Shown: positions 1 through 64,000 of the stretch, one piece after another
Numbering within the stretch: the stretch's first letter is position 1
How the letters are laid out: each line of letters opens with the position of its first letter
Assembly: GCF_016623585.1 (NCBI RefSeq)
Contig: NZ_JAEHFY010000010.1
Coordinates: 62,001 to 126,000 of the forward strand
DNA: 64,000 bases
Direction of reading: 5' to 3'
Source of the DNA: Pedobacter segetis
GTDB lineage: Bacteria > Bacteroidota > Bacteroidia > Sphingobacteriales > Sphingobacteriaceae
Program-made: the position numbers and the translations under genes
The notes under the pieces: model-generated
What the model was told of the DNA's origin: nothing
What the model saw: only the letters and a program-made list of their open reading frames with translations
The model's database searches: none

Positions 1-724
1 TCAAACGCTCCATAGAAAGATAAATCTTCTCTTTATCCTCTTTGTTCAATTTTTGAGTGTTATCTGGTTTATCGTCATTGATTAACAGGTTTGATAACCT
101 CTGATAATAACCATTTTTTGGTTGCACATCATCTAAAAATTTTGTTAAATCTATCTGGTCCAAAGCTTTTTTTGCATCAATAATGGCAGGGCGTTCTACA
201 CTTACATAATACCTGCTTAAAACCGTTTTAGGGTTTATGGCCCCATATTTTAAAATATTGGCGTAATTGATCAAACCATCGGCAGAATACAGTTCTAGCT
301 GTGCCAAATATGGGTAGCTTTCCTCAACGTTTTTAAATTTTTTCGTTTTCACGATATCTAAGATAGCTGTCAATTTATCAGCATGAAAAAATTGAGGATT
401 CAAACCTTGATATTTTGAGTTTAATAAATACTGGTGAAGGCTATCTAATTTACCATTGATCAAAAACGCACCAACTAATGTTAGCCCCTTATCTTCATCT
501 TGGTAAATTTTGCTTATCCAGTTGGGGTCATGTAATTGAGGCCTTAGTTTTTTGAGTTCTGCTTTAAATATCTTATTGTAAGCGGTAGTGTCAAAGTTTT
601 TATATTTTTTACTTTTAAAAGCTTTGGCTAAATCTCTTCCAAATTCTTCATGCCTGCCCTTAGAACAGGACATAAATAGCATAGAGGATATAAAAATTAA
701 AGTTAGTATCTGTTTAAATTTCAT
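1..724 (-). CDS. L,D-transpeptidase-like lipoprotein, scaffold domain (C-terminus beyond window)
   Basis: The reading frame is open from an ATG at 724 down to the window edge, giving the first 241 residues. It begins with a lipoprotein signal (hydrophobic stretch, then LFMSC with the lipid-bearing Cys at residue 20). The following region, with blocks such as NGKLDSLHQYLL, YQGLNPQFFHADKL and SADGLINYANIL, resembles the N-terminal scaffold domain of YcbB-type L,D-transpeptidases, which form 3-3 peptidoglycan crosslinks in the periplasm. The catalytic YkuD domain with its SHGC-type motif would lie outside the window, so activity cannot be judged here. It is divergent from the raiA-like gene. Confidence 0.6.
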   Translation of the reverse strand, partial: MKFKQILTLIFISSMLFMSCSKGRHEEFGRDLAKAFKSKKYKNFDTTAYNKIFKAELKKLRPQLHDPNWISKIYQDEDKGLTLVGAFLINGKLDSLHQYLLNSKYQGLNPQFFHADKLTAILDIVKTKKFKNVEESYPYLAQLELYSADGLINYANILKYGAINPKTVLSRYYVSVERPAIIDAKKALDQIDLTKFLDDVQPKNGYYQRLSNLLINDDKPDNTQKLNKEDKEKIYLSMERL

Positions 725-868
725 TATTGAATAGTTTAGACATCAAGTTAACAACATTAATGCCCTTTTAATTTTGATACTTAAGGTAAAAGGCAAACCA
801 GTAGATTAACCTAAAGAAAACCAATATTGGTATGCAAATTGAACAATTTTAATAAATTTAAAATTATG

Positions 869-1180
869 ATGACGATACAGGTTAATACAGACAACCACAT
901 TGATGGAAAAGAGGATTTTAACACTTACATTAAAGATTTATTTAATGATAAATTAAAAAGATTTGATGCTCACCTAACTAGAATTGAAGTGCATTTAAGT
1001 GATGAAAACGCTGGCAGAGGTGGGTCTGATGATAAGAAATGTAATGTTGAAGCTCGTTTAGAAGGGCATGAACCAATTTTTGCCAGTGCAACTGCTAGTG
1101 AAATGCACATTGCTATTAGTGAAGCACTTCAAAAAATAAAAAGTGGTATAGATCATACCCTAGATAAAGTAAAAAATTAA
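869..1180 (+). CDS. raiA: HPF/RaiA-family ribosome hibernation factor (short form)
   Basis: The 103-residue protein has the features of the sigma-54-modulation/ribosome-hibernation family: an N-terminal beta strand (MTIQVNTDNHID), a helix, the strand RIEVHLSDENAG, then CNVEARLEGHEPIFASA and a long C-terminal helix. Family members bind the 30S decoding region and silence ribosomes in stationary phase. It is the short form and lacks the C-terminal dimerisation domain of long HPF. Tandem ATGs lie at 866 and 869; an upstream in-frame ATG at 827 would add 14 residues with no family similarity, so 869 was chosen. A strong terminator follows at 1201-1240, so it is probably a single-gene transcript. 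Confidence 0.85.
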   Translation: MTIQVNTDNHIDGKEDFNTYIKDLFNDKLKRFDAHLTRIEVHLSDENAGRGGSDDKKCNVEARLEGHEPIFASATASEMHIAISEALQKIKSGIDHTLDKVKN

Positions 1181-1200
1181 TTCCCGATTAATCTGATTAG

Positions 1201-1240
1201 AAAGCCGTTGAGATATAAGCATCCCAACGGCTTTTTTTAT
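1201..1240 (+). terminator. Rho-independent terminator after raiA
   Basis: An inverted repeat AAGCCGTTG / CAACGGCTT (1202-1210 and 1225-1233, slightly imperfect inside) is followed directly by a run of seven T. It sits 21 bases after the raiA stop and before gpmI. Confidence 0.85.
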
Positions 1241-1300
1241 CTACTGTAAATCCATTGATAATAAATAACATTCTTGCAAACCCTAATCGATCATAAATTT

Positions 1301-1308
1301 TATATTTG
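1301..1308 (+). promoter_or_regulatory. Candidate -7 box of gpmI
   Basis: TATATTTG fits the Bacteroidota -7 consensus TAnnTTTG exactly. It ends only four bases before the GTG start at 1313, implying a transcript with almost no 5' leader. The -33 match is weak: a TTG at 1274-1276 is spaced 24 bases away, longer than the usual 19-21. Confidence 0.45.
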
Positions 1309-1312
1309 CATT

Positions 1313-2833
1313 GTGAAAGATAAAAAAGTTGCATTATTAATATTAGATGGCTGGGGATACGGAAACAACGACTCTTCAAACGCCATATTAGCTGCAAAAA
1401 CCCCGTTTTTTGATAGCTGCTTAAAAAAGTACCCTAATTCTAAACTAGAAGCATCTGGCGAAGCCGTTGGTTTACCTGATGGTCAAATGGGAAATTCTGA
1501 AGTTGGACACATGAATTTAGGTGCCGGCCGAGTTGTTTATCAAGAACTTGGTCGCATACATAAAGCGGTAAAAGATGGCGATTTTAATACAAATCCTGCA
1601 TTACAAAACGCTTTTAAATACGCAAAGGAAAACAATAAGAAAATCCATTTAATTGGTCTGGTTTCTGATGGCGGCGTACATGCCCATACCAAGCATATCA
1701 AAGGTTTGTGTGATGCCGCAAAAACCGCAGGCTTGCAGCAAGTTTTTATCCATGCCTTTACCGATGGAAGAGATACCGATCCTAATTCTGGGGTTGGCTT
1801 TTTAACCGATTTGAATGAATATCTAAAAAATTCTAGCGGGCAAATTGCTTCTGCAATTGGAAGGTATTACGCTATGGATCGCGATAACAGATGGGAAAGG
1901 GTAAAACTTGCTTATGATTTATTGGTAAAAGGCCAAGGAGAAAAAGTAAAAGACCTAACCGGTGCGCTAAAAAAATCTTATGAAAATGGCATTACAGATG
2001 AGTTTTTAAAACCCGTTGTTAAGGTTGATGCAAATGGAAACCCCATAGCAGTTATTGCAGATGGCGATGTGGTGATTTGTTTTAATTTTAGAACAGACAG
2101 AGGGCGTGAGATTACCCAAGCTTTAACCCAAAAAGCTTTTCCAGAACAAGATATGAAGCCATTAAAGCTTCATTATATTACCCTTACCACTTATGACGAT
2201 ACCTTTAAAGGTGTTGATGTAATGTTTACCAAAGATGACCTTGTAAATACATTAGGACAAGTTTTAGAGAACAACGATAAATCACAGATAAGGATCGCAG
2301 AAACAGAAAAATACCCACACGTTACCTTCTTTTTTAGCGGTGGCCGAGAAAAAGAATTTGAAAAAGAAAAAAGATTGATGGTTCCATCGCCAAAAGTGGC
2401 TACTTACGATCTGCAACCAGAAATGAGTGCAGAAGGAATTAGAAATGCCATTATCCCAGAAATTGAAAAAGGCAGTGCAGATTTTATTTGTTTAAATTTT
2501 GCCAACCCAGATATGGTAGGGCATACGGGTGTTTTTGATGCAGTGGTTAAAGCGGTAGAAACCGTTGATGCTTGTACACAGCAAGTTGTTGAAGCTGGGA
2601 TCAAAAATGGTTATTCATTTATTATTTTAGCCGATCATGGAAATGCAGATTATATGATCAATGAAGATGGCTCTGTGAATACGGCGCATACCACTAATTT
2701 AGTTCCCTGTATTTTAATTGATGAGGATCATAAAACCTTAAAAGACGGCAAATTGGGAGATATTGCCCCTACGGTACTAAAGCTCTTAAAGCTAGAACAA
2801 CCAAAGGAAATGGGGGGCGTAGCCTTAATTTAA
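1313..2833 (+). CDS. gpmI: 2,3-bisphosphoglycerate-independent phosphoglycerate mutase
   Basis: It interconverts 3- and 2-phosphoglycerate in cytosolic glycolysis/gluconeogenesis using two Mn ions and a phosphoserine. From the GTG at 1313 the protein is 506 residues, the usual family length. Visible signatures are LLILDGWGYG (metal Asp), DGQMGNSEVGHMN with the nucleophilic Ser62, TDGRDTDP, the RYYAMDRDNRWER block, and the C-terminal metal site DMVGHTG ... LADHGNAD. An upstream start at 1274 would add 13 hydrophobic residues not found in the family and would precede the -7 box, so GTG 1313 is preferred. The stop overlaps the next ATG by one base (TAATG), indicating coupling to the downstream lipoprotein gene. 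Confidence 0.97.
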   Translation: MKDKKVALLILDGWGYGNNDSSNAILAAKTPFFDSCLKKYPNSKLEASGEAVGLPDGQMGNSEVGHMNLGAGRVVYQELGRIHKAVKDGDFNTNPALQNAFKYAKENNKKIHLIGLVSDGGVHAHTKHIKGLCDAAKTAGLQQVFIHAFTDGRDTDPNSGVGFLTDLNEYLKNSSGQIASAIGRYYAMDRDNRWERVKLAYDLLVKGQGEKVKDLTGALKKSYENGITDEFLKPVVKVDANGNPIAVIADGDVVICFNFRTDRGREITQALTQKAFPEQDMKPLKLHYITLTTYDDTFKGVDVMFTKDDLVNTLGQVLENNDKSQIRIAETEKYPHVTFFFSGGREKEFEKEKRLMVPSPKVATYDLQPEMSAEGIRNAIIPEIEKGSADFICLNFANPDMVGHTGVFDAVVKAVETVDACTQQVVEAGIKNGYSFIILADHGNADYMINEDGSVNTAHTTNLVPCILIDEDHKTLKDGKLGDIAPTVLKLLKLEQPKEMGGVALI

Positions 2834-3369
2834 TGCAAAAAATAAATAAACTTTTAATAGTTTCCTTTTTGTTGTTTGGATGTAATGCTGGCAGCAAAAA
2901 GGCAGAAATAAGGCAAATCTATTATTTCGATTTAAAAAGCTATTTCCAGAATTTAGCAGATAGCCTCAACAAAACAAATACGATTATTGAGAAAACCGTT
3001 GCAAAAAATGGTGTTAAAGAAACAAAAAAAATAAAAGTAGCAGATTGGAAAAATGAATTTGCGCTATTTATTGATGCTGATATTAATAAATCTGCTTGGC
3101 AAGATAGCTATATTAAAGATTCTACAGCCACAAAAATTAGTTATAAAGCCAAGAACAAAAGCCTGAAAACCCAAAGCATTACTATTGGTTTAGAAAAGGG
3201 TAAAGCCAAAAAAATAATTGTTAAAACCAAGGCCGATAATTTGCTATACCAAGGAGAAGAGACGCTTACCTATACAAACGGGGTTTCTTATCAAATAAAA
3301 AAACACCAAAAAGTGATCTTCTTGGGTTTAAACGATTATTTGATAGAAGGGAGATTTAAAAACAAATGA
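2833..3369 (+). CDS. Small lipoprotein of unknown function
   Basis: I do not recognise this 178-residue protein. It has a lipoprotein signal (KLLIVSFLLFGCNAG; Cys17), so it should be anchored in the outer or inner membrane facing the periplasm. The mature part is Lys-rich, with alternating strand-like segments (YKAKNKSLKTQSITIGL, AKKIIVKTKADNLLYQG) that suggest a beta-rich fold. The start codon shares one base with the gpmI stop, so the two are co-translated. The stop codon lies inside the left arm of a long hairpin (3361-3406) that probably ends the transcript. Confidence 0.75.
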   Translation: MQKINKLLIVSFLLFGCNAGSKKAEIRQIYYFDLKSYFQNLADSLNKTNTIIEKTVAKNGVKETKKIKVADWKNEFALFIDADINKSAWQDSYIKDSTATKISYKAKNKSLKTQSITIGLEKGKAKKIIVKTKADNLLYQGEETLTYTNGVSYQIKKHQKVIFLGLNDYLIEGRFKNK

Positions 3370-3406
3370 TCTAAAAAGAATTTGCATTCTTATTAGATCA
3401 TTTGTT
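3361..3406 (+). terminator. Long 21-bp hairpin containing the stop codon
   Basis: The arms 3361-3381 and 3386-3406 are complementary over 21 bases with a single A/A mismatch, and the loop is four bases (TTGC). The left arm includes the last codons and TGA of the upstream lipoprotein gene. The bases after it (TTGCAAC) are not a proper T run, so termination or 3'-end protection is inferred from the stem alone. Confidence 0.65.
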
Positions 3407-3484
3407 TTGCAACAGGGATAGGAATTAAAATTTTGCCTTCATGCGCTTTGCAGGTTTTGGCAAAATTTGTGCGCAGCACCGCAG

Positions 3485-3525
3485 CGATAGCGGAGTAATG
3501 TATAGCCCGGCGGTTGCCCATAAAA
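3485..3525. repeat. Possible dispersed intergenic repeat, copy A
   Basis: This GC-rich patch stands out from the AT-rich spacer around it. It contains GCAGCGATAGCGGAG followed by TATAGCCCGGCGGTTGCC. A related pattern (GAGCGGAGCGGAAGG ... TATAGCGTAAAGCCCGGCAAC) occurs at 40255-40310. The shared AGCGGAG and AGCCCGGC words in two unrelated spacers suggest a dispersed repeat family. Confidence 0.4.
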
Positions 3526-3577
3526 ATATTATTTTAAACTTTAATCAATCAAAATATTCTGCATTTTTGCAAACAAT

Positions 3578-4792
3578 ATGGCAAAAAACGGAAAAGCAGC
3601 ATTAGGTTTCATCTTCGTAACTTTATTGGTTGATGTTACAGGCTTGGGTATCATTATACCCGTTTTACCTACTTTAATAGCCCAATTGATCCATGGTAAT
3701 TTAAGTGATGCCGCAAGTTACGGTGGGTGGCTCACGTTTGCTTATGCCATTATGCAATTTGTTTGCGCACCAATTTTAGGGAATTTGAGCGATAGGTTTG
3801 GGAGGAGGCCAATTTTGTTGTTTTCTTTGCTAGGATTTGGGATAGATTACCTCTTTTTGGCCTTCGCCCCTACTATTTGGTGGCTTTTTGTAGGAAGGAT
3901 TATTGCGGGGATCACGGGAGCAAGCATTACCACCGCTTCGGCGTATATTGCGGATATTAGCACCCCAGAAAAACGGGCGCAAAACTTTGGGTTGATCGGT
4001 GCTGCTTTTGGTTTAGGCTTTATATTAGGACCTGTTATAGGCGGTATTTTAGGTCAGTTTGGTTCTAGGATACCATTTTTTGCTGCCGCAGGATTAAGTT
4101 TGTTAAATACCATTTACGGTTTCTTTGTTTTACCAGAATCTTTGCCAGAAGAAAAACGAAGGCCTTTTGAGATCAAAAGAGCCAACCCCTTAGGTTCTCT
4201 TTTACAGCTAAAAAAATATCCGGCCATGGGTGGTTTGATCATTGTTCTGATTTTAATGTACACCGCCATGAATGGCTTACAAAGTACTTGGGCTTATTAC
4301 GGGATGGAAAAATTTAGTTGGAACGAAGCTTGGGTAGGTTATTCTTTAGGGTTTATTGGATTGATGATCGGTATTGTGCAGGTTGGGATCATACGCTGGG
4401 CAATCCCAAAATTTGGGCAAGAGAAAAGCCTTTATATTGGTTTGGCGTTTTATAGCTTGGGGCTTTTGCTGTTTGCTTTTGCCCCAAGCGGCCTTTGGAT
4501 GTTCATATTTATAATTCCTTATGCACTTGGCGGCATTGCTGGCCCTGCGCTACAGAGTATTATAAGCGGGTTTGCCCCGGGCAACCAACAAGGAGAAATA
4601 CAAGGTGCCTTAACCAGTTTAATGAGTGCTACCACCATTTTTGCCCCACCTTTAATGACAACTATTTTTGCTTATTTTACAGATAAGGATAATTCGATAC
4701 AATTCCCTGGGGCACCGTTTCTATTAAGTTCTATTTTGGTTTTAGCTGCAGTTTTCTTGGCGATGAACAGTTTGAAACCGAAGGTGAGTTAG
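3578..4792 (+). CDS. TetA-family major-facilitator drug/H+ antiporter
   Basis: This 404-residue integral membrane protein has about 12 hydrophobic helices. It carries the hallmarks of the TCR/TetA group of the DHA1 family: [13 protein letters not shown] in helix 1, the cytoplasmic loop motif [11 protein letters not shown] between helices 2 and 3 (near residue 75), and the helix-5 antiporter motif [12 protein letters not shown]. Such proteins export tetracyclines or other hydrophobic drugs in exchange for protons. The substrate cannot be set from sequence, and chromosomal Bacteroidota homologues are often of unknown specificity. The ATG at 3578 lies eight bases after CATTTTTG (3562-3569), a one-mismatch -7 box. 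Confidence 0.88.
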
Positions 4793-4800
4793 GTCTTTTT

Positions 4801-4914
4801 GGTTCATTAGGCTTATTGATTTGGTAAGTTTAGTTTGTTAGTTCATTAGGCTCATTGATTTGGTAAGTTTAGTTCATTGGTTCATTAGCAGGCTTATTGA
4901 TTTTGGTTTGTTAG
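4801..4914. repeat. About 2.9 imperfect tandem copies of a 39-40 base unit
   Basis: Copies at 4801-4840, 4841-4879 and 4880-4914 each start GTTCATTAG, continue with GGCTTATTGATTTGG or a close variant, and (first two) end GTAAGTTTAGTT. They fill the spacer between the two transporter genes, beginning eight bases after the TetA-like stop. No reading frame of note is present. Confidence 0.8.
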
Positions 4915-4979
4915 AATTTAGTTTAGCTCATTAAGTTGACTCTAATTAAATATTTACTGAAAAACAAACTAAAGAACCT

Positions 4980-4987
4980 TAAATTTG
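4980..4987 (+). promoter_or_regulatory. Candidate -7 box of the second MFS gene
   Basis: TAAATTTG matches TAnnTTTG and ends ten bases before the ATG at 4998. No convincing -33 TTTG is found at the usual distance, so support is partial. Confidence 0.4.
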
Positions 4988-4997
4988 TCTATCCCCT

Positions 4998-6272
4998 ATG
5001 GCAAAATCAAATCTATCCAATGTTTTTAGGTCTTTGAAATCTCGCAACTTTAAGCTTTATTTTGCTGGTCAATCTGTTTCATTAATTGGGACCTGGATGC
5101 AGCGTTTGGCCGTAAGTTGGTTGGTTTATGATGTTACTCACTCGGCTTTCTTATTAGGGTTGGTCATGTTTTCAGGGCAAATCCCTGCGTTGATCCTATC
5201 ACCTTATGGCGGTGCGGTAACCGATAGGCATAGCAGGTATAAAATTTTACTGATTACCCAAATCGCATCTATGGTGCAAGCGGGTTTGTTGGCTTTTATG
5301 ATTCTTGCCGGATTTTACAGCACAACCGGTGTAATTTTATTGAGCGCTTTACTGGGTTGCATCAACGCTTTCGATATCCCTTCGAGGCAATCTTTGATGA
5401 TAGAATTAATAGACGATAAAAAGGATTTGCCCAATGCGATTGCATTAAACTCTAGCATGGTTAATATGGCCCGGTTAATTGGGCCGGTGGTTGCAGGTTT
5501 ATTGATCACTTGGGTGGGCGAAGGGATGTGTTTTTTAATCAATACACTTACTTTTATTCCCGTAATTTCTTCTCTGTTATTGATTAAGATCAAACCGAAG
5601 AAAATAGAAAAAACAGCTGAAAGCGTTTGGAAAGGTTTAAAAGAAGGATATAATTATCTTAAAACCAAACCCGATTTACGCTTGATGATTCTGTTGATGG
5701 CCTGCATCAGTTTTTTCTTGATGCCAATAGTAACCTTACTACCTATTTTCGCAAAAGATGTTTTTAAAGGGAACGCATCAACATTGAGCTATTTAGAGGG
5801 CGCAATGGGCCTAGGTGCCTTAAGCGGTGCCATTTATTTAGCAGGTGCCAAAAAATTAAAGAACTTGGCAAAAACCATTATACTATCCATATTTGTTTAT
5901 GCCGTAAGTTTGCTGTTTTTTTCCTTTACTCCGTGGTTTGGCCTAGCTTTGTTATTTATTTTATTCGCTGGTATTGGGCAAATGATCCAAATCTCTGGGT
6001 CTAACAGTTTTATCCAAACCCATGTAGATGATAAAATGCGAGGCAGGGTTATCAGTTATTATGCCATGGCTTTTCAAGGGATGATGCCAATTGGTAGTTT
6101 TATAGCTGGTTTTTCGGCCAATCATATCGGCGCACAAAATACCTTGTTAATACAAAGTATATTGGGAATTTTTACCGCTACTATCTTTTACTTTTTATTA
6201 AAAAAAGTGCGTTTAAAGGTAGTAAACAATGAAAGGAATGCCTTGAGGCAAAATCCTGAGTTTGTTGTTTAA
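4998..6272 (+). CDS. DHA3-type (MFS_3) major-facilitator transporter
   Basis: A 424-residue, 12-helix major-facilitator protein. The N-terminus (FRSLKSRNFKLYFAGQSVS, LIGTWMQRLAVSWLVYDVT) and the loop GGAVTDRHSRYKIL are typical of the MFS_3/EntS-like group, which includes enterobactin and macrolide exporters. The signature HVDDKMRGRVISYY in helix 10-11 also fits. It is likely an exporter of a small hydrophobic compound or siderophore; which one cannot be told. It is in line with the TetA-like gene but separated by the repeat-filled 205-base spacer, and has its own -7 box, so it is probably transcribed separately. Confidence 0.88.
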   Translation: MAKSNLSNVFRSLKSRNFKLYFAGQSVSLIGTWMQRLAVSWLVYDVTHSAFLLGLVMFSGQIPALILSPYGGAVTDRHSRYKILLITQIASMVQAGLLAFMILAGFYSTTGVILLSALLGCINAFDIPSRQSLMIELIDDKKDLPNAIALNSSMVNMARLIGPVVAGLLITWVGEGMCFLINTLTFIPVISSLLLIKIKPKKIEKTAESVWKGLKEGYNYLKTKPDLRLMILLMACISFFLMPIVTLLPIFAKDVFKGNASTLSYLEGAMGLGALSGAIYLAGAKKLKNLAKTIILSIFVYAVSLLFFSFTPWFGLALLFILFAGIGQMIQISGSNSFIQTHVDDKMRGRVISYYAMAFQGMMPIGSFIAGFSANHIGAQNTLLIQSILGIFTATIFYFLLKKVRLKVVNNERNALRQNPEFVV

Positions 6273-6302
6273 CCTACTTTCAAATCTGAAAATTTACAGC
6301 AT

Positions 6303-6336
6303 AAAAAAAGACCAGCCTCTCTGCCGGTCTTTTCTT
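6303..6336. terminator. Bidirectional terminator between MFS and OmpA-family genes
   Basis: AAAAGACCAGC and GCCGGTCTTTT form a stem with A-rich and T-rich flanks on both sides, serving the convergent genes ending at 6272 (+) and 6355 (-). Confidence 0.85.
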
Positions 6337-6354
6337 TCATAGGTATAATAAGTA

Positions 6355-7746
6355 TTAATTGAATAAAGTAAACTCTACGCGTCTATTGTTCTGACGGCCA
6401 GCTGCTGTTTTATTGGTATCAATTGGTTGGGTTTCACCATAACCGGTTGCTTCAACCCTTGATGGGTTAACTCCTTTACTTACCAAATAAGCTTTAACTG
6501 CTTCTGCTCTATCCTTAGAAAGTTTCATGTTGTAAGAATCACTACCTTGGCTATCTGTATGGCCAGCTAATTTTAAGCTTAAGTTTTTAGAAATGATCAA
6601 GTTTGCAACCTTATCTAAGGTTGGAAAAGAAGAAGGCCTTATCGTTGATTTTGCTAGATCAAACTCCAAGTTCTTTATCGCATCGTTAACCACTTTTTTG
6701 TCTTCATCTGTGATGATATAAGTTACTGGTTTTGTAATTTTAGCTACCGGTAAAGGACAACCCGAACCATCTACCGCTGTTCCATTTGGTGTTTTTGGGC
6801 ATTTGTCATAAAAATCAGAAACACCGTCACCATCAGAATCTGTCATTAATTGGTTTATTTTATCCTTAAGCATATTCACTTCGGTATTGTTTTTAGAAGC
6901 ATCTAACTGTGCCTTTAAATCATCGTATTTAGCAACATAATCTTTCTCTAGGCTTGCCGCTGGGTTTACAAATGCTAATTGCGGTTTATTCTTATTCCCT
7001 AGTGCAAATTCTAAACCTCCGTAACCATAAGAAAATTTATCGTTTCCGGGTGCTCTGCTATATCCGTCTAAAATATCAGAATCAACAAAGTTCATTTTAT
7101 ATCCTAAATCTAAATTAACGCCCTTGGCAACCATAAACTTTAAACCTAATGCCACGGGAACCACTAATTCATGATAGTTGTCTCCATTGTTCAAATTTGT
7201 GGTTAAGCCCGCATTATCTGTAATTGTTGGTTGAAAACCCATTAAACCCGCACCTGCAGAAATGTAAGGTGTTACGTAACTTTGGCGATGTAGGATATTG
7301 AAATTACCAATGTTATATACGCCGCTTAATGTTGCGTCCCATTTGATCTCTGTTTTGTAAGATGAGTAAGGCGTATTGGATATTACCGGTCCTTTTGTTT
7401 TCGATGTTGAATTATCGGCTTTAAGGGTTCCCCTAAAAAAATCTGCTTGTAAGCCAAAATTGTGGGTAAGTTGCTTTTTTAGATAACCACCATATCCTGC
7501 GTTTACCTCCCAATTTGAGAAATCGTTGTTTCCACCTGTTACAACGGTAGGAGCTAGAATTCCACCATTTACCCCGAAAGACCATGTCCTGTATGCGGAA
7601 GCACCTGAAAATGGTGCGGGGTTTTCTTTGGCCATATCTAACTTCATATCAGAATTAGACTTTGGCATTGTTTCTTGTGCAAATGTGAAATTTGCGATTG
7701 TTACCGCCCCTAAGAGCATTATACTTTTTTTTAGATTTGTTTTCAT
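6355..7746 (-). CDS. OmpA-family outer-membrane protein with TSP3-like calcium repeat
   Basis: This 463-residue protein has a signal peptide ending at Ala-Gln (ITIANFTFAQ), an N-terminal beta-barrel of roughly residues 50-250, a short linker, one thrombospondin-type-3 calcium motif (DSDGDGVSDFYDKCP) and a C-terminal OmpA peptidoglycan-binding domain. The last shows AGHTDSQGSDSYNMKLSKDR and the NNRRVEF end. It would tether the outer membrane to peptidoglycan and is expected to be abundant. In the minus direction its own spacer (7747-7848) separates it from the preceding operon's terminator, so it is probably a single-gene transcript ending at the shared terminator at 6303-6336. Confidence 0.92.
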   Translation of the reverse strand: MKTNLKKSIMLLGAVTIANFTFAQETMPKSNSDMKLDMAKENPAPFSGASAYRTWSFGVNGGILAPTVVTGGNNDFSNWEVNAGYGGYLKKQLTHNFGLQADFFRGTLKADNSTSKTKGPVISNTPYSSYKTEIKWDATLSGVYNIGNFNILHRQSYVTPYISAGAGLMGFQPTITDNAGLTTNLNNGDNYHELVVPVALGLKFMVAKGVNLDLGYKMNFVDSDILDGYSRAPGNDKFSYGYGGLEFALGNKNKPQLAFVNPAASLEKDYVAKYDDLKAQLDASKNNTEVNMLKDKINQLMTDSDGDGVSDFYDKCPKTPNGTAVDGSGCPLPVAKITKPVTYIITDEDKKVVNDAIKNLEFDLAKSTIRPSSFPTLDKVANLIISKNLSLKLAGHTDSQGSDSYNMKLSKDRAEAVKAYLVSKGVNPSRVEATGYGETQPIDTNKTAAGRQNNRRVEFTLFN

Positions 7747-7848
7747 AACCTATTTTAATTGTTTCTTATTAGGTTGTCAAAACTCTGCCAAAAGATTTTA
7801 AAGCGTACATTTCATATCATATAATAGGTTTAAGTACATTAAAGCCCA

Positions 7849-7880
7849 TAAAAAAAGCCCAACGGTAAATGTTGAGCTTT
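7849..7880 (-). terminator. Terminator of the M42-S9-HerA-nucleotidyltransferase operon
   Basis: Read on the minus strand, GCTCAAC and GTTGGGC pair around a seven-base loop and are followed by seven T. It lies about 30 bases after the stop of the nucleotidyltransferase gene. Confidence 0.8.
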
Positions 7881-7908
7881 AAAAATTGATGTATATATTT
7901 TAGTACTA

Positions 7909-8811
7909 TTACCAAAGTTTGGATGGATAAACGCCATCCTTTACCAATTTATTGATGTTTTCTTGAACAATGTCTTTATCCTCTTTATAAGTTACGCCAA
8001 ACCATTTAGCATCTGTTGGGATAACTTTGAAGGTGGCGATATTATTCTTTATCAAATAATCGGCAATAAGAGGGATAAAGAATTCTGATTTTGGATTAGT
8101 TTGGTTTTGATGAACAAAATCGACAAATAATTTTTCTGTGATCTTGAAAACTTCTGGCGTAAAGCCCCAAAAATTCATAGAAACCGGTGTGTTGGCATCT
8201 AAGCCATGGGTACTACCGTCTTCATTTTCATAAACAATACCACCATCTTTTTTATAAACTTTGGTACGTTCGTTAATTTCTGCCATATTTCCTTGCGCAT
8301 CAGTTTGGCAAACCCCTCTAGAAACAGAACCATTTTCTGAAAGGGTGTTTCCAATTTTATAACCTACGATACTATATTTGTTGGGAGCCGCTTGGGTGGT
8401 TAAAAAATGCACCATATTTTCAAAAGCTTCATAGCCATAATAATCATCGGCATTGATCACACAAAAAGGTTCATGAATTTGATTTTTAGCTTCTAAAATA
8501 GCATGGCCTGTTCCCCATGGCTTTGCTCTTTCAATCTCTTTATCAATCCCGTACTTTTTTAAATCAAATGTCTGGAAAACGTAATCAGTTTCTATCTTAC
8601 CGGCAAGCTTAGGTTCAAAAATAGATTTAAAGCTATCTAAAAACTCTTCTCTTATGATAAAACTGATTTTCCCGAAACCTGCTTTTATGGCATCGTGGAT
8701 AGAATAATCTATAATAGTTTCGCCATTTGGGCCAAAGCCATCAATCTGTTTCATACTGCCGTAACGGCTTGCCATTCCTGCTGCTAAAATTAATAAGGTT
8801 GGTTTTTTCAT
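7909..8811 (-). CDS. Sugar-phosphate nucleotidyltransferase-like protein
   Basis: This 300-residue cytosolic protein begins with the nucleotide-binding signature of the NTP-transferase fold (LLILAAGMASRYG, then KQIDGFGPNGE). It also has the expected internal Asp motif FCVINADDYYG near residue 120 and WGTGHAILEA, a block that contacts the base in related enzymes. Such enzymes couple a sugar phosphate with an NTP to make an NDP-sugar. The first motif differs from the G-G-x-G-x-R-L of RmlA and GlmU, so the substrate is open. It is the last gene of the run starting at 13977, 24 bases after the HerA-like gene, and is followed by a good terminator. Confidence 0.75.
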   Translation of the reverse strand: MKKPTLLILAAGMASRYGSMKQIDGFGPNGETIIDYSIHDAIKAGFGKISFIIREEFLDSFKSIFEPKLAGKIETDYVFQTFDLKKYGIDKEIERAKPWGTGHAILEAKNQIHEPFCVINADDYYGYEAFENMVHFLTTQAAPNKYSIVGYKIGNTLSENGSVSRGVCQTDAQGNMAEINERTKVYKKDGGIVYENEDGSTHGLDANTPVSMNFWGFTPEVFKITEKLFVDFVHQNQTNPKSEFFIPLIADYLIKNNIATFKVIPTDAKWFGVTYKEDKDIVQENINKLVKDGVYPSKLW

Positions 8812-8835
8812 TTTACGTGTTTATGTTAATGGGTC

Positions 8836-10395
8836 TTAAAACCCGAATAATCCTCCGCTGTTTGTTCTCGTTTTTTTTCCTGTTATCATTCCAAAAATAC
8901 CCCTTACAATTTCCCTTCCTATTTGGCGGGTAATGGGTGCATTTAGGGCTTCTTCTAACATACTCTTTTCTGGTTTTGTAGCTTTGGTTGTCTTTTGCTC
9001 TTGTATAATTTCTTGTTGGGTTTCATGCTCTTTCATTTTTTGGTTGATGCGGGCCGTTAAGATCTCACAGGCACTTTCTGGGTTAATTGCTTCTTGGTAT
9101 TTTTTAAAAATATCAGAAGTTTTCATCAGTTCTTCACAATCTATATTGCTCATTGGCCCCATCACAGACCGTGGAGGAGTTAAATGCGTAGCAACAACTT
9201 CCGTTGGGATTCCTTTTTCGTTTAATACGGTTATTAGGGCTTGCCCGGTCCCTAAACTAGTTAAAATGGTTTCTATTTCATAAAAGTCTGATTTGGGATA
9301 GGTTTTTACCGTCTTTTTTAAAGCATCCGCATCATTTGGAGTAAATGCCCTTAGTGCATGTTGTACCCTATTCCCTAATTGCCCTAATACGCTTTCTGGA
9401 ACATCAGAGGCAGCCTGGGTACAAAAAAACACTCCCACGCCCTTTGATCTTATTAATCTGATCACTTGTTCAATTTGTTCTAAGAATGCCTTAGAAGAAT
9501 TATTGAAAAGTAAATGTGCCTCATCAAAAAAGAATACTAGTTTAGGCTGGTCTAAATCGCCAGCTTCTGGCAAACTGTTAAAAATCTCTGCTAAAAGGCT
9601 CAATAAAAAAGTAGAATATAACGAAGGTTGGTTTTGAACATCAGAGATGTTTAACAAACTGATCACTCCTTTGCCATCTACTTTTTGATATAGATCTTCG
9701 GTATCAAAAGATTTCTCACCAAACAAGGTGCCCAGGCCTTGCTGCTCTATAGATACTATTTTTCGTAAAATAGTGCCAGATGTAGAAGAAGATATCTTTC
9801 CATAATCTTCTTTGATTTCTGCTGCACCATCACCGTCTGATAAATAGCCCAACAATTTCTTAAGGTCTTCTAAATCAACCATTGCCATTTTTTGGTCATC
9901 GGCATATTTAAAAATGGCTGCTAAAACCCCGGTTTGGGTATCGTTTAAATCTAAAATTTTACCCAATAATACAGGGCCAAATTCAGAAACGGTGGCTCGC
10001 ATGGTTGCACCTAGTTTACCCGAAAGGGAATAAAGCTCAACAGGGAATTCGCTAGGCATAAATGGCTTTTTTAACGCCTCGCCTCGTTCTACCAACTTTG
10101 GGTTTGGTGTACCAGCTTTATTTAAACCAGAAAGATCGCCTTTAACATCGAGCATAAAAACAGGTACCCCTGCATCAGAAAGCTGTTCTGCAATCAGTTG
10201 CAATGTTCTGGTTTTTCCCGTACCTGTAGCACCAGCTATTAAACCATGTCGGTTCATCATCCTCAAAGGAATATTTACCTCGGCTTCTGCAACAATATTT
10301 CCATCTAAAATACCAGCTCCTAAATAAATGGAACTACCTTTTGGAGCGTAAGATTTCTTTACTGCCTCTATAAATGTGTTTTGGTCTTTTGCCAT
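8836..10395 (-). CDS. HerA-like/DUF853 ATPase (YjgR family)
   Basis: This 519-residue protein contains a P-loop GATGTGKT at residues 55-62, preceded by MNRHGLIAG, and a Walker B segment KLVFFFDEAHLLF near residue 290. The sensor region (GVGVFFCTQAASDVPESVLGQ) and the layout match the DUF853 family, typified by E. coli YjgR, within the HerA/FtsK class of hexameric motor ATPases. Its cellular role is not established. The C-terminus (from about 440) is charged and ends in a Gly-rich tail. It lies six bases after the S9 peptidase gene and 24 before the nucleotidyltransferase gene, so it should be co-transcribed with two peptidases, an unexplained pairing. Confidence 0.9.
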   Translation of the reverse strand: MAKDQNTFIEAVKKSYAPKGSSIYLGAGILDGNIVAEAEVNIPLRMMNRHGLIAGATGTGKTRTLQLIAEQLSDAGVPVFMLDVKGDLSGLNKAGTPNPKLVERGEALKKPFMPSEFPVELYSLSGKLGATMRATVSEFGPVLLGKILDLNDTQTGVLAAIFKYADDQKMAMVDLEDLKKLLGYLSDGDGAAEIKEDYGKISSSTSGTILRKIVSIEQQGLGTLFGEKSFDTEDLYQKVDGKGVISLLNISDVQNQPSLYSTFLLSLLAEIFNSLPEAGDLDQPKLVFFFDEAHLLFNNSSKAFLEQIEQVIRLIRSKGVGVFFCTQAASDVPESVLGQLGNRVQHALRAFTPNDADALKKTVKTYPKSDFYEIETILTSLGTGQALITVLNEKGIPTEVVATHLTPPRSVMGPMSNIDCEELMKTSDIFKKYQEAINPESACEILTARINQKMKEHETQQEIIQEQKTTKATKPEKSMLEEALNAPITRQIGREIVRGIFGMITGKKTRTNSGGLFGF

Positions 10396-10401
10396 GGTGG
10401 T

Positions 10402-12852
10402 TTATTTATTTTTCACGTATTTATCCAACCAAGAATCCATCTCCCAAAGCATGTGCAAAATAGATTCTTTAGCCCTGTAACTATGTGCCTCGTAAGGCAA
10501 ATATACTAATCTTGTGATTGCGCCAAACCCTTTTAAGGCACTATAAAATCTTTCGCTTTGTATAGGGAAAGTGCCAGGATTATCATCGGCTTCGCCGTGT
10601 ATCAATAATAAAGGTGCCTTAATTTTATCGGCGTAAGAAAAGGGCGACATTTTATAATACAGTTCTGGTGCTTGCCAATAGGTTCTTTCTTCTGCTTGGA
10701 AACCATTTGGGGTTAAGGTTCTGTTGTAAGCTCCGCTCCTTGCGATTCCCGCCGCAAAAAGATTGGTGTGCGCTAAAAGGTTAGCCGTCATAAAAGCACC
10801 ATAAGAATGCCCTCCAATAGCTATCCTTTTGGCATCTCCAATTCCCATGCCCACAATTTTATTTACTGCTGCCAAAGCATTTTCTTGTAATTGTTCTATA
10901 AAAGTATCGTTAGGGTAATCGTTGCTTTCGCCAACTATTGGCATATCTACATTATCCATTACGGCATATCCCCTGGTAACCCAATAAATTGGCGATGCCC
11001 AAGAAATTTTGCTGAAACGGTAAGGAGAGCCTTTAACCTGCCCTGCCGCCGCAGCCGTTTTATATTCTTTTGGATAAGCCCACATCAAAACGGGTAATTT
11101 ACCTTGCCCTACAGTATAACCGATTGGTAAATATAAATTTGCCGTTAAGTTTAAATTGTCTTCTCTTTTATAGTTAAGTAACTGTTTATTGATTCCAAAT
11201 AATTGGGGATAAGGGTTTTTGAAGAAAGTAAGTTGTTGTGTTTTTCCTTTGCGGTAATCTAAATTGAAATAATTAGCAGGTTCTGCTACAGATTCCCTAC
11301 TGATGATGAGGTTATCTTTATTATCGAAAAATATGGGTTTCTCATAAAAAGGTGCTCTAGAGTGAAAAAGCGTATCAGTCAATTTGGTTTTAACGTTAAA
11401 CTGCAGTAAGAAAGGCCTATCGCCAATTGGTGATGCACCATCAGATATAGAAAAAATATTGATGTTATTAGGATCGGTAGCCCTTCTGATAACGCTATAA
11501 TCTAACAACAGAACATCTCTATTATATTGATTTTTAACCTTAACAAACTCCCCTGGATCAGAGTAAGCATCTTCAGAATATCTATCCCATAAATTTACCC
11601 TGTAGCTGTCGTTTCCCGGTTTGATAAAAACCCTCCTCTCGGCCTTTGTTTTCCACCATCGCTCGGTAACTAGGGCAATCTGATCATCGCCCCAATCAAT
11701 TTTGTTGAAACGTAAATAACAATCTGCCAATTTTAATTTTGTTCCGTAAGGTTCTGTTGCTTTTCGGGTATATAAAACATCCCTAATGGTGCTTGGCTTG
11801 TTTGGATCGCCACCGTCTTGCGCCTCTGCCCAAAAAATGGTTTGCGGTTTATCGGCCCGCCACTCAAATTCCCTGGGCCCGTTTATAACTGCATCAAAAC
11901 CTTGCGGTAAATTATCTGCCAAAGGTACATCGGCAAAATCTTGTACCAACTTACCATATCTATCCCTCACTTCTATCTTGTAAGGAAAATCTTCAATCGG
12001 TACGATGTAAGAATAAGGTTTATGTATAACTGAAAGCATTACCAGCTCTCCATCTGGAGAGAAATCAAAAGATTTATAAATATCGGGGCGGCTGTAATTT
12101 ACCGCTTGGCCATCTAAATAAACCATTTTAAGCTGAGCTGTTAGGTAATAATCTAACTTTAACTCGTCATTTGGGTTTTTTAAGAGGTCTTGATAAGTTC
12201 TATTTGGGGATGGTTTGCCTGTACTTTCTTGAATATTTGGCCCTGCTGATTGAGCGGAAATCGATTTCAGCGATTTTTGATCTATCTTAAATTTAGCTAA
12301 AATCGTTTTGCTATCCGGAGACCATTTAAGCAAAGTCCCATAAGCATCGTTCAACGCAAAATTTGTTAACCTCTTGGCATATTTAGTTTCCAGATCTCCC
12401 AACCATAATTCTATTTCCGTATCTGTGGTAATACTAAAGGCCACCTTAGATTCATCTGGGCAAAAAACAACATTTTTGATCTGTGCATCTTTAGGGATGT
12501 TCAAAAGTTCGAAATCTTCATTACTATCTATCTTTTTAAACTTTAGAGAAGTGTACAAAGCAGACCGCTGGTTTCCATAGTTTTGGGGGTTTACCCTTAA
12601 GCCTGCCAATTTTTCATAAGGGGCTGCAATTTCTTTGATAGAAGGATAACCTGGTTGCTCTAAAATAGCCATGTATTTTGCCCTACCACTTAAAATCACC
12701 GTCCTAGAAACAGATTCATCTACAATTTTAGCGATAGATTCTGGCGGTTTTTGATAACCCGTAACCTCTTGTGCAAAAGAAACATCTAAAGAGAATGCAG
12801 AAACAATAAAAAATGTAAAAAAAGCACATTTTTTAATCTTATAAAAAGTCAT
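10402..12852 (-). CDS. Secreted S9 peptidase of the glutamyl-endopeptidase (S9D-like) type
   Basis: An 816-residue protein with a signal peptide ending near VSFAQ. The N-terminal two-thirds is a WD-like beta-propeller (CPDESKVAFSITTDTEIELW, GELVMLSVIHKPYSY). The C-terminal alpha/beta-hydrolase carries the triad in GGHSYGAFMTANLL (Ser683), HGEADDNPGT (Asp756) and LPYEAHSYRAKES (His790). The stretch SGAYNRTLTPNGFQ and the LHMLWEMDSWL end closely resemble what I know of plant chloroplast glutamyl endopeptidase (MEROPS S9D), so cleavage after Glu in the periplasm is the best guess. It is located six bases from genes on both sides and is co-transcribed with the M42 peptidase. Confidence 0.88.
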   Translation of the reverse strand: MTFYKIKKCAFFTFFIVSAFSLDVSFAQEVTGYQKPPESIAKIVDESVSRTVILSGRAKYMAILEQPGYPSIKEIAAPYEKLAGLRVNPQNYGNQRSALYTSLKFKKIDSNEDFELLNIPKDAQIKNVVFCPDESKVAFSITTDTEIELWLGDLETKYAKRLTNFALNDAYGTLLKWSPDSKTILAKFKIDQKSLKSISAQSAGPNIQESTGKPSPNRTYQDLLKNPNDELKLDYYLTAQLKMVYLDGQAVNYSRPDIYKSFDFSPDGELVMLSVIHKPYSYIVPIEDFPYKIEVRDRYGKLVQDFADVPLADNLPQGFDAVINGPREFEWRADKPQTIFWAEAQDGGDPNKPSTIRDVLYTRKATEPYGTKLKLADCYLRFNKIDWGDDQIALVTERWWKTKAERRVFIKPGNDSYRVNLWDRYSEDAYSDPGEFVKVKNQYNRDVLLLDYSVIRRATDPNNINIFSISDGASPIGDRPFLLQFNVKTKLTDTLFHSRAPFYEKPIFFDNKDNLIISRESVAEPANYFNLDYRKGKTQQLTFFKNPYPQLFGINKQLLNYKREDNLNLTANLYLPIGYTVGQGKLPVLMWAYPKEYKTAAAAGQVKGSPYRFSKISWASPIYWVTRGYAVMDNVDMPIVGESNDYPNDTFIEQLQENALAAVNKIVGMGIGDAKRIAIGGHSYGAFMTANLLAHTNLFAAGIARSGAYNRTLTPNGFQAEERTYWQAPELYYKMSPFSYADKIKAPLLLIHGEADDNPGTFPIQSERFYSALKGFGAITRLVYLPYEAHSYRAKESILHMLWEMDSWLDKYVKNK

Positions 12853-12858
12853 TAATTT

Positions 12859-13977
12859 TTATTTGATATATTTAAAATCTTGGTTTTCTTTTAAAGCCAA
12901 TAAAGAATGATAAATTAAGCTGATCACATTGTCCACATCGTTCTTGTGAACCATTTCTACTGTAGTGTGCATGTATCTTAACGATAAAGAAATCAATGCA
13001 GATACAACACCATCGTTAGAATATGCAAAAGCATCTGTATCTGTCCCTGTAGAACGCGACGAAGCTTGTCTTTGAAAGGGGATATTATTTTTTATAGCCG
13101 TTTCTACCAATAATTTATTCAAATTTACTTGCACAGCCGGTGCGTAAGAAACAACAGGCCCTTTCCCGCAGGCCAAATCTCCTTGTGTAATTTTGTTGAT
13201 CATTGGCGTTGTGGTATCATGGGTAACGTCAGTGATAATAGCTACATCCGGTTTGATCCTGTTGGCAATCATCTCTGCACCACGCAAACCAATTTCTTCT
13301 TGTACCGCGTTCACAATGTACAATCCGAAATCGAGCTTTTTCTTGTTCTCATGCAATAAACGGGCAACCTCTGCAATCATAAAACCGCCTACCCTATTAT
13401 CTAAAGCCCTACCCACATAATAACGGTTGTTTAAAACCATAAACTGATCTTCATAAGTGATTACGCAGCCCACATGGATGCCCATTTTTTCTACCTCTTC
13501 TTTAGAAGTACAACCACAATCTAAAAATATATTTTTCAAGGCAGGGGCTTCTTCCTTTTCCCCACCATGGCGGGTATGGATTGCTGGCCAGCCAAAAACA
13601 GCAGTAACTGGGCCATTGTCTGTATGTATCACCACTCTTTTAGAAGGTGCTATTTGATGATCTGAGCCACCATTTCTGATCACATAGATCAAACCATCAG
13701 ATGTAATGTAATTCACAAACCAAGAGATTTCATCGGCATGTGCCTCAATAACAACTTTATATTTTGCTTTTGGATTGATAACGGCAACCGCTGTACCATA
13801 ATTATCTACATAATGCTCATCTACAAATGGTTTAATATAATCTAACCAAAGCTTTTGCCCTTCCCATTCAAAACCTGTTGGAGATGGGTTATTAATGTAT
13901 TTTTCTAAAAATGCCAGCGATTTTTTATTGACTACTGCTACGTGTTTGGTTTCTTCTTGCTCTTTCTTTTTAGCCAT
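12859..13977 (-). CDS. M42-family metallo-aminopeptidase
   Basis: This 372-residue cytosolic enzyme shows the di-metal ligands of the M42 family: the first His in VVIEAHADEISWFV, the bridging Asp in GRALDNRVGGF, the catalytic Glu pair in NAVQEEIGLRGAE, the Asp in IITDVTHDTTTP, and the final His in YMHTTVEMVHKNDV. Family members form large tetrahedral (TET-like) complexes that trim short peptides from the N-terminus. The N-terminal Lys/Glu-rich segment (KKKEQEETKHV) is extra. It opens the four-gene run ending at 7909, with a -7 box at 14003-14010. Pairing a peptide trimmer with an endopeptidase suggests peptide scavenging, but the two differ in compartment. Confidence 0.93.
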   Translation of the reverse strand: MAKKKEQEETKHVAVVNKKSLAFLEKYINNPSPTGFEWEGQKLWLDYIKPFVDEHYVDNYGTAVAVINPKAKYKVVIEAHADEISWFVNYITSDGLIYVIRNGGSDHQIAPSKRVVIHTDNGPVTAVFGWPAIHTRHGGEKEEAPALKNIFLDCGCTSKEEVEKMGIHVGCVITYEDQFMVLNNRYYVGRALDNRVGGFMIAEVARLLHENKKKLDFGLYIVNAVQEEIGLRGAEMIANRIKPDVAIITDVTHDTTTPMINKITQGDLACGKGPVVSYAPAVQVNLNKLLVETAIKNNIPFQRQASSRSTGTDTDAFAYSNDGVVSALISLSLRYMHTTVEMVHKNDVDNVISLIYHSLLALKENQDFKYIK

Positions 13978-14002
13978 TATAATTATTTATCTATGATTTT
14001 AA

Positions 14003-14010
14003 CAAATATA
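14003..14010 (-). promoter_or_regulatory. Candidate -7 box of the M42 operon
   Basis: On the minus strand this reads TATATTTG, an exact TAnnTTTG match, 25 bases upstream of the start at 13977. No TTTG is present 19-21 bases further up. Confidence 0.4.
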
Positions 14011-14380
14011 AAAAACCTTATTTAAGAGAGGTATTTATTTATCATTTGGGTTTATTTTGAAGAGTATTGCTGATAAAGTTGAAAATAATACAGGATAAAA
14101 ATATCTTCTGGTCCGTAACTAACGTTGTTTAATACAACCAAACCATCTTAATATAAAAATGAAGATGAGGATTTTGATTTTCGATACTTACCAAACAACC
14201 GCCATTTTGCCATAAAAACACCAAGTTCTGCCATAATTTCTGTACCGAGAATTATTTATGGGAATTTTGGTCAGATAAGGGTAATTTAAGGCTTCAAAAC
14301 GTCTATTGTAGCGTTTTCCACGTAAATGGTAGTATTGTTGATAAAAACTATTGAATACCCACCTATCTTTTAGAAAACTA

Positions 14381-14413
14381 TTTGATACATTGTGGCGTTC
14401 AACACTATATTAG
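14381..14413 (+). promoter_or_regulatory. Candidate promoter of clpC
   Basis: TTTG at 14381-14384 and TATATTAG at 14406-14413 are separated by 21 bases; the -7 box differs from TAnnTTTG at one position. A leader of about seven bases containing AGAAAGG precedes the ATG. Confidence 0.45.
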
Positions 14414-14425
14414 AAAGGTTTTATT

Positions 14426-16966
14426 ATGGAAGCAAAATTTTCACCGAGAGTTAAAGACGTGATTTCTTACAGCAGAGAAGAAGCTTTAAGGTTAGGTCAT
14501 GATTATATCGGTACAGAACACTTATTGCTAGGATTGATACGTGAGGGAGACGGAATGGCTATAAAGATTTTAAAATCTTTAAGTGTTGATACTGCTAAAC
14601 TACGTAGGGCAATTGAAGACGCGGTAAGGGGCAATTCTGGCACAACGGTTAACTTAGGGAATATCCCTTTAACCAAACAGGCAGAAAAAGTATTAAAGAT
14701 CACTTACCTAGAAGCCAAAATTTTTAAAAGCGATGTAATTGGAACAGAACATTTATTACTTTCTGTTTTAAGGGAAGAAGATAATATTGCATCCCAAATT
14801 TTAGCCCAGTTTAATTTAAATTACGAGGTTTTTAAGGCCGAAGTAGAGAATAACAAAGACGGCTTTAGGGATGATATTAGAAATGCAGCTGCGGGAGAAG
14901 AAGATTTTAAAGATGACGATGCTTTTACTGCTCCTAAAAAAGTTTCTGATATTAAATCTAAAACGCCGGTTTTAGACAATTTCGGTCGTGATTTAACACG
15001 TATGGCCGAAGACGGAAAACTAGACCCGATAGTTGGGCGTGAGAAAGAGATAGAACGTGTTTCTCAAATTTTATCGAGAAGAAAAAAGAACAATCCAATT
15101 TTAATTGGGGAGCCGGGTGTTGGTAAATCTGCCATTGCAGAAGGTTTGGCCTTAAGGATTATCCAACGTAAAGTATCTAGGGTTTTGTTCAATAAAAGAG
15201 TGGTAACGCTAGATCTAGCCTCTTTAGTGGCAGGTACAAAATACCGTGGCCAGTTTGAAGAACGTATGAAAGCGGTAATGAACGAATTAGAAAAATCTCC
15301 AGACGTAATCTTATTTATTGATGAGATACACACCATTGTTGGTGCTGGCGGCGCTTCTGGCTCTTTAGACGCATCTAATATGTTTAAACCTGCCTTAGCA
15401 AGAGGAGAGATACAGTGCATTGGCGCAACAACTTTAGATGAATACCGTCAATACATAGAAAAAGATGGTGCCTTGGATCGTCGTTTCCAAAAGGTGATGA
15501 TAGAACCTGCTACACCAACAGAAACTATTGAAATCTTAAACAGGATTAAAGATAAATACGAAGATCACCATGGCGTTACCTACACAGACGAAGCTATTAA
15601 TGCTTGTGTAAGTTTAACTGCTAGGTATATCACTGATCGTTTTTTACCAGATAAAGCTATTGATGCTTTGGATGAAGCTGGTTCAAGGGTTCATTTAACC
15701 AATATCCATGTCCCAGAAAACATCATTGATATTGAACAAAAAATTGAACAAATTAAAATCGAGAAAAATAAGGTTGTAAAAAGCCAAAAATACGAAGAGG
15801 CAGCAAAATTACGGGATACCGAAAAAAATCTTTTAGAAGAATTAGAAAAGGCAAAAACAGAGTGGGAAGCCGATACTAAGAGTAAAAGATACGAGGTTAC
15901 AGAAGATAATGTTGCCGAAGTAGTTTCTATGATGACTGGTATTCCTGTACAAAGGGTTGGGCAAACAGATAGTGCCAAACTCTTGAACATGAAAGAGAAA
16001 ATCAATGAGAAAATTATTGGGCAAGATGATGCCATCAAAAAATTAACAAGGGCAATACAAAGAACAAGAGCCGGGTTAAAAGATCCTAAAAAACCAATCG
16101 GTTCATTTATTTTCTTAGGCCCAACAGGTGTGGGCAAAACCGAATTAGCAAAAGAGCTAGCCCGTTTCATGTTCGATTCTGATGACTCTTTGATCCAAAT
16201 CGATATGAGCGAATACATGGAGAAATTTGCGGTTTCAAGATTGGTTGGAGCGCCCCCGGGATACGTTGGTTATGAAGAAGGCGGACAGTTAACAGAAAAA
16301 GTACGTAGAAAACCTTATTCGGTTATCCTTTTAGATGAAATCGAAAAAGCGCATCCAGATGTGTTCAATATTTTGTTACAAGTATTAGATGAAGGCCAGT
16401 TAACTGATTCTTTAGGAAGAAAGGTAGATTTTAGAAATACCATCGTTATCATGACTTCTAACATAGGTGCCCGCCAGTTAAAAGATTTTGGGCAAGGAGT
16501 TGGTTTTACCACCGCGGCAAAAGCAAACCAAGCAGATACGCACAGTAGAGCCGTAATTGAAGGTGCTTTGAAAAAAGCATTTGCCCCAGAGTTTTTGAAC
16601 AGGGTTGATGATGTGATCGTATTTAACTCCTTAGCAAAAGAAGAAATATTTAAGATCATAGATATTGAATTAGAAGCTTTATTTGGTAGGGTACATACAT
16701 TAGGTTATGATATTAAATTAACCAATGAAGCCAAAGAATACATTGCCGATAAAGGTTTTGACAGTGCTTTTGGGGCAAGGCCATTAAAAAGAGCCATCCA
16801 AAAATTCTTAGAGGATCCAATTGCAGAAGAAATACTGAAAGGAGATTTATCTGAAGGCGATGTAATGGAAGTTGGATTTGACAAAGAGAAAGAAGAGATT
16901 AAAATAGTTGGCAAAAGCAACAAGAAAAAGAAAAAGAAAGAAGAAGAGAAAGAGGGCGGAGAATAG
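14426..16966 (+). CDS. clpC: ATP-dependent Clp protease ATPase subunit ClpC
   Basis: A Hsp100 unfoldase that feeds substrates to ClpP in the cytosol. The 846 residues show two Clp_N repeats (about 1-145), the first AAA+ module with Walker A GEPGVGKS (228-235) and Walker B LFIDEIHT (near 297-304), a UVR-like coiled-coil middle segment (about 455-480), and the second AAA+ module with GPTGVGKT (565-572). These are followed by the C-terminal D2 domain. The UVR-like middle identifies ClpC rather than ClpA or ClpB. The tail is an extended Lys/Glu tract (from about 833), an unusual low-complexity end. A Shine-Dalgarno-like AGAAAGG lies nine bases before the ATG. It is monocistronic, with a terminator at 16988-17022. 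Confidence 0.97.
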   Translation: MEAKFSPRVKDVISYSREEALRLGHDYIGTEHLLLGLIREGDGMAIKILKSLSVDTAKLRRAIEDAVRGNSGTTVNLGNIPLTKQAEKVLKITYLEAKIFKSDVIGTEHLLLSVLREEDNIASQILAQFNLNYEVFKAEVENNKDGFRDDIRNAAAGEEDFKDDDAFTAPKKVSDIKSKTPVLDNFGRDLTRMAEDGKLDPIVGREKEIERVSQILSRRKKNNPILIGEPGVGKSAIAEGLALRIIQRKVSRVLFNKRVVTLDLASLVAGTKYRGQFEERMKAVMNELEKSPDVILFIDEIHTIVGAGGASGSLDASNMFKPALARGEIQCIGATTLDEYRQYIEKDGALDRRFQKVMIEPATPTETIEILNRIKDKYEDHHGVTYTDEAINACVSLTARYITDRFLPDKAIDALDEAGSRVHLTNIHVPENIIDIEQKIEQIKIEKNKVVKSQKYEEAAKLRDTEKNLLEELEKAKTEWEADTKSKRYEVTEDNVAEVVSMMTGIPVQRVGQTDSAKLLNMKEKINEKIIGQDDAIKKLTRAIQRTRAGLKDPKKPIGSFIFLGPTGVGKTELAKELARFMFDSDDSLIQIDMSEYMEKFAVSRLVGAPPGYVGYEEGGQLTEKVRRKPYSVILLDEIEKAHPDVFNILLQVLDEGQLTDSLGRKVDFRNTIVIMTSNIGARQLKDFGQGVGFTTAAKANQADTHSRAVIEGALKKAFAPEFLNRVDDVIVFNSLAKEEIFKIIDIELEALFGRVHTLGYDIKLTNEAKEYIADKGFDSAFGARPLKRAIQKFLEDPIAEEILKGDLSEGDVMEVGFDKEKEEIKIVGKSNKKKKKKEEEKEGGE

Positions 16967-16987
16967 TAAATTTAATTTTTAAAATAC

Positions 16988-17022
16988 AAAGCGTCTGGAT
17001 AATATCTGGGCGCTTTTTTTGT
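16988..17022 (+). terminator. Terminator of clpC
   Basis: AAGCGTC and GGCGCTT pair (one G/T wobble) around an 11-base loop, followed by seven T and GTTTT. Confidence 0.8.
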
Positions 17023-17112
17023 TTTAGACGCAACCAATGTGAAATTATAATCGTCTTTCATTTATTGGCATCATTATTAATGATCAAGGTTAACAATTAA
17101 AACAAAATCGAT

Positions 17113-17505
17113 ATGAAAAAGCTATTATTTTTATTCTTAGGTCTCTCCATAATTGGAATCACTTCTTGCAAAAAAGAATATGTAACCACTCCTAACCAAA
17201 CCATTTATTATACCATTGATGCAAGTACTTGGGTAACAAATGATGGAGGTAAAACATATACCGCCAACCTCTCTTTTACAAACACAGATATTTATCAGAA
17301 TACCTCAGATGGGGTGTTGGTTTATGTTTCTTTTGCAGATGGTGTTTATGAACCTGTACCACAAACTTATTTTGGTGTGTCTTATTCTTATGAAGTGAAC
17401 AATCAAAGAGTACAATTGAGGATCCAAAGCTCTGATGGCTCATCAACCATTACTCCTCCAGGAACTATAAGTTCTAAAGTAGTTCTGATCCCATCACAAC
17501 AATAA
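17113..17505 (+). CDS. Small lipoprotein of unknown function
   Basis: The 130-residue product begins with a lipoprotein signal (FLGLSIIGITSCKKEY; Cys19). The mature part is rich in Thr, Ser and Tyr with alternating polar and hydrophobic residues (QTIYYTIDASTWV, YTANLSFTNTDIYQ, RVQLRIQSSDGSS), suggesting a small all-beta sandwich exposed at the cell surface or periplasm. No catalytic motif is seen and I do not recognise the family. It stands alone between clpC's terminator and the shared terminator at 17522-17559. Confidence 0.75.
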   Translation: MKKLLFLFLGLSIIGITSCKKEYVTTPNQTIYYTIDASTWVTNDGGKTYTANLSFTNTDIYQNTSDGVLVYVSFADGVYEPVPQTYFGVSYSYEVNNQRVQLRIQSSDGSSTITPPGTISSKVVLIPSQQ

Positions 17506-17521
17506 AAACAGATTTACAAAT

Positions 17522-17559
17522 AAAAAAGCCCTTCTTGAAAATTGCGAGAAGGGCTTTTT
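17522..17559. terminator. Bidirectional terminator between lipoprotein gene and aconitase
   Basis: AAAAAGCCCTTCT and AGAAGGGCTTTTT form a perfect 13-bp stem around an 11-base loop, giving T runs on both strands for the convergent genes. Confidence 0.92.
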
Positions 17560-17569
17560 ACTTTTTATT

Positions 17570-19837
17570 TTAAGCAACTATATTTTTACGGATGATATTT
17601 AATGCGGCCCCTGCCTTAAACCATTCTATCTGTTGCGCATTGTAAGTATGGTTTACTTCAAAAGAATCCGTACCGCCATCCTTATGGTTCAATACGATCG
17701 TTAATGGTTTATTAGGGGTAAAATCAGTTAAACCAATAATATCTAAGGTATCATCCTCTAAAATTTTATCGTAATCCGAAGGATTAGCAAAAGTTAAGGC
17801 TAACATCCCTTGCTTTTTCAAGTTTGTTTCGTGGATACGGGCAAAAGACTTTACGATAACCGCTCTAACACCCAAGAAACGGGGCTCCATAGCTGCGTGT
17901 TCCCTAGAAGAACCTTCCCCATAATTTTCATCCCCAACAACAACAGAACCAATTCCGGCAGCTTTATAATCTCGTTGCGTTTGCGGAACTGGGCCGTATT
18001 CTCCTGTAAGCTGATTTTTTACTTTATCGGTTTCTTCATTAAAAAAGTTTACCGCACCAATAAGCATATTATTAGAAATATTGTCTAAATGTCCACGGAA
18101 TTTTAACCAAGGCCCAGCCATAGAAATATGATCGGTTGTACATTTTCCTTTGGCTTTAATCAACAATTTTAAACCTTTCAAATCTGTACCCTCCCACTCT
18201 GGAAATGGCTCTAACAATTGCAAACGGTGTGAAGTAGGCGAAACAACAACCTTCACATTAGATCCATCTTCTGCGGGTGCTTGGTAGCCCGCATCTTCCA
18301 CAGCGAAACCTTTTTCTGGCAATTCATCGCCAACTGGTGCATCTAATTTAATCTGCTCGCCCTTATCGTTTGTTAAGGTATCTGTTAAAGGGTTAAAATC
18401 TAAACGACCAGAAATCGCGATAGCAGCAACCATTTCTGGGGAGGCCACAAACGCACAAGTATTTGGGTTTCCATCCGCTCTTTTTGCAAAGTTTCTGTTA
18501 AAAGAATGAACTATTGTGTTCCTTTCTTGCTTTTCTGCTCCTACCCTGTCCCACATCCCAATACAAGGACCGCAAGCATTGGTAAATATGGTTGCGTTCA
18601 ATTTTTCAAAAACACTCAATAAGCCATCTCTATCAGCCGTGTAACGCACTTGTTCTGATCCAGGGTTTATCCCGAAAGAGGATTTTGTACCCAAACCTTT
18701 ATCAATTGCCTGTTGAGCAATGGATGCCGCCCTAGATAAATCCTCATAAGAAGAATTTGTACAAGAACCAATCAAGCCCCATTCTACTGTTAAAGGCCAA
18801 TCGTGGTGCTTTGCCGCTTCTTTCATTTTAGAAACAGGAGTAGCCAGATCTGGGGTAAAAGGCCCGTTAAGATGAGGTTCTAAAGTTGATAAATCTATCT
18901 CAACAACTTGATCAAAGTATTTTTCTGGGTTAGCGTAAACCTCTGGGTCTGCGGTTAAATGTTCCTTAATTTTATTTGCAGCATCGGCAACATCATTTCT
19001 ATCGGTAGAACGCAAGTAACGCTCCATAGATTCATCGTAACCGAAAGTAGAAGTAGTTGCGCCAATCTCTGCACCCATATTACAGATGGTTCCCTTTCCG
19101 GTACAAGACATAGAAGTTGCGCCTTCGCCAAAATATTCTACAATTGCCCCTGTACCTCCTTTTACGGTTAAAATACCGGCAACTTTTAAGATAACATCCT
19201 TGGGGGCTGTCCAGCCAGAAAGCTTTCCAGTTAATTTTACGCCAATTAGTTTAGGGAATTTAAGTTCCCAAGGCAAACCAGCCATCACATCACAGGCATC
19301 GGCACCACCAACACCAATGGCCAACATACCCAATCCGCCTGCGTTTACAGTATGCGAATCTGTACCGATCATCATCCCGCCGGGGAAAGCATAATTTTCT
19401 AAAACAACTTGATGGATAATACCTGCGCCTGGTTTCCAAAAACCGATACCGTATTTATTGGATACAGAGCCCAAAAAATCAAAAACTTCTTTACTTTCTG
19501 TATTTGCTTTTTCTAGATCTGTTTCTGCACCCACTTTCGCTTGTATCAAATGGTCGCAATGCGCTGTTGAAGGCACTGCAACTTTTGGGCGACCAGCTTG
19601 CATAAACTGCAAAAGCGCCATTTGAGCGGTGGCATCTTGCATTGCCACACGGTCTGGTGCAAAATCTACGTAATCTACACCTCTTTTATAAGCTTGGTTT
19701 GCTTCTTGGTCCCAGATATGGGCATAAAGGATTTTTTCTGTTAAAGTTAATGGTTTACCAACTGCTTTACGGGCAGCTTCTACCTTGCTACCAAAGCCAG
19801 CATAAACCTTTTTGATCATGTCTAAATCAAATGCCAT
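17570..19837 (-). CDS. acn: Aconitate hydratase (mitochondrial-type)
   Basis: It isomerises citrate to isocitrate in the TCA cycle with a [4Fe-4S] cluster. The 755-residue length and domain order (three cluster domains, linker, C-terminal swivel domain) match the mitochondrial-type aconitases that Bacteroidota use, not AcnB and not the roughly 890-residue AcnA/IRP type. Cluster ligands are visible in [15 protein letters not shown] and [14 protein letters not shown]. The substrate-binding segments [19 protein letters not shown] and [15 protein letters not shown] are also present. It is monocistronic, ending at the shared terminator; the long spacer upstream holds its promoter, which I could not place. 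Confidence 0.96.
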
Positions 19838-20311
19838 TATTGTATTGATTTTATTTGTGTACGAAATTTTATGAGTTGCTAATTTAGTAAAAAATGATGT
19901 CTAGTAACCAATTTTAATGTAAAGTATTTTATTTGGGAGGGTTTTAATAGGAGATTATAAACCATTAAATATTTATGCTAGGGTATTAAGAGTATTGTTG
20001 GGTTTTCATTATCGCTTTAACGCAAAAAAGCTGATTATTTTAACCTAAACCTTAAACCTCATGATTTAACCGATTGCTAAATTTTAACCAATAATGATTA
20101 TGGTTAAATACAGGTTTAAGAAAAACTGGCTTAAGGTATAATCTTTACGGTAAAACCATTTTTCTATCGGTTTAAAATTGTACGTTAGAATTTTTTACCG
20201 CTAATTCTCTGTAATTCTAAAAGTATTTCATCGCTATAAACCCATCTATTAAAAAAATTTATTTATACTTGAATTTAATCTAAAAATGTAAATCATAAAA
20301 GATTCTATAAT
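19838..20311. other. 474-base divergent spacer with repeated TTTAACC/GGTTAAA motifs
   Basis: This non-coding spacer lies between aconitase and the peptide transporter. TTAACC or its complement occurs at least four times within about 20039-20110. No coding frame or structured RNA is recognised. The motif crowding is described separately as a candidate operator. Confidence 0.5.
20083..20108. promoter_or_regulatory. Dyad TTTAACCA-N10-TGGTTAAA, candidate operator
   Basis: Two perfect 8-base half-sites in inverted orientation are separated by 10 bases, about one helical turn, as expected for a dimeric regulator. Further half-sites TTTAACC lie at about 20039 and 20064. The regulated gene could be the transporter at 20312 or aconitase. 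Confidence 0.4.
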
Positions 20312-21763
20312 ATGAGTGAATTAGTAACCAATAAATTTCCAAAAAGTATTCCATTTATAATTGGGAATGAAGCCGCCGAACGCTTTAGTTTCTACGGAAT
20401 GAGGTCGATCTTGGCAACTTTTTTAGTGGCACAATTTTTTAACCCAACGCTAAACCCAGCCTTGCAAACAATGGCAGAGGCCAAAGCCAATGAAAGCACC
20501 CATTTTTTTGTTTCTTTAGCTTATACGTTACCTTTTGTTGGTGCCATCATGGCCGATTGGTTTTTTGGGAAATATAAAGTTATATTGTATGTATCTATCA
20601 TATATTGCATCGGTCATCTTTTTTTAGCGGTTTTTGATACCAACCTTCAATATTTTACTTATGGGCTTTTGTTAATTGCCATTGGCGCAGGCGGGATCAA
20701 ATCTTGCGTTTCTGCTAACGTTGGCGATCAGTTCACAAGATCAAACCAGCATTTAATGTCAACAATCTATGGCTGGTTTTACTTTAGTATAAATGCGGGT
20801 TCTGTAATCTCTACTATTTTAATCCCTTGGGTATATAACAAATATGGTGCATCATGGGCCTTTGGTATTCCGGGCATATTAATGGCAATAGCAACGATCA
20901 TATTTTTCTTGGGCCGTAAAATGTACATCAGAATACCACCTTCTGGAATCAAAAGAAACAATTTTATCTGGATTTCTTTTTATGCGCTTTTTCATTTAGG
21001 TAAAAAGAAAAAGGGTGAAAGCATCTTAGACATTGCTAAAGCTAAATTTGACGCCGAAAAAGTAGAAGGGATTAAAGCTGTTTACAGAGTAATGGCGGTA
21101 TTTGCTTTCATTCCCATTTTTTGGGCCATGTGGGATCAAAATTTATCTGAATGGGTTTTACAGGCAACAAAATTGGATAGACATATTTTAGGGTTTGAGC
21201 TGTTACCAGAACAGGTACAAACCGTAAACCCGATATTTCTTCTATCAATGATACCTGTTTTTAACTATTTTATCTATCCTGCATTTGATAAGATGGGCTT
21301 TAAAACAACTCCACTAAGAAGGATTGGAGTGGGATTATTGTTAACCGCCCTATCATTTGTGGTAATCGCATTAATTCAACAAAATATAGATGCGGGCGGC
21401 CATCCTTCTGTTTGGTGGCAAATATTCGCTTATTTCATATTGTCTGCAGCAGAGGTTTTAGTCTCTATAACCGGCTTAGAATATGCTTATACCCAAGCTC
21501 CAAAATCTATGAAAAGTACCATGTCTGCAATATGGTTGTTAACAGTTGCCGTGGGCAACATTTTTACCGCATTGGTAAATTCAAGCATATCATCTGGCGG
21601 CTTCTTTTCACAACTGGAAGGCGCATTATATTTCTGGTTCTTTGTTGGGCTTATGATGGCGTTCTTTATTCTTTACTTATTTGTTTCCCCAAGATTAAAA
21701 GAGAGAGCTTATATTATAGAGGCTGATGAAGCAGAGGTGTTGGCAGAAACAAATAACTTATAA
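20312..21763 (+). CDS. POT-family proton-dependent oligopeptide transporter
   Basis: This 483-residue membrane protein has 12-14 hydrophobic helices. It carries the family's proton-coupling motif in helix 1 as NEAAERFSFYGMRS (consensus ExxERFxYY, with Phe replacing the first Tyr) and the PTR2 signature GAGGIKSCVSANVGDQF in helices 4-5. It should import di- and tripeptides with protons across the inner membrane. The N-terminus (ELVTNKFPKSIPFIIGN) is cytoplasmic. The long C-terminal half with a large loop (WVLQATKLDRHILGFELLP) fits Bacteroidota members. It is preceded by the motif-rich spacer, so it may be regulated. Confidence 0.92.
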   Translation: MSELVTNKFPKSIPFIIGNEAAERFSFYGMRSILATFLVAQFFNPTLNPALQTMAEAKANESTHFFVSLAYTLPFVGAIMADWFFGKYKVILYVSIIYCIGHLFLAVFDTNLQYFTYGLLLIAIGAGGIKSCVSANVGDQFTRSNQHLMSTIYGWFYFSINAGSVISTILIPWVYNKYGASWAFGIPGILMAIATIIFFLGRKMYIRIPPSGIKRNNFIWISFYALFHLGKKKKGESILDIAKAKFDAEKVEGIKAVYRVMAVFAFIPIFWAMWDQNLSEWVLQATKLDRHILGFELLPEQVQTVNPIFLLSMIPVFNYFIYPAFDKMGFKTTPLRRIGVGLLLTALSFVVIALIQQNIDAGGHPSVWWQIFAYFILSAAEVLVSITGLEYAYTQAPKSMKSTMSAIWLLTVAVGNIFTALVNSSISSGGFFSQLEGALYFWFFVGLMMAFFILYLFVSPRLKERAYIIEADEAEVLAETNNL

Positions 21764-21858
21764 ATAATGGAGCCTAATTAATCCAACACTAAAATTTTCA
21801 AGAGTTTTTATGTTAATTTGTTCATCAAAATCACAACTCTTAAACCTATAATTTAATA

Positions 21859-22596
21859 GTGCCCGATAGCTTAGTCATTATCCCAACGTACAACGAGAAA
21901 GAAAACATCGAAAAGATACTTCGTAAAGTTTTCTCTCTGCCTCATTTATTCCACGTTTTAATCATTGATGATGGCTCGCCCGATGGAACTGCCCAAATAG
22001 TGAAAAAATTGCAAGGGGAATATAATGGGCATTTATTTATAGAAGAGCGCAAGGGAAAATTAGGGTTGGGTACAGCTTATATACATGGCTTTAAATGGGC
22101 TTTAACCCATAATTATGAATATATTTTTGAGATGGATGCAGATTTCTCTCATAACCCTGAAGACCTGATAAAATTAAGGGATGCTTGCCAAAACGGAGCT
22201 GATGTTGCCATTGGATCTAGGTATATAAAAGGTGTTAATGTGGTAAATTGGCCAATGGGAAGGGTTTTAATGTCTTATTTTGCCTCGGTTTATGTGAGAT
22301 TTATTACCGGAATCAACATACAAGACGCTACCGCAGGCTTTAAGTGCTACAAAAAGAGGGTTTTAGAAACCATCAAATTTGATAAGATCAAATTTGTGGG
22401 TTATGCTTTCCAGATCGAGATGAAATTTACCGCCATAAAACATGGTTTTAATGTGGTAGAGGTGCCCATAATCTTTACAGATCGTACCGAAGGGGTATCT
22501 AAAATGAGTACTCGTATTTTTAGGGAAGCTTTTTTAGGCGTAATACAGCTAAAAACCAGCAGTTGGTTTAGAAAGTACGAGCAAGTAGAAAAATAG
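21859..22596 (+). CDS. Polyprenol-monophosphomannose-synthase-like glycosyltransferase (GT2, DPM1-like)
   Basis: A 245-residue GT2 enzyme with the start VIIPTYNEKENIEKIL, the donor site IIDDGSPDGTAQ, the metal motif EMDADFSHNPED (DxD) and GSRYIKGVNVVNWP. These closely follow eukaryotic and actinobacterial Dpm1, which transfers mannose from GDP to a polyprenyl phosphate at the cytoplasmic membrane face. There are no C-terminal transmembrane helices, so it is the soluble DPM1-type catalytic subunit. The sugar may differ. The start is GTG; no ATG lies near the expected N-terminus. It could supply mannose for protein O-glycosylation, known in Bacteroidota, but no such gene is in view. Confidence 0.88.
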   Translation: MPDSLVIIPTYNEKENIEKILRKVFSLPHLFHVLIIDDGSPDGTAQIVKKLQGEYNGHLFIEERKGKLGLGTAYIHGFKWALTHNYEYIFEMDADFSHNPEDLIKLRDACQNGADVAIGSRYIKGVNVVNWPMGRVLMSYFASVYVRFITGINIQDATAGFKCYKKRVLETIKFDKIKFVGYAFQIEMKFTAIKHGFNVVEVPIIFTDRTEGVSKMSTRIFREAFLGVIQLKTSSWFRKYEQVEK

Positions 22597-22684
22597 CTTA
22601 AAATTCTTTAAAAGATTTAGCGTTTTGATTTTAAGGTTGACAAATAACCCAGATTGTAGTAACATCTTAAAATCATAAATCTTT

Positions 22685-23398
22685 ATGTCTTTATTCCATT
22701 TTAAACAATTTGTGATAGACCAAGAAAATTGCCCAATGAAAATTAATACCGATGGGGTTTTGTTGGGAGCTTCCGTTGGCTTAAAAAATGTTAGAAAGGT
22801 TTTGGATATTGGTACGGGAACAGGGGTAATTGCGTTGATGTTGGCACAGCGTTCTCATGAAATTTTTGTTGATGCAATTGATATTGACCATTTTGCCTTT
22901 GAAAAAGCAAGTTTGAATTTTAATAATTCTCTGTTTCACGAGCAATTAAAAGCTCATCACCATGGCTTTATAGCTTTTTTTGAATTAAACCCGCAAAAAA
23001 AATATGATCTAATAGTCTCAAACCCGCCTTATTTTTTAAATGCCCTAAAATCTCCCAAATTAGCAAACAACATTTCTAAACACACCAATGAGCAGTTTTT
23101 TATCGATTTAATATCAAAAACAAAGAATCATCTAAACCCATACGGTAATTTAACCTTGATCGTACCAGTTGATATTTCTTTGATGCTGCAGAATTTAGCT
23201 CCTTCTTTTGGGCTAAAACCAGTAAAATGCGTAAAGATAAAATCATACCCCGATAAAGCGCACATAAGGCACATCATCAGTTTTTCAAATACCAATAATA
23301 GGGAATTAAAGTTTGAGGATTTTTGCATTTATGCCTCACCGGGGGTTTATTCGTTACAATATCAAGCTTTGCTTAAAAACTTTTTTAAAATATTTTGA
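22685..23398 (+). CDS. trmN6: tRNA1(Val) adenine-37 N6-methyltransferase
   Basis: This 237-residue SAM-dependent enzyme has FHFKQFVIDQENCPMKINTDGVLLGA at the start, a segment typical of YfiC/TrmN6. It is followed by the SAM-binding VLDIGTGTGVIALMLAQ and the N6-adenine motif LIVSNPPYFLN. It methylates A37 of tRNA-Val in E. coli. The stop overlaps the next start by one base (TGATG), so it is coupled to the phosphoesterase gene. Confidence 0.9.
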   Translation: MSLFHFKQFVIDQENCPMKINTDGVLLGASVGLKNVRKVLDIGTGTGVIALMLAQRSHEIFVDAIDIDHFAFEKASLNFNNSLFHEQLKAHHHGFIAFFELNPQKKYDLIVSNPPYFLNALKSPKLANNISKHTNEQFFIDLISKTKNHLNPYGNLTLIVPVDISLMLQNLAPSFGLKPVKCVKIKSYPDKAHIRHIISFSNTNNRELKFEDFCIYASPGVYSLQYQALLKNFFKIF

Positions 23399-23892
23399 TG
23401 ATAAAAATAGGCCTGATATCCGATACCCACAGCTATTTAGACGATGCTGTTTTTAAATATTTTGATGATAGGGACGAAATTTGGCATGCTGGAGATTTTG
23501 GGAATATAGCGCTTGCGGATAAGTTAGCGGCATTTAAACCTTTAAAGGGAGTATATGGAAATATTGATGGGAAAGATGTGAGAGAGGTATATCCAGAAAA
23601 TTTGAGGTTCAATTGCGAAAACGTTGATGTTTGGATTACACATATTGGTGGTTACCCAGATAGATATGCCCCAAAAGTAAAATCAGAAATTTACACTAAG
23701 CCCCCACAACTATTTATATCTGGGCATTCGCATATATTGAAGGTTATTTACGATAAGAAAATACAATGCTTGCATATAAACCCCGGTGCTGCCGGAAAAC
23801 AAGGCTGGCATAAAAAAAGAACTTTGATAAGATTTTGTATTTCTGAAAATAAAATCCATACTTTAGAGGCCATAGAACTAGCTGATAGATAG
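23398..23892 (+). CDS. YfcE/MJ0936-type metallophosphoesterase
   Basis: A compact 164-residue member of the calcineurin-like phosphoesterases. The metal ligands are seen in order: LISDTHSYLD, IWHAGDFGN, GVYGNIDGKD, THIGGYP, and FISGHSHILKV. The family hydrolyses phosphodiesters; natural substrates are usually unknown. The ATG at 23398 overlaps the trmN6 stop and is preferred over a TTG one codon earlier. It precedes fbp by 29 bases, so three genes (trmN6, this, fbp) may share a transcript. Confidence 0.88.
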   Translation: MIKIGLISDTHSYLDDAVFKYFDDRDEIWHAGDFGNIALADKLAAFKPLKGVYGNIDGKDVREVYPENLRFNCENVDVWITHIGGYPDRYAPKVKSEIYTKPPQLFISGHSHILKVIYDKKIQCLHINPGAAGKQGWHKKRTLIRFCISENKIHTLEAIELADR

Positions 23893-23921
23893 CGTAATAA
23901 TTACACTAAGTAAAATAAAAA

Positions 23922-24935
23922 TTGAAAACATTAGGACAATTTATTATTGAAAAACAGGCCGACTTCCCTTACGCAAAAGGAGAATTATCAAGACTTTTAA
24001 GAGACATTGGTATCGCCGCAAAAATTGTAAACAGAGAAATAAACAAGGCAGGCCTTACGGATAAATTAGGTGAAGTAGGAGAAATAAATGTACAAGGCGA
24101 GGCACAAAAAATAATGGATGTTTACGCAAATGAACAGTTTATATCTGCCTTAAGTTCTGGTGGAGAGTGTTGTTTGGTAGCCTCGGAAGAGAATGAGGAA
24201 ATTGTTCTTTTAAATAAGTTGGTCTCTAAAAACGCAAAATATGCGGTGGCAATAGACCCTTTAGATGGATCATCAAATATTGATGTAAACGTTGCCGTTG
24301 GTACAACTTTTTCTATTTACAGAAGAAAATCTAAAGACGGCCCGGGGCAATTAGAAGATATTTTACAAAAAGGTACCGAACAAGTTGCGGCAGGCTATAT
24401 CATTTACGGTTCTTCTACCATGCTGGTTTACACTACCGGTAAAGGCGTAAATGGCTTTACTTTAGACCCATCTATCGGAGAGTTTTGCCTGTCTCACCCA
24501 AATATCAAGATGCCCGAAACCGGGTATATTTATAGCATGAACGAAGGTAACTACGTCCATTTCCCAGAAGGGGTAAAAAAATACATCAAATATTGCCAAG
24601 TAGAAGATGATGCAACTTCACGCCCTTATACTTCTAGGTACATTGGTTCTATGGTTGCAGATTTACATCGTAACTTAATTAAGGGCGGCATTTACATTTA
24701 TCCTACTACCGCAAGCGCACCAAATGGCAAGCTCAGGTTAGTTTACGAGTGTAACCCATTAGCTTTTATAATAGAGCAAGCTGGCGGCAGGGCTACAAAT
24801 GGTTATGATAGAATTTTAGACATTGAAGTAACGGAAATCCATCAAAGAGAATCCATTTTCATCGGTTCTACCAAAATGGTATTAAAAGCAGAAGAATTTA
24901 TGGCAGAATATTCTCCAAAAGAAGTTTTGGCATAA
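23922..24935 (+). CDS. fbp: Fructose-1,6-bisphosphatase, class 1
   Basis: It dephosphorylates fructose 1,6-bisphosphate in gluconeogenesis. The 337-residue sequence has the lithium-sensitive phosphatase metal site [12 protein letters not shown] preceded by [10 protein letters not shown], plus [13 protein letters not shown] and GGIYIYP with the substrate-binding region before the C-terminal [19 protein letters not shown]. The reading frame starts with TTG; the N-terminus [11 protein letters not shown] fits family members, and no ATG exists nearby, so a TTG start is well supported. It is 29 bases after the phosphoesterase. Confidence 0.95.
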
Positions 24936-25005
24936 GGCAATATGCAAAAGGTATAAAGTAAAAAAAGCAATATCTAGGGCATTAAATTTTTGGTTTAAAA
25001 ATGGT

Positions 25006-25476
25006 TTAAAGTAGTTTCTGGATTTTATTTTCCGCTTCAAAAACACTATCGATCTTTAAATCTTTTCCTTTAGATGCGATGACCGCAAGCTCATCGCACC
25101 TTTCGTTTTCTAAATGGCCGGCGTGGCCTTTTACCCAAATAAACTTTATTTGATGTTTTTTATGAGATTGCAAATACCTTAACCAAAGATCTTTGTTCTT
25201 TTTACCTGTAAAACCTTTCTTTACCCAGCCAAAAACCCATTTTTTTTCTACAGAATCTATAACATATTTAGAGTCGGAATAAATGGCGACTTCTTGGTTA
25301 GGTTTCTTAATACACTCTAAAGCCACACAAACCGCCAACAATTCCATCCGGTTATTAGTAGTGAGCCTAAAACCTTCTGATATTTCTTTATAATAATTCC
25401 CAGATTTCAAGATCGCACCATAGCCTCCTGGGCCTGGGTTACCACTAGCTGCACCATCTGTATAAATAGAGATCAT
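25006..25476 (-). CDS. rnhA: Ribonuclease HI
   Basis: This 156-residue enzyme degrades the RNA strand of RNA-DNA hybrids. The four acidic catalytic residues are visible: Asp in ISIYTDGAASGNPGPGGYG, Glu in TNNRMELLAV, Asp in AIYSDSKYVID, and the last Asp in GHLENERCDELA; the handle-loop His is in VKGHAGH. It is convergent with fbp. A one-mismatch -7 box TATATTCG lies at 25480-25487 on the minus strand, only four bases above the start, so the leader would be very short. Confidence 0.95.
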   Translation of the reverse strand: MISIYTDGAASGNPGPGGYGAILKSGNYYKEISEGFRLTTNNRMELLAVCVALECIKKPNQEVAIYSDSKYVIDSVEKKWVFGWVKKGFTGKKNKDLWLRYLQSHKKHQIKFIWVKGHAGHLENERCDELAVIASKGKDLKIDSVFEAENKIQKLL

Positions 25477-25576
25477 TCACGAATATAGAGATTTACTTAT
25501 TTTAAGCAGCTATATAATTTTATATCACAATAAATCAACCCGATAGGCTAAAAACGCTCAAAAAGAAATCAAAAAA

Positions 25577-25607
25577 TTTGAATAGTATAATTAATAGATT
25601 ATTTTTG
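25577..25607 (+). promoter_or_regulatory. Promoter of tRNA-His
   Basis: TTTG (25577-25580) and TATTTTTG (25600-25607) are separated by exactly 19 bases, a perfect match to the Bacteroidota TTTG-N19-21-TAnnTTTG promoter. The tRNA begins 18 bases after the -7 box. Confidence 0.85.
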
Positions 25608-25625
25608 CAATCCACTAAAACAAAT

Positions 25626-25700
25626 GGCGGTCGTAGCTCAGTTGGTTAGAGCACTGGTTTGTGGTGCCGGGGGTCGTGGGTTCGAGCCCCATCGTCCGCC
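25626..25700 (+). tRNA. tRNA-His (anticodon GTG)
   Basis: A cloverleaf folds with the anticodon loop TTGTGGT and stem CTGGT/GCCGG. The T arm is GTGGG-TTCGAGC-CCCAT, and the acceptor stem has eight positions including the extra G-1 opposite C73, the identity mark of tRNA-His. One acceptor pair (position 5 with 68) is a T-T mismatch. The CCA end is not encoded. It is flanked by its own promoter and terminator. Confidence 0.95.
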
Positions 25701-25706
25701 CTATCA

Positions 25707-25738
25707 AAAGAGGCTATCTTAACAAATAGCCTCTTTTT
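25707..25738 (+). terminator. Terminator of tRNA-His
   Basis: AAAAGAGGCTAT and ATAGCCTCTTTT form a perfect 12-bp stem around an eight-base loop and end in a T run. It also faces the 3' end of the convergent VOC gene at 25761. Confidence 0.92.
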
Positions 25739-25760
25739 AATTAAACCGCTTTCTTTTAAT

Positions 25761-26237
25761 TTAATCAATAGGTTCCCATAGTTCGATTTTGTTCCCCTCT
25801 GTATCAAGTATATGCACAAACTTACCATAATCGAATGTTTCTATACTATCAACAAAGGTAACGCCTTCCTTTTTTAATTGCTCTACTAGCGTTTCTAAGT
25901 TTTCGACCCGATAATTTATCATAAAATCTTTATCGGAGGGTTCAAAATATTTTGTTGTCTCGGCAAAAGGTGTCCATTGGGTTTGTGCTTTGGTGGTGCT
26001 ATCTGGCCTTTCATACCACTCAAAAGTTGCTCCATAAGGGTTGGTATCTAAACCAAGGTGCTTTTGATACCACTCTGTTACTTTTTTTGGGTCTTTACAT
26101 TTAAAAAAGATGCCTCCAATTCCTGTTACTCTTTTCATTTCATTTTTGTTATTAGCTGTTGTTGAAATTGCCCTAAATGCGAAACCAATAAAAAAGCTTA
26201 TCGCAGTTATTAAAGTTACAAAAATTGTCTTCTTCAT
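25761..26237 (-). CDS. VOC/glyoxalase-family protein with N-terminal signal or anchor
   Basis: The 158-residue product starts with KKTIFVTLITAISFFIGFAF, a hydrophobic segment long enough to be a signal anchor. A single VOC domain follows (IGGIFFKCKDPKKVTEWYQK ... VHILDTEGNKIELWEP). VOC proteins bind metals or small molecules (glyoxalase, dioxygenase, antibiotic-binding roles). If the ATG at 26138 were used instead, the protein would be cytosolic. I keep the longer form because the segment has normal codon structure and fits export. It is the last gene of the minus-strand accessory run. Confidence 0.8.
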   Translation of the reverse strand: MKKTIFVTLITAISFFIGFAFRAISTTANNKNEMKRVTGIGGIFFKCKDPKKVTEWYQKHLGLDTNPYGATFEWYERPDSTTKAQTQWTPFAETTKYFEPSDKDFMINYRVENLETLVEQLKKEGVTFVDSIETFDYGKFVHILDTEGNKIELWEPID

Positions 26238-26342
26238 AGTTTATAGCATTATTATGAGGATTTATGTTTTCTAAACTAAACTTTTGTCGGTTATCGGCCT
26301 AATGCAGATTTATCAATCGCCTAACGGCAAAAGATATTTATG

Positions 26343-26789
26343 TTACGCGTCTGGTATTAGGGGTTCTACCAGTTTTTTTAGTTTTTCCAAAGATTCTTGC
26401 CAACCCAAATAGCACATTTCTGTTGGTATTGCATCAGGTATTCCCTCTTGCACAATATGAAGCTCTGTTCCGCACATCACTTTTCTAAGTTGTACGGTAG
26501 TGATCATCTCACCGGGTAAATTAGGGTCATCAAAACGATCGGTATATTTGATGAGTTCGTTGGTTTTGATCTCTAAGAATTCTCCCCAAAAAGAATGGGA
26601 ATTACCCATAGAGAAATTGAGGAAAGACATCTTATAGCTTCCCCCTACCTCAAACTCCATCTGGTGTACTTTACAGATAAACCCATAAGGCGGAAGCCAT
26701 GAAGCATAGGCATCTGGGTTAGAAAAAGCCCGGAATACTTTTTCGGGAGAGGCGGTTAGCACTCGGTGCAAGGTTACTTTATTGCTCAT
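26343..26789 (-). CDS. SRPBCC/AHSA1-family protein
   Basis: This 148-residue protein has the start VTLHRVLTASPEKVFRAF followed by PDAYASWLPPYGF, and ends with MCYLGWQESLEKLKKLVEPL. These features define the AHSA1-like START/SRPBCC fold, a helix-grip pocket for hydrophobic ligands. The ligand is not known. It is one of two SRPBCC genes in the accessory run (the other at 33210) and lies downstream of the double VOC gene. Confidence 0.88.
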   Translation of the reverse strand: MSNKVTLHRVLTASPEKVFRAFSNPDAYASWLPPYGFICKVHQMEFEVGGSYKMSFLNFSMGNSHSFWGEFLEIKTNELIKYTDRFDDPNLPGEMITTVQLRKVMCGTELHIVQEGIPDAIPTEMCYLGWQESLEKLKKLVEPLIPDA

Positions 26790-26865
26790 GATGATTAAAA
26801 TAAAAATGTTTATTTTGATTATTAAAGTTCAAGAATTATTTCTGCACTATTTTAAATATTTAGAT

Positions 26866-27759
26866 CTATTGCATATATTCTTTGATCACTATTTTTTTCT
26901 GCCTGCCCATTACCTGCCCTGCATTGGGTTTGCTCATCAATGCTCCCAAATTTTCTGGAATGATCTGCCAACGCAATCCAAATTTATCCATACACCATCC
27001 GCACATAGATTCTTTGCCTTCACGTGTAAAATAATCCCAATATTTGTCTATTTCTGCTTGGTCTTTACAATGGATCATTACTGCAAAGGTGTCATTAAAT
27101 TTATGATGCTCAACAGCGGTAGTCATCCATAAATAATCGTTCCCAAAAAGTTTGATATTGCACATTTCGGCATAACCACTAGGTGTTTCGCCCAAAGGCA
27201 TCGGTTGGTTTGCCATAAAGTTATTCTCAAATATTTTAGAGTAATAATCCGTAACGTGTTCCATTTTTCCGTTTTGAGTGTGAAACCAAAGTGCTGGAGT
27301 TATTTTGCTTTTTTTTGTTTCATTTTCTCTGTTTTTATCTGGGTTAAACTCTACGATCCACTCGATACCATATTTGTCCCTAAACATCCCAGCGTATGTT
27401 CCCCAAGGGCTTTCATCCATATTGCCCTCCACATTTCCACCAGCAGATAATCCTTTAAAAATTTTATCTGCATCTTCACGGCTTTCTGTACTGACTGAAA
27501 TTTTAGACCGATTTTCGTTCTCGTTTGTTGGTCCCATAATCTCTGGGACATCATTGCCCATTAATGTGTTGTTATTACCTATTGGCAAAGCAATGTGCAT
27601 GATTTTATTGGCTTCTTTTTTGGCTATCGAAAAATCAGTGCCTGCTAAATCTTTAAAACGGATAATCTTAGTGAATTCTCCACCAAAAACTGATTTATAG
27701 AAAGTAAATGCCTCTTCGGCATTACCGTTAAAATTAATCCAAGGGTTTACTATTCTCAT
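26866..27759 (-). CDS. Fused double PhnB-like VOC protein
   Basis: This 297-residue protein is two PhnB-type (3-demethylubiquinone methyltransferase-like VOC) domains in tandem. Residues 1-143 (WINFNGNAEEAFTFYKSVF ... RDKYGIEWIVEF) resemble the single-domain product of 28195-28629. Residues 151-297 (ITPALWFHTQNGKMEHVTDYY ... CGWCMDKFGLRWQIIPENL) resemble the product of 32627-33088, including CKDQAEIDKYW against CKDQAEIDYYW. A fusion of the two neighbouring types is therefore visible within the same cluster. The ligand is unknown; families of this kind are often near stress or resistance genes. Confidence 0.9.
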   Translation of the reverse strand: MRIVNPWINFNGNAEEAFTFYKSVFGGEFTKIIRFKDLAGTDFSIAKKEANKIMHIALPIGNNNTLMGNDVPEIMGPTNENENRSKISVSTESREDADKIFKGLSAGGNVEGNMDESPWGTYAGMFRDKYGIEWIVEFNPDKNRENETKKSKITPALWFHTQNGKMEHVTDYYSKIFENNFMANQPMPLGETPSGYAEMCNIKLFGNDYLWMTTAVEHHKFNDTFAVMIHCKDQAEIDKYWDYFTREGKESMCGWCMDKFGLRWQIIPENLGALMSKPNAGQVMGRQKKIVIKEYMQ

Positions 27760-27926
27760 GATTTTTGGGTTTTTATTTGATGGTTTTTATGTGCTTTTAT
27801 TTGGTTTTCTGTACCCTCGGTTAAGAAAAAATTTAGTTGAAAATGCTTTTTAATAAAACATTCCACTTTTAAAGAACCTCAATTTCTTTTATCTAAGGTT
27901 GGTTATTGATGATAAAACATTCACAT

Positions 27927-28163
27927 TTATTGGGTATATTCTACAATATCCGGAAGTATTTGAGCGATAAAGCCATGGCTGTTGAGTATATCAACAATTT
28001 GTGAGGCATCAATAGTTTTGGTATATGATTCTATCCTAAGAATGTTATCGCAATCTTCCAAGTCAAAATTGATTTCATAAGCTGGAAAACTTTTGTTTAA
28101 CTGATATAATAGAAAATTTGCTTGCACATGATCTTTAACATTTGTTTTAAATACTTCAACCAT
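27927..28163 (-). CDS. Small conserved-looking protein, metal-associated-like fold
   Basis: A 78-residue protein whose pattern (VEVFKTNVKDHVQANFLLYQL, then FEINFDLE-like strands, then IVDILNSHGF) suggests the beta-alpha-beta-beta-alpha-beta fold of heavy-metal-associated domains. However, the CxxC metal motif is absent; one Cys occurs in DLEDCDNIL. I assign no function. It lies between VOC genes on the same strand. The start ATG at 28163 is the only one available. Confidence 0.65.
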   Translation of the reverse strand: MVEVFKTNVKDHVQANFLLYQLNKSFPAYEINFDLEDCDNILRIESYTKTIDASQIVDILNSHGFIAQILPDIVEYTQ

Positions 28164-28194
28164 AGTTTAAAATTTAGGGTTTACCACTTATTGC

Positions 28195-28629
28195 TTACTT
28201 CGGCAAATCGTAATTAATCATCCAATTGATGCCGAATTTATCCGTCCACATCCCAAAATAAGCATTCCAAAAAGTAACCTCCAAAGGCATGGTAACATTT
28301 CCTCCGGCCGATAGGGCAGCAAATAATTTGTCGGCTTCCTCTTTAGAGTTTACACCAACCGAAATGGAGAAATTGTTGCCTGTAATTAAATCAGGGCTCA
28401 TGCCTGGCATATTATCGCTCCCCATCAAAATTGTTTCTTCACTTATGGGCAGGCTCACATGCATAATCCTGTTTTTTAAATCCTCAGAGAGCGGAGACGT
28501 TCCATCTTGGGGAGGCATTTCGCCAAACCGGTTTATGCCGCTAAATTCTTTGCCAAAAGCAGATTTGTAAAAATTGAAAGCTGCCTCGCAATTGCCATCA
28601 AAAATTAAATAGGTGTTTACAGTTGCCAT
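28195..28629 (-). CDS. PhnB-like VOC-family protein
   Basis: A 144-residue single-domain VOC protein of the PhnB type: VNTYLIFDGNCEAAFNFYKS, GLMRMHVSLP-like strand (RIMHVSLPISEETILMGSD) and AYFGMWTDKFGINWMINYD at the end. The start ATG at 28629 gives the family's normal N-terminus (MATVNTYL); an earlier in-frame ATG at 28653 would overlap the upstream gene. It is 13 bases after the RibD-like gene, so co-transcribed. Paralogous to the N-terminal half of the protein at 26866. Confidence 0.9.
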   Translation of the reverse strand: MATVNTYLIFDGNCEAAFNFYKSAFGKEFSGINRFGEMPPQDGTSPLSEDLKNRIMHVSLPISEETILMGSDNMPGMSPDLITGNNFSISVGVNSKEEADKLFAALSAGGNVTMPLEVTFWNAYFGMWTDKFGINWMINYDLPK

Positions 28630-28642
28630 GATTTTGTTGTTT

Positions 28643-29212
28643 TTATGATTCAATTATATAATTAAGTTCAGTTACACCACAAGTAAATTGTTTGGTAGTT
28701 AATAGTTTTAATGTTGTTTTGTGTTTGAGGTCTTCAAACAATGGAATACCTTGTCCAAGAATAATGGGGTTCACAAATAACCAGTAACCGTCAATTAAGT
28801 TGTGTTGCATCAATGAATGCGTAGCTGACGGGCTACCGAAAAGCAGCATCTCTTTACCCGACTGTTGTTTTAATTCATTTATTCTTTCAGAAAGGTTATC
28901 GCTAATAATTTGTGTGTTATTCAAAACCGCACCTTTCATTGTTTTTGATAAAACAACTTTTTGAGCTTTATTGTACCATTTTGAATGTTCCATATCGTGT
29001 TTACTTGCACTTGGTTTATCTGCTGCGGTGGGCCAGTAGTTTTCCATCATCTGATAAGTAACCCTTCCGTAAAGGGCAGTATCGCTTTTGCCAATTCGCA
29101 TTGCTACGTGGTCAAAAATTTCTTCATTAACCTTAATCCAGTTCATCTCTCCCTTTGGCCCGGCTACAAAACCGTCTAACGATATGTGCATAAATGAAAT
29201 TATTTTTCCCAT
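28643..29212 (-). CDS. RibD C-terminal/dihydrofolate-reductase-like protein
   Basis: The 189-residue protein starts GKIISFMHISLDGFVAGP and contains LYGRVTYQMMENYW, LFGSPSATHSLMQHNLIDGYW and GQGIPLFEDL. These mark the RibD-C/DHFR-like reductase family, an NADPH-binding fold. The family is common in multiple copies in Bacteroidota; substrates are unknown. It is one of three paralogues in the run (also 30623 and 31203). Confidence 0.92.
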   Translation of the reverse strand: MGKIISFMHISLDGFVAGPKGEMNWIKVNEEIFDHVAMRIGKSDTALYGRVTYQMMENYWPTAADKPSASKHDMEHSKWYNKAQKVVLSKTMKGAVLNNTQIISDNLSERINELKQQSGKEMLLFGSPSATHSLMQHNLIDGYWLFVNPIILGQGIPLFEDLKHKTTLKLLTTKQFTCGVTELNYIIES

Positions 29213-29360
29213 ATATTCTATATTTTTAAAAGGTGGGTTTTTAAATCCCTAATTTGTTTTTTAATAATTTCAATAGGTTAGATTTTTATCTATGTCCTCA
29301 TTTAATTGGTTTAAGCAATTCGGCAGTTATATTGCCAAATTGATGTTAGCTGTTTTCTTA

Positions 29361-29579
29361 TCACTCGGTTTTCTCTTTAAATGTTGCGTAAATAGCCATG
29401 GTGTGTCCGTGTCCTAATCCAAATTCTTCTTTAAGCCAATTGGTAACTTCTGTTGCCTTTATTTTAGGATTAAGTTTTCCATCAATGATAAAATCCTTTT
29501 CCTCTGCCATTTTTTTAAAGTCAGCCGGTGTTTTACCAGTCTTGGTTTTGATATTGTCTATGTATGCTTGAAACGACAT
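29361..29579 (-). CDS. DUF4287-family small protein
   Basis: A 72-residue protein with SFQAYIDNIKTKTGKTPADF and KATEVTNWLKEEFGLGHGHT. This matches the helical DUF4287 family, which often occurs beside SRPBCC proteins. The function is unknown. It sits five bases downstream of the DoxX-like gene, so the two are co-transcribed. Confidence 0.85.
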   Translation of the reverse strand: MSFQAYIDNIKTKTGKTPADFKKMAEEKDFIIDGKLNPKIKATEVTNWLKEEFGLGHGHTMAIYATFKEKTE

Positions 29580-29584
29580 AATGC

Positions 29585-29956
29585 TTAGTTTTTAATGGCG
29601 TTTAATTTATGATAGTAAATGTATGAAACGGCTAAAATTCCGAAGACGATTAAGGGAAAGAAAGTTTGCCCATTTACCCCGTCAACTGCTGCATGACTAA
29701 TTGTTGCAAAAATGAAATCAAAGGCAAAGCCTGCATAGGCCCATTCTTTTATTCGTTTCGGGACTTTTGGAATCATCAATGCCAATACGCCTAAAATTTT
29801 AAAAACAACCAATGCGTTTCCAAAATATTCGGGATAACCCAAATGTCTAATTCCTTCTTTTGCTAATTCTGTTTGTGAAGTCAATGCTGGGAGTAGCCCT
29901 TCAAATAAAGCGATGATGGTTGTTGCTGTCCAGAATATTATTTTTTCTTTCTTCAT
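29585..29956 (-). CDS. DoxX-like integral membrane protein
   Basis: This 123-residue protein has four predicted membrane helices (IIFWTATTIIALFEGLLPAL, YFGNALVVFKILGVLALMIP, WAYAGFAFDFIFATISHAA, and FFPLIVFGILAVSYIYY). The motif LGVLALMIPKVPKRIKEWAYAGF is typical of the DoxX-like_family-2 proteins of Bacteroidota. The role is unclear; relatives take part in redox stress or are annotated as quinol-oxidase partners. It is coupled to the DUF4287 gene. Confidence 0.85.
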   Translation of the reverse strand: MKKEKIIFWTATTIIALFEGLLPALTSQTELAKEGIRHLGYPEYFGNALVVFKILGVLALMIPKVPKRIKEWAYAGFAFDFIFATISHAAVDGVNGQTFFPLIVFGILAVSYIYYHKLNAIKN

Positions 29957-29998
29957 TTTCTTTTTTTTAAATGATGGTTTAATTTATCTCTTTAATTT

Positions 29999-30523
29999 TT
30001 AATAAGTCAGGTTTTTATCTATATCATAGCTCATCCCTTTTAAGCCCAGTAGTTTGCGCATCAGGCCTATTTGGCCAAATAGATAATCTTCCCTGGCTAT
30101 GCACATCCCAATCATGTTCAATACGTTTTCTTTAATAAAGGGCACATTCATCCCAAAAGAATAAGCTTTATCCAAATCTTCGTCAGTTGCGGTTAACAAT
30201 TTTTGATAATTTTTTGGCGATATGGCCTCGAAACTTTTCTTTAGTTTTTCCAATGTGGGATAGTCGAGACTTTCATCCAAAGCCCTGCCTTCTTTAAACA
30301 AATCATTGTAAGGGTCTTTGTCGTCTATACCCAACATATTGCCAATCCAATAACGGCAACTCACTAAGTTTCCCGTCATCCAAATGACGTGGTTGGTGTT
30401 GTTGTCGATACGTTTCAATGCGGCTTCTTCGGTAATACCGTCTAAAGCGTTTCTGAAACTTTGCGAATGCATCCGGTAAGCCGGGATGATGATTTCCAAT
30501 TTTTTTGATGCTGCTGTGTCCAT
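29999..30523 (-). CDS. DinB-superfamily protein
   Basis: This 174-residue helical protein has a DinB_2-like pattern (FRNALDGITEEAALKR, NTNHVIWMTGNLVSCRYWI, and GMCIAREDYLFGQIGLMRK). DinB-fold proteins often bind a metal through three His. Here only His in NTNHVIW clearly fits, and the last position (usually HxxYHxGQ) is AREDYLFGQ, so a metal site is likely degenerate. A 42-base tandem duplication lies just upstream of this gene (downstream of the RibD-like gene). Confidence 0.82.
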   Translation of the reverse strand: MDTAASKKLEIIIPAYRMHSQSFRNALDGITEEAALKRIDNNTNHVIWMTGNLVSCRYWIGNMLGIDDKDPYNDLFKEGRALDESLDYPTLEKLKKSFEAISPKNYQKLLTATDEDLDKAYSFGMNVPFIKENVLNMIGMCIAREDYLFGQIGLMRKLLGLKGMSYDIDKNLTY

Positions 30524-30572
30524 GATGTTTATTTTATTGATTTATGTAAAAGCTTAAGGCTTAAAGCAAAAA

Positions 30573-30656
30573 GCTAAAGCTCATTGTATTTTTGTAATCG
30601 GTTGATAGTAGAGCGCTAAAGCTCATTGTATTTTTGTAATCGGTTGATAGTAGAGC
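30573..30656. repeat. Exact 42-base tandem duplication
   Basis: Bases 30573-30614 and 30615-30656 are identical. The second copy contains the final codons and stop of the RibD-like gene at 30623; the first is an untranslated duplicate of that gene end. Confidence 0.97.
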
Positions 30657-31180
30657 GTTATTGCCCCGCTTTTAAAATTCTTGGTTTTGATGAGTTTAAA
30701 AACTGTTCTGTGGTTAATACCTTCAAATAATGGCAAACCATTTCCTGCAACAACAGGGTGTACGCAAAGCTGGTATTCATCAATCAGGTTAAGTTTCATG
30801 AGCTGTATAATTAAACTCCTGCTCCCAACAAAAATAGCTTTACCTGTTTGTTTTTTGAGTGCACCCACTTCATCTTCAAGGCTTCGGTTTGCCAGTTTTG
30901 CACTTTTCCAATCTATATTTTTAAGCGTGTTAGAAAATACAAGTTTTGGAATTTCGTTAATAGCCACCGCAAAATCATTCATTGATTTTTCTTCAGAAGG
31001 ATTTTCTAAAACTGTCCGCCAAAATTCCATCAATTGATAGGTTGTTCTGCCATACAGCATTACGCCTCCCTGCCCCAGTAGTTCTGTATAATGCTGATGT
31101 ATTTCCTCATCCGGAATTCCTGCGGTATGGTCGCAAATACCATCAATGGTGGTGTTTATTGCTGCAATTACTTTTCTCAT
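30623..31180 (-). CDS. RibD C-terminal/dihydrofolate-reductase-like protein
   Basis: The 185-residue protein has KVIAAINTTIDGICDHTAG at the start, MLYGRTTYQLMEFW, FVGSRSLIIQLMKLNLIDEY and GNGLPLFEGI. It is closer to the paralogue at 28643 than to the one at 31203. The NADPH-binding fold is likely; substrate unknown. Its last 11 codons plus stop are within a 42-base exact tandem duplication, so the sequence after the stop repeats the gene's own end. It is 22 bases from the next paralogue. Confidence 0.9.
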   Translation of the reverse strand: MRKVIAAINTTIDGICDHTAGIPDEEIHQHYTELLGQGGVMLYGRTTYQLMEFWRTVLENPSEEKSMNDFAVAINEIPKLVFSNTLKNIDWKSAKLANRSLEDEVGALKKQTGKAIFVGSRSLIIQLMKLNLIDEYQLCVHPVVAGNGLPLFEGINHRTVFKLIKTKNFKSGAITLYYQPITKIQ

Positions 31181-31202
31181 CCTATGCTTTTAATCGTTTT
31201 TT

Positions 31203-31724
31203 TTAAGATTGCTTTTGTACTTTGTAGTGTAGCTGAACGGTATTGTCATTCAATTTTTTTACTTCCAATAAGTTGAGTTTTAATTCGAGTTCTACGTTTT
31301 TTAAAAGGGGCAATCCGCTTCCAAAAATTACAGGTTCCATCACCAGATAAATATCATCTACTAATCCTGCATTTATAAATTCGCTCATCGTCATAGTTCC
31401 ACCAATAATCACTGCTTCCTTGTGTCCTTTTTCTATAAGCATTTGAACTATTTCAGATGAGTTTTTTTGAGTAAAAACTACTGTTGGATTATCAGATTTT
31501 GCCTGTTTGTCTGTTGTTAAAACAACCGTTGTTCCTTCGTTTGTAAGAGGCAGATAATTTGGTGCAAGTATATTATAGGTGGTTTTGCCCATAATAACCG
31601 CCTTATATTTTTGGCAAATGGTAAAAAGTCCCTGTCCGTATTCCGGCGATAACCAATCGGCAACATTTCTTGAATTTGAGATTTGCCCATTTGCGGTAAT
31701 TGCTACAAAAATGCTCGTTTTCAT
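31203..31724 (-). CDS. RibD C-terminal/dihydrofolate-reductase-like protein
   Basis: A 173-residue paralogue starting TSIFVAITANGQISNS, with VIMGKTTYNILAP and AVIIGGTMTMSEFINAGLVDDI and FGSGLPLLKNVELE. It is the most divergent of the three such genes in the run and is near the bacterial DHFR-like reductases in its TTYN motif. The GTG-like trio of Gly residues in VIIGG fits NADPH binding. It is 22 bases upstream of the paralogue at 30623 and 11 bases downstream of the monooxygenase-like gene. Confidence 0.9.
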   Translation of the reverse strand: MKTSIFVAITANGQISNSRNVADWLSPEYGQGLFTICQKYKAVIMGKTTYNILAPNYLPLTNEGTTVVLTTDKQAKSDNPTVVFTQKNSSEIVQMLIEKGHKEAVIIGGTMTMSEFINAGLVDDIYLVMEPVIFGSGLPLLKNVELELKLNLLEVKKLNDNTVQLHYKVQKQS

Positions 31725-31735
31725 CTGTTTATTTT

Positions 31736-32059
31736 TTATTGATTTGATGTTATGATTTCATGCCAGAAGCGAAACCCTGCTTCTCCATCAAGAAATTCTT
31801 CGGCCTTTTTAAAAAATGTTTGCATGTGAGGAGTTTGCATGTGAGGCCCGTTAAAGACTTCTTCGCTGTCCCAATTTTCGATGATTAATAATTGTTGCGG
31901 GTTTTTTGGGTCATCATACACACGGATGCCGTGGCAGGCCGGCTCTTTGGCCATTACTATCTTGATGTTCGCTTCAAGCTCTCGTTTTGCCATCGCCATT
32001 TTGCCGGGTTTAATTTTACCGGTTATCACTACGGTTACCGGCGTGGGATTGTGGTTCAT
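31736..32059 (-). CDS. ABM-family (antibiotic-biosynthesis monooxygenase-like) protein
   Basis: This 107-residue protein has VTVVITGKIKPGKMAMAKR, CHGIRVYDDPKNPQQLLIIENWDSEE and a C-terminal EFLDGEAGFRFWHEI, matching the dimeric ferredoxin-like ABM/quinol-monooxygenase family. An ATG at 32059 gives the normal start; a longer frame beginning at 32224 would overlap the VOC gene and add unrelated residues. A 15-base near-exact tandem duplication at 31818-31847 gives the repeat HMQTPHMQT within the protein. Confidence 0.85.
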   Translation of the reverse strand: MNHNPTPVTVVITGKIKPGKMAMAKRELEANIKIVMAKEPACHGIRVYDDPKNPQQLLIIENWDSEEVFNGPHMQTPHMQTFFKKAEEFLDGEAGFRFWHEIITSNQ

Positions 32060-32160
32060 AACTTTGTTTTTTTCAATTTTTATTTTTGAGATTTTCAGAT
32101 TAATTAATAAGTCTTTATCTGCCGGTGATAAAGTTTCCGTTCGCCATATTATGTTATTGA

Positions 32161-32613
32161 TTATTTTTTCGATAATTCTTCCGCAAGCCCAATTAAAAGC
32201 CCTTCCACACCACGAATGTAGCAAAGCCGATATACGTTTTCATACTGAACAATTTCGCCAACCAGTTCAGCACCATTCTTAATCAACCGGGCTACCAACT
32301 CGTCGATATTGTCAACGGCGAACATTACCCGAAGATAACCGAGTGAGTTTACAGGCGCAGTTCTATGGTCCGAAATAGTTGCAGGTGTTAAAAATCTGGA
32401 AAGTTCAAGCCGGCTGTGTCCATCGGGCGTAACCATCATTGCAATTTCTACGGTTTGATTTCCCAGCCCGGTTACTTTCCCGGCCCATTCTCCTTCAACC
32501 ATTCCCCGTCCCTCTAATTTGAGCCCAAGTTCCATGAAAAATGAAATTGCATCATCAAGTGATTTTACCACGATGCCCACATTGTTCATGCTTAATAAAT
32601 TGTTTTTCTTCAT
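32161..32613 (-). CDS. VOC-family protein
   Basis: A 150-residue VOC protein (LLSMNNVGIVVKSLDDAISFF, RLELSRFLTP, and YENVYRLCYIRGVEGLLIGL). The end, with a Glu-poor EGLLIGLAEEL rather than the usual metal Glu pattern, leaves the metal site uncertain. The start at 32613 gives a normal N-terminus; an earlier ATG at 32640 would overlap the upstream gene. It is 13 bases downstream of the PhnB-like gene. Confidence 0.88.
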   Translation of the reverse strand: MKKNNLLSMNNVGIVVKSLDDAISFFMELGLKLEGRGMVEGEWAGKVTGLGNQTVEIAMMVTPDGHSRLELSRFLTPATISDHRTAPVNSLGYLRVMFAVDNIDELVARLIKNGAELVGEIVQYENVYRLCYIRGVEGLLIGLAEELSKK

Positions 32614-32626
32614 GAGTAAAGCGTTT

Positions 32627-33088
32627 TTAAAAATCAGCAATGATGAATTTTTTCATGCCCATCATTTTTTTGAATGCGCCTGGTTTTTTGCTCAGTTCTT
32701 CCCAGTTTTCTGGACATACCTGCCAGCTTAATCCGTATTTGTCTTTTAACCAGCCGCAAACACTTTCTTCGCCACCATTTGCGGTGAGCGCATTCCAGTA
32801 ATAGTCAATTTCTGCCTGGTCTTTGCAGGGTATCATTAATGAAATTGCTTCATTAAATTTAAACATCGGTCCGGCATTTATGCCAATAAACCGCATCCCT
32901 AAAACCTCAAACTCAACCGTTAAAACTTTGCCGGCAAAATCCTTTTGAAAATCTGCCAGTCCTTCTGCTTCTGTTGAAGGATAGTAAGTGGTATTAATCA
33001 TTTTAGCGTCTTTGAAAACAGAGAGGTAATATTCGGCGGCTTCTTTTGCATTGCCGTCAAACCAGAGATTTGGAATTATCTTTTGCAT
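32627..33088 (-). CDS. PhnB-like VOC-family protein
   Basis: A 153-residue PhnB-type protein: KIIPNLWFDGNAKEAAEYYL, FIGINAGPMFKFNEAISLMI, CKDQAEIDYYWNAL, and CGWLKDKYGLSWQVCPENW. The ATG at 33088 fits the family start; an extension to 33223 would add residues of no family type. It is paralogous to the C-terminal half of the fused protein at 26866. Confidence 0.92.
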   Translation of the reverse strand: MQKIIPNLWFDGNAKEAAEYYLSVFKDAKMINTTYYPSTEAEGLADFQKDFAGKVLTVEFEVLGMRFIGINAGPMFKFNEAISLMIPCKDQAEIDYYWNALTANGGEESVCGWLKDKYGLSWQVCPENWEELSKKPGAFKKMMGMKKFIIADF

Positions 33089-33209
33089 GTTGTTTGGTTT
33101 TGATGAGTTGAAATATTTTTTTATTGTTAGTCTATAAAACTTTAGGATTAATCTATCCAATAAATTATCGTAAAAAAACTTTATTGTCTGTCTATTATTT
33201 AGCGATATA

Positions 33210-33644
33210 TTATTGTTCGGCAATTTGCTTAACCAGCCTCAGCGCTTCAGGAAAAACTTTACTAAAGTATTCCTCCATATCTTGGGTAACATCCATAATT
33301 ACCTGCAATTCTGTACTGGTACCGGTTTCTTCTTTTAGATAATAAATTTCCTTTGCACCTTGCCACAGCGAATCGGTTTCTACGCCGTTTTTCACCTCCC
33401 TTTGATGGGAAAAAACCATCTGTTCGTTTTCTACCATTTTTTCGATAATAGCTATCATGCCATCACTACCACTCCCCAAAAAATGTATCGTATTGCCTTG
33501 TTTCAGCTCGCCTTCGTAATGGCTGCCTTCGGCAAATACGCCCGTCCATTTTTTATAGGTTTCAGGGTTCCAAAGTACCTTCCAAACTTTTTTGCGGTTA
33601 GCTTTAATCTGGATAGAAAAAGAGATGGTTTTTAAGTGTTTCAT
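33210..33644 (-). CDS. SRPBCC/AHSA1-family protein
   Basis: A 144-residue helix-grip protein (TISFSIQIKANRKKVWKVL, NPETYKKWTGVF, and the long C-terminal helix VFPEALRLVKQIAEQ). The ATG at 33644 is chosen over 33692 because the upstream piece is not conserved in type. The ligand is unknown. Second SRPBCC gene of the run. It follows the Crp/Fnr gene by 68 bases. Confidence 0.88.
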   Translation of the reverse strand: MKHLKTISFSIQIKANRKKVWKVLWNPETYKKWTGVFAEGSHYEGELKQGNTIHFLGSGSDGMIAIIEKMVENEQMVFSHQREVKNGVETDSLWQGAKEIYYLKEETGTSTELQVIMDVTQDMEEYFSKVFPEALRLVKQIAEQ

Positions 33645-33712
33645 TTTGATTATTTGCTTTACCAAAAATAAAAGCAGAAAATGTGAAAGCACTTTACATA
33701 AGTCAAGAAATG

Positions 33713-34288
33713 TTAGGAAACAACAATTTCCTTACGGATGCGACTGAGAGAGGTATCGGCAATGCCGAGATAAGAAGCTATTTGTTTTAAAGGTGCCTGT
33801 TGAATGATTTGCGGCCGGTACTCCATCAGATGCAGGTAACGGGAAGAGGCAGATTGGGTAATCATTTCTATAGAACGTTGCTGTATCTGAAAGAGTTGTG
33901 CCGACATCCACTCCCGGCCCCATTCCCTTACCGATTCCATGGTATGGTATAAATGTTGAAAATCTTCGAAATCTATTTTCCAAACTACTGCATCGGTAAC
34001 CGCCTGGATATTTTGGATGGAAGGTATGCGTTGAAAAAGAGATGAAACTTCGTTCGCTATTTCATTTTCGCAGATAAACTGTGTGGTGATTTCATTGCCG
34101 TTATAATCATGGACGTAAAAACGTATCAAACCTTTTTCTATCAGGTAGTAGGCGTTGGCGGTTTTTCCTTCCTCCAATAAAAAACTATTTTTCGGTAAGA
34201 TTACCCTCTTATGCAGCGAAACGATTTCCAGCATATCTGTAGAAGTAAAAAGCGGATGATTGTAAATTTTACGAAAAAGTTGATCCAT
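33713..34288 (-). CDS. Crp/Fnr-family transcriptional regulator
   Basis: This 191-residue regulator has an N-terminal cyclic-nucleotide-binding-type domain (LHKRVILPKNSFLLEEGKTA, YYLIEKGLIRFYVHD) and a short C-terminal winged helix (PLKQIASYLGIADTSLSRIRK). The canonical cAMP-contact Arg-Ser pair is not evident (GNEITTQFICENEI), so the effector is uncertain. No Fe-S Cys cluster is seen. It is the 5'-most gene of the minus-strand run of small enzymes and the obvious candidate regulator of it. Confidence 0.9.
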   Translation of the reverse strand: MDQLFRKIYNHPLFTSTDMLEIVSLHKRVILPKNSFLLEEGKTANAYYLIEKGLIRFYVHDYNGNEITTQFICENEIANEVSSLFQRIPSIQNIQAVTDAVVWKIDFEDFQHLYHTMESVREWGREWMSAQLFQIQQRSIEMITQSASSRYLHLMEYRPQIIQQAPLKQIASYLGIADTSLSRIRKEIVVS

Positions 34289-34736
34289 GATTTTTATTTC
34301 TAGTAAAGATACAAATCGTTAATTTTAAAACAAGCACTTCGCTTTTCTCTCGAAAATAAGAGATACAACCTAATTAATTTTTGATCTTAAAGCATTACAT
34401 TAACTTTTTGTATCAAAAAGAAGGTTTAAGGGCAATCATAAAAGTTTAGGGAATGGTTTGCTTGTTTTAATAAGTCAAGTAAAAAATAAAATAAATTTAA
34501 CAGTCTTTATTAATTAATTGGCGATGCCAACTATCCTTATTAGTTCGTTTTATTTCGTTCAAAAATTAAGATATAAGTATTCTCAACATACAAATTTAAA
34601 CAGGTGCCCATAATTTTGCTAGATTTATTGCGCAGCAAGAAGGGTTTTTCATTAATTTCACAATTTCTTTAACCTACCCGTTCGCAAAATATTACAAAAC
34701 AAAGCTAATGGTACCTATCATCAAAAACCATAAAAT
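34289..34736. other. 448-base spacer between regulator and ppx-like gene
   Basis: Non-coding and AT-rich. It must hold the divergent promoters of the Crp/Fnr gene and the Ppx/GppA gene. I find no convincing TTTG-N19-21-TAnnTTTG pair, tRNA or structured RNA in it. Confidence 0.5.
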
Positions 34737-35669
34737 ATGCCCTCTAAAAAAGCAGTAATAGACATTGGGACAAACACTTTCCATCTACTGATTGCCGAAG
34801 TTGATAAAGCCAGTAATATTAAGGTAATCCATAAAAACACCATTGCCGTTAAATTGGGAGAGGGCGGCGTAAATAAAGGATATATCGCAGAAACCGCTTA
34901 TAAAAGAGGTATAGATGCACTTATTCTTTATCGAGAAGAATTGAAAGAATTTGGTTTGGGATATGTTTTTGCAACCGCAACTGCTGCGGTAAGGGATGCT
35001 GCCAACGGGCAACAATTTATTGACGAAGCCTTTCTGAAATCTGGTATAAAGATCAATTTGATAGATGGTTTAAAAGAGGCAGAATATATTTATAATGGTG
35101 CAAAAGGTGCAGGTGTTTTAAGCCAAGAGACTTCGCTAATTATGGATATTGGCGGTGGAAGCGTAGAATTTATTATTTGCAACCAAAACGAAATATTTTT
35201 TAAGAACAGCTATCAATTAGGTGCTGCAAGGTTGTTAGCAGATTTTTACCATAACGATGCTGCTATTTCTGATGAAACCGTGATTGAATTGCATCGATTA
35301 TTTGAGAAAAAAATCTACGATCTAAAAAAAGCGATAGAAAAACATCATCCAAGAGAACTGATAGGCACTGCGGGTTCTTTTGATTCTTTCGCAAATATCA
35401 TTGCAACAAGAAAGAACGAATTATTTGATGCTGCCTTACAACGTGATTATCAATTCCAGATTGATCAGTTTAATGAACTGTTGAATGAGATTATCAGGAG
35501 TAACCATCAACAAAGAGAAAATTTAGAAGGTTTGATCCCTTTAAGAACCGATATGGTTTTGATGGCAGCTATACTTACACAGTACACTATGGGTATAGGA
35601 AATATAGAAAAAGTAACCACCTGTACCTATTCTTTAAAAGAAGGTTTGATATTGGCCGAAACTCTTTAA
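34737..35669 (+). CDS. Ppx/GppA-family phosphatase
   Basis: A 310-residue ASKHA-fold enzyme: AVIDIGTNTFHLLIAEV and ATATAAVRDAANG, then the phosphate-2 motif SLIMDIGGGSVEFIICN and GTAGSFDSFANII. The family degrades polyphosphate or hydrolyses pppGpp. It lacks the C-terminal HD-type domains of E. coli Ppx and so is the short form of about 300 residues common in Bacteroidota. Single-gene transcript, convergent with the tRNA-Cys unit. Confidence 0.92.
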   Translation: MPSKKAVIDIGTNTFHLLIAEVDKASNIKVIHKNTIAVKLGEGGVNKGYIAETAYKRGIDALILYREELKEFGLGYVFATATAAVRDAANGQQFIDEAFLKSGIKINLIDGLKEAEYIYNGAKGAGVLSQETSLIMDIGGGSVEFIICNQNEIFFKNSYQLGAARLLADFYHNDAAISDETVIELHRLFEKKIYDLKKAIEKHHPRELIGTAGSFDSFANIIATRKNELFDAALQRDYQFQIDQFNELLNEIIRSNHQQRENLEGLIPLRTDMVLMAAILTQYTMGIGNIEKVTTCTYSLKEGLILAETL

Positions 35670-35671
35670 AA

Positions 35672-35704
35672 CAAAAAAACCTGTTTACCGGCCGATAAAC
35701 AGGA
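35672..35704 (-). terminator. Terminator of the tRNA-Cys/small-protein transcript
   Basis: CCTGTTTA and TAAACAGG pair around an eight-base loop, and on the minus strand are followed by seven T. The plus side has no T run, so it mainly serves the minus-strand unit. Confidence 0.78.
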
Positions 35705-35744
35705 TAATCCGTAAGAACTAGAAAAATTATTTAGATAATGAAGC

Positions 35745-35897
35745 TAGTACTGCATTATTTTTTATCACTTGGCTATTCTTAGGTTCTGTTGAACGGCTAC
35801 CTTTTTCTATGTTTGTAGCGTTTTTTAGAAATTGTACTTCCAAGCGAGAAACTGTTTTATTTCTTCTGTCTTTTCTTTTTAAACGAGTTACTGCCAT
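35745..35897 (-). CDS. Tiny basic protein downstream of tRNA-Cys
   Basis: A 50-residue frame starts at an ATG at 35897 (MAVTRLKRKDRRNKTVSRLE) and ends with TAG at 35745-35747. It is strongly basic in its first 20 residues, like small RNA- or ribosome-associated proteins, and I recall similar ones in Sphingobacteriaceae without a known role. After a run of five T at 35759-35763 (five A on the coding strand) the alternate frame reads NNAVLASLSK to a TAA at 35728, which looks more protein-like than the in-frame end IKIMQY; a one-base difference in the run would lengthen the protein. It is co-transcribed with tRNA-Cys. Confidence 0.6.
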
Positions 35898-35924
35898 GAC
35901 TTTTTTTTATTAAATTTTTAAATG

Positions 35925-35995
35925 AGGTCGAGAGCGGATTCGAACCGCTGTAGAAGGTTTTGCAGACCTCTGCCTAGCCACTCGGCCACTCGACC
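35925..35995 (-). tRNA. tRNA-Cys (anticodon GCA)
   Basis: The 71-base cloverleaf has acceptor GGTCGAG/CTCGACC with discriminator T73, the expected Cys identity base. It also has anticodon loop CTGCAAA (anticodon GCA) and T arm AGCGG-TTCGAAT-CCGCT. CCA is not encoded. Its promoter is at 36014-36043, and the small basic-protein gene follows 27 bases later. Confidence 0.96.
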
Positions 35996-36013
35996 CTTTT
36001 ACTTTAAGGAGTG

Positions 36014-36043
36014 CAAAAATAGTAAAATTTTAATAGAAGGCAA
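36014..36043 (-). promoter_or_regulatory. Promoter of tRNA-Cys
   Basis: On the minus strand TTG (36041-36043) and TATTTTTG (36014-36021) are separated by 19 bases, the same arrangement as at tRNA-His. The -33 element abuts the stop of the trmH-like gene. Confidence 0.82.
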
Positions 36044-36044
36044 C

Positions 36045-36791
36045 TTATTTGAACATATTTCTGCGCACTTCTGCACAGCAAATAGCTGCGGATATACTCA
36101 CGTTTAAAGATTCTGTGTTTGTACCCCCGGGTATGGTTACCGCTTTGTTGATAAACCCTTTAATTTCTTCAGAAATCCCTTTACCCTCATTACCGAAAAC
36201 CAAAAAACCCTTTTCACTAAAATTATAGCCAAAAATATTATCTCCGTTTAGCAATGTGCCATAAACTGGTAGTGCATTATTCGCAAATAAAGTATCCAGA
36301 TCCAAATAGCTAACAGTTACCCTTGCCAAAGAACCCATACTTGCTTGCACAACTTTTGGATTATATATTTCTACCGTATCTTTAGAACAGACCATTTTTT
36401 TGAAACCAAACCAATCTGCGGTGCGGATAATGGTACCCATATTTCCCGGATCCTGCACTCCATCCAAAACAATAACCAAATCATCTACCTTATCCATATC
36501 AAAACCCTTTTCCTTCGGTATTTCAAACACCGCTAAAACACCTTGTGGGCTTTGCAATGCACTTATTTTTTCTAATTCATTTATACTAACTTCAAAAACT
36601 TTTTGTTTATGAGATAAATTAGGCAATTTTGAAACTAATTCTGAAACTGTATAAATGGAATGCAGCGAAAAACCAGAGTTTAAAAACTCTGTTACCGCTT
36701 TAACGCCTTCTACAAAAAAAAGATGGTTTTCTTTACGATACTTTTTTTGATGAAGTGATTTTACTAAACTTAACTGAGACTTTGAAAGCAT
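36045..36791 (-). CDS. TrmH/SpoU-family RNA 2'-O-methyltransferase
   Basis: A 248-residue enzyme with an N-terminal substrate domain (SKSQLSLVKSLHQKKYRKEN, FFVEGVKAVTEFL) and a SPOUT knot whose motifs are VIVLDGVQDPGNMGTIIRTADWFG, FLVFGNEGKGISEEI and TESLNVSISAAI. It most resembles 23S rRNA or tRNA ribose methyltransferases of the RlmB/TsnR type; the target is not known. ATG 36791 gives the typical start; a TTG 21 bases earlier adds residues of no family type. Its start region overlaps the divergent Omp85-like gene. Confidence 0.9.
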   Translation of the reverse strand: MLSKSQLSLVKSLHQKKYRKENHLFFVEGVKAVTEFLNSGFSLHSIYTVSELVSKLPNLSHKQKVFEVSINELEKISALQSPQGVLAVFEIPKEKGFDMDKVDDLVIVLDGVQDPGNMGTIIRTADWFGFKKMVCSKDTVEIYNPKVVQASMGSLARVTVSYLDLDTLFANNALPVYGTLLNGDNIFGYNFSEKGFLVFGNEGKGISEEIKGFINKAVTIPGGTNTESLNVSISAAICCAEVRRNMFK

Positions 36792-39118
36792 ATATATCTT
36801 ATCCTTCTGCAATAATACTATTTTTAACCTTTATAACCCTAGGCTGTAGATCTACCAGAAGATTAGATAAAAACCAAGCTTTAGTTACCAAACTTGAAGT
36901 AAATGGCGTAAATGATCAATTTGCAGAACAGGCTAAGGGTTACGTTGCCCTAGAAGTTAGGCCAAACTCTAAATTTAATCTTTTCATTTATAATACCTTA
37001 AATAAAAAGGGCAAAAAGAAACTGGGCGAAGCGCCACATATTTTAGATAGCGCTTTGGTAGAAGCATCTCGCGTACAAATAGAGAAGTTCTTAAACATAA
37101 AAGGGTATTTGAACGCAAAAGTTACGGATAGCATCTATATTAAGAACAAAAAAGCATCGGTAATTTATAATGCCAAAATGGGTACAGAATTCAAATTCAG
37201 GAATTTATCTTTTGACATTCCCGATACCACGGTTAAAGCCTTGTACCTAGCCAATAGGAAAAAATTCACAAAGATAGATTCTGGAAAAAGATACGACACC
37301 GATAGCCTAGCCTATGAGAGAGAGCAGATTTATCTAATGATGAGGAAAAACGGCTATTATGATTATATACGCCAATATATGAGGCCAACGGTTGACACTA
37401 ATTTTAACAAAGGCGTTGCCGATGTGAAAATAGAGATCTTGAACCCTCCTAACGCTAACAAACATTTTACCTACACCTTAAAAGATACCTATATCCGCAT
37501 ACAACCTAGTAGTGGCATCATTACAAAAGGGATGCAAAGAGACACAGCGGTTTTAGATTCACAGTATCACTTTTTTGATTATTCTAGGTTCTTTAAACCA
37601 AAAAAATTAAAGAGCTATATATTCCTTAAAAAAGGAGAGCTATACAACATTGAAAATTCTGAACTTACCACCCAACGTTTTTTTGATATGAATGCCTTTA
37701 AAAGCATTAGTGTTGATTATAGAAAAGTTGGCGATAGCACAGCCAGGACGCTTGCCGGCTTAATTGATATTGTTCCTCTAAAGAAAAAAACCAATAGGTT
37801 AGAGGGCGAGTACACCTTTAACAGCAGCATAACAGGTGTTAACCTAGGCTTAACCTATCAAAACAGAAACATTTTTGGTGGTGCAGAACTGTTTGAAGTA
37901 AAATTAAGGGGCGGTTTACAATTTGATAAAAAGCTATCTGGCAATTTATCAGATAGGTTATTGAGCAGGGATTACCAAGTGGGTGTTAGTTTAAGTTTTC
38001 CGAGGTTAATCACTCCTTTTAATTTTCCAGAACTGGGCAGAAACGGCATTCCACGTACAAGGATAGGCACCAGCTACCAAGTTTACAAGTTAAGGGACAA
38101 TTACCTAAGAAAAAGTTTGGGCGCAAACCTAACCTACGATTGGGTAGAGACAAAAAACAAACTCCACTCTTTTACACCCGTAAACGTACAATACTCTTTA
38201 GCAGACATTAACCCCGCTTTGGTACAAAATTTAATTGATCAAGGAAATGCGTTTTTCTTATTTACCCTACGCTCTCAGTTAATCTCTAGCAGTTATTATA
38301 ATTACACCTTAAATTTATCAAAATTAACGTCATATAATAATTTTACCTTCTTTTCTGGCAATATAGAAGTTGGGGGTAATTCTGCCGCATTAATTGGCAA
38401 TTTAAGCAACAACAAAAACAGCGACGGGCAAAAAACGCTATTCGGTGTTCCTTACTATCAATTTGCGAAATTAGAAACAGATGTTAGGTTTTATAAATCT
38501 TTGGGGGGAGAAAAACAGCTTATCTTAAGGTTAAACCCTGGTTTGGGGTATTCTTATGGCAACGTAAAAAGCTTACCGTTTGAGAAACAGTTTTTTGCCG
38601 GTGGTTCTACCGGGATTAGGGCTTGGCAGGCCAGGACTTTGGGCCCTGGGAACTATAACAGGGCATCTTTGGCCAGTGATTCTGTAAGGGCAAATCTTAG
38701 AAACCTTGATCAACTTGGCGATATTAAATTTGAGGGGAACATAGAGTATCGGTTTAAGCTATTGGATAATTTTTTTGGGGCTAAGGTTAAAGGTGCAACT
38801 TTTATAGATTTTGGTAACGTTTGGCAATTAAGAGGCAATGGTTTACAAGGCGGCCAAATTAAATTTAACAAGTTATTTGATCAAACCGCCATTGGCACCG
38901 GCTTTGGGCTTAGGTTTGATGTTTCTTTCTTTGTATTTAGATTAGATGCAGGCTTTAAATTTAAAGATCCGCAATTTAGCGGATCGGACCAATACGTTTA
39001 TAAATACTGGTTTAACAGAAGTGCCAAAAAAGCTTTTAAAGATAATTACGCCATTACCAACGGCCCTGATAGATATTCTTTATCACAAATACAATTTGGT
39101 ATAGGATTGCCGTTTTAA
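36782..39118 (+). CDS. Omp85/BamA-TamA-like outer-membrane assembly protein (lipoprotein)
   Basis: A 778-residue protein: a signal with a lipobox (FLTFITLGCRSTRRL), POTRA-like segments (about 30-330), then a C-terminal 16-strand bacterial surface antigen barrel with the lid-lock-like motif FAGGSTGIRAWQARTLGPG and a Phe-terminated end (QFGIGLPF). It would insert or translocate proteins at the outer membrane. A TTG at 36782 places the Cys at residue 22, which is ideal for a lipoprotein; the alternative GTG at 36755 gives a 31-residue signal. Either start overlaps the trmH-like gene on the other strand. Unlike BamA proper, it is a lipoprotein with fewer POTRAs, as in Bacteroidota TamA-like proteins. 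Confidence 0.88.
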   Translation: MKAYISYPSAIILFLTFITLGCRSTRRLDKNQALVTKLEVNGVNDQFAEQAKGYVALEVRPNSKFNLFIYNTLNKKGKKKLGEAPHILDSALVEASRVQIEKFLNIKGYLNAKVTDSIYIKNKKASVIYNAKMGTEFKFRNLSFDIPDTTVKALYLANRKKFTKIDSGKRYDTDSLAYEREQIYLMMRKNGYYDYIRQYMRPTVDTNFNKGVADVKIEILNPPNANKHFTYTLKDTYIRIQPSSGIITKGMQRDTAVLDSQYHFFDYSRFFKPKKLKSYIFLKKGELYNIENSELTTQRFFDMNAFKSISVDYRKVGDSTARTLAGLIDIVPLKKKTNRLEGEYTFNSSITGVNLGLTYQNRNIFGGAELFEVKLRGGLQFDKKLSGNLSDRLLSRDYQVGVSLSFPRLITPFNFPELGRNGIPRTRIGTSYQVYKLRDNYLRKSLGANLTYDWVETKNKLHSFTPVNVQYSLADINPALVQNLIDQGNAFFLFTLRSQLISSSYYNYTLNLSKLTSYNNFTFFSGNIEVGGNSAALIGNLSNNKNSDGQKTLFGVPYYQFAKLETDVRFYKSLGGEKQLILRLNPGLGYSYGNVKSLPFEKQFFAGGSTGIRAWQARTLGPGNYNRASLASDSVRANLRNLDQLGDIKFEGNIEYRFKLLDNFFGAKVKGATFIDFGNVWQLRGNGLQGGQIKFNKLFDQTAIGTGFGLRFDVSFFVFRLDAGFKFKDPQFSGSDQYVYKYWFNRSAKKAFKDNYAITNGPDRYSLSQIQFGIGLPF

Positions 39119-39136
39119 ATTGCGCTTCAGGGCATT

Positions 39137-40210
39137 TTAAAAAGGAAATATCAATAAGGCGTGTTGGCTAACGGTGTTTAGGTCTCGCCAAACCCTATTT
39201 ATCTCGGTATGGTTTTTAGCAGCTTCTAAACCCGCAAACGGGTGTAATTTTGAGGTGGCTTCCCTGCAAATTTGCGCTAAATCTCTACTGCATTTGCTAA
39301 CCATTTTTAGCGTTTGTAAACTTATAATGCTATTTTGAACCAATTCTTCCCAAGATCTATCTACAATAGCATAAAATGCGGCTTTTGCGTTCAAGATGTT
39401 TTGTTGTTGCTTGTATTTTAATTCTTTAAAATATGTTAAGTGCTGCTGATCATGTTTTCTAACCTTGTTTCTTTCTTCAAAACAGGCTGATACCAGATCC
39501 ATAAAATGTAAGCTTATCCCTAAAACGTTGGCAACCAAAGTTGTTTCTGCCAATTGCAAAAATGGATATTTAAAAACAGGGTCTTCTAACGTTGTTTTCT
39601 CGGGCAAAATCTCGAAGCACCTGTTGATAGGAACCTCTAAATTATGGACCTTAAAAGCGTGGCTTCCTGTTGCAACCATCCCCATATAGTGCCAGCCATC
39701 TAATATTTCTACCTCTTCTCTTTTTAAAATAAAGGCTTTTATCTGCTTCTCTCCTTTACTATCAAAAACGTGTTGACCATCTTTTAGCATTTCGCAATTT
39801 GCGGTTAAATGGGTGGCATGCAACGCCCCGCTAGCATAAGTCCAGTTTCCGCTGATTTGGTATTTATCACCAACTAAATTGGCCGTACCACCCACAAAAC
39901 CACTGCCCGCCAAACAAACCTTTGGATCAGAGAAAACTTCTTTGGCCAAAGCCCGATCCAGAAAACCAACAAACCAAGCTGCTCCGGCGCATAAAGTGAT
40001 GGTCCACCCTAAACTTCCATCTTTGTTGGCCAAGTTCTCTTGGATCTTTAAACCGTTTGGTAAAGTGCAGCCCAAACCGTTCAAATTTTTGGGCACAAAT
40101 AGTTTAAACCAGCTTTCTTTATAAATTAAATTGAGCCATTCTTGGGGTAGTTGCCCTAATTTTTCTGCTTTTTTAGAATAATTGTTGTTGATGATTGCTA
40201 TATCTTCCAT
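39137..40210 (-). CDS. Acyl-CoA-dehydrogenase-like flavoprotein
   Basis: This 357-residue protein has the acyl-CoA dehydrogenase fold in parts: the N-terminal helices, the middle barrel (YQISGNWTYASGALHATH, GWHYMGMVATGSHAFKVHNLEVP) and C-terminal helix bundle. The middle motif resembles the HsaA/DszC monooxygenase-like group more than short-chain dehydrogenases, and the usual catalytic Glu is not evident. It may therefore be a flavin-dependent oxygenase or a degenerate member. ATG 40210 gives the family start; an ATG at 40243 is less likely. It is downstream of the pnuT-like gene and may be read from it. Confidence 0.72.
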   Translation of the reverse strand: MEDIAIINNNYSKKAEKLGQLPQEWLNLIYKESWFKLFVPKNLNGLGCTLPNGLKIQENLANKDGSLGWTITLCAGAAWFVGFLDRALAKEVFSDPKVCLAGSGFVGGTANLVGDKYQISGNWTYASGALHATHLTANCEMLKDGQHVFDSKGEKQIKAFILKREEVEILDGWHYMGMVATGSHAFKVHNLEVPINRCFEILPEKTTLEDPVFKYPFLQLAETTLVANVLGISLHFMDLVSACFEERNKVRKHDQQHLTYFKELKYKQQQNILNAKAAFYAIVDRSWEELVQNSIISLQTLKMVSKCSRDLAQICREATSKLHPFAGLEAAKNHTEINRVWRDLNTVSQHALLIFPF

Positions 40211-40250
40211 GTTTAGGTTTTGGGTTAGGGATTGGAGCGGCATACTTTAT

Positions 40251-40300
40251 TGTTATCCTGAGCGGAGCGGAAGGAAGACAATAAAGATATAGCGTAAAGC
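40251..40300. repeat. Possible dispersed intergenic repeat, copy B, with 9-bp inverted ends
   Basis: The spacer contains CTTTATTGT and ACAATAAAG as perfect inverted 9-mers around ATCCTGAGCGGAGCGGAAGG. The core looks like the CCTGAGCGnAGCGAAGGA element that I recall as frequent in Bacteroidota intergenic regions, and the downstream AGCGTAAAGCCCGGC echoes copy A at 3485-3525. Confidence 0.45.
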
Positions 40301-40303
40301 CCG

Positions 40304-40322
40304 GCAACGTTTTTCACGTTGC
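40304..40322 (-). terminator. Hairpin at the end of the pnuT-like gene
   Basis: GCAACGT and ACGTTGC pair perfectly around a five-base loop; the right arm (in plus coordinates) includes the last base of the stop codon TGA. No good T run follows on the minus strand, so termination is uncertain. Confidence 0.5.
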
Positions 40323-40952
40323 AACCCCCAAATTGTTTTCATCGGTTTTATTTTGTTTAATGATCTTTTGCCAATCTATGTAGCCAAAAATGGCTATCAC
40401 AAAAAGAAAAACGGTTAATAAGGCAAACATTGCCAAGTGTTTATGAAACAATAACGGGATGGCAACAAGGTTAGAGATATTTAACCAGATCCAGTTTTCG
40501 AGCTTTCTTTTTGCCAGCAACCACATACCCGCCCAAGCGGTGGATGATACAAAAGCATCCATAATGGGCACATCAGAATCTGTGAATTTTTTTAAGACGA
40601 GGTATAAAAATCCCCATCCAAAAATCGCGATTGCCAAGGTAACGATGAATTCTTTCTGGTTGCTCTTTGTAATTTTGGATGCGCCAGCATTGTTTCTGGT
40701 TTCCCACATTGCCCAGCCATAAACGCTCATTACCAAATAATAGGTATTTAAGGCGGTTTCGGCGTATAATTTAGTTTCTATGAGTAAATATGAGGAGGTT
40801 AAAATAGAGATTATACCAACCGGATATAACAAAACTTTGTTCTTTTTTGCCAATAAAACTTCGGCTATACCGGTTAAAACGGCGATCCATTCTAAAGCGC
40901 TGGTGCCCTTAAATTGTTCGCTCAATAAGTTAAACCATTCTGTTATGTTCAT
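40314..40952 (-). CDS. pnuT: PnuC-family transporter, probably thiamine (PnuT)
   Basis: A 212-residue inner-membrane protein with seven hydrophobic segments (LEWIAVLTGIAEVLLAKKNKVLLYP, TALNTYYLVMSVYGWAMWE, WAGMWLLAKRKLENWIWLNISN) in the three-plus-one-plus-three layout of PnuC/SWEET-like transporters. The WxxW-type segment YGWAMWE is in the expected fourth helix region. It is preceded by a complete TPP riboswitch (41008-41140), so thiamine rather than nicotinamide riboside is the inferred substrate, in line with the PnuT group. ATG 40952 is the family start. The transporter is a facilitator and would need thiamine kinase/pyrophosphokinase elsewhere to trap the vitamin. Confidence 0.82.
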   Translation of the reverse strand: MNITEWFNLLSEQFKGTSALEWIAVLTGIAEVLLAKKNKVLLYPVGIISILTSSYLLIETKLYAETALNTYYLVMSVYGWAMWETRNNAGASKITKSNQKEFIVTLAIAIFGWGFLYLVLKKFTDSDVPIMDAFVSSTAWAGMWLLAKRKLENWIWLNISNLVAIPLLFHKHLAMFALLTVFLFVIAIFGYIDWQKIIKQNKTDENNLGVAT

Positions 40953-40987
40953 TTTGAAAAATAATAAATGTATTATCTTCAAAGAGG

Positions 40988-41001
40988 GGAGAAAATTCTC
41001 C
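40988..41001 (-). promoter_or_regulatory. Candidate expression-platform hairpin of the TPP riboswitch
   Basis: GGAGAA and TTCTCC flank two bases immediately after the aptamer and about 35 bases before the pnuT start. It could pair alternatively with the aptamer's 3' strand or act as a short stop signal. No long T run follows. Confidence 0.35.
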
Positions 41002-41007
41002 TTAAAC

Positions 41008-41140
41008 CGTTTCCCTACGTCGGCATTACCCGAATCAGGTGTATAGAAAGGTATCAGGATACAAGGTTTTTGGTGTAAGGTTTGCGCCTTTTGCCTTTCT
41101 AATGGGTATGTTCTCAGCCTGAAATATTAGGCACCCCTGT
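41008..41140 (-). ncRNA. TPP (THI-box) riboswitch upstream of pnuT
   Basis: Reading the minus strand, the conserved elements appear in order: ACAGGGGTGCC, CAGGCTGAGAACATACCC, a long variable P3 extension, CACCTGATTCGGGTAATGCC, and GACGTAGGGAAACGG. These are the P2, P3, P4/P5 and terminal P1 sequences of the thiamine pyrophosphate aptamer, including CTGAGA and the ACCTGAT core. It binds TPP and normally represses thiamine uptake or synthesis genes. Confidence 0.95.
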
Positions 41141-41149
41141 TTGATGTTG

Positions 41150-41182
41150 CGAATATATCAAATTAGTGATCCAATAAACAAA
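41150..41182 (-). promoter_or_regulatory. Promoter of the TPP-riboswitch/pnuT transcript
   Basis: On the minus strand TTTG (41179-41182) and TATATTCG (41150-41157) are 21 bases apart, one mismatch from TAnnTTTG. Transcription would start about 6-7 bases later, right at the 5' edge of the aptamer, which supports both calls. Confidence 0.72.
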
Positions 41183-41242
41183 GTTTCTATCTATTTGGGC
41201 CTAAAATTCTCCTAGCGCTTTATTTTTTATTAGCTTACGAGG

Positions 41243-42148
41243 ATGATGAAAATACTCTACTTGTTTGGTGCCGATAAAATTCCTTTTAGCCAAATGATCC
41301 ATTTAGAAAAAAATGCCCCCAATTTGATCATATATGCCATCCCGGTAATGGCGATACTTACGTTCTTAGAGATTTACCACTCTTATAAAAAAGAGAAAAA
41401 AAACTACCCTTTGAAAGAAACTTTGGGATCTACGGTGGTGGGCTTGGGAAATGTAGCTTTAGGTTTATTGGTTAAAATAGGATTGTTGTACATGGCAATC
41501 TGGATTTACGACCTAGTACCTTGGCGAATGGAACTGAATTGGTGGATGCTGATACCTTGTTATTTATTATTTGACCTATGTAGTTACTGGTCCCACAGGG
41601 TATCGCATGAAAATCGTTTTTTTTGGGCAACACATATAGTACACCATTCTGCAGAGAATTATAATCTTTCGGTTTCGTTTAGGTTAAGTTGGGTACAAAA
41701 CATAAAAATAGTATTCTTTTTACCTATTTTTTTCTTGGGTTTTCACCCGATAATTATTTTTGTGGTAAGCCAGGCCAGCGTTTTATTTCAGTTTTGGGTG
41801 CATACAGAGTACATAAAAAAACTGCACCCCGCTTTTGAATATGTTTTAGCTACACCCTCTAACCACCGCGTACACCACGGCACACAAGAAAAATACTTGG
41901 ATAAAAACTATGCAGCTACATTTATTTTCTGGGATAGGATGTTTGGCACCTACCAAAAAGAAGAAGAGAGACCCGATTATGGTTTAACGAATAAGATTGG
42001 GAACAGGTTTAATCCGCTTTTTTTGAATTTCCATGAATATGGTGATATGATAAAAGATGTTAAAGAAGCCAAAACATGGAGAAGAAAGCTATTCTTTATA
42101 TTCGGAAGCCCGTTGAGGATTTATAAAGATAAAAACGATATTACATAA
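41243..42148 (+). CDS. Sterol-desaturase/fatty-acid-hydroxylase-family membrane enzyme
   Basis: A 301-residue membrane protein with the three His clusters of the di-iron hydroxylase superfamily: WSHRVSHENRFFWATHIVHHS (first two), and NHRVHHGTQE. The four to five hydrophobic segments lie around them. It should use O2 and electrons to hydroxylate or desaturate a lipid. Substrates of Bacteroidota members include sphingolipid and ether-lipid precursors, but none is proven here. Either of two adjacent ATGs (41243, 41246) can be the start. No partner reductase lies nearby. Confidence 0.9.
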   Translation: MMKILYLFGADKIPFSQMIHLEKNAPNLIIYAIPVMAILTFLEIYHSYKKEKKNYPLKETLGSTVVGLGNVALGLLVKIGLLYMAIWIYDLVPWRMELNWWMLIPCYLLFDLCSYWSHRVSHENRFFWATHIVHHSAENYNLSVSFRLSWVQNIKIVFFLPIFFLGFHPIIIFVVSQASVLFQFWVHTEYIKKLHPAFEYVLATPSNHRVHHGTQEKYLDKNYAATFIFWDRMFGTYQKEEERPDYGLTNKIGNRFNPLFLNFHEYGDMIKDVKEAKTWRRKLFFIFGSPLRIYKDKNDIT

Positions 42149-42266
42149 AATTGTATAGAATTACATACATAATAGGTGTTTAAACGTTATTAAAAACGAT
42201 TGTTAGCTGGTTATAATCAATTGGCATCATAATTACATGGTTGGGATATATCAAAAATTAAATGTT

Positions 42267-42680
42267 ATGAAAAAGTTGATGAGTATAATGATTATAGCTG
42301 CCACACTTGCGGCTTGTAACAATAAATACAAGGCAAGTTCTGAAGAAAGGGCAGATTCTATTAAGATGATGAAAGACAGCTTAACCTTAGACAGTTTTAA
42401 AAGAGCAGAGGCTGCAAAAGCAGAAGCAAAAAAACAAACTGAGACCAAAACAGTTGTTGTAAACCATTATGATTCTAATACAGGCACTACAACAACACAG
42501 AAAAAAGGATGGAGTTCTGCTGCTAAAGGTGCGGTAATAGGTGGCGCCGCAGGTGCAATTGGTGGTGCTTTAATTGATAAGAAAAAAGGAAGGGGCGCAA
42601 TTATTGGTGGTGCAGCTGGTGCAGGTGCAGGGTATTTAATTGGAAGAGACAAAGATAAGAGAACAGGTAGGGTAAAATAA
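42267..42680 (+). CDS. Glycine-zipper (YMGG-like) lipoprotein
   Basis: A 137-residue lipoprotein (IMIIAATLAACNNKYKASS; Cys20). It has a charged helical linker (about 25-70) and a C-terminal membrane-active glycine zipper (GGAAGAIGGALIDK and IGGAAGAGAGYLIG). Such proteins (SlyB/OmpA-like zippers) attach to the outer membrane and affect envelope integrity. ATG 42267 is selected over 42237, which adds 10 residues before the signal. A terminator follows. Confidence 0.85.
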   Translation: MKKLMSIMIIAATLAACNNKYKASSEERADSIKMMKDSLTLDSFKRAEAAKAEAKKQTETKTVVVNHYDSNTGTTTTQKKGWSSAAKGAVIGGAAGAIGGALIDKKKGRGAIIGGAAGAGAGYLIGRDKDKRTGRVK

Positions 42681-42701
42681 ATTTAACTTAATTTACCAAA
42701 T

Positions 42702-42740
42702 AAAAGTGGCTGATCCAGTTTTGGAACAGCCACTTTTTTT
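42702..42740 (+). terminator. Terminator of the glycine-zipper lipoprotein gene
   Basis: AAAGTGGCTG and CAGCCACTTT form a 10-bp stem, with inner TCC/GGA pairs, and lead into a T run. Confidence 0.9.
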
Positions 42741-42871
42741 ATGAAATTTAACCTGACTGGCACTAAACGCAGCGTTGTGGTTTTGAGACTTCATAAGCCT
42801 AAGTATCTTATTTTTTGCAACAACCTTTTTATTATACCAAATTTGGTTTTAGATACGTTTGTTTATTTAAC

Positions 42872-42879
42872 TACATTTG
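42872..42879 (+). promoter_or_regulatory. Candidate -7 box of the M23 peptidase gene
   Basis: TACATTTG is an exact TAnnTTTG match, 37 bases before the ATG at 42917. The -33 position has only a partial match. Confidence 0.4.
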
Positions 42880-42916
42880 TAGCTCAAAAATAAAAACTCA
42901 AAATCTTAAAAAAAGG

Positions 42917-43882
42917 ATGGCAAAAACCAAGTATTACTTTAACTCACAAACGCTTAAATATGAAAAAGTTAAAAGTAATTTAGGTACAAAGGTTTTAAAA
43001 TTCTTAGGCTTTGTTTCTACCGCTTTGGTTTTTTCTTTCGTAATTATCGCATTTGCATATACCTTTCTAGATTCGCCCAAAGAAAAGCAGCTAAAAAGAG
43101 AAATTAGCGAGCTAAATTTGCAATATGATATTTTGAACAAACGTATGAAACAGGTTGATGGGGTTGTAAAAGACCTCCAACAGAGAGACGATAATATTTA
43201 TAGGGTAATTTTTGAGGCAGAGCCTATCCCGCTAGAGATTAGAAATGCAGGTTTTGGTGGCATTAATAGGTATAAAAATTTAGAAAACTATGATTATTCT
43301 GATTTGATGATAGAGACCACCAAAAAAATGGACATCATCTCTAAACAGCTATACGTACAATCTAAATCTTATGATGAGCTGGCCAAAGCCGTAAACTCTA
43401 AAAGTAAAATGATGGCATCTATACCTGCCATACAACCTATTGAAAGTAATAAAATAAGTTCTATTTCTGGGTTTGGATATAGGATGCACCCCATCTATAA
43501 AATAAGGAAAATGCATGATGGGATGGATTTTGCATCACCGATAGGCACCGCTATACATGCTACCGGTGATGGGGTAATTATTGCAGCCGGACAAGAAAGG
43601 GGTTATGGCAACAGGGTAATGATTAGCCATGGCTATGGCTATGTAACCAAATATGCCCACATGAGCAAATTTAAAGTTAAGGTAGGGCAAAGGGTTAAAC
43701 GCGGTGACGTAATTGGCTTTGTTGGCAATACTGGCGCATCTACCGGCCCACATTGCCATTATGAGGTTTATAAAAACAACAAACCCATTAACCCCATCAA
43801 CTTTTTCTTTAATGATCTAACCCCAACCGAGTACATGACAATGTTAGAGGTCGCATCGCAAGAAAACCAATCTTTAGATTAA
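42917..43882 (+). CDS. M23-family peptidoglycan endopeptidase
   Basis: A 321-residue protein with one N-terminal membrane helix (FLGFVSTALVFSFVIIAFAYTF), a coiled-coil (KEKQLKREISELNLQYDIL ... MKQVDGVVKDLQQR), and a C-terminal LytM domain. The Zn ligands appear as GYRMHPIYKIRKMHDGMD (HxxxD) and GPHCHYEV (HxH). It would cleave peptide crosslinks in the periplasm. The ATG at 42917 has AAAAAGG just upstream and gives the family N-terminus MAKTKYYF; an in-frame ATG at 42815 is not used. A MerR gene follows after 17 bases, so the genes may share a transcript. Confidence 0.92.
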   Translation: MAKTKYYFNSQTLKYEKVKSNLGTKVLKFLGFVSTALVFSFVIIAFAYTFLDSPKEKQLKREISELNLQYDILNKRMKQVDGVVKDLQQRDDNIYRVIFEAEPIPLEIRNAGFGGINRYKNLENYDYSDLMIETTKKMDIISKQLYVQSKSYDELAKAVNSKSKMMASIPAIQPIESNKISSISGFGYRMHPIYKIRKMHDGMDFASPIGTAIHATGDGVIIAAGQERGYGNRVMISHGYGYVTKYAHMSKFKVKVGQRVKRGDVIGFVGNTGASTGPHCHYEVYKNNKPINPINFFFNDLTPTEYMTMLEVASQENQSLD

Positions 43883-43899
43883 AATTATACTGTTTTGCC

Positions 43900-44235
43900 A
43901 TGGCATATAAAGAAAAAGAAATCAGCAAGCTCTATTACCCCATTGGGGAGGTAGCAGAAATGTTTGGAGAAAACGCTTCTTTGATCAGGTTTTATGAAAA
44001 AGAATTTGATATCCTTCAACCCAAAAAAAACGCAAAAGGAAACAGGCTATTTAGGCCAGAGGATATAGATAACCTTAAAATTATCTTCAACCTAATCAAA
44101 GAAAAAGGCTATACCCTACAAGGTGCCAAAGATTTTCTGAAGAAAAACAAGAACGAAGCTTTAGAGCAGCAAAAAATTATAGATTCTTTAGAGAAATTAA
44201 AATCTTTTATGATCGATCTAAAAGAACAGCTATGA
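43900..44235 (+). CDS. MerR-family transcriptional regulator
   Basis: The 111-residue protein has the winged-helix domain YYPIGEVAEMFGENASLIRFYEKEF and the wing LQPKKNAKGNRLFRPEDIDNL. A short helix ends it (LEKLKSFMIDLKEQL). No metal or drug-binding domain is present. Bacteroidota-wide MerR proteins of this size exist near peptidoglycan genes. It is 17 bases after the M23 gene and 20 before the lipid kinase, so all three are probably co-transcribed; the regulated target is unknown. Confidence 0.9.
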   Translation: MAYKEKEISKLYYPIGEVAEMFGENASLIRFYEKEFDILQPKKNAKGNRLFRPEDIDNLKIIFNLIKEKGYTLQGAKDFLKKNKNEALEQQKIIDSLEKLKSFMIDLKEQL

Positions 44236-44255
44236 TTTTTTTTGATTGATGACCA

Positions 44256-45170
44256 ATGGAGAAAACCCCACTAAAAGTGCTATTTGTGATCAATCATAAA
44301 GCTGGCGACCAAAAAAAATTAGATGTCAAGAAAATTATAGATCAGCATTCTAAAAAACATCATTACCAATACAATCACTGTTTAATGGATGAAGATGATC
44401 TTGAGGCAAAGATATCGAGAGAATTAACCAATTACCAGCCTGATATTATTGCTGCCCTAGGCGGCGATGGTACGGTAAGCCTGGTTTCATCTTTAATTTA
44501 CAAAACCAACATCAAATTAGTGATCGTACCTTTCGGTTCTGCCAATGGTATGGCCAAAGAGCTGCAAATACCAGAAGATTTTAACAACAGCTTAGATCTG
44601 ATCGTAAAAGGTAAATGCGTAGAGATTGATCTACTAAAGGTAAATAATGAGGTAAGCATCCATCTGGCAGATATCGGGATCAACGCCAGGATCGTAAAGC
44701 GATTTCAGATGGATAAAAAAAGGGGTTTACTTACCTATGCCAAACATCTTTTTTTTGAGGTTTTCATTCTTAAAACCCATCGCTTTAAAATTGAATCCGA
44801 CGGTAATAATATTAAAACAAAAGCATTTTCTTTAACTTTTGCCAATGCCACAAAATATGGTACAGGTGCGGTAATTAACCCCACAGGCAAACTTAACGAT
44901 GGTTTTTTTGAGATTTGCATCGTTAAGCCTTTCCCAAAATGGCATATTTTTAAAATATCGTGGCAAATGTTTAATAATACTTTAGCCTACTCAGAATTTT
45001 TTGAGGTTTTGAGGTGCAAAAAAAGCCTAATTACCTGCTCTAAAAAAAGCACCTTACAGGTTGATGGTGAAATAATTGGTAAAGTAAAGGAAATTGAATT
45101 AGAGATCTTGCCCAAGGCCTTAAAAGTAATGATCGATAAAAATTTAATACATCCAACCCTCGTAAATTAA
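44256..45170 (+). CDS. Diacylglycerol/lipid kinase, YegS-like
   Basis: This 304-residue enzyme has the catalytic-domain motif AALGGDGTVSLVSSLI, the substrate-site PFGSANGMAKEL and the C-terminal beta-sandwich (VDGEIIGKVKEIELEIL). It phosphorylates a lipid such as diacylglycerol or sphingosine, the latter found in Bacteroidota. The start ATG at 44256 is good. The end overlaps the convergent metallophosphoesterase gene by 27 bases. Confidence 0.9.
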   Translation: MEKTPLKVLFVINHKAGDQKKLDVKKIIDQHSKKHHYQYNHCLMDEDDLEAKISRELTNYQPDIIAALGGDGTVSLVSSLIYKTNIKLVIVPFGSANGMAKELQIPEDFNNSLDLIVKGKCVEIDLLKVNNEVSIHLADIGINARIVKRFQMDKKRGLLTYAKHLFFEVFILKTHRFKIESDGNNIKTKAFSLTFANATKYGTGAVINPTGKLNDGFFEICIVKPFPKWHIFKISWQMFNNTLAYSEFFEVLRCKKSLITCSKKSTLQVDGEIIGKVKEIELEILPKALKVMIDKNLIHPTLVN

Positions 45171-46190
45171 TTCGCCCGCAGGGTTATCATCATCTACGAT
45201 CAAAACCTCTGTTTTCACTTTTAAATCGTCATAAAACTTTAATCTAAAAAATCCTTTTGCAGATATACCAAACTTAGAATATTTACTATCCACAACATAG
45301 GTAGCTTTTGAGGCCGCACCGCTTATAATAAAGTTATTTTGATATTTCTCTATAAACTGCAGATTATGCTCGTGGCCGGCAGCGTAAATTAAACCGGGAT
45401 GTTTCTTAAAGATCTGTTTCAGTTTTTTTCTTAAAACCTTATACCTTGGGTGCGATAGATCTTCCCTAGCCCCAAAATATTTCCTATACAATGGCAATAA
45501 AGAGCCTACAATGGGTAATGGCAAATAAGCCCTTTTCTTGTAAAGCGTAAAGGGGAATAGATGGTGCTTAATAGAATATCGCCCGCCGTGTAAAGAATTG
45601 CTGTAAATTGGATAATGCCCTATCACTAAAACCCTTTTCTTTTTGTTGCGATTTAGGATTTCTTCTAAATTGGTAAAAAAATCGGCTTCATGCTCTATAT
45701 CGCAACCTTCGTGTTTGCCAATTGGCCTAAACCCCTTTTGCACCCACCACTGCGTATTAATGGCTATTATTACTAGTTTATCATTTATCTGCACCTCTTT
45801 AGGCCCCGGACAGCCATTAGCTGGGATATAAGTTTCATCATCGTTAAAAAGTTTGTTTATGTAATTTTGCTGACGTAAAACGTACTCAATACCATCTTCT
45901 TTTCCTTTGTTCCAATCGTGGTTGCCAGAGATAAAAACCACCTTGCCCTCAAAATGCGCTAATGCCTTATGATGGTTTAAAATTACGGTTTCGGCATCTT
46001 TCCTCAATTCATCGGTTTCTGCGGGCAAACCTTTAGGATAAACATTATCGCCCAAAAAAATCACTGCGCTATCTTTACTCTTTGGTAAATGTACCTTCAT
46101 CAGCTCCAACAACTCATCAGGTACATTTCGCTTGATGTTTCCAGAATCCCCTATCAATAAGATTTCATAAATTTGCCTATGTTTTTCCAC
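45144..46190 (-). CDS. Calcineurin-like metallophosphoesterase
   Basis: A 348-residue enzyme with the ligands ILLIGDSGN (degenerate first motif with Ser in place of the usual His), VIFLGDNVYPKG, FISGNHDWNKG, VLVIGHYPIYS and YAAGHEHNLQF. It has no signal peptide. In Bacteroidota this domain often precedes a BamA-like barrel; here it is alone. The 3' end overlaps the lipid kinase gene in convergent orientation by 27 bases. Confidence 0.85.
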   Translation of the reverse strand: MEKHRQIYEILLIGDSGNIKRNVPDELLELMKVHLPKSKDSAVIFLGDNVYPKGLPAETDELRKDAETVILNHHKALAHFEGKVVFISGNHDWNKGKEDGIEYVLRQQNYINKLFNDDETYIPANGCPGPKEVQINDKLVIIAINTQWWVQKGFRPIGKHEGCDIEHEADFFTNLEEILNRNKKKRVLVIGHYPIYSNSLHGGRYSIKHHLFPFTLYKKRAYLPLPIVGSLLPLYRKYFGAREDLSHPRYKVLRKKLKQIFKKHPGLIYAAGHEHNLQFIEKYQNNFIISGAASKATYVVDSKYSKFGISAKGFFRLKFYDDLKVKTEVLIVDDDNPAGELIYEGWMY

Positions 46191-46278
46191 TGCTAAAAGA
46201 TATTAAAAAATTGATAAATATTTTTTATTTTGAACATATATGCTTCATATTGTTTAATTTCATTGCAAATATTTGTCC

Positions 46279-47079
46279 ATGGGGAAATTCTACTTGCTAT
46301 TATTCTTTGTTTTTATTTTTATATCGGCCAGGGCACAAGATAACAACGGCCCAAGAATAACAGCTTTAGGCAATGCGGGAGTTGCGTTGCAAGATGTTTG
46401 GTCTGTAAAAAGCAACCAAGCTGGTATTGCTGGTTTAAAAAGGGCTTTTTTGGCCGCGGGTTATGAAAACAAATTTGGTGTAAAAGGTTTAAGCAACCAA
46501 TCTGCGGTTTTCTCTATCCCCGTAAAAGATTATGCCCTTGGCGCATCGTTTAATTCTTATGGCGTTAGTGATTATAACGAGATAAAAACCGGGCTTACTT
46601 TGGCAAGGTCTTTTGGCCCTAAACTATTTTTAGCAATCGGTTTAAATTATCATCAACTAAAAATAACCGATTATGGTAGTGCAAAGGCTGTTTCTGTTGA
46701 TGTTGGCGTACAATACCAAGCTTTCCCTAATTTATGGTTGGCCAGTCATATCTCCAACCCTAATCAAAGCAAATACGACAACAATACCGATCAGATCATA
46801 CCCGCCCACATACAATTTGGGGCAAATTATATATTCTCTGATCAACTTTTGATAACTACCGAAGTAGAAAAGATCTTAGATGCCCAAGCAGATTTTAAAG
46901 CCGGTTTAGAATACAAACTAGTTAAGTTTGTTGCTTTAAGAGGGGGCATATCCGTAAATCCTTTTAAGCAGTACGCTGGTTTTGGTGTTAATTATCAAAG
47001 AATTAATATCGATTTTGCCGTCTCCTCTCATCCGGTTTTGGGTTATTCACCACAAGTAGCTTTAGGGTATGAGTTTTAA
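46279..47079 (+). CDS. PorV/PorQ-like outer-membrane barrel protein
   Basis: A 266-residue protein with a signal peptide (LLLFFVFIFISARAQ) and a barrel of about 14 strands ending in an aromatic C-terminus (GYEF). The N-terminal block RITALGNAGVALQDVWSVKSNQAGIAG is shared with PorV-type proteins that carry T9SS substrates, but it lacks the extra domains of those. It is overlapped by the HHH-barrel gene by 11 bases (start of next inside GTATGAG), showing translational coupling. The function is inferred only from that context: it could be a helper of the HHH barrel. Confidence 0.75.
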   Translation: MGKFYLLLFFVFIFISARAQDNNGPRITALGNAGVALQDVWSVKSNQAGIAGLKRAFLAAGYENKFGVKGLSNQSAVFSIPVKDYALGASFNSYGVSDYNEIKTGLTLARSFGPKLFLAIGLNYHQLKITDYGSAKAVSVDVGVQYQAFPNLWLASHISNPNQSKYDNNTDQIIPAHIQFGANYIFSDQLLITTEVEKILDAQADFKAGLEYKLVKFVALRGGISVNPFKQYAGFGVNYQRINIDFAVSSHPVLGYSPQVALGYEF

Positions 47080-49120
47080 AACTAAGCTATTTTTACTTTT
47101 TTCTTTGTTGGTTTTTAGCAAAGTAAGTTTTGCCCAAACAAGCGACGACCCTGATATAGAGTATATCATAGAATCTATTGCAAGTAACCAGACCCAAGAT
47201 TATGATTATTCTGAATTAATTGATAGGCTTACCTATTACAAACGCAACAAAATTAACCTCAATAAAACCTCTAAAGAGCAATTACAAGAACTGGTATTTT
47301 TAAATCCTTTACAAATAGATGCGCTTTTGAACCATATTGCCGTTAACGGGAAATTAATAAATGTATTAGAATTACAGAGCATTAAAGGTTTTGATCTTGA
47401 AACGATCAAAAACTTGCTCCGTTTTGCAGATATCAACACGCCATCAGGTTTTGAGAATTTCTCTTTTAATAAACTTTTTAAAGATGGCAGAAACGATCTT
47501 TTAGTAAGATATAGTAGATATTTAGAACAGCAGCAAGGATTCTCGCCCGCTAAGTCAACATCAACTAGTAGATATTTAGGCACACCAGAAAGGGTTTTTA
47601 CCAGGTATAGGTTTGCTTATAGCAACAATATTGAGTTTTCATTAAACCTAGAAAAAGACCCCGGAGAAAAGTATTTGAACGGTAATTATGGCCCAGATTT
47701 TTCTTCGGCGAGCTTGTACATTAAAGATCTAGGCAAAGTAAAAAAATTGGTAATTGGCGATTATTCTTTACAATTTGGCCAAGGTTTAACTTTATGGAGC
47801 GGATTGAGCTTTGGGAAAGGTGCCGACATTTTTACGGTGGCCAAACAAGACATTGGCCTAAAAAACTATACCTCTATCAATGAATTTTCTTTTTTTAGAG
47901 GGGTAGCCACGCAAATAAATTTTGGAAAATTTGATTTTACGCCTTTTGTATCTTATAATAAGATTGATGCTGGGTTGGCATTAAACCCGCTTACCAATTT
48001 AGAAGAAATATCTTCATTACAACAAAGCGGGCTGCACCGTACAAGTAGCGAATTAAAAAACAGGAGAAGGATTTCACAATTGGTTTTTGGAGGTAATTTA
48101 CAATACAATTATAAGAAGCTTTCTATTGGTTTAACGGGATACCATAGCAATTACAGTCAAGATTTTGCACCTGGCAACTCTGTTTATAACCAGTTTGATT
48201 TTACCGGAAACTCTTTAAACAATGTCGGGATCAATTACAGCTACACGTTAAACAACACTTATTTTTTTGGGGAGTTTGCACATAGCTTAAATTCTGGTAT
48301 AGCCTACATCAACGGTTTAATAAGCAGTTTGTCTCCTACTGTTTCAGCGGTTTTGTTCAACAGAAATTATCAAAAAGATTATTATTCTTTTTATAACCAG
48401 GGCATAGGCGAAAGCAGCACTGCCGTAAACGAAAAAGGGTTTTATGCAGGCTTACAAATTAAACCAGATCGCCAGTTTGAATTAGATTTTTATAGCGATT
48501 TATTTAAGTTCCCTTATTTAAAATTTGGGGTCGATGCTCCATCGCAAGGATATGATATTTTTAGCCAGTTTAGTTTTACGCCCAATAAAACAACCAGGTT
48601 AACCTTAAGGTACCAGTTTCAAAACAAACAACAAAATGATACCCAACCAACATATACCAATGTGCTTGCTTTTGCAAAAAAATCTAATTACAGGGCAGAT
48701 TTGTTGTACCAAGTAAATAAAAGCTTTTCGTTGCGTAACAGGATCGAGATTGTTCAATACCATGAAGAAAACAAAGCAAACAGATATGGATTTTTAGCCT
48801 ATCAAGATGTTATATATAGCCCTTTAAGCTCTAGATGGTCTGGTAACACAAGGTTGGCCTTGTTTGATACCGATGGTTTTGATACTAGGATTTATGCCTA
48901 TGAAAACGATGTTCTTTACGGATTCTCTATCCCAGGTTTCCAAAACAGGGGAGTAAGGTATTATTTGAATGCCCGTTATAACGTTAAAAGAGGGGTTGAT
49001 CTATGGATGAAATATAGCTTAACCAAATTTAACGATCAACAAACCGTGGGTTCTGGTTTAGATCAAATTCAAGGAGATTTAAGATCTGAGTTGAAATTGC
49101 AGTTAAGGCTTCAATTTTAG
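47069..49120 (+). CDS. Helix-hairpin-helix outer-membrane barrel protein
   Basis: A 683-residue protein: signal peptide (LFSLLVFSKVSFAQ), then a tandem helix-hairpin-helix region (about 55-125: KINLNKTSKEQLQELVFLNP, VLELQSIKGFDLETIKNLL) like that of ComEA. A long beta-barrel follows (from about 160 to the end, ending LKLQLRLQF). The HHH motif is a DNA-binding fold, and the fusion places a DNA-binding domain at the periplasmic mouth of an outer-membrane barrel. It lies between a PorV-like gene (11-base overlap) and comEC (3-base gap), which suggests a DNA-uptake role; no such activity is proven. Confidence 0.82.
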   Translation: MSFKTKLFLLFSLLVFSKVSFAQTSDDPDIEYIIESIASNQTQDYDYSELIDRLTYYKRNKINLNKTSKEQLQELVFLNPLQIDALLNHIAVNGKLINVLELQSIKGFDLETIKNLLRFADINTPSGFENFSFNKLFKDGRNDLLVRYSRYLEQQQGFSPAKSTSTSRYLGTPERVFTRYRFAYSNNIEFSLNLEKDPGEKYLNGNYGPDFSSASLYIKDLGKVKKLVIGDYSLQFGQGLTLWSGLSFGKGADIFTVAKQDIGLKNYTSINEFSFFRGVATQINFGKFDFTPFVSYNKIDAGLALNPLTNLEEISSLQQSGLHRTSSELKNRRRISQLVFGGNLQYNYKKLSIGLTGYHSNYSQDFAPGNSVYNQFDFTGNSLNNVGINYSYTLNNTYFFGEFAHSLNSGIAYINGLISSLSPTVSAVLFNRNYQKDYYSFYNQGIGESSTAVNEKGFYAGLQIKPDRQFELDFYSDLFKFPYLKFGVDAPSQGYDIFSQFSFTPNKTTRLTLRYQFQNKQQNDTQPTYTNVLAFAKKSNYRADLLYQVNKSFSLRNRIEIVQYHEENKANRYGFLAYQDVIYSPLSSRWSGNTRLALFDTDGFDTRIYAYENDVLYGFSIPGFQNRGVRYYLNARYNVKRGVDLWMKYSLTKFNDQQTVGSGLDQIQGDLRSELKLQLRLQF

Positions 49121-49123
49121 GGT

Positions 49124-51190
49124 ATGATTGCCTATTATAAAACCGAGGTCCCTTTTATCAGGTTGGTTTTGTTTTTTATTTTGGGGATAAGCATTTCCAT
49201 TCTATTTGATATCGCTCCAAATAATTTATTCCCTTTAGGTTGGTTAATATTAATCTTGGTTAGCATCGGCTTTGGCCTTCTAAACAAAAAGAAACCCCAT
49301 TATTTTGGCTCTTATATCTTCGGTACGCTTGTTTATGTTTTGATGATATTATCAGGCATCATTATTTGTAACCAGCATAAAGAAATTTATAGAAGCAACC
49401 ATTTCTCAAAAATAGGTGCCAAATATTTAACCGCTTATCTATTAGAAGAACCTAAAATTAAGGGAGATATTGCAAGGTTTAACGTTAGCGTAACACAAAA
49501 CATCCAAGATAAGCGCATCATCAGAACGCAGGGGAAACTATTACTGGCCATGAGGTTTGATTCGACAAAAAAGATTGACCTCCATTATGGCGATATGCTG
49601 CTTTTAAAGGCGAAATATAAAGAGACAGAGCCCGCATATAATCCGGCAGAATTTAATTACAAAAGGTTCTTAAGCTTTCAACAAGTTTATCATCAAACAT
49701 TTATCAACCAAAAAGAAACAAAAAAACTAGGCGAACACCAAGGAAATTTAATCAGAGAATTTGCGCTAAAATTTAGGGAAAGGCAAATTTTAAAGTTTGA
49801 TGCGTATTTAAAAGATACGGCGATAAGAGCGGTGGCATCTACATTGATCTTGGGTTATAGGGCAGAATTGAATAAAGATACTTTAGAGACCTATACAAAA
49901 ACAGGTACTATGCATGTGCTTTCTGTTTCGGGGATGCATGTAGGTATAGTTGTGGTTTTATTGGTTTTTGCTTTTAGTTTTTTAAATAAAACCAAACGGG
50001 GAAGGCTTTTATCTACCATCACGATAATCGCTATAATTTGGTTTTATGCCCTAATTACAGGTTTTGCGCCATCTATAGAAAGAGCGGCGATAATGGTAAC
50101 TTTTATTATGTTGGCAAAAGCCCGCTCCGTTAAAGCAAATATATTTAACGTGATCGCGATTACGGCCTTTATCATTTTGATAACAGATCCTTTTGCATTG
50201 ATAAATGTTGGCTTTCAACTATCTTTTATAGCGGTTGCAGGCATTATTTATCTACAGCCCCTCATTTACGATTTTTACAATACAACAAATAAGTTGTTGG
50301 ATGTAATTTGGAAAGTAATCTCTGTATCCATCGCGGCCCAAATATCAACCGCTCCGATCAGTTTATATTATTTTCATCAATTCCCTATCTATTTTATCAT
50401 AAGCAATGTCTTTATCTTTTTACCGGCTATACTCATCATGTATTTTGGCTTGTTCTTTTTGATTTTTTACAGCTTCCCTCCTATTGCGGCAGTTTTTGCT
50501 TTTTGTTTACAAACAACTATCAAATACACCAACGAAGGTTTAAAACTTATCGAGAACATAGCCCACGCAAATATTACCCAAATTTGGTGGGGAGCATTAG
50601 AGATTTTACTTTTTTACGGTTTCTTCCTTTTTGGTTTCGCTGCTATCAAACGCAAAAAATATCTAAAATTAGCCTGTATTTGTCTATTGCTTTTAATCCT
50701 AACGATCAACATTAAACAATTTTATCATGTACAACAAAAACAAGCTGTATTTTTTGCCTTAAGAAAAAACACGGCTGTTGCATTGATCAAGGGAAAAACC
50801 GCAGTTTTAATTACAGATCTAAAAGCAGATGAATTTACTTATCAGTTCTCGGTAAAACCGTATTTGGATAGTTGCCAAATCAATTATATAGAATGGATAA
50901 ATCCCCATCTTATACAAGATGAAAAATTGATTAGCTTTGAAGGTAAGAAACTTAAGATCATCAATCATAAACTAAATAATTTTGCTGTATCTAAACAAGA
51001 TTGGCTTTTATTGAGTAGTGATAAAAAGCAAGGCCTAAAATCTATAATTGATGCAAATACATTTGAAGAGTTGTTTATAGATGGTAAAAACAGAGATTTT
51101 GTGATCGAGGATCTTAAAAACCAAGCAGAAAATTTAGGGTTAAAACCTCATGTCCTTAAAAGAGATTTTGCGATAGAAATTAAATTGTAG
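49124..51190 (+). CDS. comEC: ComEC/Rec2-family DNA-uptake channel
   Basis: A 688-residue inner-membrane protein with an N-terminal DUF4131 segment (about 25-200), a competence domain of about eight to ten helices (MHVLSVSGMHVGIVVVLLVFAF, TGFAPSIERAAIMV, VGFQLSFIAVAGII) and a C-terminal soluble part. The last part is in the position of the metallo-beta-lactamase domain but lacks the HxHxDH motif (AVFFALRKNTAVALIKGK), so it is short or degenerate, as in many Bacteroidota ComEC. It would pass single-stranded DNA into the cytoplasm. It starts three bases after the HHH-barrel stop and is followed by an enoyl-CoA hydratase gene after six bases. Confidence 0.92.
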   Translation: MIAYYKTEVPFIRLVLFFILGISISILFDIAPNNLFPLGWLILILVSIGFGLLNKKKPHYFGSYIFGTLVYVLMILSGIIICNQHKEIYRSNHFSKIGAKYLTAYLLEEPKIKGDIARFNVSVTQNIQDKRIIRTQGKLLLAMRFDSTKKIDLHYGDMLLLKAKYKETEPAYNPAEFNYKRFLSFQQVYHQTFINQKETKKLGEHQGNLIREFALKFRERQILKFDAYLKDTAIRAVASTLILGYRAELNKDTLETYTKTGTMHVLSVSGMHVGIVVVLLVFAFSFLNKTKRGRLLSTITIIAIIWFYALITGFAPSIERAAIMVTFIMLAKARSVKANIFNVIAITAFIILITDPFALINVGFQLSFIAVAGIIYLQPLIYDFYNTTNKLLDVIWKVISVSIAAQISTAPISLYYFHQFPIYFIISNVFIFLPAILIMYFGLFFLIFYSFPPIAAVFAFCLQTTIKYTNEGLKLIENIAHANITQIWWGALEILLFYGFFLFGFAAIKRKKYLKLACICLLLLILTINIKQFYHVQQKQAVFFALRKNTAVALIKGKTAVLITDLKADEFTYQFSVKPYLDSCQINYIEWINPHLIQDEKLISFEGKKLKIINHKLNNFAVSKQDWLLLSSDKKQGLKSIIDANTFEELFIDGKNRDFVIEDLKNQAENLGLKPHVLKRDFAIEIKL

Positions 51191-51195
51191 CATAG

Positions 51196-51966
51196 ATGTT
51201 TGTAGATTATCAACTAAAAAATAGAGTAGCAAATATAGTTATCAATAGGCCCGATAAGAGAAATGCTTTAAACGCAGAATTGGTTGCCCAACTTACACAA
51301 GCTTTTGAAAAAGCAGAACAAGATGAAAACGTAAAAGTTATTGTTTTAAAAGCCATGGGCGATGTTTTTAGTGCTGGCGCAGATTTAGATTATCTTAAAA
51401 AACTACAATCTAATTCTTTTGATGAAAACTTAAAAGACTCTAACCAATTGAGAAAACTATTCCAATTGATATATGAACAACCAAAAATAGTGATCGCCCA
51501 AGTACAAGGGCATGCTATAGCTGGCGGTTGTGGTTTAGCATCAGTTTGCGATTTTATATTTAGCATACCCGAGGCAAAATTTGGTTATACGGAAGTTAAA
51601 ATTGGTTTTATCCCAGCAATTGTTGCCGTTTTCTTGTTAAGAAAAATTGGGGAAGGCTTAACAAAAGAGCTTGTTTTTAGTGGCGATTTAATAGATGCGG
51701 AAAGGGCAAAACAAATAAACCTGATCAATTTTATTTGCCCAAACAATGAGATTGAAAACGAAGTTGTGAAATTTGCAGAAAAGCTTTGTGTCTCCACATC
51801 TGCCCAATCAATAGCGTTAACCAAACAACTGCTAAATAAAGTGCAAGATCAACCATTAGATGAGGCTTTGGATTTTGCCGCAGAAATGAACGCACACGCC
51901 CGATCTACAAACGACTGCAAAAACGGAATACAAGCATTTTTGGATAAGAAGAAAATAATTTGGTAA
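51196..51966 (+). CDS. Enoyl-CoA hydratase/isomerase-family protein
   Basis: A 256-residue crotonase-fold enzyme with the two oxyanion-hole segments KAMGDVFSAGADLDYL and GHAIAGGCGLASVCDF, and YTEVKIGFIPAIVAVFLL. The Glu at position of the first catalytic residue is not clear (CGLASVCDF has no acidic residue), while the second Glu/neighbour lies in TEVKIG. It resembles methylglutaconyl-CoA hydratase-like proteins. The gene follows comEC by six bases and may be co-transcribed, with no evident functional link. Confidence 0.9.
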   Translation: MFVDYQLKNRVANIVINRPDKRNALNAELVAQLTQAFEKAEQDENVKVIVLKAMGDVFSAGADLDYLKKLQSNSFDENLKDSNQLRKLFQLIYEQPKIVIAQVQGHAIAGGCGLASVCDFIFSIPEAKFGYTEVKIGFIPAIVAVFLLRKIGEGLTKELVFSGDLIDAERAKQINLINFICPNNEIENEVVKFAEKLCVSTSAQSIALTKQLLNKVQDQPLDEALDFAAEMNAHARSTNDCKNGIQAFLDKKKIIW

Positions 51967-52034
51967 TTCATTTTTTAATGTAACTTTATTTATAAAATCT
52001 CATCTAACAATAAAAATTTAAAACTAAAAAGAAC

Positions 52035-52715
52035 ATGTTCAAAAACATTAAAACAGGTCTGATAGCATTTATTTGTTTAGGATCTACCATTGCAGCTCAT
52101 GCACAAAAAGTAATAAAAGAGGGTACGGCAACTTATGCTGTTGAGTATGATTTACCCGCCGCACAGCAATCTATGGCATCAATGCTACCATCAGAGTTTA
52201 AAGTGCAGTTTAAAGGAGATTACAGCAAATTTAAAATGGATATGGGAATGTATGCTACAGAAGTTGTTTTTAACAATGCTACAAAAGAAAGCTTAAGTCT
52301 TACTGATGTGCCTATGCAAAACAAAAAAATTGCAGTTAAAATGACCAAAGAGCAAACAGATAAAATGCAAGAATTACAATCTGGCGAAAAAGATATTGAG
52401 GTAACGCCAACAACCGAAACCAAAAAAATTGGAGGCTACAATTGCACCAAATATATCTTAAAGGATAAAATCTCTGGAGAAGATGCAGAGGTTTGGGCAA
52501 CAACGGATATCAGCATACCAGCAAACTCTTTAACTGCAAACATTAAAAATGTAAAAGGTGTGCCAGTAGAGTTTAGTTCTAATGCCAGAGGGATTAAATC
52601 TAAAATGACCTTGAAAAGCATTTCTGAAGAACCAGTAGAAGATATAAAGATGGAAATACCAACAGGTTATGAAACAATGACTTTTGAGGACGTTATGAAA
52701 CAAATGGGCGGTTAA
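52035..52715 (+). CDS. Secreted DUF4412-like protein
   Basis: A 226-residue secreted protein (signal peptide ICLGSTIAAHAQ). It is beta-rich with KVIKEGTATYAVEYDLPA, KKIGGYNCTKYILKD and DAEVWATTDISIPAN, the last typical of DUF4412/GLPGLI-like proteins that contain an outer-membrane or periplasmic lipocalin-like fold. No catalytic motif is seen. Transcribed alone in the plus direction ahead of the LTA-synthase-like gene. Confidence 0.8.
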   Translation: MFKNIKTGLIAFICLGSTIAAHAQKVIKEGTATYAVEYDLPAAQQSMASMLPSEFKVQFKGDYSKFKMDMGMYATEVVFNNATKESLSLTDVPMQNKKIAVKMTKEQTDKMQELQSGEKDIEVTPTTETKKIGGYNCTKYILKDKISGEDAEVWATTDISIPANSLTANIKNVKGVPVEFSSNARGIKSKMTLKSISEEPVEDIKMEIPTGYETMTFEDVMKQMGG

Positions 52716-52774
52716 TATTAAGTAAATTTATTGTTAAGGCTTTTGAGCTTTGGTGTAAATACCTAATTTGCGCC

Positions 52775-54646
52775 ATGCTTAAGAGCCTTTCTTTTTTTCT
52801 TAAATATTTTGTTTGCTGGTGTATCTTCTTCTTTCTTAGCAGGCTGTTTTTTGAAATAGCATTTTATCAAAACCTTTCCCGCATTAAATTATCAGAAATT
52901 TTACCCTCTTTTTTTTACGGTTTACACATGGATGCCTCTATGGCAGGTTATATATGTGCCTTGCCTTTTTTGCTTTTTGGGATAAGCTTTTTTATACTTA
53001 ACGCCAATGCCTTTTTAAAACCCATAAAAATATACACTTTGGTTTTATTGGCGATAAGTTCTATAATCTCTATTGCAGATATAAACATTTACAGAGAATG
53101 GGGCACAAAACTAAATTACAGGGCTTTAGAATTTCTTTTTTCATCGCCATCAGAAGCATTGGCTTCTACTGCATCTTCACCCATATTATTGAGCATAATT
53201 GCAGCAGTTATTTTACTTTTTTTGGGTGTTTTATTGTTTTGGAAGTTTGTTTTTAAAACACATTATCACCAAAAGAAACAAAACCCTTTACTAATCAGCA
53301 CCCCTATTTACCTTTTTGTTTTAGCACTTACTTTCTTAGCCATAAGAGGCGGAGTTAGCGTTGCGCCAATGAATACCAGCAAAGCTTATTATAGCCAACA
53401 CCAAATCTTAAATTTTGCAGCAATAAATACCAATTGGTTTTTAATGTCTAATTTAATAGATCATCAAAAAACCAATGAGAACCCATATATCTATTATCCC
53501 CAAGATAAACTAGAAGATAAAATAGATAGTATTTACATTACCGATGACACCCTAAAAAAAGAAATATTTGCCATAGATAAACCAAATATCGTTTTTATAA
53601 TAATGGAAAGCTTTACAGCCGATATTGTAAAAGAGTTGGGCGGCGAAACCGATGTAACACCAAAATTTAGCGAACTTATTAAAGAAGGCTTGTTCTTTAA
53701 CCATATTTATGCAGCATCAGATCGTACGGATAAGGGCATTGTGGCGGTTATTAGTGGCTTCCCCGCACAAGCTACCCGTTCTATCATTAAAGAGAACGAC
53801 AAACAAATAAAATTACCATCTATAGCAGATCAGCTGGCTAAAAATAATTATCAAACATCTTTTTTTTATGGGGGCGATACCGATTTCTCTAATTTTAGAT
53901 CTTATATTCTAAGTAACCAATTTCAAAGATTGATCGATAAGAGGAACTTTAAAAAAGAAGAGTTGAAATCTAATTGGGGAGCTTATGATAATGTTACCTT
54001 AGGCAAACAGATCAAATACCTCAATAGCATTAGGCAACCTTTTTTTTCTACCTTATTAACTTTAACCAACCACGAACCGTTTCAATTGCCAGTTAAGGGT
54101 AAATTTGGAGATAACTCTGTTGAAAATAAATTTAGAAGCACCAGTTACTATGTAGATCAGGCTTTGTACCAATACATCCAAACCGCAAAAAAACAAAAAT
54201 GGTATGCAAACACTATATTTGTGATCACGGCAGATCATGGGCATAGGTTGCCAAAAAATATCAATAATGTTTATGACCCAAAGAAATACCACATTCCTCT
54301 TTTAATTTTAGGTGGAGCATTAAAACCAAAATTTAAAGGGAAACAGATCCATAAATACGGCAGCCAGGTTGATATTGTTGCAACCGTTCTAAACCAATTA
54401 AATTTACCAGATACTGCCTTTAAGTACAGCAAGAATTTATTGAACCCTAAATTAAAAGGATTTGCATTTTTTAATTGGGATAATGGCTTTGGATATATTG
54501 ATAGAAATATGGCAATAAGCTATGATCCTGTTAGTGAGCGTACTATTTTTAGTCAACAAAAAACTGATAAGGAAGTTTCTAAAGCAACATTATCTAAAGC
54601 AAAAGCAATGATGCAAAGTGTTTACAATGATTATCTTAAATATTAA
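52775..54646 (+). CDS. LTA-synthase-like membrane sulfatase-fold enzyme
   Basis: A 623-residue protein with about five N-terminal membrane helices (to about 195) and a large periplasmic sulfatase/phosphatase-fold domain. The metal Glu is in IVFIIMESFTAD (residue 278), the catalytic Thr in ASDRTDKGIVAV (Thr318), and the metal His/Asp pair in FVITADHGHRL. These match phosphoglycerol or phosphoethanolamine transferases of the LTA-synthase superfamily. As a Gram-negative without lipoteichoic acid, the substrate here is open; lipid A or capsule modification is possible. It is followed after three bases by a barrel-like gene. Confidence 0.88.
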   Translation: MLKSLSFFLKYFVCWCIFFFLSRLFFEIAFYQNLSRIKLSEILPSFFYGLHMDASMAGYICALPFLLFGISFFILNANAFLKPIKIYTLVLLAISSIISIADINIYREWGTKLNYRALEFLFSSPSEALASTASSPILLSIIAAVILLFLGVLLFWKFVFKTHYHQKKQNPLLISTPIYLFVLALTFLAIRGGVSVAPMNTSKAYYSQHQILNFAAINTNWFLMSNLIDHQKTNENPYIYYPQDKLEDKIDSIYITDDTLKKEIFAIDKPNIVFIIMESFTADIVKELGGETDVTPKFSELIKEGLFFNHIYAASDRTDKGIVAVISGFPAQATRSIIKENDKQIKLPSIADQLAKNNYQTSFFYGGDTDFSNFRSYILSNQFQRLIDKRNFKKEELKSNWGAYDNVTLGKQIKYLNSIRQPFFSTLLTLTNHEPFQLPVKGKFGDNSVENKFRSTSYYVDQALYQYIQTAKKQKWYANTIFVITADHGHRLPKNINNVYDPKKYHIPLLILGGALKPKFKGKQIHKYGSQVDIVATVLNQLNLPDTAFKYSKNLLNPKLKGFAFFNWDNGFGYIDRNMAISYDPVSERTIFSQQKTDKEVSKATLSKAKAMMQSVYNDYLKY

Positions 54647-54649
54647 CAA

Positions 54650-55234
54650 ATGAAATTTATTACCTCGTTCTTTTTGTCGGTTTGTTTTCTTATCCCAAAT
54701 TCAAAAGCTTTTAATAAAAATCCTATTGCAGATAGTTGTAAAAACCAAGTTACCATCATCGCAGAATATCAAAGATTAAGAAGCACACATTCTACAGTTT
54801 TTCAGGGTTTTAACTTAATATTTACCAAGCAGATCAATTTAAAAAACTCTTTAGGTTTAGGCCTTGAGTATAGTAACGCCCCATTTCATGGTGATAATGG
54901 TTATAATCTTTACGACCTAAAATTTTTACCTGTTTTTGTAGATTTTAGACACAATTTTTTAACCTATAAAATACTAACTCCTTTTTTTATTACAGATTTA
55001 GGTTACACTTTTATTGGGTATGATAGGGAAAAGGAAGGTTTTCCGTTAACAAAAACCAGAATTAAGGAAGGCGGTATTTATTTAAACGGGGCTATTGGAC
55101 TAAAATGCAAAATTTTGAAACGCTTTTATCCCAACGTTAGTTTTGGGTTTAAGGGTTTCCATAACTCTTTCAATAATTTAGATATTGATCCTCACGGATT
55201 AGTTTTTAGGACCGGGATAGCCATAGTAATTTAA
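54650..55234 (+). CDS. Small secreted beta-barrel-like protein of unknown function
   Basis: A 194-residue protein with a signal peptide (FFLSVCFLIPNSKAF). The mature chain alternates aromatic and polar residues (KNSLGLGLEYSNAPFHGD, LTPFFITDLGYTFIGYD, YLNGAIGLKCKIL, VFRTGIAIVI) as in an eight-strand outer-membrane barrel. I do not recognise the family. It follows the LTA-synthase-like gene by three bases, so is co-transcribed, and its end overlaps the convergent lipoprotein gene by four bases. Confidence 0.72.
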   Translation: MKFITSFFLSVCFLIPNSKAFNKNPIADSCKNQVTIIAEYQRLRSTHSTVFQGFNLIFTKQINLKNSLGLGLEYSNAPFHGDNGYNLYDLKFLPVFVDFRHNFLTYKILTPFFITDLGYTFIGYDREKEGFPLTKTRIKEGGIYLNGAIGLKCKILKRFYPNVSFGFKGFHNSFNNLDIDPHGLVFRTGIAIVI

Positions 55235-55845
55235 TTCTTTATCTCATTAAGATCAAAACGGTTTCCCTTTAAAAAATATCTGATGGTCTTTTTCTCGATT
55301 ATCTTTTTGGATTCTTTATCATCGGGATCAAATAAGTTAAACTCCCTATACAGTTTTCCTTCTTTTACATAAAACTTATCTTTTCCACGATATTGCTTTT
55401 TGGTTTTAGTGCTTAAACTTGGGAAATCTATCTCATTCGCTTCCTTTCCTTTAAACTCATAACAAATAACTTTTGCAGATTGATACTGATCATTTGCGGT
55501 GTAGTAAATCAAAACTTCAGGGTTACCATCATCGTCCATATCTGTATTAAAAACTTCTTTTAGTTTACCATCAATGTTATTAGTAGAGGCTACCGAGAAA
55601 TCATTTTTTATGGAGTCTGACCTTAAAACCAGCAAAGAAGAAGTAGAATCTGCGCCTCTTCCCCAACTGTAAATATCAAAAATCAACTCGGGGCCAACCT
55701 CTATCTTTTCATGATGTTTAAAGGGTGCTGGCAATACCATCTCTTTTTTGGGTATTACTTTTAACTTTTCTTGCTGTTTATTTCCACAAGAAGAAAAAAG
55801 TATCAACACTAAACTAGAGCAAAGAAAACTATTTAACAATTTCAT
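55231..55845 (-). CDS. Lipoprotein, possibly lysozyme-inhibitor-like
   Basis: A 204-residue lipoprotein (LVLILFSSCGNKQQ; Cys20). The central part FNTDMDDDGNPEVLIYYTAND has the calcium-binding-like Asp loop and strand pattern that I associate with PliI-type inhibitors of invertebrate-type lysozymes, but the similarity is weak and an FG-GAP/VCBS-like repeat is an alternative. It sits six bases downstream of the GH20 gene, so they share a transcript. Confidence 0.6.
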   Translation of the reverse strand: MKLLNSFLCSSLVLILFSSCGNKQQEKLKVIPKKEMVLPAPFKHHEKIEVGPELIFDIYSWGRGADSTSSLLVLRSDSIKNDFSVASTNNIDGKLKEVFNTDMDDDGNPEVLIYYTANDQYQSAKVICYEFKGKEANEIDFPSLSTKTKKQYRGKDKFYVKEGKLYREFNLFDPDDKESKKIIEKKTIRYFLKGNRFDLNEIKN

Positions 55846-55851
55846 TTATAA

Positions 55852-58167
55852 TTAATTATAAAGCATTACCGATGGGATTTCAATCTTTTTACCATCAGTT
55901 CCCTTTACAGAAACCTGTAAAGTAGAACCTGGCCCATCATCAAAATATAAAACCTTTATTTTATGCAAACCCGCTTGCAAAACCACTCCTGCAGAACGCT
56001 CAAACCTAGCGTGTTTACCATCGTTATCAATGATCAATTCATCATCTATATACAAACGGCTACCGTCATCGCTGTAAAGTGAAAACTCAAAATCAGCATT
56101 CTCATTTATGTTGATGTATCCGGTAAAAACGATCCCATATTCTCTTGCTTTTCCGCTCACTTTGTTAAAAGATATTTGACTGGCCAAACCCTTCTTTATT
56201 GCCAAATTGGTATCAATTTCTAAAGTGCTTTTAAATTTACCGGGTACATAATAGTATTTTAACGCTCCCTGATTTTTATTATTTCCCGTGGTATCTGCTT
56301 TTAGCGTATCCCTATTAAATAATAAGGTAGTGGTTACCGCACTTCTTTTGCCCGATGGGGTAATTACCCTTGCTTTAACGGGGCGCATCTCTCTGCTTGG
56401 TACATTAACGGTAAAAGGCCCGGTGTACAAAGTAGTGGTTTCATTAGGCTCATAACCATCAATGGTATAATAAATTTTTGCGCCATTTACAGAGGGTTTA
56501 AAATTGAAGGTATAAGCATTACCCGCAACATTTATAGATGTGTCTTTTGCCCCTATCACTTCTGGCACACGGTAAAAAGTTTGCGTTTTATCTAACAAGG
56601 CCAAATGCCGAGGGACCCTAATCTCATTAAAATTTTTAAAGTCTTTTTTATCCAAGTTAGTCCATGCTATTTCAGAAACGGCCATTAACCTTGGTAATAG
56701 CATATATTCTATTTTATTGGTTGTTGTAAGGTATTCTGTCCACATGTTGGCCTGTACGCCCAAAATGTATTGTTGCTGGTTTATGGGCAAATCTTCTGGC
56801 GTTGGATCGTAAGCATATATTTTAGCGATCCTTCCATCACCGCCAATGCCTACGGGTTCTTGATCAGACCTGCCCTGTGTGTGATCTAAATATAATCCTG
56901 CGGTACTGGGTGTCATAATTACTTGATGATTTTGCTTTGCTGCGGTAATGCCTCCAGAAACTCCCCTCCAGCTCATAACAGTTGCATTTGGAGCTAATCC
57001 GCCATCTAAAATCTCGTCCCAACCAATAATTGATCTTCCTTTTTTATTTACAAATTTTTCTATGCGATGGATAAAATAAGATTGCAAACCATCTTCATTT
57101 TTCAGATGCTCTTTTTTAATTCTCCTTTGGCAATATGGGCAGGTTTTCCAAACCGTTTTTGGGGCCTCGTCTCCACCAATATGGATATATTTTGAAGGGA
57201 ATAAATCCATCACTTCTGTTAAAACATCTTCCATAAAATCGAAAGTATGGTCTTTGCCGGCACAAAAAATTTCTGGGAAAACGCCCCATTTCTCTGCCAC
57301 TTTGTAAGGCCCTGGATCATCTCCGCAACCTAATTCTGGATATGCAGCCAGCGCAGCCAGCGCATGGCCTGGCATTTCTATCTCTGGGATAACGGTAATG
57401 TACTTTGTTTGCGCATAAGCCACCACTTCTTTGATCTCTTCTTGTGTGTAATAACCACCGTACTTATTCCCATCAAACCATTGCGGCATCCTATCGTGAT
57501 AATTACCTATTAAAGTTTGATCACGATAAGCACCAACAGAAGTTAATTTAGGGTATTTTTTTATATCTATACGCCATCCTTGATCATCTGTTAAATGCCA
57601 ATGGAAGGTATTAAGCTTGTAGGCGGCCATTAAATCTATGTATTTTTTGATAAAATCGACAGGGAAAAAATGCCTGCAAACATCTAAATGCAAACCACGG
57701 TAAGCATATCTTGGTTTATCTTGAATATTGCACTGTGGTATTTGATGATTTTCTAGATTATTGAGATACAACTGGGTTAGCGTTTGCATGGCATAAAACA
57801 CTCCTCTCCCGCTTCCTTTTATTAGAATATTTTTGCTATCGATATTTAAAGTATAAGCCTCTGAATTGGTATCTTGGCTTTGCGCCGAGTTAAACGAAAT
57901 GATACTTTCTGGTGCTTGGATAAAATTTTTGGCCAACACCAGATCAATTCCTTGCTTATCCTTTACCAAGGTTTTAAAAAGCTCTGCCGTTTTTCTATCG
58001 TCATCGGTCTCATACTGCAAGGCCGTTTTTTCTGTGAGCATAAAATAACCCGATTTAATCAAAATGTTTTGTGGGGCCGGGATAATTCCCAAATTTGGGT
58101 CGGTTTGGGCAAAGGTTAAAGTGCTAACAAGCGTTAATAAAACGCTAAATAAGTATTTTAAATTCAT
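55852..58167 (-). CDS. GH20 beta-N-acetylhexosaminidase with PA14-like end
   Basis: A 771-residue secreted enzyme (signal LVSTLTFAQ). It has an N-terminal GH20b domain (about 20-150), the GH20 TIM barrel with the catalytic Asp-Glu pair in IHIGGDEAPKTVW and the loop LHLDVCRHFFPVDF. C-terminal modules are a Fn3-like chitobiase domain (YYTIDGYEPNET) and a PA14-like domain (LYSDDGSRLYIDDELIID). It removes terminal N-acetylhexosamine from chitin or peptidoglycan fragments. ATG 58167 gives a proper signal peptide; an ATG at 58320 is too far upstream. It is paired with the lipoprotein at 55231. Confidence 0.93.
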   Translation of the reverse strand: MNLKYLFSVLLTLVSTLTFAQTDPNLGIIPAPQNILIKSGYFMLTEKTALQYETDDDRKTAELFKTLVKDKQGIDLVLAKNFIQAPESIISFNSAQSQDTNSEAYTLNIDSKNILIKGSGRGVFYAMQTLTQLYLNNLENHQIPQCNIQDKPRYAYRGLHLDVCRHFFPVDFIKKYIDLMAAYKLNTFHWHLTDDQGWRIDIKKYPKLTSVGAYRDQTLIGNYHDRMPQWFDGNKYGGYYTQEEIKEVVAYAQTKYITVIPEIEMPGHALAALAAYPELGCGDDPGPYKVAEKWGVFPEIFCAGKDHTFDFMEDVLTEVMDLFPSKYIHIGGDEAPKTVWKTCPYCQRRIKKEHLKNEDGLQSYFIHRIEKFVNKKGRSIIGWDEILDGGLAPNATVMSWRGVSGGITAAKQNHQVIMTPSTAGLYLDHTQGRSDQEPVGIGGDGRIAKIYAYDPTPEDLPINQQQYILGVQANMWTEYLTTTNKIEYMLLPRLMAVSEIAWTNLDKKDFKNFNEIRVPRHLALLDKTQTFYRVPEVIGAKDTSINVAGNAYTFNFKPSVNGAKIYYTIDGYEPNETTTLYTGPFTVNVPSREMRPVKARVITPSGKRSAVTTTLLFNRDTLKADTTGNNKNQGALKYYYVPGKFKSTLEIDTNLAIKKGLASQISFNKVSGKAREYGIVFTGYININENADFEFSLYSDDGSRLYIDDELIIDNDGKHARFERSAGVVLQAGLHKIKVLYFDDGPGSTLQVSVKGTDGKKIEIPSVMLYN

Positions 58168-58518
58168 GGTTTTGAGCGTGAATTGCGATATGCAAGAATA
58201 TTGGAAAATTAAGAAAATATTTTGGAAATGAGATTTCCATGGTTTGATAGATGAGAAAAAACGATGTTTTTCTTTGGTTGATGTTATAGCAATAATTGCT
58301 GAAAATATAAATTCTATCAACTATTTGGAAGTTAATATCAAAATAAAAAAAATGAGGAAGTGGGTTGGTTAAAAACTTTAACTAACGGATAATAATTGAA
58401 AACGATGGAAAGAGATTTTTAAAATCAACATTTATTGAGTGTTAGAATATCCTGTTGGATTCTAACACTCAATTATAATAAATAATTGATTTAGTACTAT
58501 CTAATAAAAATTATTGGC
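58168..58518. other. 351-base spacer with a 14-bp hairpin
   Basis: Non-coding spacer upstream of the GH20 gene and downstream of the DUF2807 gene, both on the minus strand. Apart from the hairpin at 58435-58472 I see no coding frame or RNA gene. The GH20 promoter must lie here but no good consensus is found. Confidence 0.5.
58435..58472 (-). terminator. 14-bp hairpin after the DUF2807 gene
   Basis: TTGAGTGTTAGAAT and ATTCTAACACTCAA are perfect inverted 14-mers with a 10-base loop. It lies 46 bases past the DUF2807 stop on the minus strand. No T run follows, so termination is inferred only from stem strength and position. Confidence 0.5.
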
Positions 58519-59238
58519 TTAAAGTTTAACAACCTCGCCAGAGCCCACTTTATTAACAGATAATTTCGGGTTTCCTTTATAGTTTACAGAACCAGAGCCC
58601 AATAAAGTGGCATTTAACTCTTCTTTAGAAGTAATGGAAACGTTTCCAGAACCGGCAATTTGCATTTTACTTTTTTCGCTGATTAAATCTGTGGCATTTA
58701 CGTTGCCCGAACCAGAAATTGAAATATTTACCGCCCCAACCTCGCCGCTAAGGTTTATGGTGCCGGATCCACTTAGTGCAACACCAGCCGTTTGAGAATC
58801 TAAGCCGGCAGTAATTTTACCAGAACCACTTAATTGAACATCTGCACTGGCAGAAGAAAGTTTTCCATCTAAATTTATATTCCCAGAGCCAGAAAGAACC
58901 AAGCCATCTAATCTTTTTGCCGTGATATATATGGTAACCTTACCTATACCTACATTCCAATTATTAACGTCTCGCTTTAAGCGGATCCTTAATACCCCAT
59001 TTTGTACGATGGTTTCTACCCTATTTAGATCTTGTGCATCGCCTTCTAAAGAAATACTTTCTTTAGCCCCTATTTTAACCATGATATTAAAAGAACCGCT
59101 TAAAGAAATCGAATGGAAGTTTTTTACTTCCCGATCATCATCCTGATAAGTAAAACGAGAACGATCAATGATTTTTGCTTCTGAACTAGGTAGGTTAAGC
59201 GCTAAAACAGCACCTAAACAAATTGCATATAATTTCAT
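58519..59238 (-). CDS. DUF2807 (GIN-domain) secreted adhesin-like protein
   Basis: A 239-residue protein with a signal peptide (ICLGAVLALNLPSSEA). It begins with a strand-rich block (FHSISLSGSFNIMVKIGAKE) and continues with about six GSG-turn repeats (VLSGSGNINLD, VQLSGSGKITAG, VALSGSGTINLSG, ISISGSGNVNATD), a beta-helix with a repeat of roughly 19-20 residues. The DUF2807 or head-GIN family is common in Bacteroidota and is secreted or surface-anchored, with unknown function. Confidence 0.88.
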   Translation of the reverse strand: MKLYAICLGAVLALNLPSSEAKIIDRSRFTYQDDDREVKNFHSISLSGSFNIMVKIGAKESISLEGDAQDLNRVETIVQNGVLRIRLKRDVNNWNVGIGKVTIYITAKRLDGLVLSGSGNINLDGKLSSASADVQLSGSGKITAGLDSQTAGVALSGSGTINLSGEVGAVNISISGSGNVNATDLISEKSKMQIAGSGNVSITSKEELNATLLGSGSVNYKGNPKLSVNKVGSGEVVKL

Positions 59239-59291
59239 GAAAATAATATTTTTGGTTTTTTATAAGACGAACTACTTTAGAAAAAGTTGCA

Positions 59292-60944
59292 TCAGTTCTT
59301 CAGAATTTTTTGATTTATATAAAAATCCCTTGTTACTTTTAGATCATCAATGGCTTGTTGGGTGTTTAAAACTTTCCATTTATCTGTGGGATAAATAAAT
59401 CCCTTTTGTCCTTCCAATTTTACCGGCATATCAAAGCCTTTTACATCGGCCTGCCATTTATATTCTATTTTACCACCGTTCTGTTTAAATTCTAAAATTG
59501 GGATACTGGTATATCTTAAATATTGATCAAATATTTTGGTAAGGTTTAAACCCGATTTTTTATTGATATAGCCAACTACTTCTTTGGTATCTGTTGTTTT
59601 TTTGCCGAAATTATTGTTCAAACCCATTAAAATAGAACGCCATTTCTCATCATCATCGATTATTGTCCTGATGGTATGCAACATATTGCCACCTTTATAA
59701 TACATATCGCCACTACCTTCTTTATTTACGCCATAAGGTGCAATAATTGGCGCATCATTAACAATATTTTTTCTGGTACCTATCACATAATCTATCCCTG
59801 CTTTTTTACCATAAAAATACTCGGTAAACAAACTTTCGGCATAATTGGTAAAGCTTTCATGTATCCACATATCGGCAATATCTTTTGAAGTGATGTTATT
59901 TCCAAACCACTCATGCCCGCTCTCATGTACGATGATGAAATCCCATTTTAACCCCCAACCCGTACCCGATAAATCTCTGCCCAAGTAACCATTTTCATAT
60001 TTATTCCCATAGGCAATGGCACTTTGGTGTTCCATTCCCAAATGCGGGGTTTCTACCAATTTGTAACCATCCTTATAAAAAGGATAAGGGCCAAACCAAT
60101 GTTCAAATGCTTCTAACATTCTTTTTACATCTGTAAATTGGGTTTTAGCTTTTTCCAAGTTTTCTGGCAACACGTAATAATCAAGCGTTAGATTTCCTTT
60201 CAATCCTTTATAAATATCATTGAAATGGGCATAATTTGCCGCGTTAACGGCGATGTCGTAATTATTGATGGGGTTTACCACCTTCCAATCATATTTGGTA
60301 AAACCGTTTTTTAAATCGGTTTTACCTACCAAACGCCCGTTAGAAACATCCATTATATCATCAGGGACGCTGATGCTGATCAACGCACTATCTACTTCAT
60401 CTGCTTGTTGATCTTTGTTTGGCCACCAAATACTTGCGCCAACTCCCTGGCAGGCCGTAGCGATCCAATCTTTATCGCCATCATGTTTTGTAAAAACAAA
60501 ACCACCGTCCCAAGGTGCCCTTTTGGCTACGGTCGGTTTACCCGAGTAATAAACCTCAAAACTATCTCGCTCCCCTTTTAAAATTTCTTTTGGGAAGGTT
60601 AAAAAAACGGCATTAAATTCTCTTTTACCTTTTAATTCTTGATCATGATAGCTGATTTTATCTATGTTTAGGTTATCGAATAAATCAAATTGCAGGGTTT
60701 TAAAAGTTGTTGCGGCGGTAAACCTAAAAAGATTGCTGCCGCTGATGTACCTTTCTTTTGGGTCTATCTTAACATCTAAATGATAATAATTGATGTCATA
60801 ACAAGTACGATAAGGCGATTTGTTGCTACCCCTCAAACTATCAGCTCTAGTAAAAGTTGCCTTTTTCTCTAACAATTGGGCACAACTGTTTAATGAACTG
60901 GCAATTAAACCAATGAAGATAATGATGAGGATGATATTTTTCAT
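59292..60944 (-). CDS. M1-family metallo-aminopeptidase (lipoprotein)
   Basis: A 550-residue lipoprotein (IGLIASSLNSCAQ; Cys21). It has an N-terminal beta-saddle (RYISGSNLFRFTAATTFK) and a thermolysin-like domain with the zinc motif VHESGHEWFGN and the third ligand Glu in WIHESFTNYAE. It has no long C-terminal HEAT domain, so it belongs to the shorter M1 proteins of Bacteroidota. The usual GAMEN is replaced by LGMEHQS, which may change specificity from broad aminopeptidase. Its transcript is minus-strand and separate from the DUF2807 gene. Confidence 0.92.
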   Translation of the reverse strand: MKNIILIIIFIGLIASSLNSCAQLLEKKATFTRADSLRGSNKSPYRTCYDINYYHLDVKIDPKERYISGSNLFRFTAATTFKTLQFDLFDNLNIDKISYHDQELKGKREFNAVFLTFPKEILKGERDSFEVYYSGKPTVAKRAPWDGGFVFTKHDGDKDWIATACQGVGASIWWPNKDQQADEVDSALISISVPDDIMDVSNGRLVGKTDLKNGFTKYDWKVVNPINNYDIAVNAANYAHFNDIYKGLKGNLTLDYYVLPENLEKAKTQFTDVKRMLEAFEHWFGPYPFYKDGYKLVETPHLGMEHQSAIAYGNKYENGYLGRDLSGTGWGLKWDFIIVHESGHEWFGNNITSKDIADMWIHESFTNYAESLFTEYFYGKKAGIDYVIGTRKNIVNDAPIIAPYGVNKEGSGDMYYKGGNMLHTIRTIIDDDEKWRSILMGLNNNFGKKTTDTKEVVGYINKKSGLNLTKIFDQYLRYTSIPILEFKQNGGKIEYKWQADVKGFDMPVKLEGQKGFIYPTDKWKVLNTQQAIDDLKVTRDFYINQKILKN

Positions 60945-61014
60945 TTTTTAATTTGTAGGTACAAATAATGGTTACCCAATTAAATTAATTAGGCACCCCG
61001 AGGTTTGCATCTGC

Positions 61015-62877
61015 CTATTTTATAACATTAAACTCTATGGTACTGTTGTTAAACACTTTATGGGTTTGTTTTTGGAAATCCTTTTCATCTGCTTTATAGA
61101 TATTGGGCACAAATGTTTGCGGATTTCTTTGAATTAATGGGAACCAAGTACTTTGGATCTGTACCATAATGCGATGTCCTTTTTTAAAAGTGTGTAAAAT
61201 ATCCTGCATCGGGATATTTATTTTGGTTTCTTGATTGGCTACCATGGGTTCTGCTTTATCAAAACCATCCCTAAACCTGGCCGGCATCACTTCTGAGCGC
61301 ACCATTTGCCAATAATTGCTTAAGGTTACATTTTTGTTGGGCATATAAGGGTTATTTGGCTCATCTGCAGGATATACATCGATTACTTTAACCACCCAAT
61401 CTGCATCTGTACCCGTTGTACTCACATTTAATTTTGCCAAAATCTCTCCACCAATGGTAATATCCTTATCTAAAACCTCGGTTTGGTAAACCAAAACATC
61501 TGGTCTTCTGCCTGCAAAACGTTGGTCTTCGCTCATGTAACCAAAAGGGGTAAATGCAGTTGTTGCCGTAATATCGTTTGTGTAAGGAACGGGTTTCATT
61601 GGGTCGCTTTCAAAAGATCTTGCACCATATTCCATGGTCGAGATTTCTGATAAGCCACCTGTTAAATTAAGCGAATAAACTTTTTTCTCGGTATTTTTTG
61701 CTGGCCATTGATCAAAAGTTTTCCATTGTTTAACACCCGTATCAAATAGATAAGCTTCTGGTAAGCCAGAATTTTTATCGCCAGATCCTTTTAAGAAATG
61801 ATAGAAAAACTTTGCCTCTATGTTTTTTTGGTAAAAAGTAGCAATGCTATCTCCAAAATAAATATCGCCATGCATGGTATGGCCTGTCTCACGGCTCCAT
61901 CTGCCATGGCCAAAAGGGCCTTCTACAATGGTATTGTAAGCATTAGGGCTGCTTTTTTCTATCGTTTTATAAATAGCTAAAGGGCCACGTAGATCCTCAG
62001 CATCATACCAACCGCCAACACTCATTACTGCTGGTTTTATATTTTTAAGGTGTGGTAAAAGGTTACGCTTTTGCCAAAACTCGTCGTAATTGGGGTGGTT
62101 AACCGTTTCTTGCCAAAAGAAATTATCGGCATAATATTTATCCATATTTTTTAACGGCCCTAGATCCATCCCAAACTGGTAACCATCTTTGGTTTTAGGA
62201 TCGATCATATTGTACCAAGCTTTGGTGGTGGTATCTGTTTTTTGGATCCCAAAAACCGGGAATGTAAATAAATAGGCTTGGATAAAGGCACCGTTGTGAT
62301 GAAAATCATCGAACCAAAAATCAGAGATTGGCGCTTGTGGCGTAGATGCTTTTAAGGCCGGATGGTTAGAAGTTAAACCTGCAGCCGTATAAAAACCAGG
62401 ATAAGAAATGCCCCACTGCCCTACCCTGCCATTATTGTTCGGTACATTCTTGATCAGCCAATCAATCGTATCATAGGTATCGGACCCTTCATCCACATCT
62501 TTTTTCGATTGCTTATTATCTATTTCAGGTGTCATGTTTGTCCATTGTCCTTCGCTCTTCCACCTACCCCTTACATCTTCATAAACAAAAATATAACCTT
62601 CTTTCATCATCGTTTCTGATGGGCCGATGCTGGTTTTATATTTATCCTCGCCATAAGGTGCAACACTATAACAAGTGCGCTGCATCATAATAGGATATTG
62701 TTTGTTTTTAGAAGCATCTTTAGGGATATAGATAGAAGCAAAAAGCTTTATACCATCCCTCATGGTAATATATTTCTCAATTTTATTGTAATTCTCTTTT
62801 ACATAGTTAGAATTGCTTTGTGCATTGGCTAAAAAAGGTAAGCATGCAAGTATCAAACAAATAAATCTTTTCATCAT
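61015..62877 (-). CDS. CocE/NonD-family (S15-like) secreted hydrolase
   Basis: A 620-residue protein with a signal peptide (LILACLPFLANAQ) and the X-Pro dipeptidyl-peptidase/CocE alpha/beta-hydrolase fold: catalytic Ser in GQWGISYPGFYT, other triad residues probably in GGWYDAEDLRG and EGPFGHGRWSR. The C-terminal jelly-roll (AKLNVSTTGTDADWVVKVIDV, GHRIMVQIQSTWFPLIQRN) is characteristic. It hydrolyses peptides, esters or acyl compounds; the true substrate is open. Two adjacent ATGs (62877, 62874) can begin it. Confidence 0.9.
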   Translation of the reverse strand: MMKRFICLILACLPFLANAQSNSNYVKENYNKIEKYITMRDGIKLFASIYIPKDASKNKQYPIMMQRTCYSVAPYGEDKYKTSIGPSETMMKEGYIFVYEDVRGRWKSEGQWTNMTPEIDNKQSKKDVDEGSDTYDTIDWLIKNVPNNNGRVGQWGISYPGFYTAAGLTSNHPALKASTPQAPISDFWFDDFHHNGAFIQAYLFTFPVFGIQKTDTTTKAWYNMIDPKTKDGYQFGMDLGPLKNMDKYYADNFFWQETVNHPNYDEFWQKRNLLPHLKNIKPAVMSVGGWYDAEDLRGPLAIYKTIEKSSPNAYNTIVEGPFGHGRWSRETGHTMHGDIYFGDSIATFYQKNIEAKFFYHFLKGSGDKNSGLPEAYLFDTGVKQWKTFDQWPAKNTEKKVYSLNLTGGLSEISTMEYGARSFESDPMKPVPYTNDITATTAFTPFGYMSEDQRFAGRRPDVLVYQTEVLDKDITIGGEILAKLNVSTTGTDADWVVKVIDVYPADEPNNPYMPNKNVTLSNYWQMVRSEVMPARFRDGFDKAEPMVANQETKINIPMQDILHTFKKGHRIMVQIQSTWFPLIQRNPQTFVPNIYKADEKDFQKQTHKVFNNSTIEFNVIK

Positions 62878-63095
62878 AATCTTGTGGTGTTAATTAACTA
62901 AGGTAGGAAACATGATCTTAAAATTTATAAGCAATTGAATATATATTATAAAAATTACATAATACTTTGTTTACAACGCATTGATCGCCTTTAAATATAG
63001 AATATGTTATAAAATGTTAAAGTTTAAATTTTATTTTCGAGATTAATATTATTTCAACACCTTTACCTAAATATTTAGTTAATCATCTAAACCAC

Positions 63096-64000
63096 ATGAA
63101 CAAACATCTACTTAGCCTGCTCATTGTTTTTTCTTCATTTTATTTGGCAAAGGCCCAAAGCGCTAAAATATTGGGAGTTGTGCGAGATAGCACAGATAAT
63201 ATTATGCTTACAAACGCTTCTATTAATGTTTTACAAGCTAAAGATTCTATCCTGGTAAGATTTACAAGGGCAAATACAGATGGGAAATTTAACATCGAAA
63301 ACCTAAAACCTGGGGATTATCTATTGTTAATTACCTATCCCGATTATGCAGATTATATTGAAAATTTTTCTTTAGCAGAAAACCAAAGCAAAAACTTTGG
63401 AAACATAAACCTGCTTTTAAAATCAAGGTTATTGCAAGAAGTTATTTTTAAAGGAGAAGCTGTACAAGTGAGGGTTAAGGGAGATACAACAGAGTATGAT
63501 GCCAAGACTTTTAAGGTACAACCAAACGCAAAAGTAGAAGATTTATTAAAACAATTACCTGGCATACAGGTAGATAAAGACGGGAAAATTACGGCCCAAG
63601 GGCAAACAGTAACAAAAGTATTGGTAGATGGTGAAGAATTTTTTGGGGATGATCCCACGCTTGTTACCAAAAATATCCGTTCTGATATGGTAGATAAAGT
63701 TCAGCTTTATGATGATAAAAGCGAGAACGCCAAATTTACCGGGATTGATGATGGTGTGAAAAATAACACCATCAACCTAAAGTTAAAAGAAGACAAAAAG
63801 AAAGGCTTGTTTGGTAAAATTGATGGGGGCATTGGTAACGATGGTTATTATACCTCACAAGGTTTGCTCAATTTTTTTAACAACAAAAAGAAGTTTTCTA
63901 TTTACAATACCATTGGGAATACTACCAGAACAGGTTTGGATTTTAGAACTGCCCAAAAGGCGGGTGTGGGAAGTATGAATATTGATATCTCTGACGATGG
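63096..64000 (+). CDS. TonB-type outer-membrane barrel protein with carboxypeptidase-like N-terminus (partial)
   Basis: The ATG at 63096 opens a frame that runs off the window after 301 codons. It starts with a signal peptide (LLSLLIVFSSFYLAKAQ), then a carboxypeptidase-regulatory-like domain (VVRDSTDNIMLTNASINVLQ, LKPGDYLLLITYPDYADY). A plug-like region follows (VEDLLKQLPGIQVDKDGKI, KVLVDGEEFFGDDPTLVT). This is the layout of the OMP_b-brl_3/TonB-dependent-receptor-like family of Bacteroidota. The barrel lies beyond the edge. A TATTTTCG at 63032-63039 is a possible -7 box. Confidence 0.85.
   Translation, partial: MNKHLLSLLIVFSSFYLAKAQSAKILGVVRDSTDNIMLTNASINVLQAKDSILVRFTRANTDGKFNIENLKPGDYLLLITYPDYADYIENFSLAENQSKNFGNINLLLKSRLLQEVIFKGEAVQVRVKGDTTEYDAKTFKVQPNAKVEDLLKQLPGIQVDKDGKITAQGQTVTKVLVDGEEFFGDDPTLVTKNIRSDMVDKVQLYDDKSENAKFTGIDDGVKNNTINLKLKEDKKKGLFGKIDGGIGNDGYYTSQGLLNFFNNKKKFSIYNTIGNTTRTGLDFRTAQKAGVGSMNIDISDD

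Follow-up and report, generated by a model that had tools for sequence, protein, structure and literature searches.

A predicted 24-strand outer-membrane barrel with a ComEA-type domain as a candidate DNA-uptake component of Bacteroidota

Our analysis indicates that the gene directly upstream of comEC in Pedobacter segetis belongs to a real, widespread protein family, here called the HHH barrel, in which an N-terminal ComEA-type helix-hairpin-helix (HHH) domain is joined to a predicted outer-membrane barrel. We propose that the HHH barrel is the outer-membrane component of a secretin-free Bacteroidota DNA-uptake route and forms a wide 24-strand pore for DNA, and we give this reading about an even chance. 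DNA would cross the outer membrane through the lumen of the barrel. The HHH domain, presumably periplasmic, would receive the DNA or steer it, or it would be a docking site for proteins of periplasmic uptake, such as the genome's separate triple-HHH protein. The DNA would then be handed to ComEC, which would take one strand across the inner membrane. In Sphingobacteriaceae the barrel gene has become closely coupled to comEC. The gene layout, domains, predicted folds and distribution were computed, and we infer the DNA passage, the contacts of the HHH domain and the role of the PorV-like neighbour. For the crossing of the outer membrane by DNA in Bacteroidota, the HHH barrel offers a candidate gene that is widespread and whose structure is predicted with confidence.

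The window, which is the whole stretch of 64,000 nucleotides analysed, belongs to a genome of 3.84 Mb that is 99.84% complete. The features of the locus are as follows.

46279..47079, + strand: PorV-like outer-membrane protein of predicted 14-strand FadL fold (NF033709, family profile, AF2, Foldseek)
47069..49120, + strand: HHH barrel, an N-terminal ComEA-type HHH domain followed by a predicted 24-strand outer-membrane barrel (profile and AF2 model)
47249..47428, + strand: HHH (ComEA-type) domain, residues 61-120 of the HHH barrel, with GxG in neither hairpin of this copy
47489..49114, + strand: predicted barrel domain, residues 141-682 of the HHH barrel, with 24 long strands (DSSP count) and a C-terminal Phe
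49124..51190, + strand: ComEC, with DUF4131 and Competence domains (PF13567, PF03772)
51196..51966, + strand: enoyl-CoA hydratase gene (PF00378)

The ATG of the HHH barrel (47069) lies inside the PorV-like gene, whose TAA ends at 47079, which gives an 11-base overlap; an in-frame TTG at 46273 is a possible alternative start of the PorV-like frame. The TAG of the HHH barrel ends at 49120 and the ATG of ComEC is at 49124, leaving a gap of 3 bases. The initial annotation had described this three-gene layout, a middle protein fusing HHH motifs to a long barrel, and a third protein that is ComEC, and our data bear out all three. Upstream of the PorV-like gene is a divergent metallophosphoesterase gene. 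The enoyl-CoA hydratase gene begins 5 bases past ComEC on the same strand and has a counterpart close to ComEC in many Sphingobacteriaceae loci; it is perhaps co-transcribed with ComEC, and a functional link is not evident. Because this gene is as close to ComEC as the barrel gene is, tight spacing alone is weak evidence.

ComEC of the window matches PF03772 (E 2.8e-60) and PF13567 (E 9.3e-22), both above the curated cut-offs, has no Lactamase_B match in the Pfam search, and is the single PF03772 match in the genome. Competence and DUF4131 domains without Lactamase_B are the main make-up of ComEC in Bacteroidetes, according to the accessible part of PMC6299819. ComEC is present in 288 of 296 phylum genomes, and its phylum-wide co-occurrence with the barrel therefore says almost nothing. 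The only sampled family without ComEC is f37 (7/7 genomes), where the barrel is missing too, which counts as one event. The fragmented genome G260 has the barrel and no ComEC match.

Gene neighbourhoods were compared in 77 loci, namely the window and 76 fetched loci, about one per genus (g49, g54 and g70 are represented 2-3 times). The PorV-like gene is directly upstream of the barrel gene in 48 of these loci and, counting same-strand genes up to five positions away, in 51; one further locus has it nine genes off. ComEC is downstream of the barrel in 4/77, all in the window's family, and a model built from those four ComEC found no further ComEC in the 77 locus stretches at E<=1. Co-occurrence with comEC had been set beforehand as a test of the initial annotation, and the result went against it, the barrel being away from comEC in 73/77 loci. 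A second set of 80 named loci held the best 80 of 578 confirmed candidates and is therefore biased to near relatives; the closest named HHH barrel in it is from Pedobacter psychrophilus (85% identity), in a listing that may omit records of the window's own genome. Among loci assigned to Sphingobacteriaceae by NCBI name, ComEC is downstream in 35 of the 37 with room (the exceptions, L126 and L128, are Parapedobacter). The PorV-like gene is upstream in 20 of 37 and was not found upstream in the other 17, which have upstream room and all keep the barrel–ComEC junction. This junction is kept across 37-85% barrel identity to the window, and with starts chosen mechanically 21 of the 35 loci show an overlap of these frames. 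Among the named loci outside Sphingobacteriaceae, ComEC is present in 4/39 (L108, L111, L112 and L129, two of them Sphingobacteriales) and the PorV-like gene in 38/39. The layout, in both the barrel–ComEC junction of Sphingobacteriaceae (35/37) and the PorV-like–barrel pair (51/77), is beyond chance. Since the PorV-like–barrel pair is common phylum-wide and ComEC adjacency occurs in one family, the pair is the older one; the coupling of barrel and ComEC is so a family-level innovation that outlived loss of the PorV-like gene, and the adjacency looks like one family-level event. The description of the three genes as one tight unit thus holds locally, in Sphingobacteriaceae, but not phylum-wide, and the three-gene set as a complete system is confined to one bacterial family.

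A single-sequence search matched HHH_3 to residues 59-116 of the middle protein at E 2e-4, under the Pfam cut-off, and NCBIfam comE gave 20.6 bits against a cut-off of 152. A profile of 45 HHH-barrel relatives matched EEPD1 (E 1.6e-21), ComEA 8dss (E 7e-14; the 8dss_A match covers profile positions 65-125), ComEA 8dfk (E 7e-13) and Tex (E 1e-9), and it also reached GspK (E 0.004) and PsbU (E 0.07). EEPD1, ComEA and Tex bind DNA, and GspK and PsbU are HHH proteins that are not known to do so. Homology of the domain to ComEA is seen by profile, with weak single-sequence matches, and on this sequence basis a ComEA-type HHH fold is genuinely attached to the predicted barrel. At 683 aa the middle protein lacks the ComEA-family trait of being small and soluble or membrane-anchored. 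GxG, the motif of DNA-binding HHH hairpins, is present in hairpin 1 in 0/77 loci, in hairpin 2 in 12/77, and in 0/2 hairpins of the window protein; the 77 loci include L099 and L101, both without a recognisable HHH stretch. The net charge of the HHH stretch is +1 in the window, and the family mean is -1.1. Given the degenerate hairpins, docking and direct DNA binding would be equally likely tasks of the HHH domain. The triple-HHH protein, whose gene is at another place in the window genome, is like Riemerella RS02645 in HHH make-up, the two being set side by side from description and not from sequence. RS02645 is essential and is described with three HHH domains in the available part of PMC8459023.

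The AF2 model of the middle protein (pLDDT 87.7, pTM 0.83) has 24 long strands by DSSP count, and a wide outer-membrane barrel is predicted with confidence, which supports this part of the initial annotation. A single-sequence PDB search with the middle protein gave no match. In structural alignment, nine usher entries follow the entire barrel at 3.7-4.3 Å over 352-379 residues with 7-11% identity (for example 9fw9_D, Z 13.3, rmsd 3.7 Å, 374 residues), and the usher entries 3ohn and 2vqi align only at 5.3-5.8 Å. The model also matches AlgE and porins with similar Z. The VIA-align Z of AlgE reaches 14.5 (about 300 residues, 5.8-6.6 Å) versus 13.5-13.7 for the best ushers, a difference within 1. 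The Foldseek top match is 6r2q (E 8.7e-12), whose top-ranked chain we take to be MtrB. The usher, AlgE and MtrB matches are resemblances of fold and do not by themselves show kinship. The inward face, assigned like the loop sides from strand order and alternation only and not from model coordinates, is mildly positive (24 K/R vs 18 D/E), which is not decisive as a sign of a DNA channel. Conserved extracellular loops might point to an internal gate. Loops and strands of the barrel are about equally conserved (1.62 and 1.63 bits), and the argument was dropped because the PorV-like control behaves alike (1.71 and 1.65 bits).

Across the phylum, the HHH barrel was found in 224 of 296 genomes both by single-sequence search (E<=1e-3) and by profile search (E<=1e-40). 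Five genomes (G001, G059, G101, G156 and G232) gave profile matches between 1e-40 and 1e-20, and the remaining 67/296 gave a weaker match or none, taken by us as a sign of other HHH proteins or of a missing barrel. Within the order to which G238 belongs, the barrel is present at E<=1e-20 in 128 of 149 genomes. The FMO protein occurs in 3/3 tested genomes of family f17 and 0/3 others, and f17 is therefore Chlorobiaceae; the barrel is present in all three FMO-bearing genomes, and two of the three tested Chlorobiaceae carry a secretin. Members of this family undergo natural transformation: that of Chlorobaculum limnaeum was used in PMC3613366, in the part available, and that of Chlorobaculum tepidum appears in the title of a reference cited there. 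Genomes of f29 have ComEC and neither the HHH barrel nor the TonB barrel considered below. In the genus f1 g4, both the PorV-like protein and the HHH barrel are missing, ComEC is kept and there is no strong TonB-barrel match; the locus, in the two genomes examined, consists of MerR, ComEC and DUF4412, whose counterparts in the window too have further genes between them.

Secretin and SprA were searched in 80 genomes chosen from the 296. No secretin (PF00263) match was found in the window genome; secretin is present in 3/43 family/class genomes (none in 40/43) and in 26/80 overall. A barrel proposed for the same task has been described in Riemerella anatipestifer. There RA0C_RS04915, a predicted outer-membrane barrel with a carboxypeptidase-regulatory domain, is essential for transformation, and so is its neighbour RS04920 (DUF5689), according to the accessible part of PMC8459023. 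One genome each of f3 and f4, probably Weeksellaceae and Flavobacteriaceae, has a DUF5689 gene, identified via PF18942, next to the gene of a large barrel. The f4 barrel L188 was used as the TonB-barrel query in place of the Riemerella sequence, so that orthology is judged by gene pairing and make-up. Strong matches (E<=1e-60) occurred in 45/73 family/class genomes and 0/223 others, with further matches in the same genomes at about 1e-40 at best, and the window genome had no match to this query at E<=1e-10. Of these 73 nearer genomes, 24 have only the HHH barrel, 39 only the TonB barrel, 6 both and 4 neither, so the HHH barrel largely alternates with the TonB-type family. A quickly built SprA tree comprised 40 genomes, two outgroups and 38 of the 73 nearer genomes; the both-barrel bearers G269 and the f11 genomes were left out for lack of SprA. 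This tree implies 5 changes in the state of the HHH barrel and 8 in that of the TonB barrel. Of the 5 lineages without the HHH barrel, 4 have the TonB barrel (f3+f4, G017, G126+G150 and G115), except in G134 within f4, and the fifth, f1 g4, has neither. Across independent pairs the two traits differed in opposite directions 3.2 times on average, in the same direction 0.0 times and not at all 1.8 times (sign test median p 0.25; with only 5 pairs the test cannot reach significance).

DNA uptake is favoured because the barrel–ComEC junction is kept in 35/37 Sphingobacteriaceae loci, the HHH domain is homologous to ComEA and the 24-strand barrel is confidently predicted. It is also favoured because the window genome has ComEC without a secretin match or a match to the Riemerella-type barrel, because the barrel alternates with the family of the barrel that Riemerella needs for transformation, and because the ComEC-less f37 is also without the barrel and Chlorobiaceae bear it. 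It is weakened by the barrel without ComEC in G260, by f1 g4 and f29, which keep ComEC without either barrel, by an alternation that rests on 5 contrasts with both barrels in 6/73 genomes, and by the secretin of two of the three tested Chlorobiaceae. The low HHH charge, the only mildly positive inward face and the frequent loss of the PorV-like partner weaken it further. The suggestion of the initial annotation that the barrel is a DNA receptor or pore replacing a secretin therefore stands in part: the wide predicted barrel, the ComEA-type domain, the missing secretin match and the alternation agree with it, but GxG is lost in both hairpins of the window protein. The HHH barrel might instead be a transporter or porin with no link to DNA. 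Its HHH domain would then be a repurposed protein–protein module, and comEC would have joined the operon by chance in one family. The absence of GxG from hairpin 1 in 77/77 loci and from hairpin 2 in 65/77, the reach of the profile to GspK and PsbU, the lack of an adjacent comEC in most loci, the equally close enoyl-CoA hydratase gene and the AlgE and porin matches are all consistent with this. However, EEPD1, ComEA and Tex head the HHH profile matches, the comEC coupling persists where the PorV-like gene is missing, and the alternation is with a barrel family proven in transformation. We regard a non-DNA transporter as unlikely, though still to be reckoned with.

The PorV-like protein matches NF033709 PorV_fam at E 5.8e-14 (52.4 bits), under the curated cut-off of 90 for PorV/PorQ family membership; its fold matches PorV nonetheless. 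The AF2 model (pLDDT 93.1) has 14 strands, its closest folds are PorV and FadL (Foldseek TMq 0.77 for 8gl6_F and 0.81 for 6h3i_F), and the family profile matches the type IX secretion (T9SS) PorV of F. johnsoniae, 6h3i_F, at E 3.3e-9. In 28 genomes searched, no PorV-like match at E<=1e-5 was found in nine barrel-bearing ones (G002, G230, G238, G117, G106, G020, G221, G249 and G190). The helper role given to this protein in the initial annotation is therefore not obligatory, as it was not found in these genomes or in 17/37 Sphingobacteriaceae loci. We regard it as an inferred accessory 14-strand partner of the HHH barrel, absent from several lineages, which by analogy may assemble, gate or plug the barrel, as PorV does for SprA and FadL-type BamG beside BamA.

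The relation to T9SS PorV raises the explanation that the PorV-like protein joins the HHH barrel in a T9SS accessory translocon beside SprA. A porD-type gene is upstream on the opposite strand within eight genes in 39/77 loci, at position -2 in 33; 36 of the 39 have the PorV-like gene, and the window's class, with 22 loci, has no such case. The PorD name comes from a family search on one member, the other members being joined by BLAST clustering. A recurrent DNA-processing gene near the barrel may be among the other neighbour clusters, of which the 45 largest were listed and family search named the PorD cluster and one single neighbour of L092. SprA has a match in 74/80 genomes, 73 above the cut-off. 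The barrel-bearing G002, G230, G238, G117, G063 and G106 have none, G269 has a match no better than 9e-4, and neither SprA nor secretin was matched in G002, G230, G238 and G117. Five of the six SprA-less barrel genomes have no PorV-like match, as a T9SS link would have it; the sixth, G063, has one away from the barrel gene. Against this explanation, the HHH barrel occurs in these six genomes, which rules out a translocon component found only with SprA, and it is absent from 11 tested SprA-bearing f3/f4 genomes. A T9SS link thus holds at most for the PorV-like partner alone, and we consider the accessory translocon improbable. Least probable, in our view, is that the HHH barrel serves, apart from natural transformation, to feed the cell on DNA or pieces of nucleic acid or to let DNA out: the same anatomy would serve and the gene is not tied to comEC outside one family, but the comEC coupling in Sphingobacteriaceae speaks against it.

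The DNA-uptake reading can be extended to the phylum. We suggest tentatively, and with less than even confidence, that in most Bacteroidota, from Chlorobiaceae through to Sphingobacteriaceae, DNA crosses the outer membrane via an undescribed single-chain 24-strand barrel with a ComEA-type domain, replaced by the Riemerella-type TonB barrel in f3/f4 and in parts of another family. In the literature surveyed by titles and abstract starts, with preprints and most subscription journals outside its scope, the HHH barrel is not described, and only PMC8459023 bears on an outer-membrane DNA route in Bacteroidota. The accessible parts of PMC6668835 and PMC10434189 hold nothing decisive.

The HHH barrel resembles several known systems in part. 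The usher barrel of the FimD/PapC chaperone-usher pores also has 24 strands, but the likeness is one of fold only, with 7-11% identity and no Pfam usher family for the HHH barrel. PorV accompanies SprA, so that SprA–PorV and BamA–BamG, like the present pair, place a machine barrel beside a 14-strand FadL-type barrel; SprA has 36 strands and BamA 16, whereas the HHH barrel has 24 and is often without a PorV-like match. FadL-type BamG accompanies BamA in the Bacteroidota BAM, as given in the accessible part of PMC12611786. ComEA, the DNA-receptor HHH protein of competence, shares the HHH domain by profile and a comEC neighbour in one family, but the HHH barrel is fused to a predicted outer-membrane barrel, has mostly lost GxG, and occurs together with a separate triple-HHH protein in the same genome. 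The PilQ/secretin path of type IV pilus competence shares the proposed task of moving DNA across the outer membrane. The secretin is a ring, whereas the HHH barrel is single-chain, and no secretin was matched in the window genome. Riemerella RA0C_RS04915/RS04920 likewise offers a Bacteroidota outer-membrane barrel proposed for DNA passage, in what the available text of PMC8459023 presents as a speculative model, but it has a carboxypeptidase-regulatory domain and a DUF5689 partner and no HHH. In P. gingivalis, ComEA and ComEC are essential and DNA import into the periplasm is called unclear in the accessible part of PMC11532111; the ComEA gene PGN_0421, with HHH at 94-165 in the text available, encodes either a small ComEA or an HHH barrel. 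On the phylum-wide reading, the HHH barrel would be the channel left open by the P. gingivalis literature. If the DNA-uptake proposal is true, the barrel would be a DNA channel of novel architecture in the outer membrane, and the component that carries DNA across this membrane in transformation would seem to have been swapped more than once while ComEC was retained.

A porD-type gene (DUF4835, T9SS) adjoins the pair of PorV-like and HHH-barrel genes in 39 of 77 loci, for example L045, L046, L063 and L087. This gene sits upstream and is encoded on the opposite strand; in 33 loci it occupies position -2, and the PorV-like gene is also present in 36 of the 39. The lineages with this arrangement are outside the window's class. 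In Pedobacter fastidiosus (L122 7001-9031) the best-matching HHH-barrel ORF has just 362 aa despite a tblastn match spanning the entire query; the frame may be interrupted. Unusually long ORFs were seen for the HHH barrel in L049 of genome G179 (8950-12075, 1042 aa) and for the PorV-like protein in L064 (11163-13940, about 925 aa). G179 has 14 PorV-profile matches.

ComEC and the HHH barrel were both absent from all seven genomes of family f37 (G167, G207, G215, G246, G258, G270 and G278), and SprA was found in both f37 genomes tested. In genus g4 of the window's own family, f1, the gene order is MerR, ComEC, DUF4412, and the PorV-like and HHH-barrel genes are missing:

L249 5389-8637, MerR-ComEC-DUF4412 locus
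L250 4636-7852, MerR-ComEC-DUF4412 locus

Downstream of comEC in the window is a further gene:

Window 51196-51966, gene for an enoyl-CoA hydratase, starting 5 bases past comEC

Many relatives also have this gene near comEC; a functional link between the two is not obvious.

The window's genome encodes a triple-HHH protein in a separate gene:

L193 about 991-1902 (G000:C71), triple-HHH protein

Its N-terminus has a hydrophobic stretch. By eye, the neighbouring gene is adenine phosphoribosyltransferase-like. In its make-up the protein resembles Riemerella RS02645, which is essential for transformation (PMC8459023).
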